Origin: Candidatus Koribacter versatilis Ellin345
GTDB taxonomy: Bacteria > Acidobacteriota > Terriglobia > Terriglobales > Acidobacteriaceae
Direction of reading: 5' to 3'
Length of the DNA: 64,000 nucleotides
NCBI RefSeq assembly: GCF_000014005.1
Contig: NC_008009.1
Coordinates: forward strand, 682,001-746,000
In this document: positions 1-64,000 of the stretch, in pieces
How the letters are laid out: every line of letters begins with the position of its first letter
Numbering within the stretch: the stretch's first letter is position 1
The notes under the pieces: generated by a model
What the model saw: only the letters and a program-made list of their open reading frames with translations
The model's database searches: none
Told to the model about the DNA's origin: nothing
Made by a program: the position numbers and the translations under genes

Positions 1-66
1 GTTGGCTTTTCACCACCTTGCAGCGGTTTTGCGCTTTTGCAGCGAGTGGTCGGAAACCTGCGCCAA

Positions 67-96
67 TTGACAGTTTCAGGCATTGAACGTTACAAT
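67..96 (+). promoter_or_regulatory. sigma-70-type promoter of carD
   Basis: A perfect -35 hexamer TTGACA (67-72) is followed after 18 bases by TACAAT (91-96). Transcription would start near 103, leaving a leader of about 50 bases before the ATG at 154. The promoter lies downstream of the in-frame TTG at 37, so it also decides the start of the gene. Confidence 0.7.
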
Positions 97-153
97 AACT
101 TACAGATTATTCCTGCCCTTATCGGCTCAATGGGCCTGGTTGTGCGGTCTGCA

Positions 154-690
154 ATGAATAACACTCTTAGCTTTATCGTCGGCGACAAGGTCGTTTATCC
201 GAACCATGGCGTCGGAATCATCGAGCAGATCAGCAGCCGGACTATTGGGGCCGCCGTTCAGAAATGCTATTGGCTCAAAATCAAGGCCAGCAGTTTACGT
301 GTCATGGTTCCCTTTGATAGCGTGCACCTCGTCGGGCTCCGCCGGGTCGTTCGCAATGGCGAAATCACCAAGATCATCGAGTACCTCTCCGACGGTAAGT
401 GCGAGAGCAATCACGACTGGAAAGACCGCTTCAAAGAAAACTCCGACAAGATGCGTACCGGCTCTCTCATGGAAGTCGCCGGCGTCTTGAAGAGCCTTCT
501 ACTTCTCGGCCAATCCAAGCCCCTATCGTTCCGCGAAAAGAAGATGCTGGAGCGTGCCCGCTACCTGCTGGTCAGCGAACTCGCTATGGCCAAGAGCTGC
601 GAAGAGCCGGAAGTGGAAGAACTGCTCGGCCGGGCGTTGCAGAAATGCAAACTGCGCTTCCCGGAAGCCAGCTCGATCGCCGAAGCATAA
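154..690 (+). CDS. carD: CarD/CdnL-family transcriptional regulator
   Basis: The product (178 aa) belongs to the CarD_CdnL_TRCF family, which binds the RNA polymerase beta subunit and stabilises open promoter complexes. The N-terminal part (about residues 5-65) is the RNAP-interacting Tudor-like domain, opening with FIVGDKVVYPNHGVGIIEQI. The rest is the helical C-terminal domain, with a conserved-looking Trp in HDWKDRF. The frame stays open back to a TTG at 37, but a strong promoter at 67-96 makes the ATG at 154 the sensible start; no clear Shine-Dalgarno precedes it. The gene is monocistronic, closed by a hairpin at 709. Family assignment is secure. Whether it regulates rRNA promoters, as in mycobacteria and myxobacteria, is inferred. 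Confidence 0.92.
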   Translation: MNNTLSFIVGDKVVYPNHGVGIIEQISSRTIGAAVQKCYWLKIKASSLRVMVPFDSVHLVGLRRVVRNGEITKIIEYLSDGKCESNHDWKDRFKENSDKMRTGSLMEVAGVLKSLLLLGQSKPLSFREKKMLERARYLLVSELAMAKSCEEPEVEELLGRALQKCKLRFPEASSIAEA

Positions 691-708
691 ATTACTAGTT
701 GGTTAACA

Positions 709-732
709 CGCAGCCTGCGGGCTGCGTTTTTC
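709..732 (+). terminator. Intrinsic terminator of carD
   Basis: A 7-bp GC-rich stem (CGCAGCC 709-715 with GGCTGCG 720-726) has a 4-base loop and is followed directly by five T residues. It lies 19 bases after the carD stop. Confidence 0.85.
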
Positions 733-777
733 TATTTCGTGTGAACCCTTTTTTGGCGGCGCGGCATCTGCTCTCGC

Positions 778-1041
778 ATGTCTGGAATACTGCACGTCTT
801 CCGCACCCAGCCCGACGTTTACCAGGTCAACTACACGCTCGGAGTCTACTCGTGGGTCCGCACCATGCCCCGCGAGGAACTGGAGCATCTCCTCGTCACG
901 CCCGTGGCGCTCGAAGAAGACTTTCTCGATAAAGTCTTGGATGAACTGAACGCGAAGGAAAACATCACCATCGCCGACGTCTCGATCACTGAAAACGAAG
1001 CCAGCGCCTTGGGCTTTGAGCCCATGCCAAGCGACGCGTAG
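778..1041 (+). CDS. Small conserved-looking hypothetical protein
   Basis: An 87-aa acidic protein without signal peptide, membrane segment or cysteines. The middle is helical and charged (REELEHLL, LDKVLDELNAKE). I do not recognise the family. No Shine-Dalgarno is visible before the ATG. It sits between the carD terminator and a dispersed repeat, and its stop lies about 12 bases before that repeat. Codon use matches its neighbours, which favours a real gene; function unknown. Confidence 0.55.
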   Translation: MSGILHVFRTQPDVYQVNYTLGVYSWVRTMPREELEHLLVTPVALEEDFLDKVLDELNAKENITIADVSITENEASALGFEPMPSDA

Positions 1042-1053
1042 CGAGAGGGATTC

Positions 1054-1091
1054 GACCCCGCGGCCTTGGCCGCTCCGCTCAGGATGACAGG
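1054..1091. repeat. Dispersed repeat, family 1 (copy a)
   Basis: This copy ends in the shared core TCCGCTCAGGATGACAGG. Related copies lie at 2766-2817 (opposite orientation), 10181-10212 and 18840-18890. The upstream half has diverged here (GACCCCGCGGCCTTGGCCGC instead of TAGGGGTCCTTCG). It lies between a plus-strand gene and a convergent minus-strand gene, the usual place for REP-like elements. Confidence 0.7.
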
Positions 1092-1107
1092 CGAGAAGCG
1101 AGAAGTG

Positions 1108-2250
1108 TCACTCGCCCATCCACTGCCCGTAGCCCTCAAATCCTTCCACGTGGTCGAGTACGATCTTGATCGCGGCCGTAACCGGGATCGCGAGGATCAA
1201 TCCCATCGCGCCCCACAACCAACCCCAGAACAACAGCGCGATCGTCACCGTCAGCGGATTGAGTTGCAGCCGTTTCCCGAGCACCTTCGGGTAGAGCACG
1301 TTCATCGCGAACAGGTGCAAGCTCAGGATAGAAACGATGATCACTACCAGCTTCTCAAGGCTCATCACTCCCATTCCGGTGATGACCGGCGGGATGAGTG
1401 CCAGCACGATGCCCAAGTACGGCACCATGCTGAGATACCCGCTGATGAAGCCCACGAAGTAGAAGAACGGCACTCCCAACAGTCCGAAGATGATCATGCT
1501 CACTACGCTGACAAAGAGCCCGACGAGCAGGTTCCCGACCAGAAAACTTCGGATCATGCTCGACATCAGCCCCAGCGTGACGTAAGCGGTGTTGCGGTTC
1601 TCCATCTTGAACAGCATCACCGTCGCCGACCTGACGTGCTCCTGCCAACTCAACATGAAAAACGCAAGGAACGGAATAAAGCTGATGGTGAAGAAGATTT
1701 CGCCCACGGAGCCGAGAGCGGTTGTAACTGTGTCGGACAGGCTCGACTGCTGGCGGATAGTAACCGCCCTCTTGTCATCTTCCGATTGCGGAACGATATC
1801 CTGGGTACTCCTCCGAAATGCTTCCGCCCGCCGTTCCCATCGCTGGCCAACCTCACGTATGCGCCGGCTGTACTTGGGCAGGTCCTGCATGAAGTCCACG
1901 CCTTTGCTGTACGACATGAACGTGATGCCGTAGATCACACCGATCAAGAGGAAAACTGCGAACAACGAAGCCAGCGACCGCGGAACGCCAAAGCGGACGC
2001 CGAAATCGACCACGGGCGCGAGCACGAACGCCACCAGGATCGAAACGAACAGCACCACCAGCACCATCTTCGCCACGTACGCGAGTCCAAGACCGGTGGC
2101 GAGCGCGAGAATGAAGAGGCACGTCGTCTGCGTCTTCTGCATCTTGCGCAGTTCGAGTTCTTCGGCTGTCGAACGGTCCAACGCCACCTGCGGGATTTCA
2201 GGAACGCCATCTTCGGTCTGAGGCGCAAAATCGATGGGATCGTCTTCCAT
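1108..2250 (-). CDS. AI-2E family transporter (PerM-like) membrane protein
   Basis: A 380-aa polytopic inner-membrane protein of the AI-2E transporter/PerM family (PF01594). It has the family layout: a hydrophilic N-terminus, paired N-terminal helices (residues about 45-95), a soluble middle segment (about 115-200), then a cluster of hydrophobic helices including the SMVPYLGIVLALIPPVITG stretch. The substrate cannot be told: members have been linked to autoinducer-2 export and to Na+/H+ antiport. The ATG at 2250 is chosen because AAGGA lies nine bases upstream; a TTG at 2292 would overlap the divergent ruvX promoter region. A second, distant paralogue lies at 10983-12065. Confidence 0.88.
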   Translation of the reverse strand: MEDDPIDFAPQTEDGVPEIPQVALDRSTAEELELRKMQKTQTTCLFILALATGLGLAYVAKMVLVVLFVSILVAFVLAPVVDFGVRFGVPRSLASLFAVFLLIGVIYGITFMSYSKGVDFMQDLPKYSRRIREVGQRWERRAEAFRRSTQDIVPQSEDDKRAVTIRQQSSLSDTVTTALGSVGEIFFTISFIPFLAFFMLSWQEHVRSATVMLFKMENRNTAYVTLGLMSSMIRSFLVGNLLVGLFVSVVSMIIFGLLGVPFFYFVGFISGYLSMVPYLGIVLALIPPVITGMGVMSLEKLVVIIVSILSLHLFAMNVLYPKVLGKRLQLNPLTVTIALLFWGWLWGAMGLILAIPVTAAIKIVLDHVEGFEGYGQWMGE

Positions 2251-2306
2251 TCCGGTTCGTTCCTTGTGGGTCGGTTGGTTGCGGGTGTGCAAACTATAAT
2301 TTCAGC

Positions 2307-2777
2307 GTGTCCACAATGAAAGAGCCTTCTGCGGTACATGGGCGCATCCTGGCCCTCGATTTCGGCACCCGCCGCATCGGGCTGGCGGTCTCCGACCCGC
2401 TCGGCATCACCGCTCAGGGGCTGCAAACGCTCTTGCGCAAGAACAAACGCACGGATTTGGCCGCGCTTCGGAGCGTGATCGAGCAGAACGAAATCCGCGA
2501 GATCGTGGTCGGCCTCCCGCTCCGCCTCAGCGGCGCCGATAGCTCCTCCACCGAAAAAGCCCGCGAATTCGCCGCCTGGTTGGAAAAAGAGTTCGCGTTG
2601 CCCGTGCACATGTGGGATGAGCGCTTCACCAGCGTCGAAGCCAACCGCGTCCTGCGCGAAAGCGAAATGAGCATCAAGAAACGTGGCGAAGCCGTAGATC
2701 GGCTCTCCGCCGTCCTGATCCTGCAAGCCTTCCTCGAACGCCGCGGCATCGACAGGGAAGAGCCCCTGTCATCCTGA
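2307..2777 (+). CDS. ruvX: RuvX/YqgF family Holliday-junction-resolvase-like nuclease
   Basis: A 156-aa protein of the YqgF/RuvX family, an RNase H-like fold involved in 16S rRNA 5' maturation and proposed as a Holliday junction resolvase. The first acidic motif is in ALDFGTRRIGLAVSD, the second strand in EIVVGLPLRLSG, and the last motif in WDERFTSVEA. The start may be GTG 2307 or ATG 2316. A TATAAT box at 2295-2300 would place the transcript start at about 2307, so the mRNA could be nearly leaderless. The last codons and the stop (CTG TCA TCC TGA) lie inside a dispersed repeat that begins at 2766, so the C-terminus has been rewritten by that element. Confidence 0.93.
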   Translation: MSTMKEPSAVHGRILALDFGTRRIGLAVSDPLGITAQGLQTLLRKNKRTDLAALRSVIEQNEIREIVVGLPLRLSGADSSSTEKAREFAAWLEKEFALPVHMWDERFTSVEANRVLRESEMSIKKRGEAVDRLSAVLILQAFLERRGIDREEPLSS

Positions 2778-2817
2778 GCGGAGTCGCGCAAAGGCGACGC
2801 ATTCGAAGGACCCCTAT
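2766..2817. repeat. Dispersed repeat, family 1 (copy b, reverse orientation)
   Basis: It begins CTGTCATCCTGAGCGGAG and ends GAAGGACCCCTAT, the reverse complement of the copies at 10181 and 18840. The core between them (TCGCGCAAAGGCGACGCATT) differs and has its own potential to fold. It overlaps the 3' end of ruvX and supplies the stop codon. Confidence 0.8.
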
Positions 2818-2857
2818 CCTCGCAAAAATATTGGGCACTTGACCGAGCGGCTTTGTG

Positions 2858-2971
2858 TCAGGGCACGACTTTATAGGCTGCTGAAAAACCGTGCTTCGCG
2901 GCAACACAGGTATCAGGGCACGACTTTAGTCGTGCCGAACGAGTCCAGAAAAACGGGCTTTAGCCCCTGCA
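2858..2971. repeat. Cluster of REP-like palindromes between ruvX and mltG
   Basis: The 16-base unit TCAGGGCACGACTTTA occurs twice (2858-2873 and 2913-2928). The second copy continues into a perfect palindrome, GGCACGACTTTAGTCGTGCC (2917-2936). A shorter palindrome built on GGGCTTTAGCCC follows (about 2956-2967). I see no gene in this stretch. The first copy seems truncated after its left arm. Confidence 0.75.
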
Positions 2972-3026
2972 ATCCACCGCAGATATCCCGCTACTTACCT
3001 TCATCATCTAAACTGCTCTGGTTCGC

Positions 3027-4007
3027 ATGCGAAAGTTCTTCAGCTTCGTGCTTCTCCTCGTCCTCGCCGTCGCGGGATGGCTTGCCTGGGCGCTCTACCT
3101 GCCCGTCGCGCCGTCAGAGCCGAAATTCGTGCTGCTGCGTCCCGGCTGGACAACGCGCCATATCGCCCGCGAGCTGAAGGACAACGGCATCATTCGCTCC
3201 GACAAAGCGTTCCTCTTCATGCATATCCTGCGCGGCGAGCGCAGCCTGAAGGCCGGCGAATATAAATTCGATAGCCCGGCGAATGCGCTGAACGTCCGTG
3301 ATCGCCTCACCCGCGGCGACATCTACGTTCGCCAGGTCACGGTCCCCGAGGGCTACAACATGTTCGACATCGCACAGGCGGTCGAACAGGCGGGCCTCGG
3401 CACTGCCGCCGAATTCCTCAACGCGGCACGCCAGGATTTGTTCCTGCTCAAAGATGTCGATCCGACAGCGAAATCCCTCGAAGGCTATCTTTTCCCGGAC
3501 ACCTATTCGTTCACGCGCACCATGTCATCGCATGACATGGCCACCGCCATGGTGCATCGCTTCAAGCAGGAGGCGAAGGCACTCAATCTCGACAGCGATG
3601 TCCATCGCGTGGTGACGATGGCCTCGATCGTGGAAAAAGAAACCGCAGTTCCCGACGAGCGCCCCCAGGTCGCCAGCGTCTATTACAACCGGCTCGACAA
3701 GAACATGACGCTCGCTGCCGACCCGTCGGTGATCTACGCCGCGCTCCTCAATAACCGCTACCGCGGCACCATCTACCAGTCCGACCTGCAGTACGACTCG
3801 CCCTACAACACCTATAAGTACGCCGGGCTTCCACCGGGGCCAATCGCCAATCCAGGCCGCGCGGCGCTCGCCGCAGCCATGCATCCGGCGCAAACGCAGT
3901 ACCTCTATTTCGTCGCCGACGCGCAGGGCCATCACCGTTTCGCAGCAACCCTCGACGAGCACAATCGCAACGTGCTGGCCTACCGGCGGGCAATAGCGGC
4001 GAAATAA
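3027..4007 (+). CDS. mltG: Endolytic murein transglycosylase MltG
   Basis: A 326-aa YceG-like (PF02618) protein that cleaves nascent peptidoglycan glycan strands at the outer face of the inner membrane and limits strand length. A single N-terminal membrane anchor (about residues 4-26) is followed by a LysM-like region (about 35-110) and the catalytic domain. Family hallmarks include EGYLFPDTYSF and SIVEKET, which holds the catalytic glutamate, plus YNTYKYAGLPPGPIANPG near the end. Length fits the family. The usual partner, ruvX, is the preceding gene, separated here by a repeat cluster. Confidence 0.95.
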   Translation: MRKFFSFVLLLVLAVAGWLAWALYLPVAPSEPKFVLLRPGWTTRHIARELKDNGIIRSDKAFLFMHILRGERSLKAGEYKFDSPANALNVRDRLTRGDIYVRQVTVPEGYNMFDIAQAVEQAGLGTAAEFLNAARQDLFLLKDVDPTAKSLEGYLFPDTYSFTRTMSSHDMATAMVHRFKQEAKALNLDSDVHRVVTMASIVEKETAVPDERPQVASVYYNRLDKNMTLAADPSVIYAALLNNRYRGTIYQSDLQYDSPYNTYKYAGLPPGPIANPGRAALAAAMHPAQTQYLYFVADAQGHHRFAATLDEHNRNVLAYRRAIAAK

Positions 4008-4149
4008 CCGTCACTTCCGTTCCTGTTGGTACTGTCAGGCGCGGACCTAAGGAATTAACTCTCCGCCACCTTGAAAACTTTTTGTCACGTTATACTTTCT
4101 AGTGAATCTAACGCCTTAGATTTGCTCTGTTTCGGCCCCTTATTACCAA

Positions 4150-5082
4150 ATGCGATTGCGCCCTCATATACAAGTTGTTGCCATTTTTTCGTTGCTGCTC
4201 TCCAGCTCCGGGTGCCTTTTCCGCAGTAAACCCGTGACGGTTCGGATGAGCGATGCTCCGTTGAAAGACGCGACCCGTGAGCAACTCGTTCAGCAGTTGA
4301 ACGAAGAAGCCTCCAAGATCAACACGATGAACGCGACGGTCGACATCCTTGCGTCCACCGGCGGATCCAAGAAGGGCAAGATCACCGAGTACCAGGAGAT
4401 CCGTGGCTACGTCCTCGCCGAGCGCCCGAATTACCTGCGGATGATCGGTCTGCTGCCCATCGTGCGCAACAAGGCCTTCGACATGGTCACGGACGGCGAT
4501 ACCTTCAAGCTCTACATCGCGCCGAAGAACCGCTTCTACGTCGGCCACAACCAGATCAATAAGCCGTCGCCCAACGCTCTCGAAAACCTGCGCCCACAGC
4601 ACATCAACGACGCGCTTCTGCTCCACGAAATCGACCCGAAGGACGAGATCGCAGTCCTCGAGGGCTCGAACGAGATCATCCAGGACACGAAGACCAAGAA
4701 GGACGTCGAGCAGCCCAACTACATTCTCGACGTGGTGCGCCACGACAAGGAAACCGACAAGTGGTTCCTGGCGCGCAAAATCTACTTCAGCCGCACCACG
4801 CTGAAGCCGTATCGCCAGGTCGTTTACGACAAGAACGGCTACGTTGCGACCGATGCAAGCTATGACGACTTCCGCCCCGCCGACGGCACGGAATTCCCCT
4901 ACCAGATCCGCATCTGGCGTCCGCAGGAGGAGTACACGGTAACGCTGAAGATCGTGAAACTCGACCTCAACAAGCCGATGACGCAGGACCAGTTCGCGCT
5001 CGAACAGCCACCGGGCTCCACGCTGGTGAACCTCGACAACCATGTCCACAGCGCCAACGGCGGCGCTGGCATGGGGAAATAG
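4150..5082 (+). CDS. Outer-membrane lipoprotein, LolA/LolB-like fold candidate
   Basis: A 310-aa exported lipoprotein. The signal peptide ends in a lipobox, LSSSGC, with the lipidated Cys at about residue 22. The mature part begins with a helical segment (LVQQLNEEASKINTMNATVD), followed by beta-rich sequence (DMVTDGDTFKLYIAPKNRFY) that resembles the half-barrel of LolA/LolB-like or DUF4292-type lipoproteins. That family link is a weak pattern match. A TATACT box at 4091-4096 could serve as -10, but the nearest TTGAAA is only 14 bases away. The gene appears monocistronic. Confidence 0.7.
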   Translation: MRLRPHIQVVAIFSLLLSSSGCLFRSKPVTVRMSDAPLKDATREQLVQQLNEEASKINTMNATVDILASTGGSKKGKITEYQEIRGYVLAERPNYLRMIGLLPIVRNKAFDMVTDGDTFKLYIAPKNRFYVGHNQINKPSPNALENLRPQHINDALLLHEIDPKDEIAVLEGSNEIIQDTKTKKDVEQPNYILDVVRHDKETDKWFLARKIYFSRTTLKPYRQVVYDKNGYVATDASYDDFRPADGTEFPYQIRIWRPQEEYTVTLKIVKLDLNKPMTQDQFALEQPPGSTLVNLDNHVHSANGGAGMGK

Positions 5083-5250
5083 GCAGGTTTTCTACCACAA
5101 AAGGGGCAAACCTCCCCGAAAGTGGGAGAAGGCTGTCAAGAGGCAAAATTGAGCGATTTCTTGGTAAGCTGCTGACACGGCGGGAAATATAAATTTCGAA
5201 AAAGTGTCCGGTTTACCCCCTTCGGGTTGGTATTCTGGAAATAGATAGAG

Positions 5251-5285
5251 AGCGGGGCAGAAATTCTGTCCCGCTTTCGCTTTTG
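5251..5285 (+). terminator. Candidate terminator upstream of the permease gene
   Basis: A 10-bp stem (5251-5260 with 5266-5275, one G-U pair) with a 5-base loop is followed by the T-rich run TTTCGCTTTT. It lies about 170 bases after the lipoprotein gene, so it could end that transcript. The 5083-5250 stretch holds nothing else I recognise. Confidence 0.55.
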
Positions 5286-5333
5286 GGGGAGGAAGTGAGG
5301 GACTGGGGGCGCGTCCCTTACAATCGTGAAGAC

Positions 5334-6455
5334 ATGATGAACCGGATGATTGTTTCGAACCTGGTCCACCGGCCGCTGCGGTCGGTGATCAGCATTGTGG
5401 CGATTGCCATCGAAGTCACGCTGATTCTGCTGATCGTAGGGCTTTCGGTGGGCATGCTGAACGACAGCCGCAAGCGTACCGCCGGCATTGGTGCGGACGT
5501 GATGGTGCAGCCGCCGAATGCGTCGGCCCTGTCCACGTTTAGTACGGCGTCGGTTCCGATCAAGGTGGCGGGAGCATTGGAGAAGTTGCCGCACGTGATT
5601 GCGGCAGTGCCGGTGGTCATGTCGACCAACACCAGCGGCAGCATCGAGGTGATTTACGGGATCGATCTGACGGCAGGATCGCCGTATAACTTCGATAACA
5701 CGGGCCGGCCGTTCCGCTACATTGCCGGCGGACCGTTTCAGGGGCCGAACGACATGCTGGTGGACGACTACTTCGCCAGCGACAAGCACGTAAAAGTCGG
5801 CGATCAACTGGAGCTGTTTAACCACAAGTTTCGGGTTTCAGGCATTGTGGAGAACGGCAAAGGCGCACGCAAGTTCCTGCCGATTTCGACCTTGCAGAAT
5901 TTGATGGGGGTGGAAGGCAAGGCCAGCATGTTCTATCTCCGGCTCGATAATCCGGCCAACGCCGATTTGGTGGTACAGGAGATCAAGAACACCCCCGGCC
6001 TGGAGACCTACACGGCACGTTCCCTGCAAGCGTTTCTATCGATGATGACCGTCGAAAAGCTGCCGGGCTTCTCGAACTTCATCAAGGTCGTGGTGGGAAT
6101 TGCGATGATCATCGGATTCATTGTGATCTTCCAGTCCATGTATACGGCGGTGATGGAGCGGACGCGGGAGATCGGGATTTTGAAGTCTCTCGGCGCGAAC
6201 AAGGTTTACATCGTGCGGCTGATCCTGAGGGAGACGCTGACGCTCGCAGTTTGTGGGATCGCGCTGGGTATCGGGTTCAGTTACGCGGCAAGGCTGGGCA
6301 TCCGGGCGAAGTTCCCGCTGATGACGGTGCAGATGACCGCACCGTGGATTGGATACGCCACGCTGATCGCGGTCGTCGGCGCGATGATGGGGGCGATTTA
6401 TCCGGCGGTAAAAGCCGCCCAGAAGGACCCGATTGACGCGCTGGCGTATGAGTAG
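5334..6455 (+). CDS. ABC transporter permease, MacB/FtsX type
   Basis: A 373-aa permease with the MacB/FtsX architecture: one N-terminal membrane helix (about residues 20-45), a periplasmic MacB_PCD domain (about 50-245), and three C-terminal helices of the FtsX domain. These hold the typical ERTREIGILKSLGA motif and a closing PAVKAAQKDPIDALAYE. Such permeases work with a separate ATPase in lipoprotein release, efflux or lipid transport. No ATPase gene is adjacent, which is unusual. The frame is open from a TTG at 5283; the ATG at 5334 gives the normal N-terminus. A GTG at 5295 behind a G-rich purine run is an alternative. Confidence 0.88.
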   Translation: MMNRMIVSNLVHRPLRSVISIVAIAIEVTLILLIVGLSVGMLNDSRKRTAGIGADVMVQPPNASALSTFSTASVPIKVAGALEKLPHVIAAVPVVMSTNTSGSIEVIYGIDLTAGSPYNFDNTGRPFRYIAGGPFQGPNDMLVDDYFASDKHVKVGDQLELFNHKFRVSGIVENGKGARKFLPISTLQNLMGVEGKASMFYLRLDNPANADLVVQEIKNTPGLETYTARSLQAFLSMMTVEKLPGFSNFIKVVVGIAMIIGFIVIFQSMYTAVMERTREIGILKSLGANKVYIVRLILRETLTLAVCGIALGIGFSYAARLGIRAKFPLMTVQMTAPWIGYATLIAVVGAMMGAIYPAVKAAQKDPIDALAYE

Positions 6456-6459
6456 GACG

Positions 6460-6496
6460 TAATCTCCGCAAAATGTGGCGGAGATTAGGATTTTTG
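6460..6496 (+). terminator. Intrinsic terminator of the permease gene
   Basis: A perfect 10-bp stem (TAATCTCCGC 6460-6469 with GCGGAGATTA 6478-6487) is followed by GGATTTTTG. It starts five bases after the stop codon. Confidence 0.85.
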
Positions 6497-6500
6497 ACGT

Positions 6501-6524
6501 ATGGCTGCGCATTGGCGCAGCCAT
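6501..6524. repeat. Perfect 10-bp hairpin at convergent gene ends
   Basis: ATGGCTGCGC (6501-6510) pairs with GCGCAGCCAT (6515-6524) around a 4-base loop. It directly follows the terminator hairpin at 6460 and precedes the 3' end of the minus-strand gene at 6548. No U-tract follows on either strand, so it may block exonucleases or act with the first hairpin. Confidence 0.6.
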
Positions 6525-6547
6525 ATTCATTGCTCTCCCAACAGGGT

Positions 6548-7423
6548 TCAATGTCGGCTGAAGCGCATTTCGATGGTGACCGAAACGGCGACGGGCTTTC
6601 CATTCATCAGAGCGGGCTGCATTGTCCAAGTGCGTATTTTGGCTACCGCGACTTGATCGAAACTAAGGCCGAGGCTCTTGACGACGGTCATCGTCGTGAC
6701 CCTTCCAGATTCGTCGATGATGGCGGCAACATTAACGGTGTCATCGAAAACTCCCTTGGGCGCGTTGTCTGGGAAGCTGGGGTCGGGAGTGTGAATGGAG
6801 ATCGGCGCTGAAACTCCCTCAGTTTTTCCAACGTGGTGAAGGACATGTTCGCCGAGGGGAAAGCAGATTCCACTTGGCGGAATCGGGCCGGAACTCTCGG
6901 CTTGTTGCTTCGGTTTCTTGCCCTGTCGCTCGCGTTCACGACGCATATGCGCTGCGAAATCCGCTTTTTCTTCGGCAGTGCACGAGGGCGTGATCGATTT
7001 TCCCGGGCGATAGAAGACGCTCCAGAGCGCGTGTTCGACCGCGTTCTGGTCGGTGGAGTCTGGAACGTCGATTGTGACTGATCGCTTAACGATGCCTTCG
7101 GCGTAGGAAACGGAGTTGGTGTCGAGATGGTAGTTAAGGAGCGGCAGATCGCCTTCGAGCACTACTTTGCCCGGCGGGTAATGGATGGAGATGACGTGAA
7201 ATGTGCCATCGGTTGGGCCGAATCCGAGTCGCGCGTCGGGTAAGGCGCGGCCATCGGCGTCGAACTCCAGCTTTTCGGAGCCGTAAAAACCGCGGAGGAT
7301 CAGGAGCTTATTTTTGAGTATGTTTCCGAAAGGCAGGGACTGGTCGTTTGCGGAAGGTTGCGGGAACGCGGGAACAGTTGCAAGAAGCGCGAGGAGGGCG
7401 AGGATGCCAGGGAGCCGTTTCAC
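6548..7423 (-). CDS. Secreted protein with C-terminal TonB-like domain
   Basis: A 291-aa protein with an N-terminal signal peptide (LPGILALLALLATVPAFPQP) and a C-terminal domain of the TonB_C type (about residues 205-291; VNVAAIIDESGRVTTMTVVK, ending MRF). The middle part is unlike anything I know. Many acidobacterial proteins carry such a domain without being true TonB energy transducers; here there is no membrane anchor other than the signal sequence and no Pro-rich spacer. The start is taken at GTG 7423, where the signal peptide begins; the frame upstream runs into rplM and is not coding. Confidence 0.7.
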   Translation of the reverse strand: MKRLPGILALLALLATVPAFPQPSANDQSLPFGNILKNKLLILRGFYGSEKLEFDADGRALPDARLGFGPTDGTFHVISIHYPPGKVVLEGDLPLLNYHLDTNSVSYAEGIVKRSVTIDVPDSTDQNAVEHALWSVFYRPGKSITPSCTAEEKADFAAHMRRERERQGKKPKQQAESSGPIPPSGICFPLGEHVLHHVGKTEGVSAPISIHTPDPSFPDNAPKGVFDDTVNVAAIIDESGRVTTMTVVKSLGLSFDQVAVAKIRTWTMQPALMNGKPVAVSVTIEMRFSRH

Positions 7424-7451
7424 GACAGGCGTATTGTACGGACGGAAATCC

Positions 7452-7480
7452 TTGGTTTGTACTCTGTTTTCCGCTACAAT
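7452..7480 (+). promoter_or_regulatory. Promoter of rplM-rpsI
   Basis: TTGGTT (7452-7457) and TACAAT (7475-7480) are separated by exactly 17 bases. Transcription would start near 7487, giving a leader of about 200 bases before rplM. The leader (7487-7685) has GC-rich pairing potential but I could not match it to a known ribosomal-protein leader. Confidence 0.55.
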
Positions 7481-7685
7481 TCCTTGAAGCCTTGAAACGG
7501 GCCCGCGATGGGTCCGGAAGCAGTGTTGCGGCGGCAGTGTGCGTTGACATGGCCTGCTTGGGTTCGTTACACTTAAGGCTTCTGTAGTCCTGCGTTTGCC
7601 CGTCACGTGGTTCCCAGCGCGTTCCTGCGCGCCGGCTAACACAGCGGTATTCATTCGCGGTTTTCCAATATCTGGGAGAGTTAAG

Positions 7686-8114
7686 ATGTCCACGTATTTC
7701 CCCAAAGGGGAAGTTGCGCGTAAGTGGTTTGTCGTTGATGCCGATGGCCAGACCCTCGGTCGCCTCGCGTCGCGGGTAGCGCGCATCCTGAGCGGCAAGG
7801 ACAACCCCAAGTACACGCCGTTTATTGACACTGGCGACCACGTTGTCGTCATCAACGCCGAGAAGATCAAGATCACGGGTCTTAAGGCGGACAACAAGAA
7901 GTATTACCACTACTCCGGCTACCCGGGCGGCATGAAGGAAGAAGAGTTCCTGAAGCGCCTGGAGCGTCGTCCTGAGTTGATCCTGGAGACGGCGATCAAG
8001 GGGATGCTGCCGAAGTCGAAGCTGGGCAAGGCGATGGGCGGCAAGCTCAAGGTTTATCGCGGCGCCGATCATCCGCATATCGCGCAGAAGCCCGAAGTGC
8101 TGGCGAACGCGTAA
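7686..8114 (+). CDS. rplM: 50S ribosomal protein L13
   Basis: A 142-aa L13, an early assembly protein of the large subunit. The family signatures [17 protein letters not shown] and [12 protein letters not shown] are present, and the C-terminal block has the usual [19 protein letters not shown]. The start at ATG 7686 is behind GGGAGAG. It is followed by rpsI after 29 bases, the standard rplM-rpsI operon. Confidence 0.98.
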
Positions 8115-8143
8115 AGAATTCAAGAAGGGTAGCGATTTCTCGA

Positions 8144-8539
8144 ATGGCTGAATTAGTTCAATACTACGGAACGGGACGCCGCAAGTCGGCAGTTGCCCGT
8201 GTGTTCCTGCGTCCCGGCAGCGGTGAGTTCAAGGTCAACGGCAAAGGCTTCGAAGAGTACTTCGTGACCGAAGCGCAGCGTCAGTCGGCGAAGTCGCCTC
8301 TGGTCCTGACCGAAACCATCGCCACCTTTAACGTGGTCGCCAATGTCAGCGGCGGCGGCGTCAACGGTCAGGCCGATGCGGTGAAGATGGGCCTTGCCCG
8401 CGCACTGCAGGAGTTCAACGCGGAACTTCGGGGCAAGATGAAGGCCGAAGGCTTCATGACGCGCGACGCGCGCATGAAGGAGCGCAAGAAGTACGGCCAG
8501 AAGGGCGCTCGTAAGCGCTTCCAGTTCTCGAAGCGGTAA
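8144..8539 (+). CDS. rpsI: 30S ribosomal protein S9
   Basis: A 131-aa S9 with the N-terminal signature [19 protein letters not shown] and the basic tail ending KRFQFSKR, which reaches the P-site tRNA. It is co-transcribed with rplM. Length is normal. Confidence 0.98.
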
Positions 8540-8560
8540 TCGGGAACGATCGATTCCAAG

Positions 8561-8596
8561 TCCCCACCCTACGCTTGCGCGTAGAGTGGGGCACCC
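8561..8596. repeat. Dispersed hairpin repeat, family 2 (copy a)
   Basis: TCCCCACCCTACGC pairs with GCGTAGAGTGGGG (arms 8562-8574 and 8579-8591, one mismatch), followed by CACCC. The copy at 13940-13976 has the same outer bases and the same CACCC tail but a different inner stem. It lies in the 203-base gap between rpsI and rpsB. Confidence 0.75.
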
Positions 8597-8742
8597 AGTT
8601 ACGGCTCTCGGTTTGTGGTTCCGGGATCGAGAGTCGAGAAAGAACACCGGAACGAAATCACTCCGCACCCGCACATTACGGGGCGGGTACCGGAATGGAA
8701 ATCTCAGGCCTGGCTTGAGATGCAAATCCAATAGGAGGTAGT

Positions 8743-9648
8743 TTGGCTAACATCACCATGAAGGAGTTGCTCGAAGCTGGCGTTCACTTCGGGCATCAGA
8801 CGAAGCGTTGGAATCCAAAGATGAAGGAATACATCTTTGGCGAACGCAACGGGATTTACATCATTGACCTGCAGAAGACGCTGAAGATGTTCAAGGAAGC
8901 GTCCAAGTTTGTGTCGGATGTGGCCGCCGAGGGCAAGCTTGTCCTCTTTGTCGGCACCAAGCGCCAGGCACAAGATGCCATTGCTGAAGAAGCAAAGCGC
9001 TGCGGAATGTTCTACATCAACCAGCGTTGGCTGGGTGGATTGCTCACCAATTGGGTGACCGTCCAGAAGTCGGTGAAGCGGCTGAAGGAACTCGACGAAA
9101 TGGCCACGGATGGCCGTTACGAGCTGCTCCCGAAGAAAGAAGTGATCAAGCTCGAGCGCGAGCGCAAGCATCTCCAGGCGAACCTGGCGGGCATCAAGAA
9201 CCTGAACCGGCTGCCGGACTGCTTGTTCGTGATCGACTCCAACAAGGAGCAGATCGCGGTGAAGGAAGCTCGCAAGCTGGGCATTCCGGTGGTTGCAGTC
9301 GTCGACACGAACTGCGATCCGAGCGAAGTGGATTACGTGATCCCGGGCAACGATGACGCGCTGCGCGCGATCCGCCTGTTCGCCTCGAAGATTGCGGACT
9401 CGGTTGCCGAGGGCTCGCAGTTGGCCGACAAGAGCATGATCGAGAGCACGAATGTGAGCAACGCGGCCGAAGTAATTCCGCAGAGCTACATCGGTGACGA
9501 CGAAGAGCATGGTCTTGCACAACCGACGGAAGAGGCCGCTCCGGTGGAAGAAGAGATCAACATGGAAGAAGTGCTGGGCAAGGGCGTGCGCAAGCAGCCA
9601 GTCTCAGAGAACGAGAACGTGGAAGCCGCCGCGGCGGAACAGAAATAA
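8743..9648 (+). CDS. rpsB: 30S ribosomal protein S2
   Basis: A 301-aa S2, with the standard [19 protein letters not shown] and IIDLQKTL signatures. It is longer than E. coli S2 (241 aa) because of an acidic C-terminal tail (about residues 240-301, rich in Glu and Ala). The start is TTG 8743, close behind a perfect AGGAGGT; an ATG at 8758 is a less likely alternative. tsf, normally the next gene, is separated by a hairpin, a VOC gene and a repeat. Confidence 0.97.
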
Positions 9649-9671
9649 GACTCCTTCCAGAGCTTTCCATC

Positions 9672-9701
9672 TGACCCGCGTGAAACTGGCGCGGGTCATT
9701 T
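9672..9701 (+). terminator. Probable terminator after rpsB
   Basis: A perfect 9-bp stem (TGACCCGCG 9672-9680 with CGCGGGTCA 9690-9698), 9-base loop, then TTT. The U-tract is short, so termination may be partial and leave some read-through to the genes downstream. Confidence 0.6.
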
Positions 9702-9758
9702 CACATAAGGCCTGTACCGAGCCGGGGCTTGAGTCCGGCAGCAAGGGTCCGGAATCTA

Positions 9759-10175
9759 ATGTCTGCAGAGTTCTATCCAATGCCGATGTTTGTCCGGCTG
9801 GCGGTAGCAGATGTGGAAGCCAGCAAGCAGTGGTTTCACACGGTGCTGGAGTTCGAAAGCGTTTTCGATATTCCGCACTCCATGGCGCACCTCCGGGGCC
9901 GTCGCTACCAGGACGTGCTGATTGTGAAGGGCGAGGTTCCGGAGCAAGTAGGCCAGGGCGTAACGCTCAGCTTTAGCTGGAAAGAGCCGGTGGACGAGAT
10001 TGTGCCGCGGCTGAAGGCGGCTGGCGGCAAGATCGTGGATGGTCCGGTGGACCGTCCGTGGAACGCGCGAGAGCTGGTGATTGAAGATCCGAATGGCTAT
10101 CGGATGAGTTTCTCGCGGCAGCTTGCGAACAAAGAGTTCGGAGAAGTTATGTCGGGAGTGGAAGCAGACAAGTGA
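9759..10175 (+). CDS. VOC-family (glyoxalase/bleomycin-resistance-like) protein
   Basis: A 138-aa protein of the vicinal-oxygen-chelate superfamily. The beta-alpha-beta opening VRLAVADVEASKQWFHTVLE and the closing EDPNGYRMSFSRQL are typical of this fold, which includes glyoxalase I, dioxygenases and resistance proteins. The substrate is unknown. The ATG at 9759 is chosen because upstream residues fall outside the domain. It lies between rpsB and tsf, an unusual place. Confidence 0.8.
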   Translation: MSAEFYPMPMFVRLAVADVEASKQWFHTVLEFESVFDIPHSMAHLRGRRYQDVLIVKGEVPEQVGQGVTLSFSWKEPVDEIVPRLKAAGGKIVDGPVDRPWNARELVIEDPNGYRMSFSRQLANKEFGEVMSGVEADK

Positions 10176-10180
10176 ACCGA

Positions 10181-10212
10181 TAGGGGTCCTTCGCTCCGCT
10201 CAGGATGACAGG
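10181..10212. repeat. Dispersed repeat, family 1 (copy c, short form)
   Basis: TAGGGGTCCTTCG plus CTCCGCTCAGGATGACAGG form the shortest, apparently complete unit of family 1. It starts just after the VOC gene and ends about 50 bases before tsf. Confidence 0.8.
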
Positions 10213-10261
10213 GTAACGCAATTCATACGGATTTCTATAGAGGTCCAGACTGGAAGAGGAA

Positions 10262-10936
10262 GTGAGCACAGAGACCGTGAACATCAGCGCAGCACAGGTA
10301 AAAGACCTTCGTGAGAAGACAAACGCCCCGATGATGGACTGCAAGAAGGCCCTCACCGAGGCCAACGGCGACATCGAGCAGGCGATCGTGATCCTTCGCA
10401 AGAAGGGCATTGCGTCGGCTGCGAAGAAGGCTGCACGCGTGACCAGCGAAGGCTCGGTGGTGAGCTACATTCACGCCGGCGGCAAGATCGGCGTGCTGGT
10501 GGAAGTGAACTGCGAGAGCGACTTCGTGGCGCGCACGGAGCAGTTCAAGGAACTGACGCACGACATCGCCATGCACATCGCGGCAAGCGATCCGAAGTTC
10601 GTCCGCAAGGAAGACGTGACGCCCGAGTACATGGAGAAGGAAAAAGAGATCTATCGCGACCAGGCCGCGAAGACCGGCAAGCCGGCTCCGGTGATCGAGA
10701 AGATCGTCGAGGGCAAGATGGCGAAGTTCTACGAGGAAGTGTGCCTGCTCGAGCAGCCCTTCATCAAGGAGCAGACCATCAGCGTCGGCCAGTTGATCGC
10801 GACCACGATCGGCAAGCTGGGCGAGAACATCTCGGTGAAGCGTTTCGCGCGCTTCAAGGTCGGCGACGTCGGCGAGACGGTTGCGATCTCGAAGGCCTCG
10901 AACGAGGGTGAAGCCGAAGCACCGGCAGCGAAGTAG
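10262..10936 (+). CDS. tsf: Translation elongation factor Ts
   Basis: A 224-aa EF-Ts, the nucleotide-exchange factor for EF-Tu. The N-terminal UBA-like part holds [18 protein letters not shown], and the core holds [16 protein letters not shown]; both are diagnostic. It is shorter than the E. coli protein (283 aa), with one core subdomain as in many bacteria. The start is GTG 10262 behind GGAAGAGGAA. A strong hairpin follows the stop. Confidence 0.96.
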
Positions 10937-10959
10937 TTCGTTCGCACGTGAATGAAAGA

Positions 10960-10990
10960 GGGTGGCTGAAAAGCCGCCCTTTTTATTTTT
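10960..10990 (+). terminator. Intrinsic terminator of tsf
   Basis: An 8-bp stem (GGGTGGCT with AGCCGCCC, one U-G pair) has a GAAA tetraloop and is followed by TTTTTATTTTT. The U-tract runs into the 3' end of the convergent gene. Confidence 0.9.
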
Positions 10991-12065
10991 CTACGAGAAC
11001 GGGCGCGGTATCTGACGCGAGTTCGGCGCTGGCGCGGTATCGATGCCAGTGAATGAATAGGATGCGGATCGTGGCCATCACAGGAACCGAGAGGTAGATC
11101 CCGAGTACACCCGCGACTTCGCCTCCAGCGAGAACGCCGAAGATGGTGAGCAGAGGGTGGAGTTCGACTTTGCCGCCGAGCAGGCGCGGGGAGATCACAT
11201 AGTCCTGAAGGAGGCGCCAGACGCCGAGAAAGACGACGACCCAGAGGGTGTGGTGGAAGTTTGGGGTGCCGAAGCAGACACCTACGATGCCCACCGCCGC
11301 GATGGCGGGGCCGACCAGCGGGACAAACTCCAGAAGGCCGCCGACGGCGCCGAGGATGTAGGCATAAGGAACCTGGAGCACCGATAATGCCGCGGTATAG
11401 ACCAGTCCGGAGATGATGGCGAGCAGGAGTTGGGCGCGGACGAATTGCGAGAGCATGGCGTCAACATCAGTGATGAGCTGACCAAAAAACTCTCTTTTGC
11501 GCGGCTCGCCCACGATGTTCTGCAGCGAGAGGCGCAGGTCACGCTTATCTTTAAGCAGGAATGCGCCGAGGATGGGGATGATGATGATCCAGCCAATGTT
11601 GGTGAGCATCGCGGCGGTCCGGGTGCCGGCGCTGCTGATGGCGCTTACGATTTCATCCTGGTGGCTGACGAGCAGAGTCTTCAGACGTTGGGATGTTTCG
11701 GCGCTCCAGCCATGGCGGGAGCCGAGCGTGAAGGCGATGTTGCCAGAGGCGACTTTGTCGTAGAGATCCGGGAGTTGCTGGCCAAGTTTTTGGCCTTCGG
11801 AGAAGATGCGTGGCCCGATCAGTGCACCGGCAATGGTCACGGCGACGAAGAGCAAAACGTAAACAATGAGGATTGCGAGGCCGCGCGAGTTGCGCATCCA
11901 TCCGGCAAGGCGGCTGACGACGGGTTCCAGCAAGTAAGCGAAGAGAAGCGCGAAGAGAAAGAGAATGAGCGTCTTGTGCGCAACGTAAATGAACGCCAAA
12001 ACAGCGGCAAAAACCAGCACGGTGGTCAGTACGCGGACTGCGCGGCGGTCCAGCAAATCGATCAC
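10983..12065 (-). CDS. AI-2E family transporter (second paralogue)
   Basis: A 360-aa polytopic membrane protein of the same PF01594 family as the gene at 1108-2250. N-terminal helices (about residues 8-60) precede a soluble segment and a second set of helices; the family-typical LLEFVPLVGPAIAAVGIVGV lies in the C-terminal half. The start at GTG 12065 has GGAGAG close upstream. The substrate is unknown. It is divergent from coaD and convergent with tsf. Confidence 0.87.
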   Translation of the reverse strand: MIDLLDRRAVRVLTTVLVFAAVLAFIYVAHKTLILFLFALLFAYLLEPVVSRLAGWMRNSRGLAILIVYVLLFVAVTIAGALIGPRIFSEGQKLGQQLPDLYDKVASGNIAFTLGSRHGWSAETSQRLKTLLVSHQDEIVSAISSAGTRTAAMLTNIGWIIIIPILGAFLLKDKRDLRLSLQNIVGEPRKREFFGQLITDVDAMLSQFVRAQLLLAIISGLVYTAALSVLQVPYAYILGAVGGLLEFVPLVGPAIAAVGIVGVCFGTPNFHHTLWVVVFLGVWRLLQDYVISPRLLGGKVELHPLLTIFGVLAGGEVAGVLGIYLSVPVMATIRILFIHWHRYRASAELASDTAPVLVEK

Positions 12066-12224
12066 TCGCTCTCCATTCGTTTGGATGCGGCAAATTGCGT
12101 TTCGAGCAAGATGGGAGCATGGTAAACAGGGCGGGAAGAGGATTCCAGCGCGAAGTTGGGTGCGCATTGCTTCCGGGACGAGCGAGGCCGTAAAATCAGA
12201 GATTCAACGCACTTGAGCGAGCCT

Positions 12225-12716
12225 GTGAAGCAAGTCATCGGCATCTATCCCGGATCTTTCGATCCGGTCACGAACGGGCATCTCGACCTGATTCATCGAG
12301 GGGCAAAGATTTTCGATGAGTTAGTGGTCGCGATCCTCCGCAATCCGGAGAAGGACCCGCTGTTCACGGTTCCGGAGCGCAGAGAGATGTTGCAAGAGAT
12401 GACTAAGAACTTGCCGAATGTGCGGGTGGACGAGTTTCAGGGCCTGATGGTGGATTACGCACGCAGCCAGGGCGCTGCGGCAGTGCTGCGGGGGATCCGG
12501 GCGATCAGCGATTATGAGTACGAGTTCCAGATGGCGCTGATGAACCGGAAGCTGGATTCGACCCTGGAGACGATTTTCATGATGCCGGCCGAGAAGTATT
12601 CGTACTTGAGCTCGCGGCTGGTGCGGGAAGTGGCGCGGCTTGGCGGTTCGGTCGACGGCCTGGTGCCGGAGATGGTGGTGCAGAAGTTGGTGTTGAAGGT
12701 AAAGGGTACGAAGTAA
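12225..12716 (+). CDS. coaD: Phosphopantetheine adenylyltransferase
   Basis: A 163-aa enzyme making dephospho-CoA from 4'-phosphopantetheine and ATP, the penultimate step of CoA synthesis. It opens with IGIYPGSFDPVTNGHLD, containing the nucleotidyltransferase TNGH motif, and ends with YLSSRLVREVARLGG, the second conserved region. The GTG at 12225 gives the canonical N-terminus; a TTG at 12213 is also in frame. The aminotransferase follows after 15 bases. Confidence 0.96.
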   Translation: MKQVIGIYPGSFDPVTNGHLDLIHRGAKIFDELVVAILRNPEKDPLFTVPERREMLQEMTKNLPNVRVDEFQGLMVDYARSQGAAAVLRGIRAISDYEYEFQMALMNRKLDSTLETIFMMPAEKYSYLSSRLVREVARLGGSVDGLVPEMVVQKLVLKVKGTK

Positions 12717-12731
12717 AGACGAGGAGATTTT

Positions 12732-13931
12732 ATGAGTTCTGCAACATCGCAACTGACGCTCAGCCCCGCCGCGCGGATGAACCGCATTGAAATTTCGGCA
12801 ACCCTCGCGGTTGTGAACGAAGCCGAGAAACTGCGCTCTGCCGGGGTGGATCTGGTGGACTTTGGCGCGGGCGAGCCGCACTTCGGAACGCCGCAGCACA
12901 TCCGGGAAGCGGCGATTGCGGCGATCCATAACAACTTCTCGAAATACACGGCAGTGGCGGGCACGGCGGAACTGCGCGATGCGATTGCGAAGCGGCACGC
13001 CACAGACTTCGCCACCGACTACAAGCGCGAGGAAGTGATCGCTTCCGTGGGCGGCAAGCATGCGCTGTTCAACGCGATCCAGGTGCTGGTGGACCACGGC
13101 GATGAAGTCATCATCCCGGTGCCGTACTGGGTGTCGTTCAAAGACATGGTGCAGTACTCGGGCGGCAAGCCGGTGTTTGTAGAAGCGGATGAGAGCCAGA
13201 ACTTCCGGCTGACGGCGGCGATGGTCGAGAAGGCCGTGACGCCGAAGACGAAGCTGATCATTTTAAATTCGCCGTCGAACCCGTCGGGCGCAGTGATGGC
13301 GCCGGAGGACATGAAGTCGATAGCGCGCTTTGCCTATGAACGCGGGATTTGGGTCATCTCCGATGAGTGCTATGTGTATCTGAACTACACCGGCGAAGAG
13401 TTTTCGCTGGGCAGCCTGACCGAAGTGAAGGAGCGGCTGCTGGTGGTGGGATCGCTTTCGAAGACCTACGCCATGACCGGATGGCGGCTGGGCTACACGC
13501 TGGCGCCGGCGGCGGTGGTGAGCCAGATGCAGAAGCTGCAAAGCCAATCGACGTCGAACCCGACCTCAATTGTGCAGAAGGCAGCGGTGGCGGCGTTGAA
13601 TGGTCCGCAGGAGTGCGTCGCCGAGATGCGCGCCGACTACATTAAGCTGCGCGACGAGATCGTGAGTGGGCTGCGCTCGATTCCGGGCGTGAAGTGCACC
13701 ATGCCACAGGGCGCGTTCTACGCCTATCCGGACATCAGCTGCGCGTTTGGCAAGGCAGGGATGAACTCGGCGGCCGACGTCGCGAAGAAGCTACTGCACG
13801 AGGCACACGTGGTCTCGGTCCCGGGCGAGGCGTTCGGCACAACCAAACACATCCGGCTGTCGTACGCGGCTTCGCATGAGAATGTGGCGCGCGGTTTGGA
13901 GCGGATGCACAAGTTCTTCGCCAGCCTTTAA
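12732..13931 (+). CDS. PLP-dependent aminotransferase, aspartate aminotransferase-like (class I)
   Basis: A 399-aa fold-type I aminotransferase. The PLP lysine is in VGSLSKTYAMTGWRLGY; NSPSNPSGAV and ISDECYVYL supply the cofactor-binding Asn and Asp/Tyr. Spacing matches the 1-beta aspartate/prephenate aminotransferase group, so aspartate or prephenate is the likely substrate, which cannot be fixed by eye. An AGGAG lies upstream and it is probably co-transcribed with coaD. Confidence 0.9.
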   Translation: MSSATSQLTLSPAARMNRIEISATLAVVNEAEKLRSAGVDLVDFGAGEPHFGTPQHIREAAIAAIHNNFSKYTAVAGTAELRDAIAKRHATDFATDYKREEVIASVGGKHALFNAIQVLVDHGDEVIIPVPYWVSFKDMVQYSGGKPVFVEADESQNFRLTAAMVEKAVTPKTKLIILNSPSNPSGAVMAPEDMKSIARFAYERGIWVISDECYVYLNYTGEEFSLGSLTEVKERLLVVGSLSKTYAMTGWRLGYTLAPAAVVSQMQKLQSQSTSNPTSIVQKAAVAALNGPQECVAEMRADYIKLRDEIVSGLRSIPGVKCTMPQGAFYAYPDISCAFGKAGMNSAADVAKKLLHEAHVVSVPGEAFGTTKHIRLSYAASHENVARGLERMHKFFASL

Positions 13932-13939
13932 TTTCAAAA

Positions 13940-13976
13940 TCCCCACGTCTCGAAAATCGCGAGACGTGGGGCACCC
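13940..13976. repeat. Dispersed hairpin repeat, family 2 (copy b)
   Basis: CCCCACGTCTCG (13941-13952) pairs perfectly with CGAGACGTGGGG (13960-13971), followed by CACCC. The outer TCCCCAC/GTGGGGCACCC is shared with the copy at 8561. It lies just after the aminotransferase gene and could serve as a terminator-like barrier before the mannose operon. Confidence 0.78.
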
Positions 13977-14041
13977 GTTCTGGCCAGAGCTGCTTCTAAG
14001 TTGTTTCGGGCGTAGTTCGCCGGTTCGTTCGACGACATTTC

Positions 14042-15019
14042 ATGGCAGACCTTCATCCATTCCTGTTAGCCCCTGAATTTCATGAACGCATCTGGGGGAC
14101 GCGCGACCTGCGGCCCATCTATACCCGCATTGTCGGCGATAACCCGATTGGCGAGGCTTGGCTGACCGGTGAGAAGTGCAAAGTTGCGAGTGGACCGCTG
14201 AAGGGCGAGACGCTCGAGACACTCTGCAAGAGATTTGGCGCTGCTTTGACGGGCAACAAGGCGAAGCCTGCCGACCGCTTCCCGCTGCTTGCGAAGTTTT
14301 TGTTTCCGCATGAAAAGCTTTCGGTGCAGGTGCATCCGGACGACGCGCGCGCGCAGGCGATCGGCCAGCCGTGGGGAAAGACGGAGTGCTGGTACGTGGC
14401 GAGCGCAGAACCTGGTGCGCAGGTCATGCTCGGATTCAAGGCCGGTGTGACGAAGCAGGAGTTTGAGCAGGCGATCCACGAGAAGCGTGCCGAGCACTTA
14501 CTAAACGCGGTACCAGTGCAGACCGGAGACATGATTTACGTGGATGCGGGTACGGTGCACGCGATCTGTCCGGGCGCGGTGATCATTGAGACGCAGCAGA
14601 ATTCGGACACGACCTACCGGCTGTATGACTATGGGCGTCCGCGAGAATTGCATGTGGAAGCGGGGCTGGCGAGCACGAAAGAGAAGACACATGCCGGCAA
14701 GGTGAAGGTTTCAAGGAACGGCAACCATGACGTACTGATTGCGTCGCCGTCTTTTTGCGTGGAGCGCTACTCGCTGAAATCGCCGCTGAAGATGAGCGCG
14801 GAGGAGCGAGGCGCGTCGGTGCAAGTACTGGTTTCAGAGAAAGGGACCGGTGTGCTGCACCACGCGGGCATCGAGCCGATCGCGTTTACTCCGGGTGAAG
14901 CGGTGGTTGTGCCGGCGGAGTGCGATGAGTTCGAAGTGCAGCCACAGTGGGAATGTGAGTTATTGCGGATGAATTTGCCCGCGCATGCAGTGCCCGAGCC
15001 AACTACAACATTGTTATGA
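14042..15019 (+). CDS. manA: Mannose-6-phosphate isomerase, class I
   Basis: A 325-aa cupin-fold zinc enzyme interconverting fructose-6-P and mannose-6-P. PLLAKFLFPHEKLSVQVHPDD carries the zinc-binding QxH motif, and VDAGTVHAICPG is the second conserved region. It is the first gene of a three-gene GDP-mannose operon and overlaps the next gene by four bases (ATGA). It is shorter than the E. coli enzyme (391 aa), as are many Firmicute-type forms. Confidence 0.93.
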   Translation: MADLHPFLLAPEFHERIWGTRDLRPIYTRIVGDNPIGEAWLTGEKCKVASGPLKGETLETLCKRFGAALTGNKAKPADRFPLLAKFLFPHEKLSVQVHPDDARAQAIGQPWGKTECWYVASAEPGAQVMLGFKAGVTKQEFEQAIHEKRAEHLLNAVPVQTGDMIYVDAGTVHAICPGAVIIETQQNSDTTYRLYDYGRPRELHVEAGLASTKEKTHAGKVKVSRNGNHDVLIASPSFCVERYSLKSPLKMSAEERGASVQVLVSEKGTGVLHHAGIEPIAFTPGEAVVVPAECDEFEVQPQWECELLRMNLPAHAVPEPTTTLL

Positions 15020-16131
15020 AGAAATCGAAGGCAAATTTCTATCCCGTAATTCTTGCCGGTGGACGCGGAACGCGTTTCTGGCCTCTGAGCCGCAAGCGCA
15101 TGGCGAAACAACTACTGCCGCTGAACAGTGATAAGAGCATGATCCAGGAGACGGTGGAGCGGTTATCGGCGCTCGCGGAAAAGAAGAACTTCTGGGTGGT
15201 TACAAACGATGATCTGCTCGTCCCGATTGCGAAGCAGCTGCGCGCATTGCCGATCAAACAGCTGATCGCAGAACCGGTGGGGCGGAATACGGCGCCCGCG
15301 ATTGGGTTGGCGGCGTTCATCCTCGAGCGACTGGATCCCTCGGCAGTGCTGGGACTGTTTCCGTCCGATCACGTGACGTCGAAGCCAGAGGCGTTCAAGA
15401 AGGACATTGCGAAGGCGGTGCAGATCGCCGCGGCGGGCGAGAACATCGTGGTGCTGGGAATTAAGCCGACGCGACCCGAGACAGGCTACGGATACATTGA
15501 AGTAGGTGAGCAGTACGAGCGTGGTGTGATGCGAGTTCGGCGCTTCACAGAGAAGCCCAACGCCGAGAAGGCCGCGGAGTTCGTGGAGTCGGGGCATTAT
15601 TTTTGGAACAGCGGCGTGTTTGTGTGGGGCGCGAAAACGCTGGCGAACGCATTGCGGGAGCACCTGAGAGAGACCGCGCCGTTCCTGGAGAAAATTGCCG
15701 CGAGCTACGGGACGAAAGAGTTCGCGAAGACGTTCGCGAAGTTGTATCCGAAGTGCGAGAACATCAGCGTGGACTACGCGGTGCTGGAACCGCGCTCAGC
15801 TAAGGGCGAGAAGAGCTCGAACATCTTTTGCATTCCGGCGGATTGGGGATGGAACGATCTCGGCTCGTGGGCGGCGCTGTTTGAGCATCGCGCGGCAGAG
15901 CAACAATTGAGCGAGCACGAAAACGTCCTCACATCGAAGGGTGCATTCACGCACGATGCGGGTGGAAACTTTGTGCACTCGCCGAGGAAGTTCATCGCCG
16001 TCGTGGGCGTGAAAGACTTAGTTGTTGTCGAGACCGACGACGCGCTGTTGATTACGACACGGCAGAAATCGCAGGACGTGGGCAAGGTCGTAAAGTTCCT
16101 CGACGAAAAGAAACTGAAGAACCTCGTTTAA
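15016..16131 (+). CDS. manC: Mannose-1-phosphate guanylyltransferase
   Basis: A 371-aa enzyme making GDP-mannose from mannose-1-P and GTP. The nucleotidyltransferase signature ILAGGRGTRFWPLSRKRMAK is at the N-terminus, with EPVGRNTAPAIGLAA and GLFPSDH in the Rossmann core. FTEKPNAEKAAEF is the sugar-binding motif. It ends with a left-handed beta-helix segment but no fused isomerase domain; the isomerase is the preceding separate gene. Translation is probably coupled to manA. Confidence 0.95.
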   Translation: MKKSKANFYPVILAGGRGTRFWPLSRKRMAKQLLPLNSDKSMIQETVERLSALAEKKNFWVVTNDDLLVPIAKQLRALPIKQLIAEPVGRNTAPAIGLAAFILERLDPSAVLGLFPSDHVTSKPEAFKKDIAKAVQIAAAGENIVVLGIKPTRPETGYGYIEVGEQYERGVMRVRRFTEKPNAEKAAEFVESGHYFWNSGVFVWGAKTLANALREHLRETAPFLEKIAASYGTKEFAKTFAKLYPKCENISVDYAVLEPRSAKGEKSSNIFCIPADWGWNDLGSWAALFEHRAAEQQLSEHENVLTSKGAFTHDAGGNFVHSPRKFIAVVGVKDLVVVETDDALLITTRQKSQDVGKVVKFLDEKKLKNLV

Positions 16132-16133
16132 CT

Positions 16134-17552
16134 ATGCCTCAGCAAATCAAGTTTGGAACTGACGGTTGGCGCGGACTGATCGCCGACGATTACACCTTCG
16201 AGAACGTTCGCCGCGTGGCGCATGCCATGGCTCATTACATCCACAAGCACGAAGACGCCAGCAAGGGCGTTTACGTGGCGTACGACACGCGCTTTGGCTC
16301 GCGCCGGTTTGCGGAGGCTGCTTCGGAAGCGATGGCTTCAACCGGATTGCGTGTAAAACTGGCGGATGATTACACACCGACACCGGCGTTGTCGTATGCG
16401 ATCAAGAAGTTCGGTGCGGCCGGTGGCGTGATGATCACCAGCAGCCATAACCCGGCGAACTGGAACGGCGTGAAGTACAAGGCCAAGTACGGTGGCTCGG
16501 GCACGCCGACGATCATGAAACAGATCGAGAGCTATCTTGATGCGCCAGTGATCATGAAGAGTGGCGGCAAGGTTGAGGCGTTCGATTTCAAGGCGCCGTA
16601 CTTCGAGGTGCTGAAGAGCTTTGTTGATCTCGATGCGATTGCCAAGGCAAACTTCCGCTTCTGCATTGACGTGATGTATGGCGCGGGACGCGGCGTGCTG
16701 TCGAAGATATTCAGCGAGCGCGGCATTTCGCACGTGGAGATTCGCGGCGAAGTGAACCCGCTGTTCCCGGGGATTAATCCGGAGCCAATCCTGCCGCATA
16801 TTGCGGCGTTGCAGGAAGCGACGGTTCGCGAGAAAGCGCACGCGGGCCTTGCAACGGACGGCGACGCGGACCGCATTGGCGCCGTGGATGAGCGCGGCCG
16901 CTTCGTGGACGCCCACAAGTGCTTCGCGGTGATTTTGAAGTGGCTGTTGGAGAAAAAGCAGTGGCCGGGAGCGATCACGCGCGCATTTAACACCACCAGC
17001 ATGCTCGATCGCATGGCGAAGAAGCACGGTCGCGAACTGGTAGAGCACGGCATCGGCTTCAAGTACGTTTGCGATGTTGTGCTGTCCGGAAAAGAAGTAC
17101 TCGTCGGCGGCGAGGAGTCGGGTGGAATTGGGATTCCGCGACACTTGCCTGAGCGCGATGGAATTCTTAATTCGCTCGTAATTGCGAACGTGATGGCGAA
17201 TTACGGGATGTCGTTGGGCCAACTCGTGGATTCGCTGCAGGCGGAGTATGGCGAACACCATTATGGACGTATTGACATGCACCTCGACAACGCGGTGAAA
17301 GAAGATGCGATGCGGCGCGCAGGTGAGCGTCCGGCGAAGATCGGAAAACTCCAGGTGAGCCGGATCGAAGATATGGACGGAATGAAGTTCTTCTTCGAGA
17401 CACCAAACAACGGCAACGGTGCGGATGCGTGGGTGCTGATTCGCGCATCGGGCACGGAGCCGCTATTGCGTGTGTATAGCGAGGCATCATCGCCGGAGAT
17501 GGTGCAGGATATCCTCGGCGAGGCGGAGAAGTTCGTGCATCGGCGCGCTTAA
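16134..17552 (+). CDS. manB: Phosphomannomutase/phosphoglucomutase
   Basis: A 472-aa alpha-D-phosphohexomutase. The phosphoserine is in GVMITSSHNPANWNGVK, the metal site is DGDADRIG, the sugar-specificity loop is GGEESGGIG, and the phosphate-binding loop is RASGTEPLLRVYSE. It starts two bases after manC, so it probably supplies mannose-1-P for that enzyme and completes fructose-6-P to GDP-mannose in one operon. Family members may also accept glucose-1-P, so the symbol rests on context. Confidence 0.92.
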   Translation: MPQQIKFGTDGWRGLIADDYTFENVRRVAHAMAHYIHKHEDASKGVYVAYDTRFGSRRFAEAASEAMASTGLRVKLADDYTPTPALSYAIKKFGAAGGVMITSSHNPANWNGVKYKAKYGGSGTPTIMKQIESYLDAPVIMKSGGKVEAFDFKAPYFEVLKSFVDLDAIAKANFRFCIDVMYGAGRGVLSKIFSERGISHVEIRGEVNPLFPGINPEPILPHIAALQEATVREKAHAGLATDGDADRIGAVDERGRFVDAHKCFAVILKWLLEKKQWPGAITRAFNTTSMLDRMAKKHGRELVEHGIGFKYVCDVVLSGKEVLVGGEESGGIGIPRHLPERDGILNSLVIANVMANYGMSLGQLVDSLQAEYGEHHYGRIDMHLDNAVKEDAMRRAGERPAKIGKLQVSRIEDMDGMKFFFETPNNGNGADAWVLIRASGTEPLLRVYSEASSPEMVQDILGEAEKFVHRRA

Positions 17553-17666
17553 TACTTGCTCGAGCGCAATGACAGCATCGCGCCACGAGAATAGAATTAA
17601 AGCAATCGCAGAGTTCGACGTAACCGCGCGGGCAATGTAAGATTGCCCGCAATTTCGTTTTCGCTC

Positions 17667-18836
17667 ATGAATACTGTTTCGACCCTAAAGCCCGACAGCC
17701 TCGAGGCACGCCGCTATAACCGTCTCAAACGATGGCTGGAGGTGTCAGACCTGATCGTCGGTTTCGTGCTGCTGCTGGCCCTGGTCCTCACCCACGGCAG
17801 CGCGCGGCTGCGCGACCTCGCGTATCTCGCGTCGCGACAGTATTACTCCATCGCCGTATTCATGTTCGTGCTTTTCCTGCTGCTCATCAGCAAGGTGCTC
17901 TCGCTGCCGATCGATTATTACGGCTTCCGCCTGGAGCACGAGTTCAAGCTCTCGAATCAGAAACCTGGCGCGTGGCTTTGGGATGAGTTGAAGGGCTGGC
18001 TCGTCGGGCTGGTTATCCTTACGATTCTCGTCGAGGTACTTTACGCGACGATCCGTCTCTACCCGGATTATTGGTGGCTGGTTGTGTGGGCAGTATTCAT
18101 CGGGTTCACCGTCCTGCTGGCGCAGCTTGCGCCGGTGGTGTTATTCCCGATCTTCTACCGTTTTGAGCCGCTGAAAAACGATGCCCTCCGCGAGCGACTG
18201 GTGAAGCTCGGAGAGAAGGCGGGAACCAAGGTCCGCGGCGTGTACGAGTGGAAGATCTCGGAGAAATCGAAGAAGGCAAATGCGGCGCTGACGGGCCTGG
18301 GGAAAACGCGGCGAATCATTATCGCCGATACTCTGCTCGAAAATTACAGCGACGACGAGATCGAGGCGGTGCTGGCGCATGAGCTGGGACATCATGTGCA
18401 CGGGCACATCGCGAAGGGAATCCTGGTGCAGGTGGGGATTACGTTCGTGGGCTTCTGGGCGTCGCACATCATCCTGCGGTATGTCGTGGACCAGCGTCAG
18501 ATGTTTCAGTCAATGTCGGACTTTGCGAACTTGCCCCTATTGGCGCTGATTGCCGCGGTGCTGGGTTTGGTGCTGACACCGGTGCTGAACGCGTACTCGC
18601 GCTACAACGAGCGGCAGGCCGACTCGTATGCGTGGAAGTCGATACCCTCGGTTGAGCCATTCGTGACGTCGATGCACAAACTAGCGAGCCAGAATTTGGC
18701 AGAAGAGAACCCGGCGCGATGGATCGAAGTGCTGTTCCACTCGCATCCTACGATTGCGAAGCGAGTGGAAGCGGCGGAGAAGTGGCGGGAGCGGCAGGCC
18801 GTCCCGCCAAGCGAGACACCCGCGACATCGGTTTAA
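17667..18836 (+). CDS. Ste24-like M48 membrane metalloprotease
   Basis: A 389-aa integral-membrane zinc protease of the CAAX protease 1 (Ste24) type. The N-terminal CAAX_prot1-like domain has several helices (about residues 25-185). The zinc site is in LAHELGHHVHGHIAKG (HExxH), with the third ligand likely in NERQADSYAW. Bacterial members probably act in membrane-protein quality control; the substrate is unknown. The ATG at 17667 is chosen; a longer frame from 17643 is open. Confidence 0.92.
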   Translation: MNTVSTLKPDSLEARRYNRLKRWLEVSDLIVGFVLLLALVLTHGSARLRDLAYLASRQYYSIAVFMFVLFLLLISKVLSLPIDYYGFRLEHEFKLSNQKPGAWLWDELKGWLVGLVILTILVEVLYATIRLYPDYWWLVVWAVFIGFTVLLAQLAPVVLFPIFYRFEPLKNDALRERLVKLGEKAGTKVRGVYEWKISEKSKKANAALTGLGKTRRIIIADTLLENYSDDEIEAVLAHELGHHVHGHIAKGILVQVGITFVGFWASHIILRYVVDQRQMFQSMSDFANLPLLALIAAVLGLVLTPVLNAYSRYNERQADSYAWKSIPSVEPFVTSMHKLASQNLAEENPARWIEVLFHSHPTIAKRVEAAEKWRERQAVPPSETPATSV

Positions 18837-18839
18837 CGA

Positions 18840-18890
18840 TAGGGGTCCTTCGACTTCGTTTCGCTTTCGCGAAACTCCGCTCAGGATGAC
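18840..18890. repeat. Dispersed repeat, family 1 (copy d, long form)
   Basis: TAGGGGTCCTTCG and ACTCCGCTCAGGATGAC frame an inner insert containing the short palindrome TTCGCTTTCGCGAA. It lies between two convergent genes. Confidence 0.8.
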
Positions 18891-18905
18891 AAGCCCACAA
18901 ATAAT

Positions 18906-19631
18906 CTAATTGCGAGAGCGTAGGATTTCTTCCACGCGCTTGAGGTCGGCTTCGGTATCCACTCCGATGGTGTCGTAGGGCGTTTCGGCGACGTAGATAT
19001 CCACTCCATTTTCCAGAAAACGTAATTGCTCGAGGCGCTCGCTGCGCTCGAGGGACGACTCCGGCCAACCGCAGAACCGGTCGAGTGTCGGCTTGCGATA
19101 GGCGTAGAAGCCGAGGTGCTTGAAGTAGGCGATGTCGCCGCGATTGTCGCGATCGTAAGGGACGGTGGAGCGCGAAAAATACAGCGCGCGGCCGGTCTTA
19201 TCGGTTACGACTTTTACGGCGTTCGGATTGGCGACGTCTTCCTTCCCGCAAGGTGTTTTAAGGGTGCCGACCTGGACGGTTTCATCCCGCATCAATTCGA
19301 GAAGCGTATTGAGGTGCTCGGGGCGGGCGAGAGGTTCATCCCCCTGAACGTTCACGTAGACGTCGGCTGCTACGGTCTGCGCGACTTCATGCACGCGATC
19401 GGTACCACTGCGGTGCTGGTCGGAGGTGAGGCGCGCGTTCCAGCCGTGCCGGTTGCAGACGTCCATGATCTCCTGCGAGTCGGTGGCGACGATGACGTCG
19501 GCGAGCATGGGCGCACCCTTGGCGGCGTTGTAGACGCGATCGAGCATGGTGCGGCCGTCGATCTCACGGAGGATCTTTCTCGGCAGGCGCGTGGAGGCGA
19601 TGCGGGCGGGGATGACGGCGATGGCTTTCAC
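18906..19631 (-). CDS. kdsB: 3-deoxy-manno-octulosonate cytidylyltransferase (CMP-KDO synthetase)
   Basis: A 241-aa enzyme activating KDO for lipopolysaccharide inner-core synthesis, evidence for a diderm envelope. The start IAVIPARIASTRLPRK and the NVQGDEPLARPEHL motif are diagnostic, and the C-terminus DTEADLKRVEEIL is standard. The start is set at GTG 19631, where the family begins; extra residues upstream are not conserved. It is divergent from the oxidase gene at 19716. Confidence 0.95.
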   Translation of the reverse strand: MKAIAVIPARIASTRLPRKILREIDGRTMLDRVYNAAKGAPMLADVIVATDSQEIMDVCNRHGWNARLTSDQHRSGTDRVHEVAQTVAADVYVNVQGDEPLARPEHLNTLLELMRDETVQVGTLKTPCGKEDVANPNAVKVVTDKTGRALYFSRSTVPYDRDNRGDIAYFKHLGFYAYRKPTLDRFCGWPESSLERSERLEQLRFLENGVDIYVAETPYDTIGVDTEADLKRVEEILRSRN

Positions 19632-19715
19632 CGTTCCAGTTTCGACGCGGGGTGCTGGTTCGGGCAAGTTGAATCGTGATACCCTCGGCGGCAATCTCTT
19701 TGAAACGGTTTAATC

Positions 19716-21608
19716 GTGAAAAAACATTCTCCCTCGCAAGATGGCATTACCCGCCGCGACTTCCTCAATTCAACGCTGCTCGCTTCCGGCGCGATGCTGC
19801 TGAACCAGGTCACTCCGGCTGAACTACTCGCACAACAGAATGGCGATGACTTCACCGGCTATGGCGGCGTGGGCGACTACGCGAATTCGAACGGCAACAC
19901 CGAAGCGATCCTCAAGGCGGGACATGGAATTCGCGATGGCGCGTATGACACGCTGAAGGACGTGGCCGACACCGGCGAGACATTCGATTGCTTGATTGTG
20001 GGTGGAGGTATCAGCGGTCTGGCGGCGGCGTTGCTCTTCCAGCGTGGCACACAGAACCAGTGCACGTCGCTAGTGTTGGAGAACCATCCGATCTTTGGTG
20101 GCGAGGCCAAGCAGAATGAGTTGGAGGTGGATGGGCAACGGCTCACAGCGCACCAGGGTTCGGCGGTGTTCTGGGTACCATATCCATACAGTTTCATCGG
20201 GCGTTTCTACGACTCGATCGGATTGCGCGCACCGCGATTCGAATATCAACGGTGGGGAAGCAAAGAGCCAGAAATCCCGCTGAGCAAGACACCGTACGAC
20301 ATGTCGGGTGAGATGCCGAAGACGTATGGCTTTTATTTCGGCAAGAAGTTTGGAGGGTCGGGAACGTGGCTCATTGATCCGTGGGGAAAGAAGCTCGAGG
20401 GTGCACCGATCACAGCGCAGCAGAAGGCCGATCTTCTGGAGTGGCGTAACGGGCATCATCACCGGCCGAAACCGAAGTATCACGGTGACCCGATTACGCG
20501 GCAGCTGGACAGCATCACGCTCGAGGAGCACATGATGCAGCGGTTCGGCATCTCTCGCGAGACGATACGAACTCTATTGTCGCCGGTGGAGGGCGGAGGT
20601 TCGGGACTCGGGCCGGATGCGCTCTCCGCGTATGCAGAGTATGCGGCGGATTTTCTGTATCCGCTGCCAGAAGACGACGCGGACCAGATGTTTCCTGGAG
20701 GAAATACGGGTATCGCGCGGCACATGATGAAGACGCTGGCGCCGGATTCGATAACGGGAGCAGCGACGATCGAAGGCGTGCAGCGCGGGCGCGTAAACTT
20801 CGCGGCGCTCGACCGGAAAGATCAAAAAGCCAGGGTACGGTTGAATGCGACGGTAGTCTCTGTCGAGCACGAAGGCGCGGCAGAGAAGTCGAAGGCCGTG
20901 CTGGTGACCTACCTGAAGGATGGGAAACTCTATCGAGTACGCGCACGTTCAGTGGTCGTCGCGGGCGGATGCTGGACGGCGAAGCACATTGTGCGCGATT
21001 TGCCGGCGACGCATCGCGAAGCGTACGACCAGTTCTATCGCTCACCGTGTTTGATGGCGAATGTTGCGGTGAGGAACTGGCGGTTCCTATACAAGATGGG
21101 CGTCAGTGGCTGCCGCTGGTTTGAGGGGCTTGGAAATTACATGGAGGTGCGGAAGTTGCCAGTGTTCGGCGCGCCGTCAGCGACGATTGGACCGGATTCG
21201 CCTACCGTGCTGACGCTGAAATGTTTGTATTCGTATCCGGGCCTGCCGACGCAGGAGCAGGGAATTCGCGGGCGTACGGAGATGATTGGAACGTCGTTCC
21301 ATCAGTACGAGCAGCAGATCCGCGATCAGTTCAATGAAATGTTTGGACACGTGGGCTTCGATGCGAAGCGCGATATCGCGGGGATCATCTTGAACCGGTG
21401 GGGACACGCGTACTTGAATCCGCAGCCGGGATTTTTCTTCGGCAAGGATGGGAAGCCGGCGCCCAGCGAGGTGTTAAGAGCAGCCCCCTTCGGGCGAATT
21501 GCGTTTGCGAATACGGATTTGGCGGGGATTATGGATCACCGCACGTCCATCATCGAGGCGGATCGTGCGGTGAGGCAGTTATTGGACCACGTGATTACTC
21601 AGAGCTAG
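19716..21608 (+). CDS. Tat-exported FAD-dependent oxidoreductase, spermidine-dehydrogenase-like
   Basis: A 630-aa flavoprotein. A Tat signal (ITRRDFLNSTLLASGA) marks export of the folded, cofactor-loaded enzyme to the periplasm. The Rossmann FAD motif is FDCLIVGGGISGLAAALLF (about residues 88-106), followed by ENHPIFGGEAK and RLTAHQGSAVFWVPYPYSF, blocks I associate with the Pseudomonas spermidine dehydrogenase SpdH, which also has similar length. Spermidine oxidation is therefore the best guess, not proven. The C-terminus contains GRIAFANTDLAGIMDH, the usual flavin-binding end of this group. Confidence 0.8.
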   Translation: MKKHSPSQDGITRRDFLNSTLLASGAMLLNQVTPAELLAQQNGDDFTGYGGVGDYANSNGNTEAILKAGHGIRDGAYDTLKDVADTGETFDCLIVGGGISGLAAALLFQRGTQNQCTSLVLENHPIFGGEAKQNELEVDGQRLTAHQGSAVFWVPYPYSFIGRFYDSIGLRAPRFEYQRWGSKEPEIPLSKTPYDMSGEMPKTYGFYFGKKFGGSGTWLIDPWGKKLEGAPITAQQKADLLEWRNGHHHRPKPKYHGDPITRQLDSITLEEHMMQRFGISRETIRTLLSPVEGGGSGLGPDALSAYAEYAADFLYPLPEDDADQMFPGGNTGIARHMMKTLAPDSITGAATIEGVQRGRVNFAALDRKDQKARVRLNATVVSVEHEGAAEKSKAVLVTYLKDGKLYRVRARSVVVAGGCWTAKHIVRDLPATHREAYDQFYRSPCLMANVAVRNWRFLYKMGVSGCRWFEGLGNYMEVRKLPVFGAPSATIGPDSPTVLTLKCLYSYPGLPTQEQGIRGRTEMIGTSFHQYEQQIRDQFNEMFGHVGFDAKRDIAGIILNRWGHAYLNPQPGFFFGKDGKPAPSEVLRAAPFGRIAFANTDLAGIMDHRTSIIEADRAVRQLLDHVITQS

Positions 21609-21610
21609 CG

Positions 21611-22447
21611 CTATTTCAGCAGACGTTTCATGCGCGCGATGTCGATCTGCGGAGTTGGATATTTCGGGTCCATATCCTCCAGGGCTTCCACGATGATCTT
21701 CGAGACCGCGAGATTGCGGAACCATTTGTGGTCGGCGGGAATGATGAACCACGGCGCGTATTTCGTGCTGCACTTGCCGAGCGCGGCTTCGTAGGCCTCC
21801 GTGTAATCGTCCCAATATTCGCGTTCTTTCAGGTCGGCTTCGGAGAGCTTCCAATGCTTCGACGGGTCGGCCAGTCGCGCCTCGATACGCTTCTTCTGCT
21901 CGCCTTTGCTGACGTGCAGGAAGAATTTCAAGATCGTGGTGCCATTTTCGGTCAGGTATTTCTCGAAGCGATTGATCTCGTCGTAGCGGTCTTCCCACAC
22001 TTTCTTGGGTACGAGATCGTGTACCCGCACCACCAACACATCTTCGTAGTGTGAGCGGTTGAAGATCATGATCTCGCCGTTTTCGGGCGTGGCCTGATGG
22101 ATGCGCCAGAGGAAATCGTGCAGGCGTTCGCGGGTTGACGGGACTTTGAAGGACGTGACCTTGCAACTCTGCGGACTTGCGCCCGACATTACGTGGCGGA
22201 TAGTGCCGTCTTTGCCGGCGGTATCCATGCCTTGCAGCACGATGAGCACCGAGCGCTTGCCTTCGGCGTAGAGCGTGTACTGCAGGTCGTCGAGGCGGCG
22301 GATGGTTTTTTCCATGAGCACGTCGACTTTGTCGTTGTCGTCACCCTTTTCGTGCTCGGTTTCGTAGCCGAGAGTCTCACAGGTGTCGTAGTCCTTGAGG
22401 CGGACTTTCTTGTGTGGGGGCACAGCCAATTCTTTGCTGAATTTCAT
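21611..22447 (-). CDS. Polyphosphate kinase 2 family protein
   Basis: A 278-aa PPK2-family phosphotransferase, which moves phosphate between polyphosphate and nucleotides. The Walker A loop is GMDTAGKDG (residues 73-81), and the Walker B/lid region is IMIFNRSHYEDV. SFKVPSTRERLHDFLWRIH fits the conserved lid region. Size and motifs fit single-domain PPK2, perhaps class III (AMP/ADP phosphorylation), but the class depends on few residues and is uncertain. Its stop is only three bases from the convergent oxidase stop, so no separate terminator exists there. It is divergent from asnA. Confidence 0.9.
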   Translation of the reverse strand: MKFSKELAVPPHKKVRLKDYDTCETLGYETEHEKGDDNDKVDVLMEKTIRRLDDLQYTLYAEGKRSVLIVLQGMDTAGKDGTIRHVMSGASPQSCKVTSFKVPSTRERLHDFLWRIHQATPENGEIMIFNRSHYEDVLVVRVHDLVPKKVWEDRYDEINRFEKYLTENGTTILKFFLHVSKGEQKKRIEARLADPSKHWKLSEADLKEREYWDDYTEAYEAALGKCSTKYAPWFIIPADHKWFRNLAVSKIIVEALEDMDPKYPTPQIDIARMKRLLK

Positions 22448-22564
22448 TGGTGGCTCTCTCCGAATTTAGGAACGCACAGTCGCACGTGATTTATAGCACT
22501 GACAAGTGTTCCCGAATGTGATGGTCTTGCGTACCGTGCCGCTTTATTCCCGAGGAGGAATTGT

Positions 22565-23704
22565 ATGGCAACAACGCTATCGAAGGTGGCAGATCTCGCA
22601 GGGCCCGGCATCGGCAACTATACCGAACTCGAAAAGATCCTGCCCAAGGACTATCACTCACTGCTCGATCGCAAACAAACCCAGAAGGCGATCTATGCGG
22701 TGAAGACGTACATTGAAGAGCACCTCTGCCAGGAATTGAACCTGATTATGACGTCCGTGCCGCTGATTGTGGATATGGAGAGTGGCGTGAACGACTATCT
22801 CGATCGCGACGGATCGAGGACGCCAATCACCTTCCACATCCCGAACGATCATGACGTGCACCCAATCGACGCACAGGTGGTGCAGGCCGCGACCAAGTGG
22901 AAGAGAATGGCGCTCAAACAGTTCGATATGAAGCCCGGCGAAGGGCTTTGCACCGACATGCATGCGGTGCGCAAGGACTATTTCCTCGATCACGACCACA
23001 GCGTGTACGTGGACCAGTGGGACTGGGAGCGGACAATTACGGCCCAGCAGCGCAGCCTCGAATTCCTGAAGACGATTGTCAGCAAGATTTGGACGGTGAT
23101 TGTCGGAGCGGAGCGGTTCGCGCTGAACAAATTCCCGGAACTGAATGATCCACGCTGTCCCAAGCTACCGGAGAAGCTGACCTTCCTGCATGCGGAAGAC
23201 ATTCTCGAGATGTATCCGGACCTGCCGCGGAAACAGCGCGAGACGATGATCCTGCAAAAATATCCGGCGGTGTTCATTATCGGGATTGGATGGACGCTGA
23301 AGGATGGCTATCCGCATGAAATGCGCGCGGCGGATTATGACGACTGGGTCACCGAGACAGAGTCGGCCGAGGGCAAGATGATGCACGGCCTGAACGGTGA
23401 CATCCTGGTCTGGAACCCGGTAACGAAGCGTCGGCACGAGCTGTCGTCCATGGGCATCCGGGTGAATGCGGAGACGCTGAAACAGCAACTGAAGGCGACG
23501 AACCAGGAGCACTTTCTGAACTTCCCATATCACAAGGCGATTCTGGACGGCACGATTCCGCTCAGCATTGGCGGCGGTATTGGGCAGTCACGGACGTTGA
23601 TGCAGATTTTGCGGAAGGCACATCTTGGCGAAGTGACGGTATCGGTGTGGCCGAAGATCCTGAAGGAGATTTGCGCGAAGAAGAATATTTTCGTTTTGGA
23701 GTAA
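22565..23704 (+). CDS. asnA: Aspartate--ammonia ligase (asparagine synthetase A)
   Basis: A 379-aa class-II-tRNA-synthetase-like enzyme making asparagine from aspartate, ammonia and ATP. Diagnostic blocks are YVDQWDWERTI, GLCTDMHAVRKDYF, and the ATP-binding GGGIGQSRTLMQILRKAHLG. It is longer than E. coli AsnA (330 aa), with an extra segment around residues 200-260 (LTFLHAEDILEMYPDLPRKQ). A strong GAGGAGGAA precedes the ATG. It ends before a clear terminator. Confidence 0.94.
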   Translation: MATTLSKVADLAGPGIGNYTELEKILPKDYHSLLDRKQTQKAIYAVKTYIEEHLCQELNLIMTSVPLIVDMESGVNDYLDRDGSRTPITFHIPNDHDVHPIDAQVVQAATKWKRMALKQFDMKPGEGLCTDMHAVRKDYFLDHDHSVYVDQWDWERTITAQQRSLEFLKTIVSKIWTVIVGAERFALNKFPELNDPRCPKLPEKLTFLHAEDILEMYPDLPRKQRETMILQKYPAVFIIGIGWTLKDGYPHEMRAADYDDWVTETESAEGKMMHGLNGDILVWNPVTKRRHELSSMGIRVNAETLKQQLKATNQEHFLNFPYHKAILDGTIPLSIGGGIGQSRTLMQILRKAHLGEVTVSVWPKILKEICAKKNIFVLE

Positions 23705-23718
23705 TTGTTGGATTCGGA

Positions 23719-23746
23719 AAGGCGCTGCCGCGACAGCGCCTTTTTT
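23719..23746 (+). terminator. Intrinsic terminator of asnA
   Basis: A 9-bp stem (AAGGCGCTG with CAGCGCCTT), 6-base loop, then a run of T residues. It lies between convergent asnA and the aldo/keto reductase gene. Confidence 0.88.
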
Positions 23747-23755
23747 CGTTTCGGC

Positions 23756-24727
23756 TTAATCGGACCACGGAGTGGGCAAGCGGTCCCAGCGATGTTTTTT
23801 CAATTCAGCGAGGAGTGCGGGGTTGAGACCACCGGCGTCGCTGTCCGAGATGTTGTGCTTGACGTGTTCGGGCTTGCGCATGCCGGCAATCGTGGTGCTG
23901 ACTGTGGGGTTCGAGAGGATGAAGCGAATAGCCATTTCGGGCAGGACCATGCCTTCGGGAAGGATTTTCTTCAGCGCTTCGACGCGTTCTACGGTCGGTG
24001 CAAGGTTTTCGGGGCCGAAATAGCCCGCGCGCCAATCGCCTTCGGGGAACTTGGTGTCGAGGGTGAGATGGCCAGCGAGGCTGCCTTCATCGAGCGGAAC
24101 ACGGGCGATTACGCCGACGTCGAATTCGTCGCAGATGGGGAAGAGTTCATCCTCGGGGTTCTGGTCGAAGATGTTGTAGATAACCTGCACGGCGTCCACG
24201 AGGCCGGTGCGAATGGCTTTGATTCCGTTGGCGGGCTCCCAGCGGTTGAGGCTGAGGCCGAACGAGCGGATGATGCCGTCACTCTTGAGTTTTTCGACGG
24301 TGCTGCGGAACTCGGGCTCGTCAGTCCAACTGTCGTCCCACACGTGATATTGCAGCAGATCGATGGAGTTCACGCCGAGCTTTTCGCGGATGGCGTTGGC
24401 GTAGTGGAAGACGTGGTCGGCGGGGAAGACATCCTGGTACTTGTACTCGGGGGTCGCGGGCCAGCGATCGTTCTTGGGCGGAATCTTTGAGGCGGCGTAA
24501 AGTCGCTTGTTCGCATTGCGCGCGATGATCTGGCCGAGCAATTCGTCGCTGTGGCCGTTGCCGTAGGCCCAGGCGGTGTCGAAGAAGTTGCAGCCGAGGT
24601 CCACCGACATTTGCAGAGAGCTGAGGGATTGCTCGTCGGCTGAGCCACTCCATCCGCTCATGCCCCAAAGTCCGTAGGCGACGTCGCTGATTTCAAAACC
24701 GGTACGTCCGAAGGTGCGGTATTTCAT
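23756..24727 (-). CDS. Aldo/keto reductase
   Basis: A 323-aa NADPH-dependent TIM-barrel oxidoreductase. The N-terminus MKYRTFGRTGFEISDVAYG is typical; the catalytic Asp and Tyr lie in NFFDTAWAYGNGHSDELLG, the Lys in LYAASKIPP, and the conserved His in LLQYHVWDD. The physiological substrate is unknown. It is the last gene of a minus-strand run from the PAP2 gene (33-base gap). Confidence 0.9.
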   Translation of the reverse strand: MKYRTFGRTGFEISDVAYGLWGMSGWSGSADEQSLSSLQMSVDLGCNFFDTAWAYGNGHSDELLGQIIARNANKRLYAASKIPPKNDRWPATPEYKYQDVFPADHVFHYANAIREKLGVNSIDLLQYHVWDDSWTDEPEFRSTVEKLKSDGIIRSFGLSLNRWEPANGIKAIRTGLVDAVQVIYNIFDQNPEDELFPICDEFDVGVIARVPLDEGSLAGHLTLDTKFPEGDWRAGYFGPENLAPTVERVEALKKILPEGMVLPEMAIRFILSNPTVSTTIAGMRKPEHVKHNISDSDAGGLNPALLAELKKHRWDRLPTPWSD

Positions 24728-24760
24728 GAGGCCCCTTATGTGCGAATGCTGTTGTCCGGA

Positions 24761-26002
24761 CTATTCTGCCACGGCGCTGGAAAGTGCGGGCTGCTCGCCG
24801 GCAATTTGCGTGGGATCCATTTGCAGCCAGTAGTGGAGGCCGATCGCGCCGGCAATGGTGACGAGGCTCATCAGCCATCCGATGCTCGGCGAGAGCCAGA
24901 AGACGTGATTGTCGAAGCGAAGCAGAGCAAACCAGAGCAGGATTGTCGCGACCGACGCCACTAGCGGCACCCAGCGCTGGCGGTCGGCGATGGGCAAGCT
25001 GGTTTTGCTGATGGCCTGCAAGAGCAACGCGAACGGGTAGGCGACGATGAGATCTACGAGATAGTGCTCGCCGGTGCCGAGCGTGGCGCAGACGGTAAAT
25101 AGGACGAAGTAGAGGACAATCGCGCGCCAGAACCAGTGCAGGCCCTTGGAGTTCCACCAGGCTAGCAGTACCCATCCCATATGCAGCGACGGGATCGCAT
25201 TGCGCGGGCCGGGCAGGGTGACGACCGTCGGCACGAGACGCGCGGCTTGGGTGAAATCCGGAACGTAAAACGGAAACGACGCGCCGAAGACGTGGGCGGG
25301 GCCCATCGCCGGAAGCAGGTTGTAGAAGATGACGCCGATGGGACCGGTGAGGAGGAAGGCATACATCACTGGCAGTGCGGCGCCTCCGCGACGGCGAAGA
25401 TTCAAGCCGTAAACGAGCGCGATGGGCAGCGCGAGGCCGACATAGACGATGGTGCTCGAGATGCGGAACCAGGTGTAGGTCGCAAAGATCTTGCCCATCT
25501 CCGGCGAGGCCTGCCAGATGAGGCTGGCGTCGAAGGAGAAGAGGTAGTAGTCGAATACCTGGGGATGGAGTTTCTCGGTGATAGCGAGCAGTTCGCTGGC
25601 AAACCAATCAGAGCCGGCAAAGATCACCGCGGGGATAAAGGCGTAGAGGAGCATGCGCTGTTCATCGCCTTGCGACCAGATCGCGCGCAGACCGAGTACC
25701 AGGAACGCGGCGAGACCTACGAGGGAGATTGTCGGGACGACCAGGAAAATGCCGGCAGCGCGGGTCCCGGCGATGCCATATTCCAATGCCCACAGCACCA
25801 ACGCGACAGCGACGACGTGGATCAGTTCTTTGGGACGACGGATACAGGCGTAGATGATGGCGGCGCCTGCCAATGCCGCAGCGAAATAGGCCGAAACGAT
25901 GGACTCAATGTAGAACCGATGGCTGCACGCGAGCCCGCACACCAGCGCCACCAGCAGCAGGCTGAGCAGGTATTGCAGGATTCGGCGCGAGGTTGGCGGC
26001 AT
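24761..26002 (-). CDS. PAP2-superfamily integral membrane protein
   Basis: A 413-aa protein with about ten hydrophobic segments. The acid-phosphatase/PAP2 motif appears as IPSLHMGWVLL, then GTGEHYLVDLIVAYPFA, resembling the inositol-phosphotransferase (Aur1-like) subgroup PF14378. Such enzymes remove or transfer phosphate on membrane lipids; the substrate is unknown. The ATG at 26002 is preferred; the frame continues upstream to 26056. Confidence 0.82.
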   Translation of the reverse strand: MPPTSRRILQYLLSLLLVALVCGLACSHRFYIESIVSAYFAAALAGAAIIYACIRRPKELIHVVAVALVLWALEYGIAGTRAAGIFLVVPTISLVGLAAFLVLGLRAIWSQGDEQRMLLYAFIPAVIFAGSDWFASELLAITEKLHPQVFDYYLFSFDASLIWQASPEMGKIFATYTWFRISSTIVYVGLALPIALVYGLNLRRRGGAALPVMYAFLLTGPIGVIFYNLLPAMGPAHVFGASFPFYVPDFTQAARLVPTVVTLPGPRNAIPSLHMGWVLLAWWNSKGLHWFWRAIVLYFVLFTVCATLGTGEHYLVDLIVAYPFALLLQAISKTSLPIADRQRWVPLVASVATILLWFALLRFDNHVFWLSPSIGWLMSLVTIAGAIGLHYWLQMDPTQIAGEQPALSSAVAE

Positions 26003-26065
26003 CAAGGTCCCAGATGTGTCGTTCCAACAGAATAGGGCAAGGCTGCGCGACCGCAAAGTGATTTG

Positions 26066-27859
26066 CTAGTGCGCACCCATTTCGCGGTAGTACTCCTGTA
26101 ACACGTAGAAGGCTTGCTTGCGCTGGCCCTGGTCGGAGACGAGGCCTTTGCGGTTGCGCATGTCCTGCACGCCGGGCAGCAGGCGCACGGGCGAGTGGAA
26201 GTCCATGAGCACCCACGGCGAGAGTCCGGCGAGGGCGGGAATCTTGCGCAGCATGGTCAGCTGATGGCGGTAGAGGTTTGCCTGGTACTCCTCGGTCCAA
26301 CGTTCGTTAGTTGCGCCGTGACGTCCATAGGGCGCGCCGCCGCCAAATTCGCTGAACAGCAGCGGCTTCTCCCACGAGGATTTCCATTCAGTAGTGTCGG
26401 CATCTTCGACCCGGCTTTCATACCAGCCGATGTACTCGTTGATCGCAAGCACGTCCACAACGGCGCCGAGCGGGTCGTCGATGAGGCGGGTTTTACCTTC
26501 GCGTCCGGTGCGATTGAGGGCGGCGGTCAGCAGGCGAGTGTTGTCGAGCGAGCGAACGTCGGAGGCCAGGGCTTTCAGGAACTCAAGACGGTCGGGATCA
26601 ATGGGAGTTTCGTTGGCGATAGACCAGAGAATAATCGCTGCACGATTCTGGTCGCGGGCGATCTCTTCGTGAAGTTGCTGGCGGGCCTGCGCGAGGGAGT
26701 CGGGGTTTTTCCAGTCAATGTCCCAGTAAACGGGGATCTCGGACCAGACGAGGATGCCCATACGTTCGGCTTCGCGCACCATGCTCTCGTGGTGCGGGTA
26801 GTGGGCGAGTCGCACGTAATTGCAGCCGAGTTCTTTCGCCCAGCCGAGGAGCGTTTTGTCGTCTTCGGATGCGAAGGCGCGTCCGCCGCGGAAGGGCGCT
26901 TCTTCGTGGATCGAGATGCCGCGCAGGAAGATCGGCTTGCCATTGAGGTAGAGCTTAGTGCCGCGGGCTTCGATGGTGCGGAAGCCAATCTGGTCGGTCA
27001 GATGGTCTGTGCCGGATGAGATGCGAACTTCGTAGAGCTTGGGATTGTCGGGCGACCACGGCGTCAGTTGCGCGGGGAAGCGGAAGGCTGCGCGGCCGTG
27101 CTCATCTGCCTTGGCGCTCTGGCGGAGCTTGGCTTCGGGAATCTCGATCGTTACCTCGGATCCCCCGGCGGCGCTGTTGAGTTGCACCCAGCCGGCGATC
27201 TCGTTCGGCGAACCTTTCGCCAACTGGATGAAGTAATTCTCGATGAACGCACTCGGTACTTCTACGAGGGAGACTTCGCGGGTGAGGCCGCCGTAGTTCC
27301 ACCAATCGGTATTGAGCGCGGGAATGGCGTCCTTGCTGCGACGATCATCCACTTCCACGACGAGCAAGTTTTCGCCGTCTTTTAGTTTGCCGGTGACTTC
27401 GAAATTGAATGGCGTGTAGCCGCCGCTGTGTTCGCCAAGCTTCTGCGCGTTGAGATAGACGGTCGCGTGATAATTCGCGGCGCCAAAGTAAACGAACTGA
27501 CGCTTTCCCTGCGCTGGATGGTAGGAGAAGATTCGCCGATACCAGAGCGTGCCCTCGTACAGAAACAGCTCAGGGCGTTGAGAGTTCCAATCTCCGGGGA
27601 CTTTCAAAGTCGGAGAGTGATCGAAGTTGTATTCGATGAGCTCAGAAGGATCGGTTTGGTGTCGATCTTCGTAGAAGCGATTGCGCTCGCCGACGTGGTA
27701 GGCGTCAATGATGGTGCTCCAGGTGCCGGAGAGATCGGTGATCTGGCGCGCGTGGATGTTGGCGATGAGAGGCGTTTGTGCAAATGCAGTTGCCGCGGCG
27801 GCGAAAAGAACTAGAACGATGAGCACGGAGCGGCGTTGAGTGCGGTGAGTGGTCGGCAT
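26066..27859 (-). CDS. Secreted glycoside hydrolase family 2 enzyme
   Basis: A 597-aa beta-glycosidase. A signal peptide (about residues 1-27) is followed by the sugar-binding jelly roll (GTLWYRRIF, GAANYHATVYLNAQKLGEHS), an Ig-like domain, and the TIM barrel. The acid/base Glu lies in IILWSIANETP and the nucleophile Glu probably in LLFSEFGGG, a GH2 arrangement closest in feel to beta-glucuronidases; substrate uncertain. The start at ATG 27859 has GAGGAGAC directly upstream. Export implies action on external plant or microbial glycans. Confidence 0.9.
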   Translation of the reverse strand: MPTTHRTQRRSVLIVLVLFAAAATAFAQTPLIANIHARQITDLSGTWSTIIDAYHVGERNRFYEDRHQTDPSELIEYNFDHSPTLKVPGDWNSQRPELFLYEGTLWYRRIFSYHPAQGKRQFVYFGAANYHATVYLNAQKLGEHSGGYTPFNFEVTGKLKDGENLLVVEVDDRRSKDAIPALNTDWWNYGGLTREVSLVEVPSAFIENYFIQLAKGSPNEIAGWVQLNSAAGGSEVTIEIPEAKLRQSAKADEHGRAAFRFPAQLTPWSPDNPKLYEVRISSGTDHLTDQIGFRTIEARGTKLYLNGKPIFLRGISIHEEAPFRGGRAFASEDDKTLLGWAKELGCNYVRLAHYPHHESMVREAERMGILVWSEIPVYWDIDWKNPDSLAQARQQLHEEIARDQNRAAIILWSIANETPIDPDRLEFLKALASDVRSLDNTRLLTAALNRTGREGKTRLIDDPLGAVVDVLAINEYIGWYESRVEDADTTEWKSSWEKPLLFSEFGGGAPYGRHGATNERWTEEYQANLYRHQLTMLRKIPALAGLSPWVLMDFHSPVRLLPGVQDMRNRKGLVSDQGQRKQAFYVLQEYYREMGAH

Positions 27860-27899
27860 CGTCTCCTCACGATTCGAACCAACCATCGTACAAGGAAGG

Positions 27900-27928
27900 A
27901 AAAAGAAAGCGGGAGCCGAAGCTCCCGC
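27900..27928 (-). terminator. Terminator of the Gly/Ser-rich lipoprotein gene
   Basis: On the minus strand GCGGGAGC pairs with GCTCCCGC around a TTCG tetraloop and is followed by TTTCTTTTT. It ends the gene at 27948-28811 and separates it from the GH2 gene. Confidence 0.88.
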
Positions 27929-27947
27929 AAACTCAAGATGATGAGAG

Positions 27948-28811
27948 TTACTGTTTCGTGAGACTGAGCGGATGCTGAGTGTTGTCGTTCTGCAGCATGC
28001 AATTCGTGCCACCGGCATAGACGTAGCCGCCGCCGGAGATCATGCTAGGCGCAGTGGGGTCATTCGCGAAGCCGAGATAGATCATGTGGCCGGCGATGAT
28101 ATTGTCCGTCGTGTCGATCTTGAGGTAGACGATGTCACCCGCTGTAAACGACAGAGCCGAATCGAGCGTACCGGTGACCGTGCAGCCAGCGATGCCGGAG
28201 AAAACAACGCCGGTGCCGCTCGCCGTTAGTGGGTAACTGCCAGCGCGACCGCCCGTTGATGTCGCGGTGGACGCCTGCGTGAACTCGACCGAGACGAGGC
28301 CGGTGGTGACCGGTTCATTGCCTTGCCATGTCCCGGAGAAACTGGAGGCCATCACGCCGGTCATCGTGCCGCTATCGCCAGCATCAGTGCCGCCGACGAC
28401 TGAAAATGTGCCATTCGGAAGTGACGTCGCTCCGCTGCTGGTGACATCGGTGAAGGTGAGAGTTATGGTCGAGCTTCCGATCACGCCAGTCATTGTTAGC
28501 GTACCGTTCGAAACCGAACCTGAAACCGTCATCGGCCCGGTGCTGTTGCCGATCGCGTAGCCATTTCCGCCGACGACGAACATGTCGCCGGACACCGAGG
28601 TTCCAGAACCGGTCAAGGAGCCGCCGATGTGCATCGGGCCATTCGTGCCGCTACCAACGAACGCCCAGTTGCCGGACGCGACGGTACCGTTGCCGCCTCC
28701 ACCACCGCTGCCGCCACCATGATTCAGAGGACCTAATTGCTTACTGGAAGCGCAACCAAGTGTCCAAGCAAGGAGTGATACTGCCACCATCAGCCCCAGA
28801 ACCTTCTTCAT
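27948..28811 (-). CDS. Gly/Ser/Thr-rich lipoprotein
   Basis: A 287-aa lipoprotein. The signal peptide ends in WTLGC (Cys at about residue 19), followed by a Gly-rich linker (HGGGSGGGGGNGT). The rest is low-complexity beta-type sequence made of short Gly/Ser/Thr-rich strands (MTGVIGSSTITLTFTDV) with two spaced cysteines near the end, a pattern often seen in large acidobacterial paralogous families of unknown role. The start at ATG 28811 has GGAGGA upstream. It is probably surface exposed. Confidence 0.75.
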   Translation of the reverse strand: MKKVLGLMVAVSLLAWTLGCASSKQLGPLNHGGGSGGGGGNGTVASGNWAFVGSGTNGPMHIGGSLTGSGTSVSGDMFVVGGNGYAIGNSTGPMTVSGSVSNGTLTMTGVIGSSTITLTFTDVTSSGATSLPNGTFSVVGGTDAGDSGTMTGVMASSFSGTWQGNEPVTTGLVSVEFTQASTATSTGGRAGSYPLTASGTGVVFSGIAGCTVTGTLDSALSFTAGDIVYLKIDTTDNIIAGHMIYLGFANDPTAPSMISGGGYVYAGGTNCMLQNDNTQHPLSLTKQ

Positions 28812-29014
28812 GAAATCCTCCGCAAATGTATCTGCCAGTGGTCCGAGTTCTCCGCCGATTGGGGGCACACGCTGCATGCCAGCCCACTCCCACCGTTTGA
28901 AAATGAAACAAGCCAAATCTTTGTCGGCGAGTATAGAAGGTTATTCAGCTTCTCACGAAAAAGAAAGTGTGAAGTGTGCCAGTACGAAAGCTGTTTCCGT
29001 TGTAGTAAACAAGA

Positions 29015-29647
29015 CTAGTACTTGCGTAAGACGCCGATTACCCGTCCCTGGACCTGCACCGAACCGGCTGGGACGCGGATTGGCTGCATTTTGGCGTTGG
29101 AGGGCTGCAGCCTCACAGTCTCGCCTTCGCGGTAGATGCGTTTCAGGGTCGTGTCGGAGTTTTCCACGAGAGCCACCACGATTTCGCCATCTCGGGCGGT
29201 ATTGATGCGCTCCACCAGGACGTAGTCGCCATCCACGATGTGCTCGTCCTGCATGGATTCACCGCTGACCTGGAGGACAAAAACCTCCTTGGAACCAGTG
29301 AAATCGCCGAGCGAGATGGTTTCAGGGTTCTCGATGGCTTCAATCGGCTGACCAGCGGCAATGCGGCCAAGAAACGGCAGCCCCGCGGTCGCTACGGCAG
29401 CAGCGGCGGCCATGGACTTCTTAAGCTGGCCCTTCGGGCGCAGGACTTCGATAGAACGGGCGCGGTTGTAGTCGCGCTTGAGCAGGCCCTTGGATTCGAG
29501 ATTTCCAATATGCTTGTGAACCGTTGCGAGGGAGGAGAGCCCCATGCCTTCGGCAATCTCTTCGAAGGACGGTGAGTAGCCATGGGAATCGGTGAAACTG
29601 CACAGGAAATCGTACATCTCACGTTGCCGGCGGGTTAGCGCGACCAT
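29015..29647 (-). CDS. lexA: LexA repressor
   Basis: A 210-aa SOS regulator. The N-terminal winged helix (about residues 1-70; EEIAEGMGLSSLATVHKHI is the recognition region) is joined to an S24 protease domain. The autocleavage site is Ala98-Gly99 in RIAAGQPI, with Ser131 (GESMQD) and Lys169 (TTLKR) as the catalytic pair, so cleavage should be functional. An Ala-rich linker (residues 80-88) is notable. The start has GGAAGG upstream. A long inverted repeat lies immediately upstream and could be its own operator. Confidence 0.96.
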   Translation of the reverse strand: MVALTRRQREMYDFLCSFTDSHGYSPSFEEIAEGMGLSSLATVHKHIGNLESKGLLKRDYNRARSIEVLRPKGQLKKSMAAAAAVATAGLPFLGRIAAGQPIEAIENPETISLGDFTGSKEVFVLQVSGESMQDEHIVDGDYVLVERINTARDGEIVVALVENSDTTLKRIYREGETVRLQPSNAKMQPIRVPAGSVQVQGRVIGVLRKY

Positions 29648-29651
29648 TCGA

Positions 29652-29707
29652 CCTTCCTTCGCTATCGAGTCGTTGCTACGATGCCCGAAGTATTAGCGAA
29701 AGGAAGG
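29652..29707. promoter_or_regulatory. Inverted repeat upstream of lexA, candidate operator
   Basis: CCTTCCTTCGCTA (29652-29664) is mirrored by TAGCGAAAGGAAGG (29694-29707), with one inserted A and a 29-base spacer. It covers the region where a lexA promoter and ribosome-binding site should lie. LexA boxes differ widely between phyla, so this is only a candidate autoregulatory site; the near arm overlaps the Shine-Dalgarno. Confidence 0.4.
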
Positions 29708-29769
29708 CGAAAGTCAAGAGCTAACCTACTTGCTTTTCATGGTTATGCCGCGAGGAACCTCCGGAAGAG

Positions 29770-29805
29770 GGCAGCTCCCACCCAGCGCTTCGTCTTGGAG
29801 CTGCC
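29770..29805 (+). promoter_or_regulatory. Hairpin in the gene-free stretch before the 118-aa gene
   Basis: GGCAGCTCC (29770-29778) pairs perfectly with GGAGCTGCC (29797-29805) around an 18-base loop. The region 29708-29987 holds no gene I can support; it may be the leader of the gene at 29988. No U-tract follows, so a terminator is unlikely. Confidence 0.4.
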
Positions 29806-29987
29806 ATGCGGCCCAGACGGAACCGTAAACCCCGATGGCTGCGGCGGAAGGTCAGGAAGGGTCAGAGGATGACGAAAGAGGTACTTGGGACGAACACCGA
29901 GCGACAGGGACAGGTTTGTGGCGCACACCCCTGCCACGAGATAACGTACATGGCCGGGAGGCGTCTATCGCCCGTAGGAGTTGCACC

Positions 29988-30344
29988 ATGAACCTTGAAT
30001 CGAACGCCGCAAAGACGATCGCCGCGCTGGCCGTTTTGAATATCGGGCTCTTTTTCTCACATCATGTGCCCGTCAAGGCGATCTATACGCCGACGGTTCA
30101 GGCGAGTGTGGTCTCGCAGAGAGCCGAGATGTGCAAGGTGCGCACCGAGGCGAGGTTGGCCGCGATGGAAGCGCGTCTGCAAGCCCGCGCCGCAGCGCGC
30201 GAGATGGTCCGCGCCCGCCGCCAGGTGAAGCAGGCGACCGTAATGGCGCCCAACGCTACGCCCACGAAGTGCAACATGAGCGTAACGGATTATGTGCGTG
30301 GAATCGTCTCCTCCGGCATGCGCACGCTGGCCAGCGGAATCTAG
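29988..30344 (+). CDS. Small membrane-anchored or secreted hypothetical protein
   Basis: A 118-aa protein with one N-terminal hydrophobic segment (IAALAVLNIGLFF) that could be a signal peptide or anchor. An Arg/Ala-rich helical segment follows (residues about 45-80), then a short tail with one Cys. I recognise no family. The ATG at 29988 follows TAGGAG at good spacing, whereas the longer frame to 29835 lacks any start signal. Confidence 0.55.
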   Translation: MNLESNAAKTIAALAVLNIGLFFSHHVPVKAIYTPTVQASVVSQRAEMCKVRTEARLAAMEARLQARAAAREMVRARRQVKQATVMAPNATPTKCNMSVTDYVRGIVSSGMRTLASGI

Positions 30345-30448
30345 TCCCGAAACCGAAGGCATCGCTTCGCGATTACCACGGTTCGGACGCAACCACTTTC
30401 TAGGTCGGAATTTAGGTGGATTTAGGAGATACTCTGCGGTATCACTAA

Positions 30449-30478
30449 TTGCTGGCCTTCGCTCGTTCTGCTTACAAT
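30449..30478 (+). promoter_or_regulatory. Promoter of the TPR-GAF gene
   Basis: TTGCTG (30449-30454) and TACAAT (30473-30478) are 18 bases apart. Transcription would begin near 30485, just after the first possible ATG (30481), which favours the ATG at 30505 as the start. Confidence 0.45.
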
Positions 30479-30504
30479 GAATGCCTAAGGTCCACCCTGT
30501 CAAA

Positions 30505-33093
30505 ATGTCCGATATTTCCAAGCATTTGGAAAAGGCCGAAAAGTATCTCCAGAAGGGCAAGCACGAAGATGCCCTTGAGGAGTATTTGCAGGTATTGGAC
30601 GAACAGCCGTCGAATCAAGGCGTTCGACAGACAGCCGCTGAACTCTGCGTCTCCCTTGGCCGCACTTCCGACGCGGCCACAATGTTCGGCCAGATCTTCG
30701 ATTCCCAGTGTTCCATCGGCGATAACGCCCGCGCTGTCATCACTTACAAGAAATTAGTCCGGGTCGGGAAACCCTCCTTGCAGCAGATGCTGCAATTCGC
30801 CCACATCCAGGAGCGCACCAACCGCAAAGAGGCGCTGGAGGCGTACGTCAACCTGGGTAGTGAGTACCGGACCGCTGGAAAACTCAGCGATCTGCTGGAG
30901 GTTTACCGGAGAATCTCCTCGCTCGATCCTTCGATCGAGAACTATGCCCAGGAAGGCGATCTGGCAGCGGAACTGGACGATCCGAAGACAGCTGCGGTCT
31001 CCTTCGTCCAGGCCGGAATTCTCGTTGAAAAGTCCGGTGGCGATGCCTCTGAGTGGTATGAGAAGGCCTACCACTACGATCCGACGAACCCGGGGGCTGC
31101 CTTTGGTCATGGGCACGCGCTGTTGCTTCGCGGAGAAGCCGAAGAGGCAGTTACGATCCTCGAGCCGCTGGCGAACTATCCTTCGAGCCCGATTGAAGCC
31201 CGGGAGGCCTATGCCCGCGCACTGCTGCTTGCGGGACATCTCGAGAAAGCCGAACCCGTCGTCTGGAAGCTGTATGAGTTCGATTCGCGAAAGCTCGACG
31301 ACATCCTGGAACTGATTGGCGACTACGTTGACCTGCAAAAGACCGACAACGCACTGCGCCTGACGAAAAAGCTGGAAGAGCAAATGTCGAAGACCGGCCG
31401 TCGCCGGGAGTTCGTGCAGATCATGCAGGAGATGCTCGAACAGAAATCGCCCTCCATCGAGTTCCTGTACTACATGGTGGAGCTTTACAACTCCAACAAC
31501 CGCGAACACGACTACTGCCACACGCTGCTGCGCTTATTCGAATTGCATTACGCCGCTGGCGAGTTCCTGCGCGCCGGAGATTGTCTTGACCGCGCGGCGG
31601 AAGTGGACCCCTACGAGCCGGGTCATACGAACCGCATTGAAATGTTGCGCGGCAAGCTCGAAGACAACCGTTTCAACGCCATCGCGAACCGCTTCGGCAG
31701 TGTGATCAAGGTCGAGCAGCAGGGCGGACAATCGTCGAACAACAACAATATTTCGACCCATGCCGCCAGCGACAACGAAACGACGGTCCTCGAGGACCTG
31801 ATCCTCCAGTCCGAAATTTTTATGCAGTACTCCATGCGCTCGAAAGCGGTCGAGCGGCTGGAACGTATTCACAAGCTGTTCCCGCATGAGGAAGAGCGCA
31901 ACGAGAAGTTGCGGAGCCTCTACAACAATGCTGGGTTCTTCCCGCAATACTCGGACCATCCTTCTGCGCAGCAGATGGTTGTAGCGCCCGTGACGCGCGG
32001 GGTGGACCAGCAGCCTGCTCCTCCCATACCGAACGCGGTTGCCGCCGAGAACTCGGTGGACAACATCTCGCGAGTTACTGAAATCACGCGGAACATCTAC
32101 CGCCAGGGAAACGTGAAGGCGGTGTTGTTCGCATCCGTAAACGATATTGGACGCCACTGGAATTCGAGCCGCTGCGTGGCGGGGTTGTGCTCGCCGGGCA
32201 AGCCGCCCTCGGCAGCGCTGGAATACTGCGCGCCGGGCATTCCGCAGTCGGACGTTGCGGCGATCGTGAAATTGATCGGAGTTCTCCATCCGCTGGCGGT
32301 AGCGATGGGCATGGTTTCCATCTCGAATGCCCGCTCCGCGCATGAACTTGCGCCGGTGCATGACGTCATCGAGACGCTCGGCATTGAGTCATTGCTGGCA
32401 GTCCCACTCTCCGAAGGCGACGAGCAGGCCGGCATCTTGATCTTGCAGCAATGCACCCCGCGGTTGTGGGGGCAGACGGACGTCGTAGTGCTGCGCACCA
32501 TCGCCGACCAGATGGTTCTGGCGGTACACAACGCGAGACTCAGAAGCCTAGTCAAGAACCTTGCTGTGACGGAAGAGAAGTCAGGCTTGCTGAAGCGTTC
32601 GTCGTATCTCGACGTTCTGCTCTCGGAAGTGAAGCGCGCTTTGCAGGCCAACGCGCCGGTCACGCTGATGCTGGTGGAGATCGGCAAAGCCGCGGGGCTG
32701 ATCCGTGACGTCGGCGAAGCCGCTGTAGATTCCGTGCTGCAGCAGGTAGGACAGGTGGTACAAGCACATTTGCGGCAGAATGACGTGCCTGTGCGCTACG
32801 ACCTGACGCAGATCGCGATTGTTCTCTCGGATACGAACGACAAGAACGCGTTCTTTGTCGCCGATAAACTTCGCAAGGTGCTTGGGGGCACGAAAATCCC
32901 CGGTCGTGACCAGGCGCTGCCGATCTCGATTGGCATTGCCGAGGCTGTGATGAACCCGCATTATGATCCGGTGGACGTGGTCACCGAGGTGATCAATCGC
33001 CTGGAATCCGCGCTGGAAGCGGCGAAAGCCTCGGGCGGCAATAAGTCGCACTCGATCGCACCCGCATTCCTTACCGCCGCCGCGGGCGACTAA
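30505..33093 (+). CDS. TPR - GAF - degenerate GGDEF protein
   Basis: An 862-aa cytoplasmic protein without membrane segments. The first half (to about residue 470) is a run of TPR-like helices (AEKYLQKGKHEDALEEYLQV; EAVTILEPLANYP). A low-complexity linker with Asn runs follows, then a GAF-like domain (about 525-700; LLAVPLSEGDEQAGILIL, TIADQMVLAVHNARL). The end (about 705-850) has the layout of a GGDEF domain, including the closing PISIGIAEA, but the signature position reads RYDLTQIAIVLSDT, so the GGDEF catalytic residues are gone. It should not make c-di-GMP; a sensing or scaffold role is inferred. An ATG at 30481 is possible but lies before the likely transcript start. Confidence 0.75.
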   Translation: MSDISKHLEKAEKYLQKGKHEDALEEYLQVLDEQPSNQGVRQTAAELCVSLGRTSDAATMFGQIFDSQCSIGDNARAVITYKKLVRVGKPSLQQMLQFAHIQERTNRKEALEAYVNLGSEYRTAGKLSDLLEVYRRISSLDPSIENYAQEGDLAAELDDPKTAAVSFVQAGILVEKSGGDASEWYEKAYHYDPTNPGAAFGHGHALLLRGEAEEAVTILEPLANYPSSPIEAREAYARALLLAGHLEKAEPVVWKLYEFDSRKLDDILELIGDYVDLQKTDNALRLTKKLEEQMSKTGRRREFVQIMQEMLEQKSPSIEFLYYMVELYNSNNREHDYCHTLLRLFELHYAAGEFLRAGDCLDRAAEVDPYEPGHTNRIEMLRGKLEDNRFNAIANRFGSVIKVEQQGGQSSNNNNISTHAASDNETTVLEDLILQSEIFMQYSMRSKAVERLERIHKLFPHEEERNEKLRSLYNNAGFFPQYSDHPSAQQMVVAPVTRGVDQQPAPPIPNAVAAENSVDNISRVTEITRNIYRQGNVKAVLFASVNDIGRHWNSSRCVAGLCSPGKPPSAALEYCAPGIPQSDVAAIVKLIGVLHPLAVAMGMVSISNARSAHELAPVHDVIETLGIESLLAVPLSEGDEQAGILILQQCTPRLWGQTDVVVLRTIADQMVLAVHNARLRSLVKNLAVTEEKSGLLKRSSYLDVLLSEVKRALQANAPVTLMLVEIGKAAGLIRDVGEAAVDSVLQQVGQVVQAHLRQNDVPVRYDLTQIAIVLSDTNDKNAFFVADKLRKVLGGTKIPGRDQALPISIGIAEAVMNPHYDPVDVVTEVINRLESALEAAKASGGNKSHSIAPAFLTAAAGD

Positions 33094-33119
33094 CTCCCGC
33101 ATCCGTTATCATCGAAGAG

Positions 33120-34067
33120 ATGTCTTCCGTCACAATGAAACCTGCCGTCCACCCATTCCGGACCGACGACCCACGCCTGCAAACGATCCACGAAAAGGTC
33201 CTCGCAGGAAAAGAACTCGATCTCAACGACGTGACTGTGCTCTTCGCGTCGAAGGACATCCTCGCGATCGGCTGGCTTGCAAATTACATGCGCGAACAGA
33301 TGCACGGGCATGCCACGCAGTATGGCGTCGATACGATGGCTTTTGCTAACGGAGCAGAATCCGGCGAGGCGGCGGAGTTCGTGGTGCTCGGAAGCGATGT
33401 AGATCGCGTGGGCGCGGCAGTTGCGAATCTGCGGAAGCATTCAGCGAGCGCTGTGGTATCGGCGATGACGGTTGAGCAGATCGCCGGAAACAGTGCAAAA
33501 GGAACGCTCCAAAAACTTCGTGATGCCGGTGTCAGCAGCTTGCTTGGTAGCGGCGCTGAATTGTTTTTGCCCGCCGTACGCAAGGTGATTTGGAACACCA
33601 CGAACACCGCGGAGCAACGGGCGGAAGCTCGATCGTTAGCCGCGGAAGCAAGGATCCAGGTTCCTGCCTACGTGGTGCAGCGCACGGCGTCCCCCGAGCA
33701 GCAGGCTCGCGAGCTACTGAGCTTCCGCAACGTCCAAGCGAAAGCATTCTCCTCGATCTCATTTGATCCTGACGCGACGACAGACCTGAACCTGGTGATG
33801 ACCACCGGCATGCAGGAGATGAAGCAGATAGCCATCGCCCGGCTTGCGCTCGGACACATCCCGCATGTCCGCGCCTATTTGCAAATGTTGGGCGGCAAGC
33901 TGGCGCAGATTGCTCTGCGCTTCGGCGCAAGTTCGCTGGATGGGACATTGCTCGATGCTTCCGAACCGCAGGCCGCGCGGGCGGCAGAACTCGCCCGCGA
34001 GATCACGGTCGCCGGACGCGAGCCGCATGAACTCTCAACCGTCCGGCGCTTGATCGTGACGGCTTAG
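33120..34067 (+). CDS. MqnE/MqnC-like protein lacking the radical SAM cysteines
   Basis: A 315-aa protein whose N-terminus (ILAIGWLANYMREQMHG) and C-terminus (TTGMQEMKQIAIARLALGHI, then YLQMLGGKLAQIALRFGASS) read like aminofutalosine synthase/cyclic dehypoxanthine futalosine synthase of the futalosine menaquinone pathway. GVSSLLGSGAELFLPAVRK matches the conserved GGGAE block. The CxxxCxxC cluster loop expected after the N-terminal helix is absent: that region reads QYGVDTMAFANGAESG, and I see no cysteine anywhere in the protein. It therefore cannot bind the usual 4Fe-4S cluster. It follows the TPR-GAF gene by 26 bases and likely shares its transcript. Confidence 0.7.
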   Translation: MSSVTMKPAVHPFRTDDPRLQTIHEKVLAGKELDLNDVTVLFASKDILAIGWLANYMREQMHGHATQYGVDTMAFANGAESGEAAEFVVLGSDVDRVGAAVANLRKHSASAVVSAMTVEQIAGNSAKGTLQKLRDAGVSSLLGSGAELFLPAVRKVIWNTTNTAEQRAEARSLAAEARIQVPAYVVQRTASPEQQARELLSFRNVQAKAFSSISFDPDATTDLNLVMTTGMQEMKQIAIARLALGHIPHVRAYLQMLGGKLAQIALRFGASSLDGTLLDASEPQAARAAELAREITVAGREPHELSTVRRLIVTA

Positions 34068-34339
34068 GACGCCAGCGGATCTTCTCTCTGATCGTTCTGA
34101 TTGCGTTTTTGGCGCTCTCCAGGGTCCTGATCGTTCAACTCACCTTCTGGATTTTTCTTGAAGCTGCCCTCCATGGAATGTTCTTCGTTTTCGCCCGGCT
34201 CGGGCAGGTCAGTGTCTTGGCCTTGTAGGGCCTTGCCCTTGTTGCGGTGCGGGTTTTGCCCTGAAAGCGAGGTATTGGTGGGTTGGTCGGGGCGGTCCTG
34301 CTCGACGGCGCCCTTCTTGGCATCGGGATCAGTGGACAT
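34064..34339 (-). CDS. Small hydrophilic, probably disordered protein
   Basis: A 91-aa protein made almost only of Asp, Glu, Gln, Asn, Lys, Gly and Pro, with no hydrophobic core (KKNPEGELNDQDPGERQKRN). It looks intrinsically disordered, like some stress or desiccation proteins, but no family is recognised. Its 3' end overlaps the convergent gene by four bases. The ATG follows AGGAGACA. Confidence 0.55.
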   Translation of the reverse strand: MSTDPDAKKGAVEQDRPDQPTNTSLSGQNPHRNKGKALQGQDTDLPEPGENEEHSMEGSFKKNPEGELNDQDPGERQKRNQNDQREDPLAS

Positions 34340-34493
34340 GTTGTCTCCTAGGTACCAAAAGAGGACGCTGCTGCCCGAATTGTTGCCCGCACGTCAAAAC
34401 TTCAGGACGTACCCTTCTGGGAGCTTGCATTCTGTACTGGCGGGGAGCAACGTATCCTCGGAGTCACAGCTCCAACTAGGCAGGGAGACCATC

Positions 34494-34745
34494 GTGAACA
34501 CGCAAGTCCGATGGACGTGTGTCGCAGTTTTGCTGGCAGCAGGATCCTCCGCGCCCGCCGCGGACGTTGTGTTTCTTCCCGGACGCACGGTTGACGGAGC
34601 ACTGAATCCCGAGGCCCGCATGCAGGCGGTTCATGCTGAAATGAAGCGCGAGTGCAGCGCCGCCCCGAACAGTGACCGTTGCCACCGTCTGAAACGGGAA
34701 TTCCAGCAGGAAGCCAAGAACTGCCAGAAGCAGCGCCGTAAATAA
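34494..34745 (+). CDS. Small secreted cysteine-containing protein
   Basis: An 83-aa protein with a signal peptide (WTCVAVLLAAGSSAPAAD) and a mature part carrying three cysteines (RECSAAPNSDRCHRLKRE; KNCQKQ). GGGAGACC precedes the GTG start at 34494. No family recognised; a periplasmic location is inferred. Confidence 0.55.
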   Translation: MNTQVRWTCVAVLLAAGSSAPAADVVFLPGRTVDGALNPEARMQAVHAEMKRECSAAPNSDRCHRLKREFQQEAKNCQKQRRK

Positions 34746-34783
34746 ACCGGAACGCCGTCACGTCGAGTTGATATCCTGAGGCC

Positions 34784-35107
34784 ATGAGTTCCCCCGGGCC
34801 TCTGTACCGACCTTTTGACCGGCTCGTCCACATCGAGATCAGCGGCCGCGTTTTCGAGGTCCCGGAAAATAACACTCTCCTTCGCGCCCTCCAATACCTT
34901 TCCCCCGAAGATGTCGCCATGGGTCGCTTCTGCTGGAACGAAGACTGCCAGTACTGCCGCGTGAGCTATGACACCGGTGAGGGAACTGCCAAGCGCGCCG
35001 CCCTGGCGTGCAAAGTGGGCGTACAGGATGGAATGCGGCTTCAGGAACTGAGCCTGGAATTGCGGTATTGCCTGCGGGCACTCAAGCTGCCCAGCGTCAC
35101 CGAATAA
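34784..35107 (+). CDS. Small [2Fe-2S] ferredoxin-like protein
   Basis: A 107-aa protein with a plant-type ferredoxin cysteine pattern: C50-x4-C55-x2-C58-x17-C76 (RFCWNEDCQYCRV, then ALACKV). The N-terminal beta strands (VHIEISGRVFEVPENNTLLR) match the Fer2_4-type fold found in subunit G of NADH dehydrogenase and in the small subunits of sarcosine oxidase or formate dehydrogenase. No electron-transfer partner is adjacent, so its role is open. Confidence 0.7.
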   Translation: MSSPGPLYRPFDRLVHIEISGRVFEVPENNTLLRALQYLSPEDVAMGRFCWNEDCQYCRVSYDTGEGTAKRAALACKVGVQDGMRLQELSLELRYCLRALKLPSVTE

Positions 35108-35149
35108 AGATTTCCGAACAATTCTGCTGAGCTGCCGTCTTTAAGTTAG

Positions 35150-35713
35150 ATGGACAGCGGAGGCAACGTACTCGCGGTGCGGTTCTGGACGAAGACGTCG
35201 GATGAAACCGCTCTGGAAAGCTGCGTGCGCGAGCACGGACAGATGGTCTATCGCATCGCGTTTTCGGTCTTGCGCAATCCGCATGATGCCGAAGACGCGG
35301 CGCAGGAGACCTTTCTGCGAGCGCTCCGCTCCGGGAGGGTGGAAGACGTGAACGACTCGCGGGCATGGCTGGCCAAAATCGCATGGCGCATCGCGCTGGA
35401 TCATCGGCGGCCGGAAGATTTGGAACTGTCCGCGATCGTGGAACCGGCTTCCGGTGCGGTGAATGCCGAGAGCAGTTTGCTGGCGGGAGAGCGCACGAAG
35501 ATTCTCCACGAGCTCATCATTTCGCTGCCGCGTGATCTTCAGGACGTTGTAACGCTTTCGACGGTGCAGGAACTAAGCGGCACGGACGTCGCCGCGATCC
35601 TGGGAATTCCCGAGGCCTCGGTGAGAACACGTATGCACCGCGCACGCGAGCTAATGAAAGAGAAGTTGCAGTCCAGGTACGGAACCAAGTCCGCGAGAGG
35701 AGAAACAAGATGA
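35150..35713 (+). CDS. ECF-type RNA polymerase sigma factor
   Basis: A 187-aa sigma-70-family protein with region 2 (VYRIAFSVLRNPHDAEDAAQ, then RAWLAKIAWRIALDHRR) and region 4 (LPRDLQDVVTLSTVQELSG, then IPEASVRTRMHRARELM). No region 3 is present, as in ECF sigmas. It overlaps the next gene by four bases; that gene has the size and topology of a membrane anti-sigma factor. Confidence 0.92.
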   Translation: MDSGGNVLAVRFWTKTSDETALESCVREHGQMVYRIAFSVLRNPHDAEDAAQETFLRALRSGRVEDVNDSRAWLAKIAWRIALDHRRPEDLELSAIVEPASGAVNAESSLLAGERTKILHELIISLPRDLQDVVTLSTVQELSGTDVAAILGIPEASVRTRMHRARELMKEKLQSRYGTKSARGETR

Positions 35714-36228
35714 TCGAGACACGCGACAGATTCGATGGCTGGCTCGATACAGCACTCGCGGAGTACTCGAATGTCGAGCCGACGTTGGGATTCGAAAGCC
35801 GCATGCTTGCCGCCGTGCGTGGACGGAAGCAGCGTGCGGTATGGATGTGGAGCACTGGACTCGCAGCAGCAGCGGTGGTTGTGATCTCGTTTCTCACCGC
35901 CCTGAATCAACCGGTGCCGAGTGCACCGCCAGTAGTCAGCGCACGGATCTCCGTTCCCGCGATTGAGCGTGTAACTGCGCAGGCAGCAGCGGAACCAAAG
36001 CAACGTAAAACTCGGCCACAGGATGTTCAAACGTCAATCCGTGGAGTTCCCGTGGTCGCCTCGCCGTTCACGCCGCAAGAAGAGGCCGTTCTACGACTGG
36101 TGCGCAACAGCCGCGCAAAGCAGTTGGCGGGACTGGTCGCGCAGCCACGAGATTTAAGCAAAGAAGTGGATTTGCTGCAGTTCAAAGAGATGGAAATCCC
36201 GGTGCTCGGGAGAGAGGAAGAACAATGA
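35710..36228 (+). CDS. Putative membrane anti-sigma factor
   Basis: A 172-aa protein with a short cytoplasmic N-terminus (about 45 residues; DGWLDTALAEYSNVEPTLGF), one membrane helix (GLAAAAVVVISFLTAL) and a periplasmic tail. It lacks the zinc-binding HxxxCxxC of ZAS-type anti-sigmas. The call rests on topology and the ATGA overlap with the sigma gene. It overlaps the next gene by four bases too. Confidence 0.65.
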   Translation: MIETRDRFDGWLDTALAEYSNVEPTLGFESRMLAAVRGRKQRAVWMWSTGLAAAAVVVISFLTALNQPVPSAPPVVSARISVPAIERVTAQAAAEPKQRKTRPQDVQTSIRGVPVVASPFTPQEEAVLRLVRNSRAKQLAGLVAQPRDLSKEVDLLQFKEMEIPVLGREEEQ

Positions 36229-36716
36229 TTCGTCGTACCGCATTGATCGCCGCTGTGTTCCTGTTTGTCGTCGGAGGGTTCGCGCAGGAAGCGAAAACCG
36301 ATCAGCACGCAAAGTACAAACTGGATTTTGTGCTGAAGCAAATGGACCGCGGCAAGCCGCTCAGCACGCATAACTTCACCATGTCTGCCGAGGCTAGCGG
36401 TGGCTCATCGCAGATACGCACGGGCAATCGCATTCCGGTTGATATCGGTGGCGATAAGGGGCTTCAGTATATGGACGTGGGCTTCAATTGCGACGCCCGT
36501 ATCATCCAGTCCGGTTCGAGCAACGTGGGACTGGAAGTCGGTTGGGAGATCAGCACCATGCCCGGCACGAGCGGTTCCGAAAAGATGGTCCGCCAAGTGC
36601 GCTCCCGCTCCACACCCCTGGTAACGTTCGGCAAGCCCACGGTGGTGAGCAGCGTAGATGACATCAACTCCGGCCAGCAATTCGAGCTCGATGTAACGGT
36701 CACACCCGAGTCGTAG
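36225..36716 (+). CDS. Secreted hypothetical protein of the sigma operon
   Basis: A 163-aa protein with a clear signal peptide (RRTALIAAVFLFVVGGFAQ) and a beta-rich mature part (VDIGGDKGLQYMDVGFNCD). A single Cys remains. No family recognised. The overlapping three-gene arrangement suggests it is an effector or co-sensor of the ECF system. Confidence 0.6.
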   Translation: MIRRTALIAAVFLFVVGGFAQEAKTDQHAKYKLDFVLKQMDRGKPLSTHNFTMSAEASGGSSQIRTGNRIPVDIGGDKGLQYMDVGFNCDARIIQSGSSNVGLEVGWEISTMPGTSGSEKMVRQVRSRSTPLVTFGKPTVVSSVDDINSGQQFELDVTVTPES

Positions 36717-36735
36717 CGGCGGCCTTGCAGCAAAA

Positions 36736-36757
36736 ACGCCTCCTGATTGGGAGGCGT
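36736..36757 (-). terminator. Terminator of the tol-pal operon
   Basis: ACGCCTCC (36736-36743) pairs with GGAGGCGT (36750-36757). The plus strand has AAAAA just before it, so on the minus strand the hairpin is followed by TTTTTG. It terminates the gene at 36780 and could act weakly for the plus-strand operon. Confidence 0.85.
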
Positions 36758-36779
36758 CTGCATTTCTACCGAGTCCCGA

Positions 36780-37664
36780 CTAAGACGGCTTCCTCTTGGT
36801 GGCCGGAGCCGCGCCGCCGCTGAGTCGTGCCAGACGGTCGCGTGCCTGCTGGGCCTCGATCGAACGCGGATAGCGATTGATCAGCGAGCGGAGTTCGCGC
36901 ACACCCGCATCCTTTTGTCCGAGTTCCAGCAACGCAAAGCCTTTCTTTAGCTGCGCAGCCGGCGCTTTATTGCCGCTCGGGTACTGCTCGAGAACCTTGT
37001 CGTAGTCCTTCACCGCGTTGTCGAAGTTTCCTTGCCGATATTCGATGTCGGCGATGTAGAACTGTGCGTTCCCGGCGAGATCGTTATCAGCGTAGAACTT
37101 CATGAAGTCGCCAAACTCACCGCTGGCGAGGTCGTATTTGCCGGCGTTGTAGTCGCGAAGAGCGTTGTTGTAGAGGACGTCAGCCGGAGGCGCTTGATTC
37201 GCCACCGGTGCCCCGCCGCCGCCACCTCCATTGCCTCCGCCGTTATTGGGCATATTGCCGGCGTTGGCATTCAGGTTCTGGCTCTGTTGCGACATGTCGT
37301 CGAGCTTCTTCGACAACGCCGCGACGCGCGCCTTGAGCTCGTCCACCGAATCATGCAGCGACTGGATCTGCCCGCTCAACTGGTCGGCCTTGTTGCCGCC
37401 GTCCTGCTGCTGTTGCTGCAGGGTGCGCGTGAGCGTGTCCATCTGCTGCGTCATCTTGTTCATGTTGTCGGTGCTTTGTTCAATGAGGTTGCGGATCACG
37501 CCCATCCGCTCATTGAACGTAGTCGACATCGCCGTCATCTGGTCCTGCAACTGCTGGACCTGCGTTTGCAGCTGGATGATTTCTTTGCTGACGCCAAACG
37601 AGGGCGCCGGCAGGAACGTGACGGCGACAAGCGCCGATCCGAGAACTACGTGTCGAATTCGCAT
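36780..37664 (-). CDS. cpoB: Cell-division coordinator CpoB (YbgF-like)
   Basis: A 294-aa periplasmic protein at the end of the tol-pal operon. Signal peptide to about residue 24, then a coiled coil (about 28-130; QTQVQQLQDQMTAM), a Gly/Asn-rich hinge, and C-terminal TPRs (about 165-285; LYNNALRDYNAGKYDLASGE, AAQLKKGFALLELGQKDAGV). This is the normal CpoB layout, which coordinates peptidoglycan synthesis with outer-membrane constriction. Confidence 0.93.
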   Translation of the reverse strand: MRIRHVVLGSALVAVTFLPAPSFGVSKEIIQLQTQVQQLQDQMTAMSTTFNERMGVIRNLIEQSTDNMNKMTQQMDTLTRTLQQQQQDGGNKADQLSGQIQSLHDSVDELKARVAALSKKLDDMSQQSQNLNANAGNMPNNGGGNGGGGGGAPVANQAPPADVLYNNALRDYNAGKYDLASGEFGDFMKFYADNDLAGNAQFYIADIEYRQGNFDNAVKDYDKVLEQYPSGNKAPAAQLKKGFALLELGQKDAGVRELRSLINRYPRSIEAQQARDRLARLSGGAAPATKRKPS

Positions 37665-37797
37665 GGCAATGCCTATGTTAGATGCCGAAGTGCTGCTTCG
37701 GAGTAACTAGCTATGTTACGTCAGTTCGACGGCCCAGAAAGTAAAACGCGACGGGCAATCCGTTCCCTATGAGGCCGGACCGCTCGCCGCGTGAAAA

Positions 37798-38538
37798 CTA
37801 CTTCGAGATCACGAAATGTGCGCGGCGGTTCTGCTGCCAGCACTGTTCGTTGCTCTCGGTACAGAAGGGCTTTTCCTTGCCGTAGCTGATGGTGCGAACG
37901 CTCGACGCAGGAATGCCCGCCTGAACAATGGCGTTCTTTGCGGCCGAGGCACGGTTGTCGCCGAGTGCGAGGTTGTACTCGGTCGAACCACGCTCGTCGC
38001 AATGGCCCTCGATGGTGAAGTGAATGTTCGGATGCTGCTTGAAGAAGTTGGCATTCGCCTGCAACACCGCCTGGTCAGCCGCGCGTACCGTGTAGGCATC
38101 GTAATCGTAGTAAATGTCCTTCACGTACTTCGCAAACGCCTGCTGATCGCTGAGGCTGATTTCATCGGGTTGCGATGCGCCGCCCCCTGATACCGTCACC
38201 CGCGCAGTTGCATCCTGCGTGCCACCCGAGCCCTTAGCTACGAGATGATACGTAGTGGACTCAACTGGCGTGACCTGCTTCGAACCATTCGGATCGACCG
38301 AGCCAAGGACATCAATGGTGACGTCAGTGGCGTTGGTGGTCTGCCAGGTCAAAGTAGTCGGCTGGCCGGCGTTGACCGTATTCGGGTTCGCCGTAATGGT
38401 GGCGGTTGGCGCCGGAGCTGGCGGCGGTGGCGGGGCCGCGGGCGGTGGAGTCGGCTTCTTGTTTGAGCAGGCAGATCCCACAATCATCATCGCGAGCACG
38501 ACGACCATCATGGCCCACTTCATGCAGTTGCGATTCAC
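37798..38538 (-). CDS. pal: Peptidoglycan-associated lipoprotein Pal with extra Ig-like domain
   Basis: A 246-aa outer-membrane lipoprotein. The lipobox VGSAC ends at Cys24, followed by a Pro-rich linker, an Ig-like domain (about residues 45-120; NAGQPTTLTWQTTNATDVTI) and the OmpA-type peptidoglycan-binding domain (about 130-245; FTIEGHCDERGSTEYNLALG). Classical Pal lacks the Ig-like insert and is about 170 aa. The start is GTG 38538 with GGAGGAG upstream. The 131-base gap before it carries an imperfect hairpin (38614-38641) that might tune expression relative to tolB. Confidence 0.93.
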   Translation of the reverse strand: MNRNCMKWAMMVVVLAMMIVGSACSNKKPTPPPAAPPPPPAPAPTATITANPNTVNAGQPTTLTWQTTNATDVTIDVLGSVDPNGSKQVTPVESTTYHLVAKGSGGTQDATARVTVSGGGASQPDEISLSDQQAFAKYVKDIYYDYDAYTVRAADQAVLQANANFFKQHPNIHFTIEGHCDERGSTEYNLALGDNRASAAKNAIVQAGIPASSVRTISYGKEKPFCTESNEQCWQQNRRAHFVISK

Positions 38539-38669
38539 TTACTCCTCCAATTCCGAAGGTCGTTGGCCTTCGTTACGCGGGCCATGCCCGCAACCTGGGT
38601 AGTGCATCCAGAGTACCCCAGCGGAGAGCGCTGCCGGGGTATTTCTGCCGAAAAGTCATTTTCGTGCCG

Positions 38670-39998
38670 CTATTTCGAACTCCAGTTCGGCATGCTGTTC
38701 GCACCCGAATTGGTGAGCTGTGTCTGCTGACTCCCGTCGGCAAGCATGCTCCAAATTTCCTCGCGTCCCGACCTACTCGATTGGAACACGACGTGTCGCC
38801 CATCCGGCGCCCACGAGGGAAAGTCGTTCCGGCCGCCGTCGTGCGTGAGCTGTACCCACTGATGGCTGGCGACGTCCATGATGTAGATGTCCTGCGCACC
38901 CGGCGCGCCCGGGCCATAGTGGCGCGTCCACGCGAAAACCAGGAACTGGCCGTTCGGTGACCACGAGGGTGAAATGGCATAACCCTGGTCGGTCATCTTG
39001 ATTACGTTCGAGCCGTCCACATCCATGGTGTAAATCTGCGGAAGCCCGGTGCGTCCACTGACGAAGGCAATCTGCGCGTTCGTCTTGGGGTTCCACGTTG
39101 GTGACGTGTCGGGGCCTTTCACGTTGGTCAGGCGCTTCAAGTTTGCGCCGCTGATGTCCGAGGTGTAGATCTCGGGGTCGCCACTCCGTGAAGAAGAGAA
39201 CGCCAGCCTGTTGCCGTCGCCGGAGAAAGCAGGCGCGGAGTTCGTGCCGCCCAGCCGGGCAAAGTTTACAGAACGTCCCAGTTCCGTGGAGTAGATGCCG
39301 ATCTCCCAGCCGTTGGTCATCCACGAATACGCTACACGCGCGCCATCCGGTGAAGCCCGCGGCGACAGAACGATGGAGCCAAGGTGTGTAATCGGCTTCT
39401 GGTTTGAGCCGTCGTAATCCATGGCCCAAATTTCTTTGTGCCCCGTCCGGGTGCTGATGAAGTAGATCTTCGATTCCGCGATGCCCTGGATACCGCCGCC
39501 AAGCCGGAAGATGATTTCATCGGCAAACTTGTGCGCGATCAGACGCGTGTTCTCGACGGTTGCGCCGTTCTTATACTGCTTACCCAGCACCTGCGGCGTC
39601 TGCGGGTTCTTCACGTCGTAGAGCCAGCCCTGCACCGTGACTTCGTTGTTCGCCACGTTGATGTTGCCGAAGGCCAGCATGCTCGCGTTCGGTGGCGGCG
39701 CCCCCCACGTGTTCAATTCCACCTCTGATGGCTGTCCAGGCGCCTGCGTAGGGTTGAAGCTCTTGGAGACGAGGTCGAACAGTCCCGCCTGGTAAAGGTC
39801 GTTCCACAGCGTTTGGTCGAACGCAGCAGACAGCGACTCGCTGCCCTGTCCGGCCTTGAAGTCGGGAACCGCAAGCCGCACCTTCTCGACGCCGAGGTTA
39901 GTGCCGGTCTTGATCCAATCGGTCTGCGCCGTGAGCGGCAGGCTGGCGATCAAAAGTAGTGCTGGAAGAAAGAGCTTTCTGAGCATTCCGAAACCCAT
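38670..39998 (-). CDS. tolB: Tol-Pal system translocation protein TolB
   Basis: A 442-aa periplasmic protein: signal peptide (LRKLFLPALLLIASLPLTAQ), N-terminal domain (about 30-165) and a six-bladed beta-propeller with repeated PxWSPDG-like motifs (SPRASPDGARVAYSW, SPSWSPNGQFLVF, FPSWAPDGRHVVF). It bridges Pal and TolA. The ATG at 39998 has AAAGGA at good distance. Confidence 0.95.
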   Translation of the reverse strand: MGFGMLRKLFLPALLLIASLPLTAQTDWIKTGTNLGVEKVRLAVPDFKAGQGSESLSAAFDQTLWNDLYQAGLFDLVSKSFNPTQAPGQPSEVELNTWGAPPPNASMLAFGNINVANNEVTVQGWLYDVKNPQTPQVLGKQYKNGATVENTRLIAHKFADEIIFRLGGGIQGIAESKIYFISTRTGHKEIWAMDYDGSNQKPITHLGSIVLSPRASPDGARVAYSWMTNGWEIGIYSTELGRSVNFARLGGTNSAPAFSGDGNRLAFSSSRSGDPEIYTSDISGANLKRLTNVKGPDTSPTWNPKTNAQIAFVSGRTGLPQIYTMDVDGSNVIKMTDQGYAISPSWSPNGQFLVFAWTRHYGPGAPGAQDIYIMDVASHQWVQLTHDGGRNDFPSWAPDGRHVVFQSSRSGREEIWSMLADGSQQTQLTNSGANSMPNWSSK

Positions 39999-40110
39999 GC
40001 CGTCCTTTAACGAGTCTGAACCCACGCGGCGCAGAGCTATAGAAGCGTACAGCGAAACGCGAATTCATGTGACTGAGGGGCGCAATCGAAGCTACGAATT
40101 GCGCACGATT

Positions 40111-40914
40111 CTATCGCTCAAAATAGAACTCTACGGAAACTTTGTTGCCCGAGTAACCGCCGGGCAACGGCCCAAAGGTATCAATGCGCTGCAAAGCGCG
40201 CGTCGCCGAGATATCCAGCGACGGGATTCCACTCGACTGCTCTACCCGTATGTTCGACGGGCTGCCATCACGGTTGATGTCGAATGTGATGTAGGTCCGC
40301 TTGCCCGGAGGTGTATGCGGATCGATTTCATAACGTAGCCAGTTCTCGGTGATTTTCCGCCGCACTGCGTCCACGTAATAGGCGTAATGATTGCCGAAAT
40401 CCCCACCCTGCCCAACCGAAATCCCGCCCTTAGTGGTGCCCATCGCGAAATTCGTACCGGCGTTGCTGTACATCGCACTGGCCGGACCGCCTTCACCGTA
40501 GGGGATCTCGTTGTTCTTCGCTTCTTCCACCGGTTTAGGCTTCTTCACGTCGCGCGGTGCAGGAGGCGCTTTCTGCGGCTTTGTTTTCGCTTGCTTGTCC
40601 GGGATCGCAATCGCCTCCGGCGGCGGCGTTTCTTTCACCGCTGGCGTAGTTTGCGTCAGTCCTTTCGAGTCGTTCGCCAGCACATTCTGGGTTTCTTCCA
40701 CGGGACGCGGCAATGGAATCGCACTGACCAGCGTTGCGCTCATCGCGCCGCCACCGCCCGAGGTGTCGCCACCCCAGTTCTCGCCGGGATGATGGAAATT
40801 CGCCCATCCCGTGAACACGATCACCGCCGTCAAACCGACGTGCATCACCGTGGACGCCACCAGCGACGGCGCCCAGCGTTCATGCTCTTCGAAAATTTCA
40901 GCGCGTACTGCCAT
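40111..40914 (-). CDS. TolA/TonB-like energy-transducing protein
   Basis: A 267-aa inner-membrane-anchored protein. One N-terminal helix (VMHVGLTAVIVFTGW), a Pro/Lys-rich periplasmic spacer (about 75-145) and a C-terminal TonB/TolA domain (about 175-267; YYVDAVRRKITENWLRY, ending VSVEFYFER). Its place between tolR and tolB argues for a TolA role, but it lacks the long helical TolA stalk and by fold is equally TonB-like. It overlaps tolR by 17 bases. Confidence 0.85.
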   Translation of the reverse strand: MAVRAEIFEEHERWAPSLVASTVMHVGLTAVIVFTGWANFHHPGENWGGDTSGGGGAMSATLVSAIPLPRPVEETQNVLANDSKGLTQTTPAVKETPPPEAIAIPDKQAKTKPQKAPPAPRDVKKPKPVEEAKNNEIPYGEGGPASAMYSNAGTNFAMGTTKGGISVGQGGDFGNHYAYYVDAVRRKITENWLRYEIDPHTPPGKRTYITFDINRDGSPSNIRVEQSSGIPSLDISATRALQRIDTFGPLPGGYSGNKVSVEFYFER

Positions 40915-41329
40915 TCTTCTCGCTTAATGGCTGCGTAACGATACTGACGTTGCTCACGCCTGACTGCTTCACCGCGTCCATCACGGTCGCAAAAGCACCG
41001 AAAGGAACGCTCTCGTCGGCGCGCAGGAAAATCGCTTGCCCGCGCGGATCGCGAATCTTCTCGCGGATCTTCTGCGGAATGTCGTGAATGTTGACCGGCT
41101 CGTTGCCGAAGTACACCCGCTGTTGCTTATCGATCGAAATGACCAGCCGTTCTTCCGTGATCTCTTTGACCGTCTTCGTCTTCGGCACCGCAACATCAAT
41201 GCCTGACTGCAGCACTGGCGCGGTGACCATGAACATGATGAGCAGCACGAGCACCACGTCCACGAACGGCGTGACATTGATATCCGACAGCGAACTCTGC
41301 GTGCGGCCTTGTGAGTTAGTGAAAGCCAT
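40898..41329 (-). CDS. tolR: TolR/ExbD biopolymer transport protein
   Basis: A 143-aa protein with the single-helix motif DINVTPFVDVVLVLLIMFMV, whose Asp is proton-conducting, and a periplasmic domain. It starts right after tolQ. Family secure; TolR rather than ExbD is inferred from the operon. Confidence 0.92.
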   Translation of the reverse strand: MAFTNSQGRTQSSLSDINVTPFVDVVLVLLIMFMVTAPVLQSGIDVAVPKTKTVKEITEERLVISIDKQQRVYFGNEPVNIHDIPQKIREKIRDPRGQAIFLRADESVPFGAFATVMDAVKQSGVSNVSIVTQPLSEKNGSTR

Positions 41330-42037
41330 CTAGCGCTCCACCACCTCGACACCGCGTTGCGGCGCCGGCGCGTTCGAGCCGCGCTCCACCGTGTTGAGCA
41401 GTTCGAGACTGAAGTCGTCCATGCGCGCGCCAAACTCGCGGATGTTGTTCATGTACATGTTGTAGAAGATTACGGCCGGAACTGCTGCAAACAAGCCCGC
41501 GGCAGTCGTAATCAACGCTTCCGAAATACCCGGTGCGACGGCGCGCAACGTTGCAGCGCCCGCGTCACCCAGACCGTGGAAGGCATCAATGATGCCCCAC
41601 ACCGTACCGAACAGCCCGATGAACGGCGTGACCGCGCCCGTCGTTGCAAGCCAAGGCAAGCGGCGTTCCAGGCGGGTGAGTTCTTCGCTGGCAGCGATCT
41701 GCGTCGATCGCTGGATCGATGTGACGTTCAGGCGCGGCCCCTGGCGGCGCAACTCTTCGTAAGCGCCTTCAAAGACAGACACCAGCGGGCTCGGCTTGAA
41801 TTGCTCGGCCACGGCAGCGACGTCCTGCATGCGCTGCGCTTTGCGGAACGCACGCACGAAACGGCCACTCTGGACTTTGGCGCGGCGGAACAGCGACCAC
41901 TTCGCCACGACAATGGACCACGAGAACAAGCTGAACAACATGAGGATAAGGAGGACCGCGCGGGCGACCAGTCCAGTATTGCTAAAGAGACTGGTGAGCT
42001 CGCCGGATTGGGCAAAAGCGAGTAGGTGAATTGCCAT
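41330..42037 (-). CDS. tolQ: TolQ/ExbB proton-channel protein
   Basis: A 235-aa inner-membrane protein with three helices (about 20-45, 130-155, 170-195) and the conserved LATTGAVTPFIGLFGTVWGI and APGISEALITTAAGLFAAVPA motifs. Together with TolR it drives the TolA-like protein by the proton motive force. First gene of the tol-pal operon. Confidence 0.93.
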   Translation of the reverse strand: MAIHLLAFAQSGELTSLFSNTGLVARAVLLILMLFSLFSWSIVVAKWSLFRRAKVQSGRFVRAFRKAQRMQDVAAVAEQFKPSPLVSVFEGAYEELRRQGPRLNVTSIQRSTQIAASEELTRLERRLPWLATTGAVTPFIGLFGTVWGIIDAFHGLGDAGAATLRAVAPGISEALITTAAGLFAAVPAVIFYNMYMNNIREFGARMDDFSLELLNTVERGSNAPAPQRGVEVVER

Positions 42038-42149
42038 CTTTTATCAGTCAGGCCGCCGGTTGGGGCGCCTGGCGCGTCGCGGAGCGGGCGCTGGGCCCGA
42101 GGGTGAACAAATGCAGAAGCGATTGAACGCCCTGCCAGAGCTACCGATC

Positions 42150-42155
42150 ATTATA
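42150..42155 (-). promoter_or_regulatory. TATAAT -10 box upstream of tolQ
   Basis: A perfect minus-strand TATAAT lies 113 bases before the tolQ start, without a good -35 at 17 bases. The 42038-42300 gap between divergent tolQ and recN holds nothing else I recognise. Confidence 0.35.
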
Positions 42156-42300
42156 TGCACTTGGACGCGCATTCCTCGGCTTCAGCGCAGGATTCGCAGT
42201 GATTTGTTGTGGACGTTTCTGGTTCACTCCCGTCGAACGCCGTTGTTGCGCTTGGTGGGGCAGTCTCGTGCTATCCTGCGCGAGAAACAAGGGTATTCGC

Positions 42301-43986
42301 GTGCTCCTGGAACTGCGGGTCGAAAACTACGCCGTCATTGACAACGTGGTGGTGGAGTTTGCCCCGGGCCTGAACCTGCTCACCGGCGAAACCGGCGCCG
42401 GCAAGTCCATCCTGATAGATGCACTAACTCTGCTTCTCGGCGACAAGGCATCGGCGGATGTCATTCGCCACGGCACCGACAAAGCCGTCGTTGCCGCCGT
42501 TTTCGAGGCAGAGCCCGGCGGAATCGCCCCGGTCCTTGAAGAGAACGGCCTCGACGCCGAAGGCGACCAGATCATCCTCCGCCGCGAAATCACCGCCAAC
42601 GGCCGCGGCCGCGTGTTCATCAACAATCAGCCTGCAACCGTCAGCGTCCTGAAGCAACTCGCGCCGCACCTGGCCGTGATCCACGCCCAGAATGCGGCAG
42701 TCCTCGGCTTCGATCCTGCCTCACGCCTCGCGCTTCTCGATTCCTATGCCGGCGCGGACCTACACCCGACGACCGAAGCCCACGCGAAGTGGCGCGAAAT
42801 CACCGCACGCATCGCCGACCTCGAGCGCGACGAACAGGACCGCCTGCGCCTCCTCGACCTCTGGAAGTTCCAGCGCGAAGAAATCGACCAGGCTGATTTG
42901 AAGCCAGGCGAAGACGAGGCGCTCGAAGCTGAAAAGCGCGTTCTCGCCAACTCCGAACGTGTCTTCAGCGCCGCCATGGGCGCCTTCGACCATCTCTACG
43001 AGGCGGAAGGCTCTGCCTCCGAACAACTCAAAGCTGCGGCCAAGCAACTGGAAGACCTCGCGCGCTTGGACGAGAAATTTCGTGAGCAGGCCGCCGCCGT
43101 CGAATCCGCCCGGATCACCATCGAAGACATCGGCGTCTCCCTCCGCGATTATGCCGAAGGCATTCAAGCTTCCCCGGAACGGCTCGCGGAAATAGAAGAC
43201 CGACTCGCGCTGCTCGACCGCCTCAAGCGCAAATACGGCAAAGCTCTCGACGAAGTCATCGCCTACGGTGCCGACCTCGCGCGCAAGCTCAACGAGATGG
43301 AGAACAAAGACGAGGTCCTTCGCGTCCTGAAGAAAGATCTCGCGAAAGCCGCGGAAGCCTATCTCGACGCCGCGCGCACTCTCTCGCGCAAACGCTACGA
43401 CGCCGCCAAGAAGCTCGAGAAGATGGTCGAAACCGAGGTCAACGACCTCGCCATGAAAGCCCGCTTCAAGATCGAAATCGGTGGCACCGACGAAGAATCG
43501 AACTGGACCGCCAGCGGCTTCGACCAGGTGGCCTACATGATCTCCGCCAACCCCGGCGAACCGCTCGGCCCCGTCGAGCAGATCGCCAGCGGTGGCGAAC
43601 TCTCACGCGTCATGCTCGCGCTCAAAGCCAGCGTCGAGGCCGGCAAATCACGCAGCAAGAAAGACCCCGCCCACCAGCGCACCCTGGTCTTCGATGAAAT
43701 CGATACCGGCATCGGTGGCCGCGCCGCCGAAGCCGTCGGCAAGAAACTCAAAGCCCTCTCCAAAACCAAGCAGGTCCTCTGTATCACCCACCTCCCGCAA
43801 ATCGCCTCCTTCGCCGACCACCACTACCTGATCGAGAAGAAAGAAGCCTCGGGCCGCACCAAAACCACCGTCCGCCCCCTCGACCTCGAAGACCGCACCG
43901 AAGAAATCGCCCGCATGCTAAGCGGCGCCAAACTTACCGAAACCTCGCTAAAACACGCCGAACAGATGTTGAAGGCGAACGGCTGA
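42301..43986 (+). CDS. recN: DNA repair protein RecN
   Basis: A 561-aa SMC-like ATPase for double-strand-break repair. Walker A is GETGAGKSILIDAL near residue 30; the signature is IASGGELSRVMLALK and Walker B is TLVFDEIDTGIGG, with a coiled coil between. The start at GTG 42301 yields the canonical LELRVENYAVID; AAGGG lies upstream. I see no clear LexA box. Confidence 0.96.
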   Translation: MLLELRVENYAVIDNVVVEFAPGLNLLTGETGAGKSILIDALTLLLGDKASADVIRHGTDKAVVAAVFEAEPGGIAPVLEENGLDAEGDQIILRREITANGRGRVFINNQPATVSVLKQLAPHLAVIHAQNAAVLGFDPASRLALLDSYAGADLHPTTEAHAKWREITARIADLERDEQDRLRLLDLWKFQREEIDQADLKPGEDEALEAEKRVLANSERVFSAAMGAFDHLYEAEGSASEQLKAAAKQLEDLARLDEKFREQAAAVESARITIEDIGVSLRDYAEGIQASPERLAEIEDRLALLDRLKRKYGKALDEVIAYGADLARKLNEMENKDEVLRVLKKDLAKAAEAYLDAARTLSRKRYDAAKKLEKMVETEVNDLAMKARFKIEIGGTDEESNWTASGFDQVAYMISANPGEPLGPVEQIASGGELSRVMLALKASVEAGKSRSKKDPAHQRTLVFDEIDTGIGGRAAEAVGKKLKALSKTKQVLCITHLPQIASFADHHYLIEKKEASGRTKTTVRPLDLEDRTEEIARMLSGAKLTETSLKHAEQMLKANG

Positions 43987-44018
43987 TATAAACGGAAAAC
44001 ATCCCATTTCCGCCGCTT

Positions 44019-44074
44019 TTTCGATTTAAAAATTATTCATAAATCGAAATACTAGTGTTTATGCTAGTATTTCG
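44019..44074 (+). promoter_or_regulatory. Two overlapping perfect inverted repeats, candidate operators
   Basis: Repeat 1: TTTCGATTTA (44019-44028) mirrored by TAAATCGAAA (44040-44049). Repeat 2: CGAAATACTAG (44045-44055) mirrored by CTAGTATTTCG (44064-44074), an 11-bp arm with an 8-base spacer. They share CGAAA, giving three alternating copies of the CGAAA/TTTCG half-site. The stretch is far more AT-rich than its surroundings and ends two bases before a short open frame and the AbiEi-like gene, so it is probably the binding site of that regulator. Confidence 0.65.
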
Positions 44075-44076
44075 TT

Positions 44077-44178
44077 ATGAAACTTGGGGATCGCCAAGCG
44101 CATTACGAGACCCGCGGATTCGCGGAAAAGGACGCAGCCACGGTCGCCACGGTTCTGGCCGATTGGCTGGAGGACTAG
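44077..44178 (+). CDS. 33-codon open frame upstream of the AbiEi-like gene
   Basis: ATG 44077 to TAG 44178 encodes a 33-aa peptide starting MKLGDRQAHYETRGF and ending ADWLED. It begins two bases after the palindrome and ends two bases before the next start. The Shine-Dalgarno of the next gene (GGAGG 44169-44173) lies inside its last codons, so translation could be coupled. It may be a leader peptide, a truncated partner protein, or not expressed. Confidence 0.35.
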   Translation: MKLGDRQAHYETRGFAEKDAATVATVLADWLED

Positions 44179-44180
44179 CC

Positions 44181-44801
44181 ATGGATTGGGCAAAGTTCGT
44201 GACGGAGAAATCCCGCGAAGCCGCTGTCCTCGAACTCGATCAGGTCGCTGCGGAAGTCGGCGTCGATGTCGATGTGGCGCGACAAGGCTTGCTGCGCCAG
44301 GAGCAGCGCGGCTTGGTTGAGCACCTCGGAAAAGGTATTTTCTTGATCCGAACTTCGCGCGACACTTCGGGAAGAGAACTCATCAACCAGTTTCGGCCCG
44401 ATGCCTACCTGTCTCTCGAAAGCGTGCTACGAGAATCCGGTGTCTCCACCCAGTCGCCGAAATATCTGACGTGCATCACTACTGGCAGACGTGGCGAATT
44501 TCGTTCCAAGTCCTTCGCAGTCGTCTACAAACATATCTCCCCGAAACTCTTCTGGGGTTTCCACGAAAAGCGCACCCTCTACGGCTCATACAAAGTCGCC
44601 AATCCCGAGAAAGCCATCCTCGACTGGATCTACCTCGCACGCCAAAACGGCCAGCCCGCCGACACCGACGAATTCGAAATCTCCCAGATTGATCGCGGCA
44701 AGCTGCTCGACTACTCTCTGAAATATCCCAAGCCCGTCCAGCAGCAGATCAAGGACTTGCTCGCCGACTTCGCTGCCGGCCGTTCCGGTTCCCCCACCTA
44801 A
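44181..44801 (+). CDS. AbiEi-like antitoxin/transcriptional regulator, orphan
   Basis: A 206-aa protein. An N-terminal winged-helix-like region (VAAEVGVDVDVARQGLLRQE) leads to the domain typical of AbiEi-family antitoxins of type IV toxin-antitoxin systems (DAYLSLESVLRESGVSTQSP, then VANPEKAILDWIYLARQNG). Such proteins repress their own operon by binding inverted repeats, which fits the two palindromes upstream. The expected partner, an AbiEii-type nucleotidyltransferase toxin, is absent: the next gene is korA. It may be a decayed remnant or a domesticated regulator. The ATG at 44181 follows GGAGG at seven bases. Confidence 0.72.
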   Translation: MDWAKFVTEKSREAAVLELDQVAAEVGVDVDVARQGLLRQEQRGLVEHLGKGIFLIRTSRDTSGRELINQFRPDAYLSLESVLRESGVSTQSPKYLTCITTGRRGEFRSKSFAVVYKHISPKLFWGFHEKRTLYGSYKVANPEKAILDWIYLARQNGQPADTDEFEISQIDRGKLLDYSLKYPKPVQQQIKDLLADFAAGRSGSPT

Positions 44802-44932
44802 GTCCCTTTTACTCCGCTATTTCCCCGCTCACCGCCCGATGTCTCCCATTCAGCCCTCATGCCTAAACCCTAGTTCCCAGCCGCCGTATAATTGAACTAT
44901 CCCGCAGTGGGGAAAGATCGCAAAGGAACTAC

Positions 44933-46762
44933 ATGGCAACAACAGAAGTGACTGCGCCGTCGCTCGAGGCGCAGCGAACGCCCGTCGTAAACGACTTCAG
45001 CATTCAGGTCGCGACGGTCAACGGTTCAGGATCGCAATCGGCAAACACTGTTCTCCTCCGCACCATCTTCCAGATGGGCGTGCCCGTGTCGGGCAAAAAC
45101 CTCTTCCCGTCGAACATCGCCGGCCTGCCGACCTGGTACACCATTCGCGCCAGCAAAGACGGATTCGTCGCGCGCAAGAAGGAAATTGATTTCGTCGTCG
45201 CGATGAACCCTGAGACGGCGAAGGAAGACGTCCTCGCCCTGGAGCCTGGCGCCGCCGTTCTCTATGACGAGCCGCTGAACCTGAAAGACCTGCGCAGCGA
45301 TGTGACCTTCTACGCCGTCGCCTTCGACAAGATCGTCGCCGAGGTCTGCAAGGAAGCCAAACTCCGCAAGCTCGTCAAGAACATGATCTATGTCGGCGTG
45401 ATGGCGAAGCTGCTCGCACTCGACATGAAGGAAGTCGAGAAGGCAATCCGCAGGCAGTTCGCGACCAAGGTCAAGGCCGCCGATCTCAACTGGAACGCCG
45501 CGCAGGCCGGCCACGATTACGCCGTGCAAAATCTGCCGAAGCAGGACCCGTTCAAGATCGAGAGGATGAACAAGACCGAGGGACAGATCATCATTGACGG
45601 CAACGCCGCCGCCGCGCTTGGTGCGATGTTCGCGGGCGTGAGCGTCGTGACCTGGTATCCGATCACGCCGTCGTCGTCGCTGGTTGAGAACCTGATTGAA
45701 TACATGAAAGAGCACCGTCTCGATGCCGACGGCAAAGCGACCTTCGCCATCGTGCAAGCGGAAGATGAACTCGCCGCAGTCGGCATGGTGCTCGGCGGCG
45801 GATGGATGGGCGCCCGCGCCATGACCGCGACCGCCGGCCCCGGCATCAGCCTGATGGGTGAATTCACCGGCCTCGGATATTACGTCGAAGTGCCCGCCGT
45901 GATCTGGGACGTGCAGCGCGTCGGGCCTTCCACCGGCCTCCCGACCCGCACCGCACAAGGCGACATCATGAAGGTCGCGAATCTCTCGCATGGCGATGCT
46001 CGTCATCCGATGCTGTTCCCACACTCGGTGGCCGAGTGCTTCGAGTTCGCTGGGGCCGCATTCGATCTCGCGGAAACCTTGCAGACGCCGGTATTCGTAA
46101 TGAGCGATCTCGATCTCGGCATGAACAACTGGATGAGCGAGCCGTTCGCGTATCCCACCCAGCCGTTGAAACGCGGCAAGGTCCTGTCTGCCGAACAACT
46201 GACCCAGCTCGGCGGCTTCGCACGCTACAAAGACGTAGACGGCGACGGCATTCCCTATCGCACCGTGCCCGGCACGAAGCATCCGCAAGCTGCATGGTTC
46301 GCGCGTGGTAGCGGTCACAACGAGAAGTCGCAGTACACCGAACGTCCCGACGATTACGTCAACAACATGGACCGTCTGGCGCGTAAGTTCGCTACCGCGC
46401 GCAAGCTCGTACCGCAAGCCGACATCGTGCAGGATGGCGGCAAGGTCGGAATCATCGCCTACGGCACTTCTCATCACGCGATCGTCGAATCGCTCTCGCA
46501 GTTGCTGAAAGAGTACGGCGTCGGCCTTGACTACCTGCGGCTGAAGGGCTTCCCCTTCGGCGAGGAAGTGCACGACTACATCGCGCGCCATGATCGCGTG
46601 TACGTGGTTGACCAGAACCGCGATCACCAGATGTTCGACTTGCTCAAACTCGATATCAAACCGGAGCACGTAACCAAGCTCCGCAGCGTGCGCCACTATA
46701 ACGGGCTCCCCATTGATGCTCGGTCCGTCACTGACGCGATCCTGGCGCAGGAGGTGAAGTAA
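44933..46762 (+). CDS. korA: 2-oxoacid:ferredoxin oxidoreductase, fused gamma-alpha subunit
   Basis: A 609-aa subunit, probably of 2-oxoglutarate:ferredoxin oxidoreductase. The N-terminal gamma domain (about 20-195; VATVNGSGSQSANTVLLRTI) is fused to the alpha (pyrimidine-binding) domain (about 215-600; TWYPITPSSSLVENLIEYM, GPGISLMGEFTGLGYYVEVP). It feeds low-potential electrons to ferredoxin while converting 2-oxoglutarate to succinyl-CoA or the reverse. A TATAAT at 44887-44892 is the likely -10. The stop overlaps the korB start by one base. Confidence 0.93.
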   Translation: MATTEVTAPSLEAQRTPVVNDFSIQVATVNGSGSQSANTVLLRTIFQMGVPVSGKNLFPSNIAGLPTWYTIRASKDGFVARKKEIDFVVAMNPETAKEDVLALEPGAAVLYDEPLNLKDLRSDVTFYAVAFDKIVAEVCKEAKLRKLVKNMIYVGVMAKLLALDMKEVEKAIRRQFATKVKAADLNWNAAQAGHDYAVQNLPKQDPFKIERMNKTEGQIIIDGNAAAALGAMFAGVSVVTWYPITPSSSLVENLIEYMKEHRLDADGKATFAIVQAEDELAAVGMVLGGGWMGARAMTATAGPGISLMGEFTGLGYYVEVPAVIWDVQRVGPSTGLPTRTAQGDIMKVANLSHGDARHPMLFPHSVAECFEFAGAAFDLAETLQTPVFVMSDLDLGMNNWMSEPFAYPTQPLKRGKVLSAEQLTQLGGFARYKDVDGDGIPYRTVPGTKHPQAAWFARGSGHNEKSQYTERPDDYVNNMDRLARKFATARKLVPQADIVQDGGKVGIIAYGTSHHAIVESLSQLLKEYGVGLDYLRLKGFPFGEEVHDYIARHDRVYVVDQNRDHQMFDLLKLDIKPEHVTKLRSVRHYNGLPIDARSVTDAILAQEVK

Positions 46763-47802
46763 TGGCGACAACTTCCGCGCCACAACCCAAGACCAACCAC
46801 ATCGGCCTCACCGTACTCGACTATCGCGGCGGCAAAACCACGCTCTGCGCCGGTTGCGGCCACAACGCGATCAGCGAGCGCATCATTGACGCGATGTACG
46901 AAATGGGCGTTCAGCCCGAGGAAATCATCAAGATGAGCGGCATCGGCTGCTCCTCGAAGACGCCCGCGTACTTCATGTCGCGCTCGTTCAGCTTCAATTC
47001 CGTGCACGGGCGCATGCCCGCCGTTACCACCGGCGCGGTGCTGGCGAACCAGAAGATGATGGCGATCGGCATCTCCGGTGATGGCGACACCGCTTCCATC
47101 GGTATGGGCCAGTTCGTGCACCTCATGCGCCGCAACATCCCAATGATCTACATCATTGAGGACAACGGCGTGTACGGCCTCACCAAGGGTCAGTTCTCGG
47201 CAACCGCCGATATCGGCTCGAAGCTGAAGACCGGCGTCATCAACGATCTCCCGCCGATCGACACCTGCGCGCTGGCCATCATGATGGGCGCGACCTTCGT
47301 CGGCCGCTCCTTCAGCGGCGACAAGAAGCAGCTCCACACCATGCTCAAAGCCGCGATCGCCCACAAAGGCACCGCGATGCTCGACGTCATCTCGCCTTGC
47401 GTGACCTTCAACGATCACGAAGGCTCGACCAAGTCCTACAAGTTCATGAAGGACCACGAAGAGCCGCTGCACGACCTCAACTTCGTGCCGTACTTCGAAG
47501 AAATCAATGTGGATTACGACGAGGGCACCACGACCGCAGTGCAGATGCACGATGGCTCGAAGCTACTGCTCAAGAAGCTCGAGCACGACTACGATCCGAA
47601 GGACAAGATCAACGCCGTACATCGCATCATGGAGTCGCACAAAACCGGCGAGATGCTCACCGGCGTCTTCTACGTGAACCCCGACGCGCCAAGCTTCCTC
47701 GATCTCCTGAACATGACCGACACGCCGTTGGCGCAATTGCCGGAGTCCACGCTACGCCCGTCGAAGGCGACGCTCGAGGCGATCATGGAAGAGTATCGCT
47801 AA
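46762..47802 (+). CDS. korB: 2-oxoacid:ferredoxin oxidoreductase, beta subunit
   Basis: A 346-aa thiamine-diphosphate subunit. CAGCGHNAISERIID carries two Cys of the Fe-S site, and ISGDGDTASIGMGQF is the TPP/Mg motif; a conserved Cys lies in MSGIGCSSKT. No separate ferredoxin-like delta subunit is present, which is normal for the two-subunit bacterial Kor type. It is closed by a strong terminator. Confidence 0.94.
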   Translation: MATTSAPQPKTNHIGLTVLDYRGGKTTLCAGCGHNAISERIIDAMYEMGVQPEEIIKMSGIGCSSKTPAYFMSRSFSFNSVHGRMPAVTTGAVLANQKMMAIGISGDGDTASIGMGQFVHLMRRNIPMIYIIEDNGVYGLTKGQFSATADIGSKLKTGVINDLPPIDTCALAIMMGATFVGRSFSGDKKQLHTMLKAAIAHKGTAMLDVISPCVTFNDHEGSTKSYKFMKDHEEPLHDLNFVPYFEEINVDYDEGTTTAVQMHDGSKLLLKKLEHDYDPKDKINAVHRIMESHKTGEMLTGVFYVNPDAPSFLDLLNMTDTPLAQLPESTLRPSKATLEAIMEEYR

Positions 47803-47820
47803 ATTGTGTTCGTGATTCCA

Positions 47821-47846
47821 AAGCCTCCGGCGACGGAGGCTTTTGT
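47821..47846 (+). terminator. Intrinsic terminator of korA-korB
   Basis: AAGCCTCCG pairs with CGGAGGCTT around GCGA and runs into TTTTG. It lies 18 bases after the korB stop and five bases before the decayed minus-strand gene. Confidence 0.88.
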
Positions 47847-47850
47847 TCAT

Positions 47851-48189
47851 TTAGAACGCAAACGTCATCCGCGCATGACAACTCCGCCCCGGCATAAACG
47901 ACGTCCCTGAAAACAGTCCCGCAAAACTGATCAAATCAGCCGATCATTCAGGTTCTCAATATCGCCTTGCAGCCGCAGCGAGCGCCTCTCATGCTTCAAG
48001 TCCGACCTTCGGCGCGAGACCACCGCTGTCGTCCGTGTAAGTCGTGAGCCGATATTGATTTGCGGTGCTGATCAACCGCACCGAAAATTTCAGTCCCAGG
48101 CCTGCTTGGTAGTAGTTCAATGCCTCGATTTCAGTGCATTGTTGCCGGTAAATATTGATTCTGCACACATTCCAAAGCTGAAAATGCAA
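47851..48189 (-). pseudogene. 3' remnant of a TonB-dependent receptor gene
   Basis: On the minus strand an open frame (from 48189) reads beta-barrel-like sequence ending YRLTTYTDDSGGLAPKVGLE, then meets a stop at 47989. The sense continues in a second frame as RSLRLQGDIENLNDRL and, after another shift, as FAGLFSGTSFMPGRSCHARM and TFAF followed by TAA at 47851. The NL-x-DRL, FAGLFSGT and terminal aromatic residue are typical of the C-terminal end of TonB-dependent receptors in this phylum. At least two frameshifts and the missing 5' part mark it as a relic. The 47803-48288 gap is otherwise gene-free. Confidence 0.65.
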
Positions 48190-48288
48190 CCGCGGAATGT
48201 TGCGTCACGTCTGTTGTGTTAGGAGTACAATTCTCGCCCACGAAGAACCGTGGCAGCAGCGGTTTCAGTTTTTCCGCTGAGGGTAGGT

Positions 48289-49335
48289 ATGAACGTCCAT
48301 ATCAGTTACAAGGGTCTGGAAAAGACCCCCGACGTCGAATCCACCGTCAAACTACACCTGAAAAAACTGGAGCGCCGACTGCAGGTATTCCGGCCCGAGC
48401 TGGTCAGCCTGCATGGCAGTGTCCTGCAAAAGTCGCCACGAGCGGGGTTTGTGGTCGCCTTGAACCTCAAGCTCCCGACGACCGACATTGCGGCGGAACA
48501 GGCGAACCCAAATTCAGCAGTCGCGGTGAAGGCCGCGTTCGATTCCCTCATCGGCCAGATCTCGCGCCACAAAGGTGCGCTGCGCAACGAGCACGCCTGG
48601 CCGCGACGACAACAGGAACATGGTCGCAATGCGATCAGCGAAGTTCCCTTTGAAGACACGGTCGCAGCGATCAAGCCAGAGAGCGTGACCAACGAAGATG
48701 TGAGCAGCTACATCAACGCCAACCTGCCTCGACTGCGCCGGTTCGTGCAGCGCGAACTGCGGCATCGCGAACAAGATGAGAAGATCGCGCGCGGCTCGAT
48801 CTCGGTTGACGAAGTGATTGACGAAGCCATCGGCAACGCGTTGAGTGAGGCCTTTGAGCGGCCCGAGAAGATGCGCCTCGAGCCATGGCTCTATCGGCTG
48901 TCCACCGATGCGATCGATCGGCTCGCAGCCGGCGATTCCGGGGGCGGAAATATTCCACTGGACCGGCCCGACCGTTCGCGCGATGGCGAAGGCAGCGACG
49001 AAAACGTGCTCCAGTTCCACCAACCCGACGAAGATCTGTCGGCAATGAGCCTGACGTTCGACAAGAACATTTCCACGCCCGAAGACCTCGCGGCGAAGGA
49101 CGAGATGATTTCGCTCGTCGAACGCACGTTGCGCGATGCTGGGAGGAACGAACGCGAGGCTTTCATTCTTTTCACCATCGAGGGCTTCACCGTCGAAGAG
49201 ATTGCAGACATCACCCAGAAACCGGAAGAGGAGGTAAGAAAGAGCGTGCATTCCGCCCGTGAGTACTTGAAAGAGTTTTTGCCCGTGCGGGATCCGCTGA
49301 GTGACCGTTTGATCGAACACTCCAAAACGGCCTAA
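48289..49335 (+). CDS. HPF/RaiA - sigma-70-like fusion protein
   Basis: A 348-aa protein of two parts. Residues 1-105 read as a ribosome-hibernation (S30AE/HPF, RaiA) domain: MNVHISYKGLEKTPDVESTV, VKLHLKKLERRLQVF, and the closing AAFDSLIGQISRHKGALRNE. Such domains sit in the 30S mRNA channel and inactivate ribosomes. Residues about 134-213 resemble sigma region 2 (NLPRLRRFVQREL, then MRLEPWLYRLSTDAIDRLA), and 270-332 resemble region 4 (DAGRNEREAFILFTIEGFTV then EEIADITQKPEEEVRKSVHS). A Ser/Asp-rich linker (214-260) joins them. The start at ATG 48289 has GAGGGTAGG close upstream; a GTG at 48250 is also in frame. No anti-sigma gene is adjacent. Whether the sigma half binds RNA polymerase is unknown. 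Confidence 0.8.
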   Translation: MNVHISYKGLEKTPDVESTVKLHLKKLERRLQVFRPELVSLHGSVLQKSPRAGFVVALNLKLPTTDIAAEQANPNSAVAVKAAFDSLIGQISRHKGALRNEHAWPRRQQEHGRNAISEVPFEDTVAAIKPESVTNEDVSSYINANLPRLRRFVQRELRHREQDEKIARGSISVDEVIDEAIGNALSEAFERPEKMRLEPWLYRLSTDAIDRLAAGDSGGGNIPLDRPDRSRDGEGSDENVLQFHQPDEDLSAMSLTFDKNISTPEDLAAKDEMISLVERTLRDAGRNEREAFILFTIEGFTVEEIADITQKPEEEVRKSVHSAREYLKEFLPVRDPLSDRLIEHSKTA

Positions 49336-49386
49336 CAAAAACATAAAACAACAAGGCCTTCACGGTAAAAACAGGAGACTGAAGGA

Positions 49387-50553
49387 ATGATCACGCGGGA
49401 CGAAATTCGCGAGATATCGGAAATCTATTCTCCTGAGGGTTGCGCCCTCACGTTCTACTACCAGCCTGCCCTCCCACTCGATAAATCCCATCGCCACGAA
49501 GCAATCCTGGTCAAGGACCTGGTGCGATCGGCACTCGCGGAATCTGAGAAGCACGGCCGAAATGACTGCGCGCGGCAGGACCTCGAACGCATTCTCGGCA
49601 TGGCCGACCAATTCCAGGGAAACAGCCGGCAGGCGAAGGCGATCTTCGCCTGTTATCACCGCGGCATCTGGCGCGAATACGATTTGCCGCCGATGCTCAC
49701 CAGAACGCAGCTGGTGGTGAACTCACGCTTCCATCTCAAGCCGCTGGCGCCGTTGCTCGAAGCCAAGCCGCGCGTGCTGGTGGCAGCGATTGACCGCACC
49801 AAGGCGCGCATCTTCGAACTCGCCGACGAGAAGATCGTGGAGAAGCAGGATTTCTTCACCGGCCTTCCGCGGAAAGGGAAGAGCGACGGATTCGCCGGTT
49901 ATGACGGCGGCCACGCCGAGCGCCGCGAGTTGAACGATGCGATGGCGCACTTCAAAACCGTCGCCGACTTTCTGCTTGCGTACACGCAACGCAGCGGTAT
50001 CGAACGCGTAGCGATCGGGTGCCGCGACGAAATCTGGTCGGAGATCAAGCCGAACCTGCACAAGTACACGCTCGATCGCCTGGTCGGCCACTTCCGGGTG
50101 GATGCGAAAGTTGTTTTGCCCGCCGAGGTGAAGGAGAAAGTTGACTATCTGCTCGCCGAGGATGACGGCCGCAAAAAACTCGACTTGCTGCGCGAGGTGA
50201 TCGGTGAAGCCGGACGCAACGGTCGAGGTGCGCTCGGCTTGCGTCGCGTTCTTCGCTCGCTGGAGATGGGCGAGGTGCAGACGCTGCTGCTCGAAGATAA
50301 GTTTGCGGCGCCGGGAGTACAGTGCACCAACTGCAACCACATCGACATCAACATGTCGCATTCATGCGGGGTGTGCGGGAACCCGACGATTGCGATTGAG
50401 GATGTTGCCGATCCGTTGCTGGCACGCGCGATGGCCGCGGGAATCGATCTTCACTACCTGCCGGCCAACGGTGAACTGGACCGCGTAGGAAGAATCGCGG
50501 CACTGCTGCGGTTCCGGGCGGACCAGAACACGTCGATGAAGCTCGCGGTATAG
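49387..50553 (+). CDS. eRF1-like (baeRF-type) protein with GGH loop and zinc ribbon
   Basis: A 388-aa protein with the three-part layout of archaeal/eukaryotic release factor 1. The middle domain starts RVLVAAIDRTKARIFEL (about residue 129), the hallmark opening of bacterial eRF1-like (baeRF) families. The loop equivalent to GGQ reads GYDGGHAERR (GGH at 174-176). The third, L7Ae-like part (about 255-388) contains a zinc ribbon (C313, C316, C327, C330). The Gln of GGQ is central to peptidyl-tRNA hydrolysis, so activity is uncertain; a ribosome-rescue or ribosome-binding role is inferred. It follows the HPF-sigma gene by 51 bases without a terminator, behind GAAGGA. Confidence 0.75.
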   Translation: MITRDEIREISEIYSPEGCALTFYYQPALPLDKSHRHEAILVKDLVRSALAESEKHGRNDCARQDLERILGMADQFQGNSRQAKAIFACYHRGIWREYDLPPMLTRTQLVVNSRFHLKPLAPLLEAKPRVLVAAIDRTKARIFELADEKIVEKQDFFTGLPRKGKSDGFAGYDGGHAERRELNDAMAHFKTVADFLLAYTQRSGIERVAIGCRDEIWSEIKPNLHKYTLDRLVGHFRVDAKVVLPAEVKEKVDYLLAEDDGRKKLDLLREVIGEAGRNGRGALGLRRVLRSLEMGEVQTLLLEDKFAAPGVQCTNCNHIDINMSHSCGVCGNPTIAIEDVADPLLARAMAAGIDLHYLPANGELDRVGRIAALLRFRADQNTSMKLAV

Positions 50554-50572
50554 ACTGACGATTTTTTCGCCG

Positions 50573-50597
50573 AGGCGCGGGGCCACCCGCGCCTTTG
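50573..50597 (+). terminator. Terminator of the HPF-sigma / eRF1-like operon
   Basis: AGGCGCGGG (50573-50581) pairs with CCCGCGCCT (50586-50594) around GCCA, followed by TTG. The U-tract is short but the 9-bp GC-rich stem lies 20 bases after the stop. Confidence 0.6.
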
Positions 50598-51006
50598 CCG
50601 ACTCCAAAATATTCAGTTTTCAAAGAACTCTGCTGCCCCGAGGGCATGTGGACGCTAGGCCCACTCAACTTGCTACCTAATTCCAGAATATCAAACCGAA
50701 GGGCAAATTCTGCTCTCCGCGTGTCCCTCGCAAGTCTATGATTTAAAGTGTGTTAAGTGGCATGTCCCACAATCCGGGGTCTTGACAGCCGACGTTTGTG
50801 GGATGGTTTTTGGGGGTGGTTTGCCGCAAAAGAGCTACGAAAAAATGACACGCTGAACGCCCTGTTGGCCCCGATGTTCGAATGCTGGAATTCTTCGTCG
50901 CACATGCACACGACCACAGAAACTAGCGGGATAGCGTGGCAAGTCGCGGCCCAAATCGTGTGAACTCTGCGTGTTATCCTTTGCGCCGTAATCTTGGGAG
51001 GTATTT
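50598..51006. other. Gene-free stretch
   Basis: About 400 bases between the eRF1-like operon and the asparaginase-family gene. I find no credible coding frame, RNA gene or repeat of the two families here. The last part must contain the promoter and leader of the downstream gene (AGGAGGT-like GGGAGGT just before 51007). Confidence 0.5.
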
Positions 51007-52215
51007 GTGAAGTTTTCCCGCCGTGAATTTATCGCGACGTCTGCAATTGGTTCGGCTTCTCTTGCACTTGATCTGAATGCGCAATCCAACAATGCTCCTA
51101 AGGCTGCCGGGCCGGGGAAGAACATCCTGATTTGCTCGGCGAATGGTCACAATTATCTCGATCGCGGACACGCCGTACTGGAGAAGGGCGGCGACACGCT
51201 GGACGCGATCATGGAAGTGGTTCGCGGGCCGGAAGAAGATCCGGAAGACGACAGCGTAGGTTACGGCGGGTTGCCGAACGAAGAAGGCGTGGTCGAACTC
51301 GATTCATGTTGTATGCATGGACCAACGCGGCTCGCCGGATCTGTCGGTGGCGTACACGACATCATGCATGTGGCTCTGCTGGCGAAGACAGTGATGGAGC
51401 ACACCGGGCACGTGATGCTGGTTGGCGAAGGCGCGAAGCGTTTTGCGGTCGCGCACGGCTTCCCAACGATGAACCTGCTCACTGAGCACTCGCGCAAAGT
51501 CTGGCTGCTGTGGAAGGAGACAAATTCCAATCAGGACTGGTGGGGGCCAGGACCGGCGAGCCCGCACTTCAAGTTCCCGACGAATGGAACGAAGTCGGAG
51601 GACCTGAAAGAACGTATCCGTGAGATGGAAAAGCTGGCGGAGCAGATCGGAATCGAGCCGGAGCGGCGGATGGCGGCGATCCATCGCGTTCTGTATCCAC
51701 CGACGGGCACGATCAACTGCTCGGCGCTGAAGGCGAACGGCGAGATGAGCGGCGCCACCACAACCAGCGGACTGGCGTGGAAGATCCCTGGGCGCTGCGG
51801 TGATTCGCCGATCATCGGCGCGGGCTGCTACTGCGACCAGGACGTGGGTTCTGCGGGAGCGACGGGCAGCGGCGAAGAGAACATCAAGATCGCCGGCGCG
51901 CACACGATCGTGGAGAACATGCGCCATGGCATGTCGCCAAAAGAGGCGGGCATGGATGCGCTGAAGCGGATCGTGCGGAACTATAACGGGGACATGGCGC
52001 GCCTGAAGTACGTGAGCATGAAGTTCTACATCCTGCGCAAAGACGGCGAGCATGCCGGCGTTTCGATGTGGAGCGGGACGAAAGAAGCTCCGTCGAAGTT
52101 CGCGATCCACGATGGGACGGCGCGGTTCGAGAATGCGGCGTACCTGTATGAAGGCGAGCCGCAGGAGTGGCCGCCGATGCCGGAGTTGCAGACTTCGACG
52201 TATTCGACGCTTTAG
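51007..52215 (+). CDS. Tat-exported glycosylasparaginase/isoaspartyl peptidase-family hydrolase
   Basis: A 402-aa Ntn-hydrolase. A Tat signal (SRREFIATSAIGSASLAL) directs it to the periplasm. GYGGLPNEEGVVELDSCCM is typical of N4-(beta-N-acetylglucosaminyl)-L-asparaginases. The autoprocessing Thr is probably in PTGTINCSALKANGEMSG, followed by TTTSGLAWKIPGRCGDSPII and GAGCYCDQDVGSAGATGSGE. It should cleave itself into alpha and beta chains. Aspartylglucosamine hydrolysis is the family reaction; the bacterial substrate is not certain. GGGAGGT precedes the start. Confidence 0.9.
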   Translation: MKFSRREFIATSAIGSASLALDLNAQSNNAPKAAGPGKNILICSANGHNYLDRGHAVLEKGGDTLDAIMEVVRGPEEDPEDDSVGYGGLPNEEGVVELDSCCMHGPTRLAGSVGGVHDIMHVALLAKTVMEHTGHVMLVGEGAKRFAVAHGFPTMNLLTEHSRKVWLLWKETNSNQDWWGPGPASPHFKFPTNGTKSEDLKERIREMEKLAEQIGIEPERRMAAIHRVLYPPTGTINCSALKANGEMSGATTTSGLAWKIPGRCGDSPIIGAGCYCDQDVGSAGATGSGEENIKIAGAHTIVENMRHGMSPKEAGMDALKRIVRNYNGDMARLKYVSMKFYILRKDGEHAGVSMWSGTKEAPSKFAIHDGTARFENAAYLYEGEPQEWPPMPELQTSTYSTL

Positions 52216-52325
52216 CTCCGTTCAACTCTCATTTCCTGCCATTCGGCCTCGCGGTTCTTACGCGGGGCCGTTTTCTTTGCGAAGATAGAAGTGTGGGGAC
52301 GATTGTCTTTCAAGTCGGGCATATC

Positions 52326-52976
52326 ATGCGCGGGGCGTTTGAGGCGCATATCGTCCAGTTCACGCTGGTCGCGCTGAGCTCTGTCTTTTTCCTGGTGGAT
52401 CCGTTCGCGATCATCCCGACCTTCCTCGTGATGACGGCGCGGCACGATCCCATTACACGCCGGCGGATGGCGGCACGGGCATGCTGGACCGCATTTATTG
52501 TGCTGACGGCATTTGCGTTTGCGGGCACGGCTATCTTCAAAATCTTTGGCATTACTTTGCCGGCATTTGAGATCGCGGGAGGTCTGATCCTATTGCTGAT
52601 CGGGCTCGACATGATGCAGGCCGAGCGTCCGACGCAAGAGGGTTCGCCTGAAACGGCCGAGGGTTCGGTGAAAGACGACGTCAGCATCACGCCGCTCGGC
52701 ATCCCGATGCTTGCCGGGCCCGGAGCGATCTCTACGGTGATGGTGCTGAACGGCACCGCGCGCGATTGGTCCACGACGATTCCGGTATTTGCGGCAATCG
52801 CGCTGACGTGTTTCGCTTCCTACTGGATTTTGCGTGGCGCGGAACGCGTGAGCCAGAAGATGGGACAGACTGGCATCCGTGTGCTGATGCGAATCATGGG
52901 ACTTCTGTTGATGGCGATCGCCATTCAGTTCATGATTAACGGGCTTACCAATCTAGGTGTAATCCACGCTGATTGA
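52326..52976 (+). CDS. MarC-family (UPF0056) integral membrane protein
   Basis: A 216-aa protein with six hydrophobic helices. LSSVFFLVDPFAIIPTFLVM and ITPLGIPMLAGPGAISTVMV are diagnostic of the MarC family, whose transport role is unproven. A GTG at 52293 is a possible earlier start; the ATG at 52326 gives the normal N-terminus. Confidence 0.9.
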   Translation: MRGAFEAHIVQFTLVALSSVFFLVDPFAIIPTFLVMTARHDPITRRRMAARACWTAFIVLTAFAFAGTAIFKIFGITLPAFEIAGGLILLLIGLDMMQAERPTQEGSPETAEGSVKDDVSITPLGIPMLAGPGAISTVMVLNGTARDWSTTIPVFAAIALTCFASYWILRGAERVSQKMGQTGIRVLMRIMGLLLMAIAIQFMINGLTNLGVIHAD

Positions 52977-53096
52977 GTACTTTCGGTACCTTAGACTCCA
53001 CGCTGACACTTTCATCCACCCTGCAATTTGCTGTAAGTTAACTGGGCAGCTCTCAAGCTCACAACCACGGCCTATTTGTATTTGGGAGACCACGAA

Positions 53097-55733
53097 GTGT
53101 CCAATTCCGCCGCCACTTTGACCACGGGCGATCTGGTCGGCAACTACCGGATTCTCGGCCTGCTCGGTGCAGGTGGCATGGGCGTGGTCTATCGCGCGTT
53201 GGACGTGAAGCTGGAGCGCACCGTTGCGCTCAAATTCCTACCGGAACACCAGACCACCAACCAAGACGACCGCAAGCGAGTGCTGCGCGAAGCGCGCACC
53301 GCGTCGCAACTCGACCATCCGAACATTGGCGTGATTCACGGTTTCGAAGAAACCGACGATGGGCGCGTCTTCATCGTGATGGCGTACTACGAGGGCGAGA
53401 CGCTGGCGCGGAAGATTGCGCATGGACCGCTGCCGGTGCCCGAAGCGGTCGATATCGCGATCCAGATTTGCGATGGGCTGGCGGCGGCACATGCGAGCGC
53501 TATCGTTCACCGCGATGTGAAGCCGTCGAACGTGATCATTACACCGCGTGGCGTGGCGAAGATTGTTGACTTCGGCCTGGCGCGGCTCTCGACTGGCGCG
53601 AGCACGCAGAGCATCAGCAGCGGCGGCACGGTGGGTTACATGTCGCCCGAGCAGGCGATGGGCAAGATGGTGGACCAGCACACCGATGTGTGGTCGCTGG
53701 CGGTGACGCTTGCCGAAATGATTACCGGGCGGAATCCGTTCGTCCGCGATTCGGCGGCGGCGACGGTGATTGGCATTGTGAGCGATCCGCCGCAGCCGAT
53801 GGACGAGATTCCGGTGGACCTGCTGCGCATCATCTATCGCGCGCTGGCGAAAGAGCCGGAGCTGCGTTATCAGAACTGCGGCGAGATGCTGCCGGAACTG
53901 AAGGACTTCCGCCGCGAAGTGGAAGTGGCAGTGACAGCGCCGCCAAGTACGCGGAGATCGACGCTGACGGCGAAAGAACTGCGGCCGCTGCTGGAGCATG
54001 CGTCGCGATCGTCGCTGGGGAATGCGCTTACCGTGCAGCATCGCCGGCAACGCTGGCTTGTGGTACTGGCGATTATCGCGATCGTGATCGCTGGACTTTC
54101 CTTCGTACCGCCGGTGCGCGAAAAAGTGACGCAGAGCTTTACGCATTCGGAAGAGCACATTGCGGTGCTGCCGTTCGACAACATTGGCGGCGATGCGTCA
54201 ACCGACGCCGTGGCGCAGGGCCTGATGGATTCGATGACGAATGCGCTGTCGAACCTCGGGACCGTGCAGAAGTCGCTGTGGGTGATTCCGGCGAGTGTGG
54301 TGCGCGGACAGAAGATCACCGACCCGATGATGGCGAATCGTGAACTCGGCGCTACGCTGGTGGTGAAGGGAAGCATCCAGCGTAAAGATCAGACGGTACA
54401 CCTGTCTGTGAACCTGATTGATGCGAAGAACCTGCGACAGATCGGGTCGGCATCGCTGGAAGACAGTTCCGGAGATTTGGCTGCACTTCAAAATGAAGCC
54501 GTGTCACGGTTGGCGCGGTTGATGAATATCAAAGTCAGCGCCGACTTCCTGAAGACGACGGGCGGCAGCGTTGCGCCGGCGGCGTATGAGTCGTATCTGA
54601 AAGCGCTCGGGTTGATGCAGCGTTATGACAAGCCGGGGAATCTCGACCAGGCAATTACAGCGCTGAAGAGTGCCGTGGAAACCGATCCGCGATTTGCGCT
54701 GGGATATGCGCAATTGGGCGAGGCGTTTCGGTTGAAGTACAACCTCGACGTGAATCCGAAGTGGATTGAGCAAGCGAAGACGTACAGCCAGAAGGCCGTT
54801 GAACTGGATGATCATGTTCCGGCGGTGTACGTGACGTTGGGACGCATTCATGAGGCCGCTGGCGAACATGATCTGGCGGTGCAGGAGTTTCAACGCGCGC
54901 TGGCGCTGGATGCGCGCAGTGCGAACGCACTGAATGGACTTGCGCACAGCCAGGAGAGCGCGGGCCATGTAGCCGAAGCGGAGGCGACGTTTAAGAAGGC
55001 TGCGGCGCTGCGGCCCGATTATTGGGACGTCTACAACGAGATGGGGCTGTTCTACGATCGCCAGAGCAAATACAAAGAGGCGATCGAACAGCTCAAGCGT
55101 GCGGTGCAACTGACGCCCGACAATTCGCAGGTGTACTCCAATCTTGCTGCGGTTTATATCGACAGCGCCGATCCGAAGTTGCGTGGCGATGCCGAGCAGG
55201 CGCTGAAGAAATCGATTGATCTGAGTCCGACGTATTTTGCGTATGCGAACTTGGGCTCGCTGTACTTCGATGAGAAGCGGTATGCAGAAGCCGCGTCGGT
55301 GTTGGAGAAGGCGCTGCAGATCAACGGCGACAATTATCTCGTCTGGATCTGGCTGATGAATTCCTACGATTGGCTGGGTGAGCAAGACAAGTCTGCCGCC
55401 GCCGCGGACAAGGCATTCGGGCTGCTGTCGAAAGAAGCACAAGCGAAGCCGCGCGATGCGTCGGCACAGGTGATCCTCGCGGACCTGAGTGCGAGAAAGA
55501 AGCTGACGGACAAAGCCATGGGCCATCTGCAGACGGCGTTGGCTCTGGCGCCGGACGATCCGGACATTCTCGCTGATGCGGCCAGTGCCTATGAACTTAT
55601 GGGCAATCGCGCGAAGGCATTAGCAGCGGCGCACAAAGCGCTCGACAAAGGATTCTCGCTGGACAAGCTGAAGAACGACCACGTACTGCAGGGCCTGGTT
55701 ACAGATCCAAGTTTTCAAGGTACCGCGAAATAG
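53097..55733 (+). CDS. Membrane Ser/Thr protein kinase with TPR sensor region
   Basis: An 878-aa Hanks-type kinase. The kinase domain (about 15-275) has the G-loop LGAGGMGVVY, the ATP lysine in VALKF (about residue 46), the catalytic HRDVKPSN (Asp about 150), DFG (about 158) and MSPEQ. One membrane helix (WLVVLAIIAIVIAGLSFV, about 320-340) is followed by a TolB/adenylate-cyclase-type N-terminal domain (IAVLPFDNIGGDASTDA) and about ten TPRs to the C-terminus. This topology puts the TPR part in the periplasm. The GTG at 53097 is favoured by GGGAGA eight bases upstream; a TTG at 53076 is in frame. The small gene at 55758 is likely co-transcribed. Confidence 0.93.
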   Translation: MSNSAATLTTGDLVGNYRILGLLGAGGMGVVYRALDVKLERTVALKFLPEHQTTNQDDRKRVLREARTASQLDHPNIGVIHGFEETDDGRVFIVMAYYEGETLARKIAHGPLPVPEAVDIAIQICDGLAAAHASAIVHRDVKPSNVIITPRGVAKIVDFGLARLSTGASTQSISSGGTVGYMSPEQAMGKMVDQHTDVWSLAVTLAEMITGRNPFVRDSAAATVIGIVSDPPQPMDEIPVDLLRIIYRALAKEPELRYQNCGEMLPELKDFRREVEVAVTAPPSTRRSTLTAKELRPLLEHASRSSLGNALTVQHRRQRWLVVLAIIAIVIAGLSFVPPVREKVTQSFTHSEEHIAVLPFDNIGGDASTDAVAQGLMDSMTNALSNLGTVQKSLWVIPASVVRGQKITDPMMANRELGATLVVKGSIQRKDQTVHLSVNLIDAKNLRQIGSASLEDSSGDLAALQNEAVSRLARLMNIKVSADFLKTTGGSVAPAAYESYLKALGLMQRYDKPGNLDQAITALKSAVETDPRFALGYAQLGEAFRLKYNLDVNPKWIEQAKTYSQKAVELDDHVPAVYVTLGRIHEAAGEHDLAVQEFQRALALDARSANALNGLAHSQESAGHVAEAEATFKKAAALRPDYWDVYNEMGLFYDRQSKYKEAIEQLKRAVQLTPDNSQVYSNLAAVYIDSADPKLRGDAEQALKKSIDLSPTYFAYANLGSLYFDEKRYAEAASVLEKALQINGDNYLVWIWLMNSYDWLGEQDKSAAAADKAFGLLSKEAQAKPRDASAQVILADLSARKKLTDKAMGHLQTALALAPDDPDILADAASAYELMGNRAKALAAAHKALDKGFSLDKLKNDHVLQGLVTDPSFQGTAK

Positions 55734-55757
55734 CACGACCTGAGAGAGAGGAGAACG

Positions 55758-56093
55758 ATGTCAAGCCCGATCATCCTGACTGTGAATTGGAGCGCGACGA
55801 GCGGATATTCTTTAACGCCGCCGAACCCAGACATTAACAACGGAGGGACAGCACGATTTACCTCCCCTAACAAACCGGCCACGATTCACTTCACTCCCAC
55901 GAATACGCCATTCGGGGCAAGCAAAATGGTGCCGATGGGCGGTTCCGTCGATGTCCCTGTAGGGGCGGCGGAATACCAAGTGCAGTATTCCATCGCCGCC
56001 GTGCAGGCCACTACGGGGGTGGCTGCGACCGCGGGCACCTCGACGGTGCGACTCGGAGTGTCGAGTGGCACGATCAAGGTTGGTTCTGGATAG
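55758..56093 (+). CDS. Small beta-rich hypothetical protein
   Basis: A 111-aa protein with no signal peptide or cysteines, rich in Thr, Ser, Gly and Pro (IILTVNWSATSGYSLTPPNP, VDVPVGAAEYQVQYSIAAVQ). It follows the kinase gene by 24 bases with GAGAGAGGAG before the ATG, so it could be a kinase partner or substrate. No family recognised. Confidence 0.6.
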   Translation: MSSPIILTVNWSATSGYSLTPPNPDINNGGTARFTSPNKPATIHFTPTNTPFGASKMVPMGGSVDVPVGAAEYQVQYSIAAVQATTGVAATAGTSTVRLGVSSGTIKVGSG

Positions 56094-56113
56094 TTAGAGG
56101 CGGGTTCGCTTTC

Positions 56114-56137
56114 AGGCGGCCGGGATGGCCGCCTTTT
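56114..56137 (+). terminator. Terminator of the kinase operon
   Basis: AGGCGGCC pairs with GGCCGCCT around GGGAT and is followed by TTT. It lies 20 bases after the stop of the small gene. Confidence 0.88.
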
Positions 56138-56224
56138 CAATTTGGATCGCTGGCAGTCTTGTCAGTTGCAAATTGCAGTCTTCAGCCGGAGATTCGTCTG
56201 TCGTCCTATTCAGTGGAGGTCATG

Positions 56225-56788
56225 ATGGATAGCAGTCTGGCCAAAGTAGCGCAGCGAGCTTCCGGATTCTCACTCGTTCTTTCGGTATTGCTGATCGTCT
56301 TCGGCGTGCTGGCGATTATGTTGCCGGTGGCGATGTCGCTCGGTGTGGTGATCGTGGTTGCGTGGCTGCTGATCATCAGCGGCGTCGTGCAAGGAGTGCA
56401 TTCGTTTCGGTGCGAAGGGATCGGCAGCAAGATCTGGCGGCTACTGGTGGCGCTGATTTACGTCAGCATGGGAATTTATTTGCGCGTGAACCTGCACATC
56501 GGGCTTGCTGCGCTCACGCTGGCGATGATCATTTTCTGCGTGTCGCAGGGAATCTTCACAATCGGTGCGTACCTCATGACGCGCAGCAGTGGCGCATCGG
56601 GATGGATGCTGTTCGACGGCTTCATCACACTGATCCTCGGGATCATGATTTGGCGACATTGGCCGGCGTCGTCGTTTTGGGTGCTGGGAACGTTTGCGGG
56701 CATCAACATGGTCGTCAGCGGCATGTCGCGACTGGGACTCACACTCGCGGTGCGACGAGCGTTGAAAATGTCGGCACAAGCGGCGTAA
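56225..56788 (+). CDS. HdeD-family (DUF308) membrane protein
   Basis: A 187-aa inner-membrane protein with six helices in three pairs, the HdeD/DUF308 pattern (LIVFGVLAIMLPVAMSLGVV, SGVVQGVHSF, DGFITLILGIMIW). HdeD is linked to acid resistance in enterobacteria; that role is not shown here. Two ATGs (56222, 56225) follow GGAGGT; the second has the better spacing. Confidence 0.85.
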   Translation: MDSSLAKVAQRASGFSLVLSVLLIVFGVLAIMLPVAMSLGVVIVVAWLLIISGVVQGVHSFRCEGIGSKIWRLLVALIYVSMGIYLRVNLHIGLAALTLAMIIFCVSQGIFTIGAYLMTRSSGASGWMLFDGFITLILGIMIWRHWPASSFWVLGTFAGINMVVSGMSRLGLTLAVRRALKMSAQAA

Positions 56789-56899
56789 GTTCCCGAAAAC
56801 AGGCAGGTTCAAACGTAGGTAACGGCGCACGAGATTTCTTGCAAGGAATTCAGCGGAGTTCGTTCTAGTATCGGGGGCAGAATTTTCGAATAACGAACT

Positions 56900-59800
56900 A
56901 TGCTTGAGATCATTGCGCTCGTCGCGCTCGTCCTCGCATTGTTGTGCCTTGCGGGAAGTTCCACCCCGTACGCAGTTTTCTTCATGTCCATTTCCGTTGC
57001 CTGCGCTGCCTGGCGCGCTTATCGCGCGCGCGAGGCTGCGGACCGTGCGCAACGCGAGCTGAACGATCTTCGCGCAGAAATGCAGCGACTGACGACGCTC
57101 TCGGAGCGGGCAGTCCGGATTGCCGCAGAGACGGCGAACCAGGTGATGGCGCGGACGGTAAGCGCTCCGCCGGCGGATGCCGTGCGGCCTGCTGCTCCAC
57201 CTTCAACACCTCAAGGAAAACCAGAATTTGTCAGCGCGCTGGATGTGGCTGCGGAAGTGCCGAAGTTTGTGGCGAAGCCAGAGGCTGAGGTGAAAGCAGC
57301 GGCTCCGATCGCGCCGAAGATCGTAGTTCCGCCGGCGCCGGTGGTTCCTCCACCACCATCCGCTCCTCCTCAGCAGGTTTCTGCGCCGCCACCGCCGGCT
57401 CCACGCGTTGTGGAACCAGCGTCTCCTGCTCCGCCGCAGAGGCCAGCGGCTCCGCCAGTGCCGTCGTTCGCGACGGTAGGCAAGCCGTCGAAGGCGGCGA
57501 GCGAGCGGATGCGGTCAGCACTGAACTTGGAACAGGTGCTCGGCACGAACTGGTTGAACAAGATTGGCGTGATCATTCTTGTTCTGGGCATCGCGTTGTT
57601 TGGCATTTACGAGCTCGGACAGCTTGGGCCGCTGGGTAAGGTCGGCTTAAGTCTCGCTGTTTCGCTTGCACTTCTCGGTGGCGGAATCTATCTCGAACGC
57701 AAAGACCGCTACAAAGTTCTTGGTCGCACGGGAATCGGCGGCGGCTGGGCGCTGCTCTTTTTCACTACCTACGCGCTGGATCACGTCATGGCAATGCGGG
57801 TGATGAGTTCGGATGCGCTCGACTCGCTGCTCATGCTGGTGGTCGCGGGCGCGATGGTCGCGCATACCCTGCGATACAAGTCGCAACTTGTTACCGGATT
57901 TGCGTTCCTGCTTGCGTATTCCACGGTTGCTCTGAGCCACGACACGGTTTACAGCCTGGCAGCGGGAGCGATTCTGGCGACAGCAATCGTCGCCATCGTT
58001 TTGAAGATGGACTGGTTCGAACTCGAAGTCTTCGCGATTCTCTCGAGTTATGGGAACCATTTTTACTGGCTCTATCGGCTGCTGGGCGAGCACGGGGCGG
58101 AGGGGCATCCGTTCCCGGAATTCATGGTTAGTGCCTCGCTGCTCGTCTTCTACTGGGCGATTTTCCGGGTGTCGTACGTGGTGCGGCGGGTTGCAACGGC
58201 GTCGGAGGAGAATCTTTCGACCGTTGCAGCGCTGCTCAATACCGTGCTGTTGTTGGCGGTGATGAAGTTCCAGTCGGCGCGGCCGGAGCTGGCGTTCTAT
58301 GCGCTCTTGATCCTGGGCGCGATGGAATTCACCATCGCGCAGTTGAGCATTACACGGCGTCGCCGCATCGCTTTTGTGGTGCTGACGATGCTCGGCACGG
58401 CGCTGATGATTGCCGCGGTACCGTTCAAGTTCTCCGGCGGGAACGTTTCGATCTTGTGGCTGGCGGGTGGAGAAGTGCTGTTGTTCGCCGGGATCTTTTC
58501 TTCCGAACACCTGTTCCGCAGATTGGGGATGGTGACCGGCTTCGTCGTCCTTGGCCAGGTTTTGATCGTCGAATTCCCGCGCATGATTGCTGTGCGCGCG
58601 ACTTCGCCCGAGCTAGCTCTCATCAAGCAAGGCGTGGTACTGCTTGCCGGCGCCGTGGTTTTCTACGGGAACAACGCTCTGCTGCGGATGCGATGGCCGC
58701 GAATGTTCAGCGAGTACTTCGATGATTTACTGCTGACTGCGACGTCGTATCCCGGCGCAGTCACGCTGGGGCTGGGATGCTGGGCGGCGTTTGTGCACGA
58801 CAGCATGGCGGTGGCATTTGCGGCGGCCATGCTCGCGGTTGCGGTGATCGCATACTGGTTGAAGTCGTGGCACGTACAAATCCAGTTTGGCGCGCTGGGA
58901 GTCGTCGCGGTTGCGCGCTGCCTCACTTATAACGCGCATTGGGACACGCCACACCATTTGCCGTGGCGCATTGGATCTTTGATCGCAATTGCTGCGGTTT
59001 TCTACATCGCGGCGAGGTTTACGCAGCACAACGCGGCGAGCGACCAACAACTCATCCGTGGCCTGACTGCGGCGACCGGCACGGCACTCGTGGGTCTGCT
59101 GTTCGTCTCAGAAGTCCCAGCGGTGTGGCAACCCCTGGCGTTCGCGCTGTTTGCGCTCGGCCTGGTTGAGTCGGCGCGACTCACGGGCTATCTCCCGCTG
59201 CGTTGGCACACGCATGTTGTCGCGGCGACGGCGGTTGTCTTCGCGGCGGCGACGAGAGTTTCCACCACGCCACTCTGGCACTCGATTCATACCGGCCTTT
59301 GGAAGCTGATTCCGGTTGTCGCAGTGTTCTATGTTCTTGGTCTGCGGGCAGCGAAGATTCGCGATTCTTACGTCGAATGGGTCGGAACAGCCTACAGCTG
59401 GGCTGCCAGCGCTCTGGCGGTCTGGCTGCTATACGAAGGCCTCAATCAGCGGTACGTCGCGGCGGCGTGGATTGTGTATGCGTGCATCCTGATGGTGGTG
59501 AGTCGTTGGCGCGGATGGACCTCGCCAGCCTGGCAAGCATTGGTGATTGGCGGATTTGCGTCGGTTCAGGTGGGAGTCGTTAACCTGCTGGAGAGCACAC
59601 CCGGCGTGCACAACACGTTACGGCTTTCGATGTGCGGCATTGTGATTGGCGGACTCTATCTGCTCTCGCAGACGCTGCGTTTGCCTGATCAGTGGCGCAA
59701 ACAGGAGTTCGAACAACTGCACTCGTGGCTGGCGACCGGGCTTCTCGCAACGTTGCTCTGGTACGAATTGCCGGCGGTGAGCGTCGCAGTGGCGTGGGCG

Positions 59801-60736
59801 TTGCTGGGCCTTGCCGTCTATGAGTTCGGCTCCATCCGCAAGTTGGCGCACATGCGTTGGCAGGGATATCTCGTACTGCTCGCTTCCTTCGGACGCATCT
59901 TCTTTGCGAACCTTTCCGCGGGGACCCCCGGCGATTGGCTGAGCACGCGCATGGTGACGGTGTTGCCGATTGCCGCGATCTATTACTTCGTATTCGGACG
60001 CGAAGTGGAATCGGAGAAAGTGCGCCGCTGGAATATCTCGCTGATCTTCGCCTACCTCGGTACTGCGGCGGTGATGGCGGTGTTCTATTTCCAATTTGCG
60101 AATGAATGGGTGGTGGTTGCCTGGGCAGCGCTGGTGCCGGTTCTGCTCGCGCTGGCTCTGCTTCTGAAGCAGAACGTGTTCGCGCAGCAGACGGTGCTGA
60201 TGAGCCTTGCGGTGTTGGTGCGCGGAATGCTGCACAATTTGTTTGGCGGTAGCTATTTCAGCGGCTCCGATTGGCGGGGTCGGTTTGGGGTGTTGGGGAC
60301 GGCGGTGCTGTTGCTCCTCGCAGCGCTGCCGCTTGCGTTTGAATATCGCCGCAGGTATGCGGTGGATCCGGCATTGCGTGGACTACGCCGTGCGTTTGCT
60401 TTGGCGATACATCGTATCGAGCAGCCGATTTTCTTCGTTGCGATCGCGCTGCTGACGACGATGCTGACGCTAAAAATGGACCACGGGATGATCACGTTGG
60501 CTTGGGGCGTGGAGGCTGTCGTCATCTTTGTGAGCGCCCTCGCACTGAAAGAGCGTTCATTCCGGCTGACGGGCTTGATACTTCTCCTGATGTGTGTCGG
60601 CAAGATCATCGTGATTGACGCCTGGCGGCTGGCAATACGAGACCGCTACCTGACGTTCATCGGATTGGGCGCATCGCTGATCCTTGTGTCGTTCCTCTAC
60701 AGCAAATACAGCGAGAGGATCCGGCAATATCTATGA
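56900..60736 (+). CDS. Very large DUF2339 multi-pass membrane protein
   Basis: A 1278-aa protein. A short N-terminal hydrophobic region and coiled coil (REAADRAQRELNDLRAEMQR) precede a long Pro/Ala-rich linker (about 95-205). The rest holds over thirty hydrophobic helices, starting after LNLEQVLGTNWLNKIGVIIL, the characteristic opening of DUF2339 proteins. Function of the family is unknown. The last four bases overlap the following M48 gene, so the two are translationally coupled. Confidence 0.85.
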   Translation: MLEIIALVALVLALLCLAGSSTPYAVFFMSISVACAAWRAYRAREAADRAQRELNDLRAEMQRLTTLSERAVRIAAETANQVMARTVSAPPADAVRPAAPPSTPQGKPEFVSALDVAAEVPKFVAKPEAEVKAAAPIAPKIVVPPAPVVPPPPSAPPQQVSAPPPPAPRVVEPASPAPPQRPAAPPVPSFATVGKPSKAASERMRSALNLEQVLGTNWLNKIGVIILVLGIALFGIYELGQLGPLGKVGLSLAVSLALLGGGIYLERKDRYKVLGRTGIGGGWALLFFTTYALDHVMAMRVMSSDALDSLLMLVVAGAMVAHTLRYKSQLVTGFAFLLAYSTVALSHDTVYSLAAGAILATAIVAIVLKMDWFELEVFAILSSYGNHFYWLYRLLGEHGAEGHPFPEFMVSASLLVFYWAIFRVSYVVRRVATASEENLSTVAALLNTVLLLAVMKFQSARPELAFYALLILGAMEFTIAQLSITRRRRIAFVVLTMLGTALMIAAVPFKFSGGNVSILWLAGGEVLLFAGIFSSEHLFRRLGMVTGFVVLGQVLIVEFPRMIAVRATSPELALIKQGVVLLAGAVVFYGNNALLRMRWPRMFSEYFDDLLLTATSYPGAVTLGLGCWAAFVHDSMAVAFAAAMLAVAVIAYWLKSWHVQIQFGALGVVAVARCLTYNAHWDTPHHLPWRIGSLIAIAAVFYIAARFTQHNAASDQQLIRGLTAATGTALVGLLFVSEVPAVWQPLAFALFALGLVESARLTGYLPLRWHTHVVAATAVVFAAATRVSTTPLWHSIHTGLWKLIPVVAVFYVLGLRAAKIRDSYVEWVGTAYSWAASALAVWLLYEGLNQRYVAAAWIVYACILMVVSRWRGWTSPAWQALVIGGFASVQVGVVNLLESTPGVHNTLRLSMCGIVIGGLYLLSQTLRLPDQWRKQEFEQLHSWLATGLLATLLWYELPAVSVAVAWALLGLAVYEFGSIRKLAHMRWQGYLVLLASFGRIFFANLSAGTPGDWLSTRMVTVLPIAAIYYFVFGREVESEKVRRWNISLIFAYLGTAAVMAVFYFQFANEWVVVAWAALVPVLLALALLLKQNVFAQQTVLMSLAVLVRGMLHNLFGGSYFSGSDWRGRFGVLGTAVLLLLAALPLAFEYRRRYAVDPALRGLRRAFALAIHRIEQPIFFVAIALLTTMLTLKMDHGMITLAWGVEAVVIFVSALALKERSFRLTGLILLLMCVGKIIVIDAWRLAIRDRYLTFIGLGASLILVSFLYSKYSERIRQYL

Positions 60737-61626
60737 AGCGCTGGATGGGGTTGCTGCTGGTGGTGGCGTTTGCTGCCGGCGCGCTGGTGCTTGTACATCG
60801 CCGTCGCGAGAGTGGCGAGGTATCGCCGAACGCGATGTTGAGCATGGCCGCCGATGCGCAGCGGGATGTATTGCGCGCGCCGATGCAAATGACGCGGCTT
60901 TCGGATGAAGAAGAGACACGCATTGGCGACGCGATGGCCGAGCGCTATGAGGGCTCCTTCCGCAGCCCAACGGACTACTCGGCAGTAGAGCGCGAGGTGC
61001 AGAAAGTCGGCGGCAAACTCGCAGTTCACGCGCATCGCCGGCTCAACTATCGTTTTCATCTCATTCCCGACGAGCAGTTACTTAACGCGTTTGCGCTGCC
61101 GGGTGGACACGTCTTTATTGGGTTCGGGCTGGTTCGGTTGATGAACACAGAAGACGAGCTTGCCAGTGTGCTCGGTCATGAACTTGAACACATTGACCAT
61201 TATCATTGCGCCGAGCGTGTGCAAGTGGAAGCGCAGATGCGCAAGTTGCAGCTTGGCGTTATCGGCGAGCTGATGCAACTGCCATTGAGCGTCTTCGAAG
61301 CGGGCTATTCCAAAGACCAGGAGTCAGAAGCCGATCGCGAAGGGATCTTGCTGGCAGTCGAAGCCGGCTTTTCCCCGTACGGCGCAGTTTCGATGTTTAC
61401 GAAGTTCGATGAGCTGCATCGTGCTTACGTAATCCACGCGGGCTCGCCGCCGGAGGAACTCTCGCAGCTTGCGATCGAGACGCTCTCTGGATATTTCCGC
61501 TCGCATCCGTTGCCGTCGGAGCGGATCGCGCAGGCGATGCAGGTCATCGCCGGGCATCATCTTGAGCGACAAACGAAGCAGACACCGATGCTGCCGGAAA
61601 TCGCGCAACAACTGGATCGAGAATAA
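60733..61626 (+). CDS. M48-family metalloprotease, membrane-anchored
   Basis: A 297-aa protease. An N-terminal hydrophobic segment (WMGLLLVVAFAAGALVLV) anchors or exports it. The zinc site is VLGHELEHIDHYHCAE (HExxH), and the third ligand is in DQESEADREG. FALPGGHVFIGFGLVRLM is the usual Loi/BepA-type block, so it probably works in the periplasm on envelope proteins. It overlaps the DUF2339 gene by four bases (ATGA). Confidence 0.9.
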   Translation: MKRWMGLLLVVAFAAGALVLVHRRRESGEVSPNAMLSMAADAQRDVLRAPMQMTRLSDEEETRIGDAMAERYEGSFRSPTDYSAVEREVQKVGGKLAVHAHRRLNYRFHLIPDEQLLNAFALPGGHVFIGFGLVRLMNTEDELASVLGHELEHIDHYHCAERVQVEAQMRKLQLGVIGELMQLPLSVFEAGYSKDQESEADREGILLAVEAGFSPYGAVSMFTKFDELHRAYVIHAGSPPEELSQLAIETLSGYFRSHPLPSERIAQAMQVIAGHHLERQTKQTPMLPEIAQQLDRE

Positions 61627-61627
61627 A

Positions 61628-61655
61628 AGCCCATCTCGCCAGGGCGGGATGGGCT
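61628..61655 (-). terminator. Terminator of glpX
   Basis: A 13-bp stem (61628-61640 with 61643-61655, one wobble) starts two bases after the M48 stop. Read on the minus strand it is followed by TTTTA, so it terminates glpX and may act on both strands. Confidence 0.75.
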
Positions 61656-61672
61656 CCTGGATCGAAGCGTCT

Positions 61673-62689
<1,017 letters not shown>

Positions 62690-62789
62690 GGGTCCTCCGG
62701 TGGGATGCGGGCGAATGGCTGCCCAACACACATCAGCCCATGGTGCGCGACCATGGGCTTAGTGCGAACTGAAAATTGTCCTCTTTTGC

Positions 62790-63968
62790 TTAGAAACCGT
62801 CAATGCCGGTAATGTGTTGCCCGATGATCAGCGTGTGTACATCGTGCGTGCCCTCGTAGGTTTTCACCGATTCGAGGTTCATCATGTGGCGGAAGACCGG
62901 GTACTCATCGGCGATGCCGTTGCCACCGAGAATGTCGCGCGCCATGCGAGCGCACTCCAGGGCCATCCACACGTTGTTACGCTTCGCCATGGAGATGTGC
63001 TGGTGACCGGCCTTGCCTTGATCTTTCAGGCGGCCGACCTGCAACGCGAGCAACTGCGCCTTGGTGATCTCGGTGATCATCCATACCAGCTTCTCCTGCA
63101 CCAGCTGGTGGCCGGCGATCGGCATATCGTGGAACTGCTTGCGGAATTGCGCGTATTGCAGCGCGCAATCGTAGCAGGCCATCGCCGCGCCAATGGCGCC
63201 CCAGGCGATGCCGTAGCGCGCCTGGTTCAGGCACATCAGCGGAGACTTCAGGCCATCGGACTTGGGAAGTAAGTTCTCGGCGGGAATGCGGACGTCTTGC
63301 AGCGAGAGGCTCGACGTGACCGAAGCGCGCAGTGACCACTTGCCGTGAACATCCTTGGCGACGAAGCCGGGACGATCGGTTTCGACGAGGAAACCGCGGA
63401 CGCGGCCGCCTTCGTCTTCCACCTTCGCCCAGATCACGGCGACGTCGGCGATCGAGCCTGAGGTGATCCACATCTTCTCGCCGCTAATGATGTAATCGTT
63501 GCCTTCTTTGCGGGCGCGAGTGCGCATGGCGCTTGGGTTTGATCCGGCGTCGGGCTCAGTGAGGCCGAAGCAGCCGAGCTTTTCGCCTTTGGCCATCGCG
63601 GGTAGCCACTTGTCTTTTTGTGCGTCGCTGCCGAAGGTGTAGATCGGGTACATCACCAGTGCCGATTGCACGCTAACGAAGGAACGTACGCCGCTGTCGC
63701 CGCGCTCCAGTTCCTGGGTCATCAGGCCGTATTCCACGTTGCCCATCTCAGCGCAACCGTAACCCTTGAGGTTGGCGCCAAAGAAGCCAAGCTCGCCCAT
63801 CGGCTGGATGAGCTCCTTGGGGAAGCGGCCGTCGCGATTGCATTGCTCGATGATGGGGATGAGGTTTTCTTCGATGAAGCGGCGGGTGTTGTCGCGAACC
63901 AGGCGCTCGTCGTCGGTGAGGAGCGTGTCGAGCTCGATGTAATCAACACCCTTGAATTTAATGGCCAT
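62790..63968 (-). CDS. Acyl-CoA dehydrogenase, glutaryl-CoA dehydrogenase-like
   Basis: A 392-aa flavoprotein. RSFVSVQSALVMYPIYTFGS and LGCFGLTEPDAGSNPSAM (FAD/substrate block) are present, and the catalytic Glu is in SVKTYEGTHDVHTLIIGQHI near the end, the arrangement of glutaryl-CoA dehydrogenase rather than short-chain dehydrogenases. It would convert glutaryl-CoA to crotonyl-CoA in lysine/tryptophan degradation. No electron-transfer flavoprotein gene is adjacent. A second stretch, MWITSGSIADVAVIWAKVED, is standard. The upstream end reaches the window edge. Confidence 0.88.
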   Translation of the reverse strand: MAIKFKGVDYIELDTLLTDDERLVRDNTRRFIEENLIPIIEQCNRDGRFPKELIQPMGELGFFGANLKGYGCAEMGNVEYGLMTQELERGDSGVRSFVSVQSALVMYPIYTFGSDAQKDKWLPAMAKGEKLGCFGLTEPDAGSNPSAMRTRARKEGNDYIISGEKMWITSGSIADVAVIWAKVEDEGGRVRGFLVETDRPGFVAKDVHGKWSLRASVTSSLSLQDVRIPAENLLPKSDGLKSPLMCLNQARYGIAWGAIGAAMACYDCALQYAQFRKQFHDMPIAGHQLVQEKLVWMITEITKAQLLALQVGRLKDQGKAGHQHISMAKRNNVWMALECARMARDILGGNGIADEYPVFRHMMNLESVKTYEGTHDVHTLIIGQHITGIDGF

Positions 63969-64000
63969 GCGATCTCACTTTTCTTGAACGTACGGAGGGC

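Follow-up and report, generated by a model that had tools for sequence, protein, structure and literature searches.

An S30AE hibernation domain joined to an ECF-type sigma fold in Candidatus Koribacter versatilis and other bacteria

Introduction

Bacteria under stress shelve their ribosomes and re-target their RNA polymerase by separate proteins. On the ribosome side, long HPF possesses a C-terminal domain of its own, which dimerises 70S ribosomes. Fusions of HPF domains to other modules are already known: according to the excerpts of PMC13324472, HibA, an archaeal HPF-CBS fusion, is a hibernation factor in which an HPF domain is linked to a further module. Genes of the Balon/baeRF type have also been found near HPF/RaiA genes, as described in parts of PMC6514570 and PMC10901736, and a figure legend in the latter lists alternative sigma70 factors, Hsp20, HdeD, MarC and RaiA among the neighbours of Balon.

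Here, we describe a protein encoded in a 64,000-nucleotide stretch of the Candidatus Koribacter versatilis Ellin345 genome (NC_008009.1, positions 682,001 to 746,000; hereafter, the window). Its N-terminal half resembles HPF/RaiA (YfiA) in its S30AE profile, which scores above cut-off, in its fold and in several conserved basic positions, but the protein bears a sigma fold in place of the C-terminal domain of long HPF and has a lower net charge in its HPF half. The remainder resembles ECF sigma factors (AlgU, SigW, SigH, SigG1 and EcfG) in the order of the sigma2 and sigma4 helices, with fold matches over approximately 200 columns; it differs from them in a region 2 that is longer between the first two helices, an acidic character, a QPDE linker motif and the loss of most promoter-reading residues. 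The sigma-like domain of the anti-anti-sigma factor PhyR shares with it a region 4 model match and a similar closed arrangement in the predicted structure, whereas the receiver domain has no match in the fusion and the PhyR region 2 model is found in one of 63 family members. Compared with HibA as excerpted in PMC13324472, which is archaeal, carries a CBS module and has no sigma fold, the likeness lies in the two-module plan. With the loci described in parts of PMC10901736 and PMC6514570, the present one shares a Balon gene adjoining an HPF-type gene, the difference being that HPF and the sigma-like part are here one protein.

An earlier note on this DNA, made from the sequence alone, had noted that no described protein was known to join HPF and sigma, and this agrees with the open-licence full texts (figures apart), in the accessible parts of which no description of such a fusion was found. 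The excerpts of PMC10901736 and PMC6514570 do not mention it, although Figure 3F of the latter (HPF gene neighbourhoods) could hold one, and it is not described in the excerpted tLST/TLPQC literature (PMC8290217 and PMC7685784).

Results and discussion

Architecture of the fusion gene

The 348-aa protein is encoded by a single ORF (Table 1) with an ATG start and GAGG at -10 to -7; an in-frame GTG lies upstream at 48250. An assembly or frameshift artefact was ruled out by the recurrence of the long frame at 122/125 matching loci (match starting no later than query residue 20 and spanning more than 250; some loci represent the same genome twice, as do L038 and L050). The fusion is real: an S30AE domain is joined to an ECF-type sigma2/sigma4 fold in one protein.

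Table 1. Features of the fusion locus, in window coordinates
Feature	Position	Strand	Basis or remark
Two subunits, pyruvate/2-oxoacid:ferredoxin oxidoreductase type	44933-47802		Precede the fusion gene
Promoter-like element GAGTACAAT before the fusion gene	48223..48231	+	Similar at 16/19 loci of the window's family
HPF-sigma-fold fusion protein, 348 aa	48289..49335	+	ORF, profiles, AlphaFold2, PDB comparison
S30AE/HPF domain, residues 1-105	48289..48603	+	PF02482 above cut-off; RaiA fold Z 15.6
Variable linker, residues 106-134	48604..48690	+	Low pLDDT; less conserved than most of the protein
Sigma region 2-like helices, residues 135-216	48691..48936	+	TIGR02937 141-331; model helices
Acidic linker, residues 217-262, QPDE family motif 245-248	48937..49074	+	Low-confidence model
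Sigma region 4-like helix-turn-helix, residues 263-331	49075..49281	+	PF08281 above cut-off
Balon-type (baeRF family 10) ribosome hibernation factor, 388 aa	49387..50553	+	PF18854 E=1.5e-15; Foldseek
Asparaginase-2 type protein, MarC membrane protein, Ser/Thr kinase with TPR repeats	51007-55733		Downstream of the fusion
MarC	52167-52976		

The AlphaFold2 model (34 input sequences) has a mean pLDDT of 77.8 and a pTM of 0.46, with block means of 87-96 at residues 1-100, 45-54 in the variable linker up to residue 130, 75-90 at 131-210 and 261-330 and 42-68 at 211-260, between both sigma regions. Modelled helices of the sigma2 type occupy residues 135-162, 173-185 and 197-214, and those of the sigma4 type lie within 264-330, with residues 313-323 (net charge -1) as the recognition helix.

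The Ser/Asp-rich linker proposed in the earlier note proved correct as to composition, with Gly abundant as well (6 S, 7 D and 5 G among the 46 residues of 217-262), but the stretch is not featureless, as it carries the QPDE motif. Over all 63 members of the family (a set with mutual identity below 80 %), the motif is the most conserved part of the protein (mean entropy 2.04), a value biased by the fact that 79 collected loci were themselves found via QPDE. Among the 31 loci found without a motif search, conservation of the linker did not exceed that of the domains (2.05 vs 1.82-2.02), and its standing as the most conserved part was therefore rejected. The intact motif is gone in all five aligned members from a sister family of the same order.

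An HPF half in the only S30AE protein detected in some genomes

Both profile and fold confirmed the N-terminal HPF/RaiA domain. Ribosomal_S30AE (PF02482, Pfam) matches residues 3-98 at 32.2 bits (cut-off 23.7), and residues 1-103 of the model superpose on RaiA chain 8rd8_D (Z 15.6, 1.5 A, 99 residues; Foldseek and VIA-align). A profile built from the 63 members likewise matches HPF/RaiA chains of the PDB from position 1 to about 100, and S30AE is detected at E<=0.01 in 58/63 members.

By sequence, positions 26, 29, 51, 93, 95 and 99 are K/R in 59-92 % of the members, with K/R93 at 92 %. The mean net charge of this half is +5.6, compared with +7.9 in 18 standalone HPFs of relatives (18 used of 21 loci; three without a match at E<1e-5 were excluded), and several basic positions of the standalone proteins, such as 17, 49, 63, 101 and 102, are gone. 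In an HPF-domain tree that is quick and unrooted, with 105 columns and long branches, one branch splits the 63 fusions from the 18 standalone HPFs (SH-aLRT 99.5); with this single-branch split, there was no sign of repeated fusion of standalone HPFs.

The source genome also encodes a standalone HPF (207-aa frame). In the sister family (14 genomes, all returned), a comparison of S30AE and fusion coordinates placed all 14 S30AE matches inside fusion matches, in 13 of the 14 genomes; one genome (G037) accounts for two, each spanning just query residues 1-215. Seven of these 13 genomes are at least 95 % complete, and the same search finds standalone HPFs in other relatives. Across 18 other genomes with a fusion match, the fusion is the sole S30AE protein in seven (three at least 90 % complete) and is accompanied by a separate one in the rest. 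Since every S30AE match of the sister family lies in a fusion, as does the only one in 7/18 other genomes, the HPF half likely does the cell's HPF work wherever no second S30AE protein was detected.

A sigma half that keeps the fold and has probably lost promoter recognition

The C-terminal part had been read as sigma regions 2 and 4, and the fold of both was confirmed, although the Sigma70_r2 profile (Pfam) gave no match in the fusion protein up to E=10. TIGR02937 (ECF superfamily, NCBIfam) spans residues 141-331 (E=5e-10; 39.2 bits, below the cut-off of 42.9), while two Pfam region 4 models score above theirs, namely Sigma70_r4_2 (PF08281; residues 288-325, 27.7 bits vs 25.7) and PhyR_sigma-like (288-324, 27.6 bits vs 27). 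A receiver domain is not among the six Pfam families matched up to E=10. When the 63-member profile was compared with the PDB, the ECF sigma 7qh5 (positions 164-332, E=3e-17) ranked above PhyR (9by5, E=1e-12).

In VIA-align, whose structure list leaves room for other folds that could also match, residues 131-335 superpose on the NepR-bound ECF sigma 5uxx_C (EcfG-NepR; Z 13.0, 3.7 A, 145 residues). The modelled sigma2-sigma4 arrangement also fits PhyR-NepR (2lfw, Z 11.4), CnrH-CnrY (11.2) and SigG1 (10.7), whereas RNA-polymerase-bound SigH (6koo, Z 9.2) aligned only at an rmsd of 27.5 A. The closed packing of sigma2 on sigma4 may be an AlphaFold2 default for any free ECF sigma.

The source genome (5.65 Mb) holds a large sigma-type set, with 46 sigma region 4 (PF08281) matches at E<=0.001. 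From these, 30 loci were taken, and the proteins matching the profile of the fusion sigma half at E<1e-7, excluding the fusion itself, gave 23 control proteins of the sigma-70 family, nearly all ECF (L152 is not of the ECF type by eye). At E<=0.01, Sigma70_r4_2 is detected in 55/63 fusion members, PhyR_sigma-like in 44/63, Sigma70_r2 in 2/63 and the PhyR region 2 model in 1/63; among the 10 controls scanned with these models, Sigma70_r2 is present in 10/10 and PhyR_sigma-like in 1/10.

We then compared positions whose roles we take, from known sigmas, to be -35/-10 promoter recognition and core binding. Two or more basic residues among recognition-helix positions 317, 319 and 322, picked after the alignment had been seen, occur in 7/63 fusions vs 20/23 controls; in the window's protein, R317 is the sole basic one of the three, and K/R stands at 317 in 25/63 members. 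The mean net charge of the recognition helix is -1.19 in the 63 fusions and +1.74 in the 23 controls (p=3e-10, related sequences being treated as independent, as in all sigma-half p-values). The wider regions are also acidic, with a mean net charge of -4.56 for sigma2 (controls, +1.61) and -3.9 for sigma4. Asn at 207 is found in 2/63 fusions vs 13/23 controls, and the region-2.2 Gln (Q178) in 0/63 vs 17/23, Asp taking its place in 58/63 fusions.

From these substitutions, the sigma half has probably lost promoter recognition; a sigma mimic would be expected to look like this, with its fold retained and its DNA-reading features gone. The proposal in the earlier note that the protein could redirect transcription as a sigma factor finds no support on the same points: the promoter-reading residues are mostly gone, the recognition helix is acidic on average and Q178 has become Asp in most members. 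Constraint on the sigma half is nevertheless about equal to that on the HPF half. Identity to the nearest relative is 78 % (HPF), 76 % (sigma2) and 83 % (sigma4), and in four more distant members sigma4 identity is above that of HPF in three and below it in one.

A Balon-type neighbour in the window's family

The gene 51 bases downstream of the fusion encodes a Balon-type protein, whose model (pLDDT 84.3) returned the Msmeg1130 Balon structures 8v9j and 8v9l as its best Foldseek matches (TM 0.73-0.78; E=4e-22 and 3e-21); a further five Balon chains rank within the top 13. Its scores are below cut-off on three NCBIfam hibernation-factor equivalogs (39/480, 35.6/320 and 26.3/330 bits), suggesting at most a divergent member of those families. 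The GGQ release motif is replaced by GGH, and the four zinc-ribbon cysteines are invariant in 19 sequences.

Within the window's family, a Balon gene adjoins the fusion at 17/19 loci (one locus is truncated where its contig ends), and the spacing is 21-54 bases at the 16 loci measured. Thirteen of the 25 genomes of this family carry both genes, two the fusion alone, none Balon alone and ten neither (Fisher p=2e-5, the genomes being related and not independent). Fusion and Balon thus form an operon-like pair in this family.

The pairing does not extend further. The one Balon match outside this family among the 41 genomes of the source organism and its relatives is weak and lies in a genome without the fusion (G040); none was seen beside the fusion in the sister family or at 77 of 80 distant loci, some of which run into the end of a contig. 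A general partnership of Balon with the fusion was rejected, as other genes stand downstream at distant Acidobacteriota and sister-family loci.

At four distant Acidobacteriota loci (L050, L051, L054 and L056), an aspartate aminotransferase gene is located 3' of the fusion, with overlapping frames in two of the four. At two sister-family loci (L028:2519-3982 and L030:2-1453), this position is occupied by a lytic transglycosylase gene, for which MltD was the best-scoring model, though below its cut-off.

Distribution and heat-tolerance islands

The taxonomic survey that the earlier note had proposed extended the fusion to 28/41 genomes (the source genome and its relatives; mostly full length) and to other phyla. 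Across the phylum, at least 21/297 genomes (source genome included) carry it, a lower bound because seven first-look candidates were scored per genome. A motif-guided scan of a species-genome collection found 116 relatives. The 80 retained belong, going by their record titles, to Acidobacteriota, Nitrospirae, Tectomicrobia, alpha-, beta-, gamma- and deltaproteobacteria and a few other groups, and many are metagenome-assembled genomes.

A plasmid collection yielded 29 records with a fusion relative, and in 20 of them the match spans 80 % of the query or more. Seven plasmid regions were inspected, one of which is without gene annotation. Those of Alphaproteobacteria hold subsets of Hsp20, FtsH, a ClpK-like ATPase (1606 bits, below the cut-off of 1900), HdeD, YfdX, thioredoxin and a KefB-like antiporter, and in those of Burkholderiales the relative lies among Hsp20, GroES, GroEL and DnaK. 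Neighbours at the 80 named loci, which include many near-copies and of which about half have none or few of the genes sought, comprise Hsp20 (41), ClpK-like (39), HdeD (38), FtsH (36), GroEL (11), DnaK (9) and Balon (3). Many distant fusion relatives therefore sit in heat-tolerance islands.

One relative, covering 95 % of the query, is located on the Methylorubrum extorquens AM1 megaplasmid (NC_012811.1:867374-868369; L009), where the collection used has no gene annotated.

Possible function of the fusion

We favour, with a probability of roughly 0.55, a ribosome hibernation factor whose sigma-mimic module docks on a partner from transcription, be it RNA polymerase or an anti-sigma, and not a promoter-selecting sigma. 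Stress would lead to joint production of the fusion and, in genomes that have it, Balon. The HPF half would occupy the 30S decoding region (mRNA/tRNA path) as RaiA/HPF do, and Balon, judging from known structures, the A site. The sigma-fold half, its promoter selection lost, would serve as a protein-docking module in the manner of the PhyR sigma-like domain, and its docking onto a protein that binds sigmas (the core of RNA polymerase or an anti-sigma) could tie ribosome silencing to the transcription machinery. The identity of this partner is the least certain step.

This reading draws on the presence of both folds, the fusion as sole detectable HPF in the sister family, the Balon pairing, the basic HPF half and the lost promoter-reading features, together with the frequency of PhyR_sigma-like matches (44/63 vs 1/10 controls), the fits to EcfG-NepR and PhyR-NepR and the stress-gene neighbours. 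Several observations count against it. The family profile ranks ECF sigmas (7qh5) above PhyR (9by5); 7/63 members keep two or three basic recognition-helix positions; the HPF half is less basic than standalone HPFs, with several basic positions lost; and Balon is not beside the fusion in the sister family or at 77/80 distant loci. An anti-sigma gene was not seen among those fusion neighbours that were looked at.

Whether both halves work at once on the same molecule, HPF on the ribosome and the sigma mimic on RNA polymerase core or an anti-sigma, is a separate and more tentative proposition, to which we give rather less than even odds. If they do, silencing ribosomes would also store RNA polymerase or release a stress sigma, and this coupling would be obligatory in at least one family of the phylum, the sister family, in which no HPF other than the fusion was detected.

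A somewhat unlikely explanation is that the sigma fold has been exapted for the ribosome, contacting rRNA, ribosomal proteins or a second ribosome with no link to transcription. The loss of promoter-reading residues fits this, as does the sister family without another HPF, in which the C-terminal part may replace a dimerising domain, and HibA offers a precedent in its HPF domain with a large-subunit-binding module (excerpts of PMC13324472); an acidic sigma half (means of -4.6 for sigma2 and -3.9 for sigma4) would, however, be unusual for rRNA binding, and two separate subdomains are kept in the fold, unlike in a simple dimeriser.

As a special case within the docking-module reading, the sigma half could act as a PhyR-type partner switch that captures an anti-sigma and frees a stress sigma, ribosome binding being the switch. 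We consider this version unlikely. The PhyR_sigma-like model scores just above cut-off in the fusion protein and at E<=0.01 in most members, and the EcfG-NepR and PhyR-NepR complexes are the closest structures to the sigma half, but the PhyR region 2 model is found in a single member, the receiver domain has no match and the fusion occurs in Acidobacteriota and others, whereas NepR is, to our knowledge, confined to Alphaproteobacteria.

A true bifunctional protein, in which HPF is joined to a working alternative sigma that directs a stress regulon, as first read from the sequence, is improbable despite a region 4 score above the curated cut-off, a full ECF fold and the sigma annotation of 11/20 plasmid records listed, since Sigma70_r2 is absent from the fusion protein and found in 2/63 of its family vs 10/10 sigma factors of the source genome, DNA-contact and core-contact residues are lost and the upstream element discussed below revealed no regulon.

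The value of the fusion is that, with a conserved protein containing both folds, paired with Balon in some lineages and carried on heat-tolerance plasmids in others, a direct link between hibernation and transcription can be tested. Annotation is affected too. Among the 20 plasmid records listed, 11 name the fusion relative sigma-70, sigma-28 or FliA, the others giving it as hypothetical or sigma-like or leaving it unannotated, and the fusion protein may account for some of the 'alternative sigma70' neighbours that the literature reports for Balon. The fusion is widespread in bacteria yet overlooked.

A promoter-like element upstream of the fusion

The pattern G[T/A]GTA[A/C/G]AAT, chosen after nine of the 19 loci of the window's family had been seen, occurs 44-74 bases before the start codon at 16/19 of these loci (shuffles: mean 0.04, at most 2/19). 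A search of 25 genomes for a regulon returned nine matches, four of them before the fusion gene, and six for the reversed control pattern; this is a weak test, as the strict pattern used misses most promoters of the family. By eye, TTGCKTC lies upstream of the element at a fixed spacing at several loci of the family, and the copy in the window is spaced differently.
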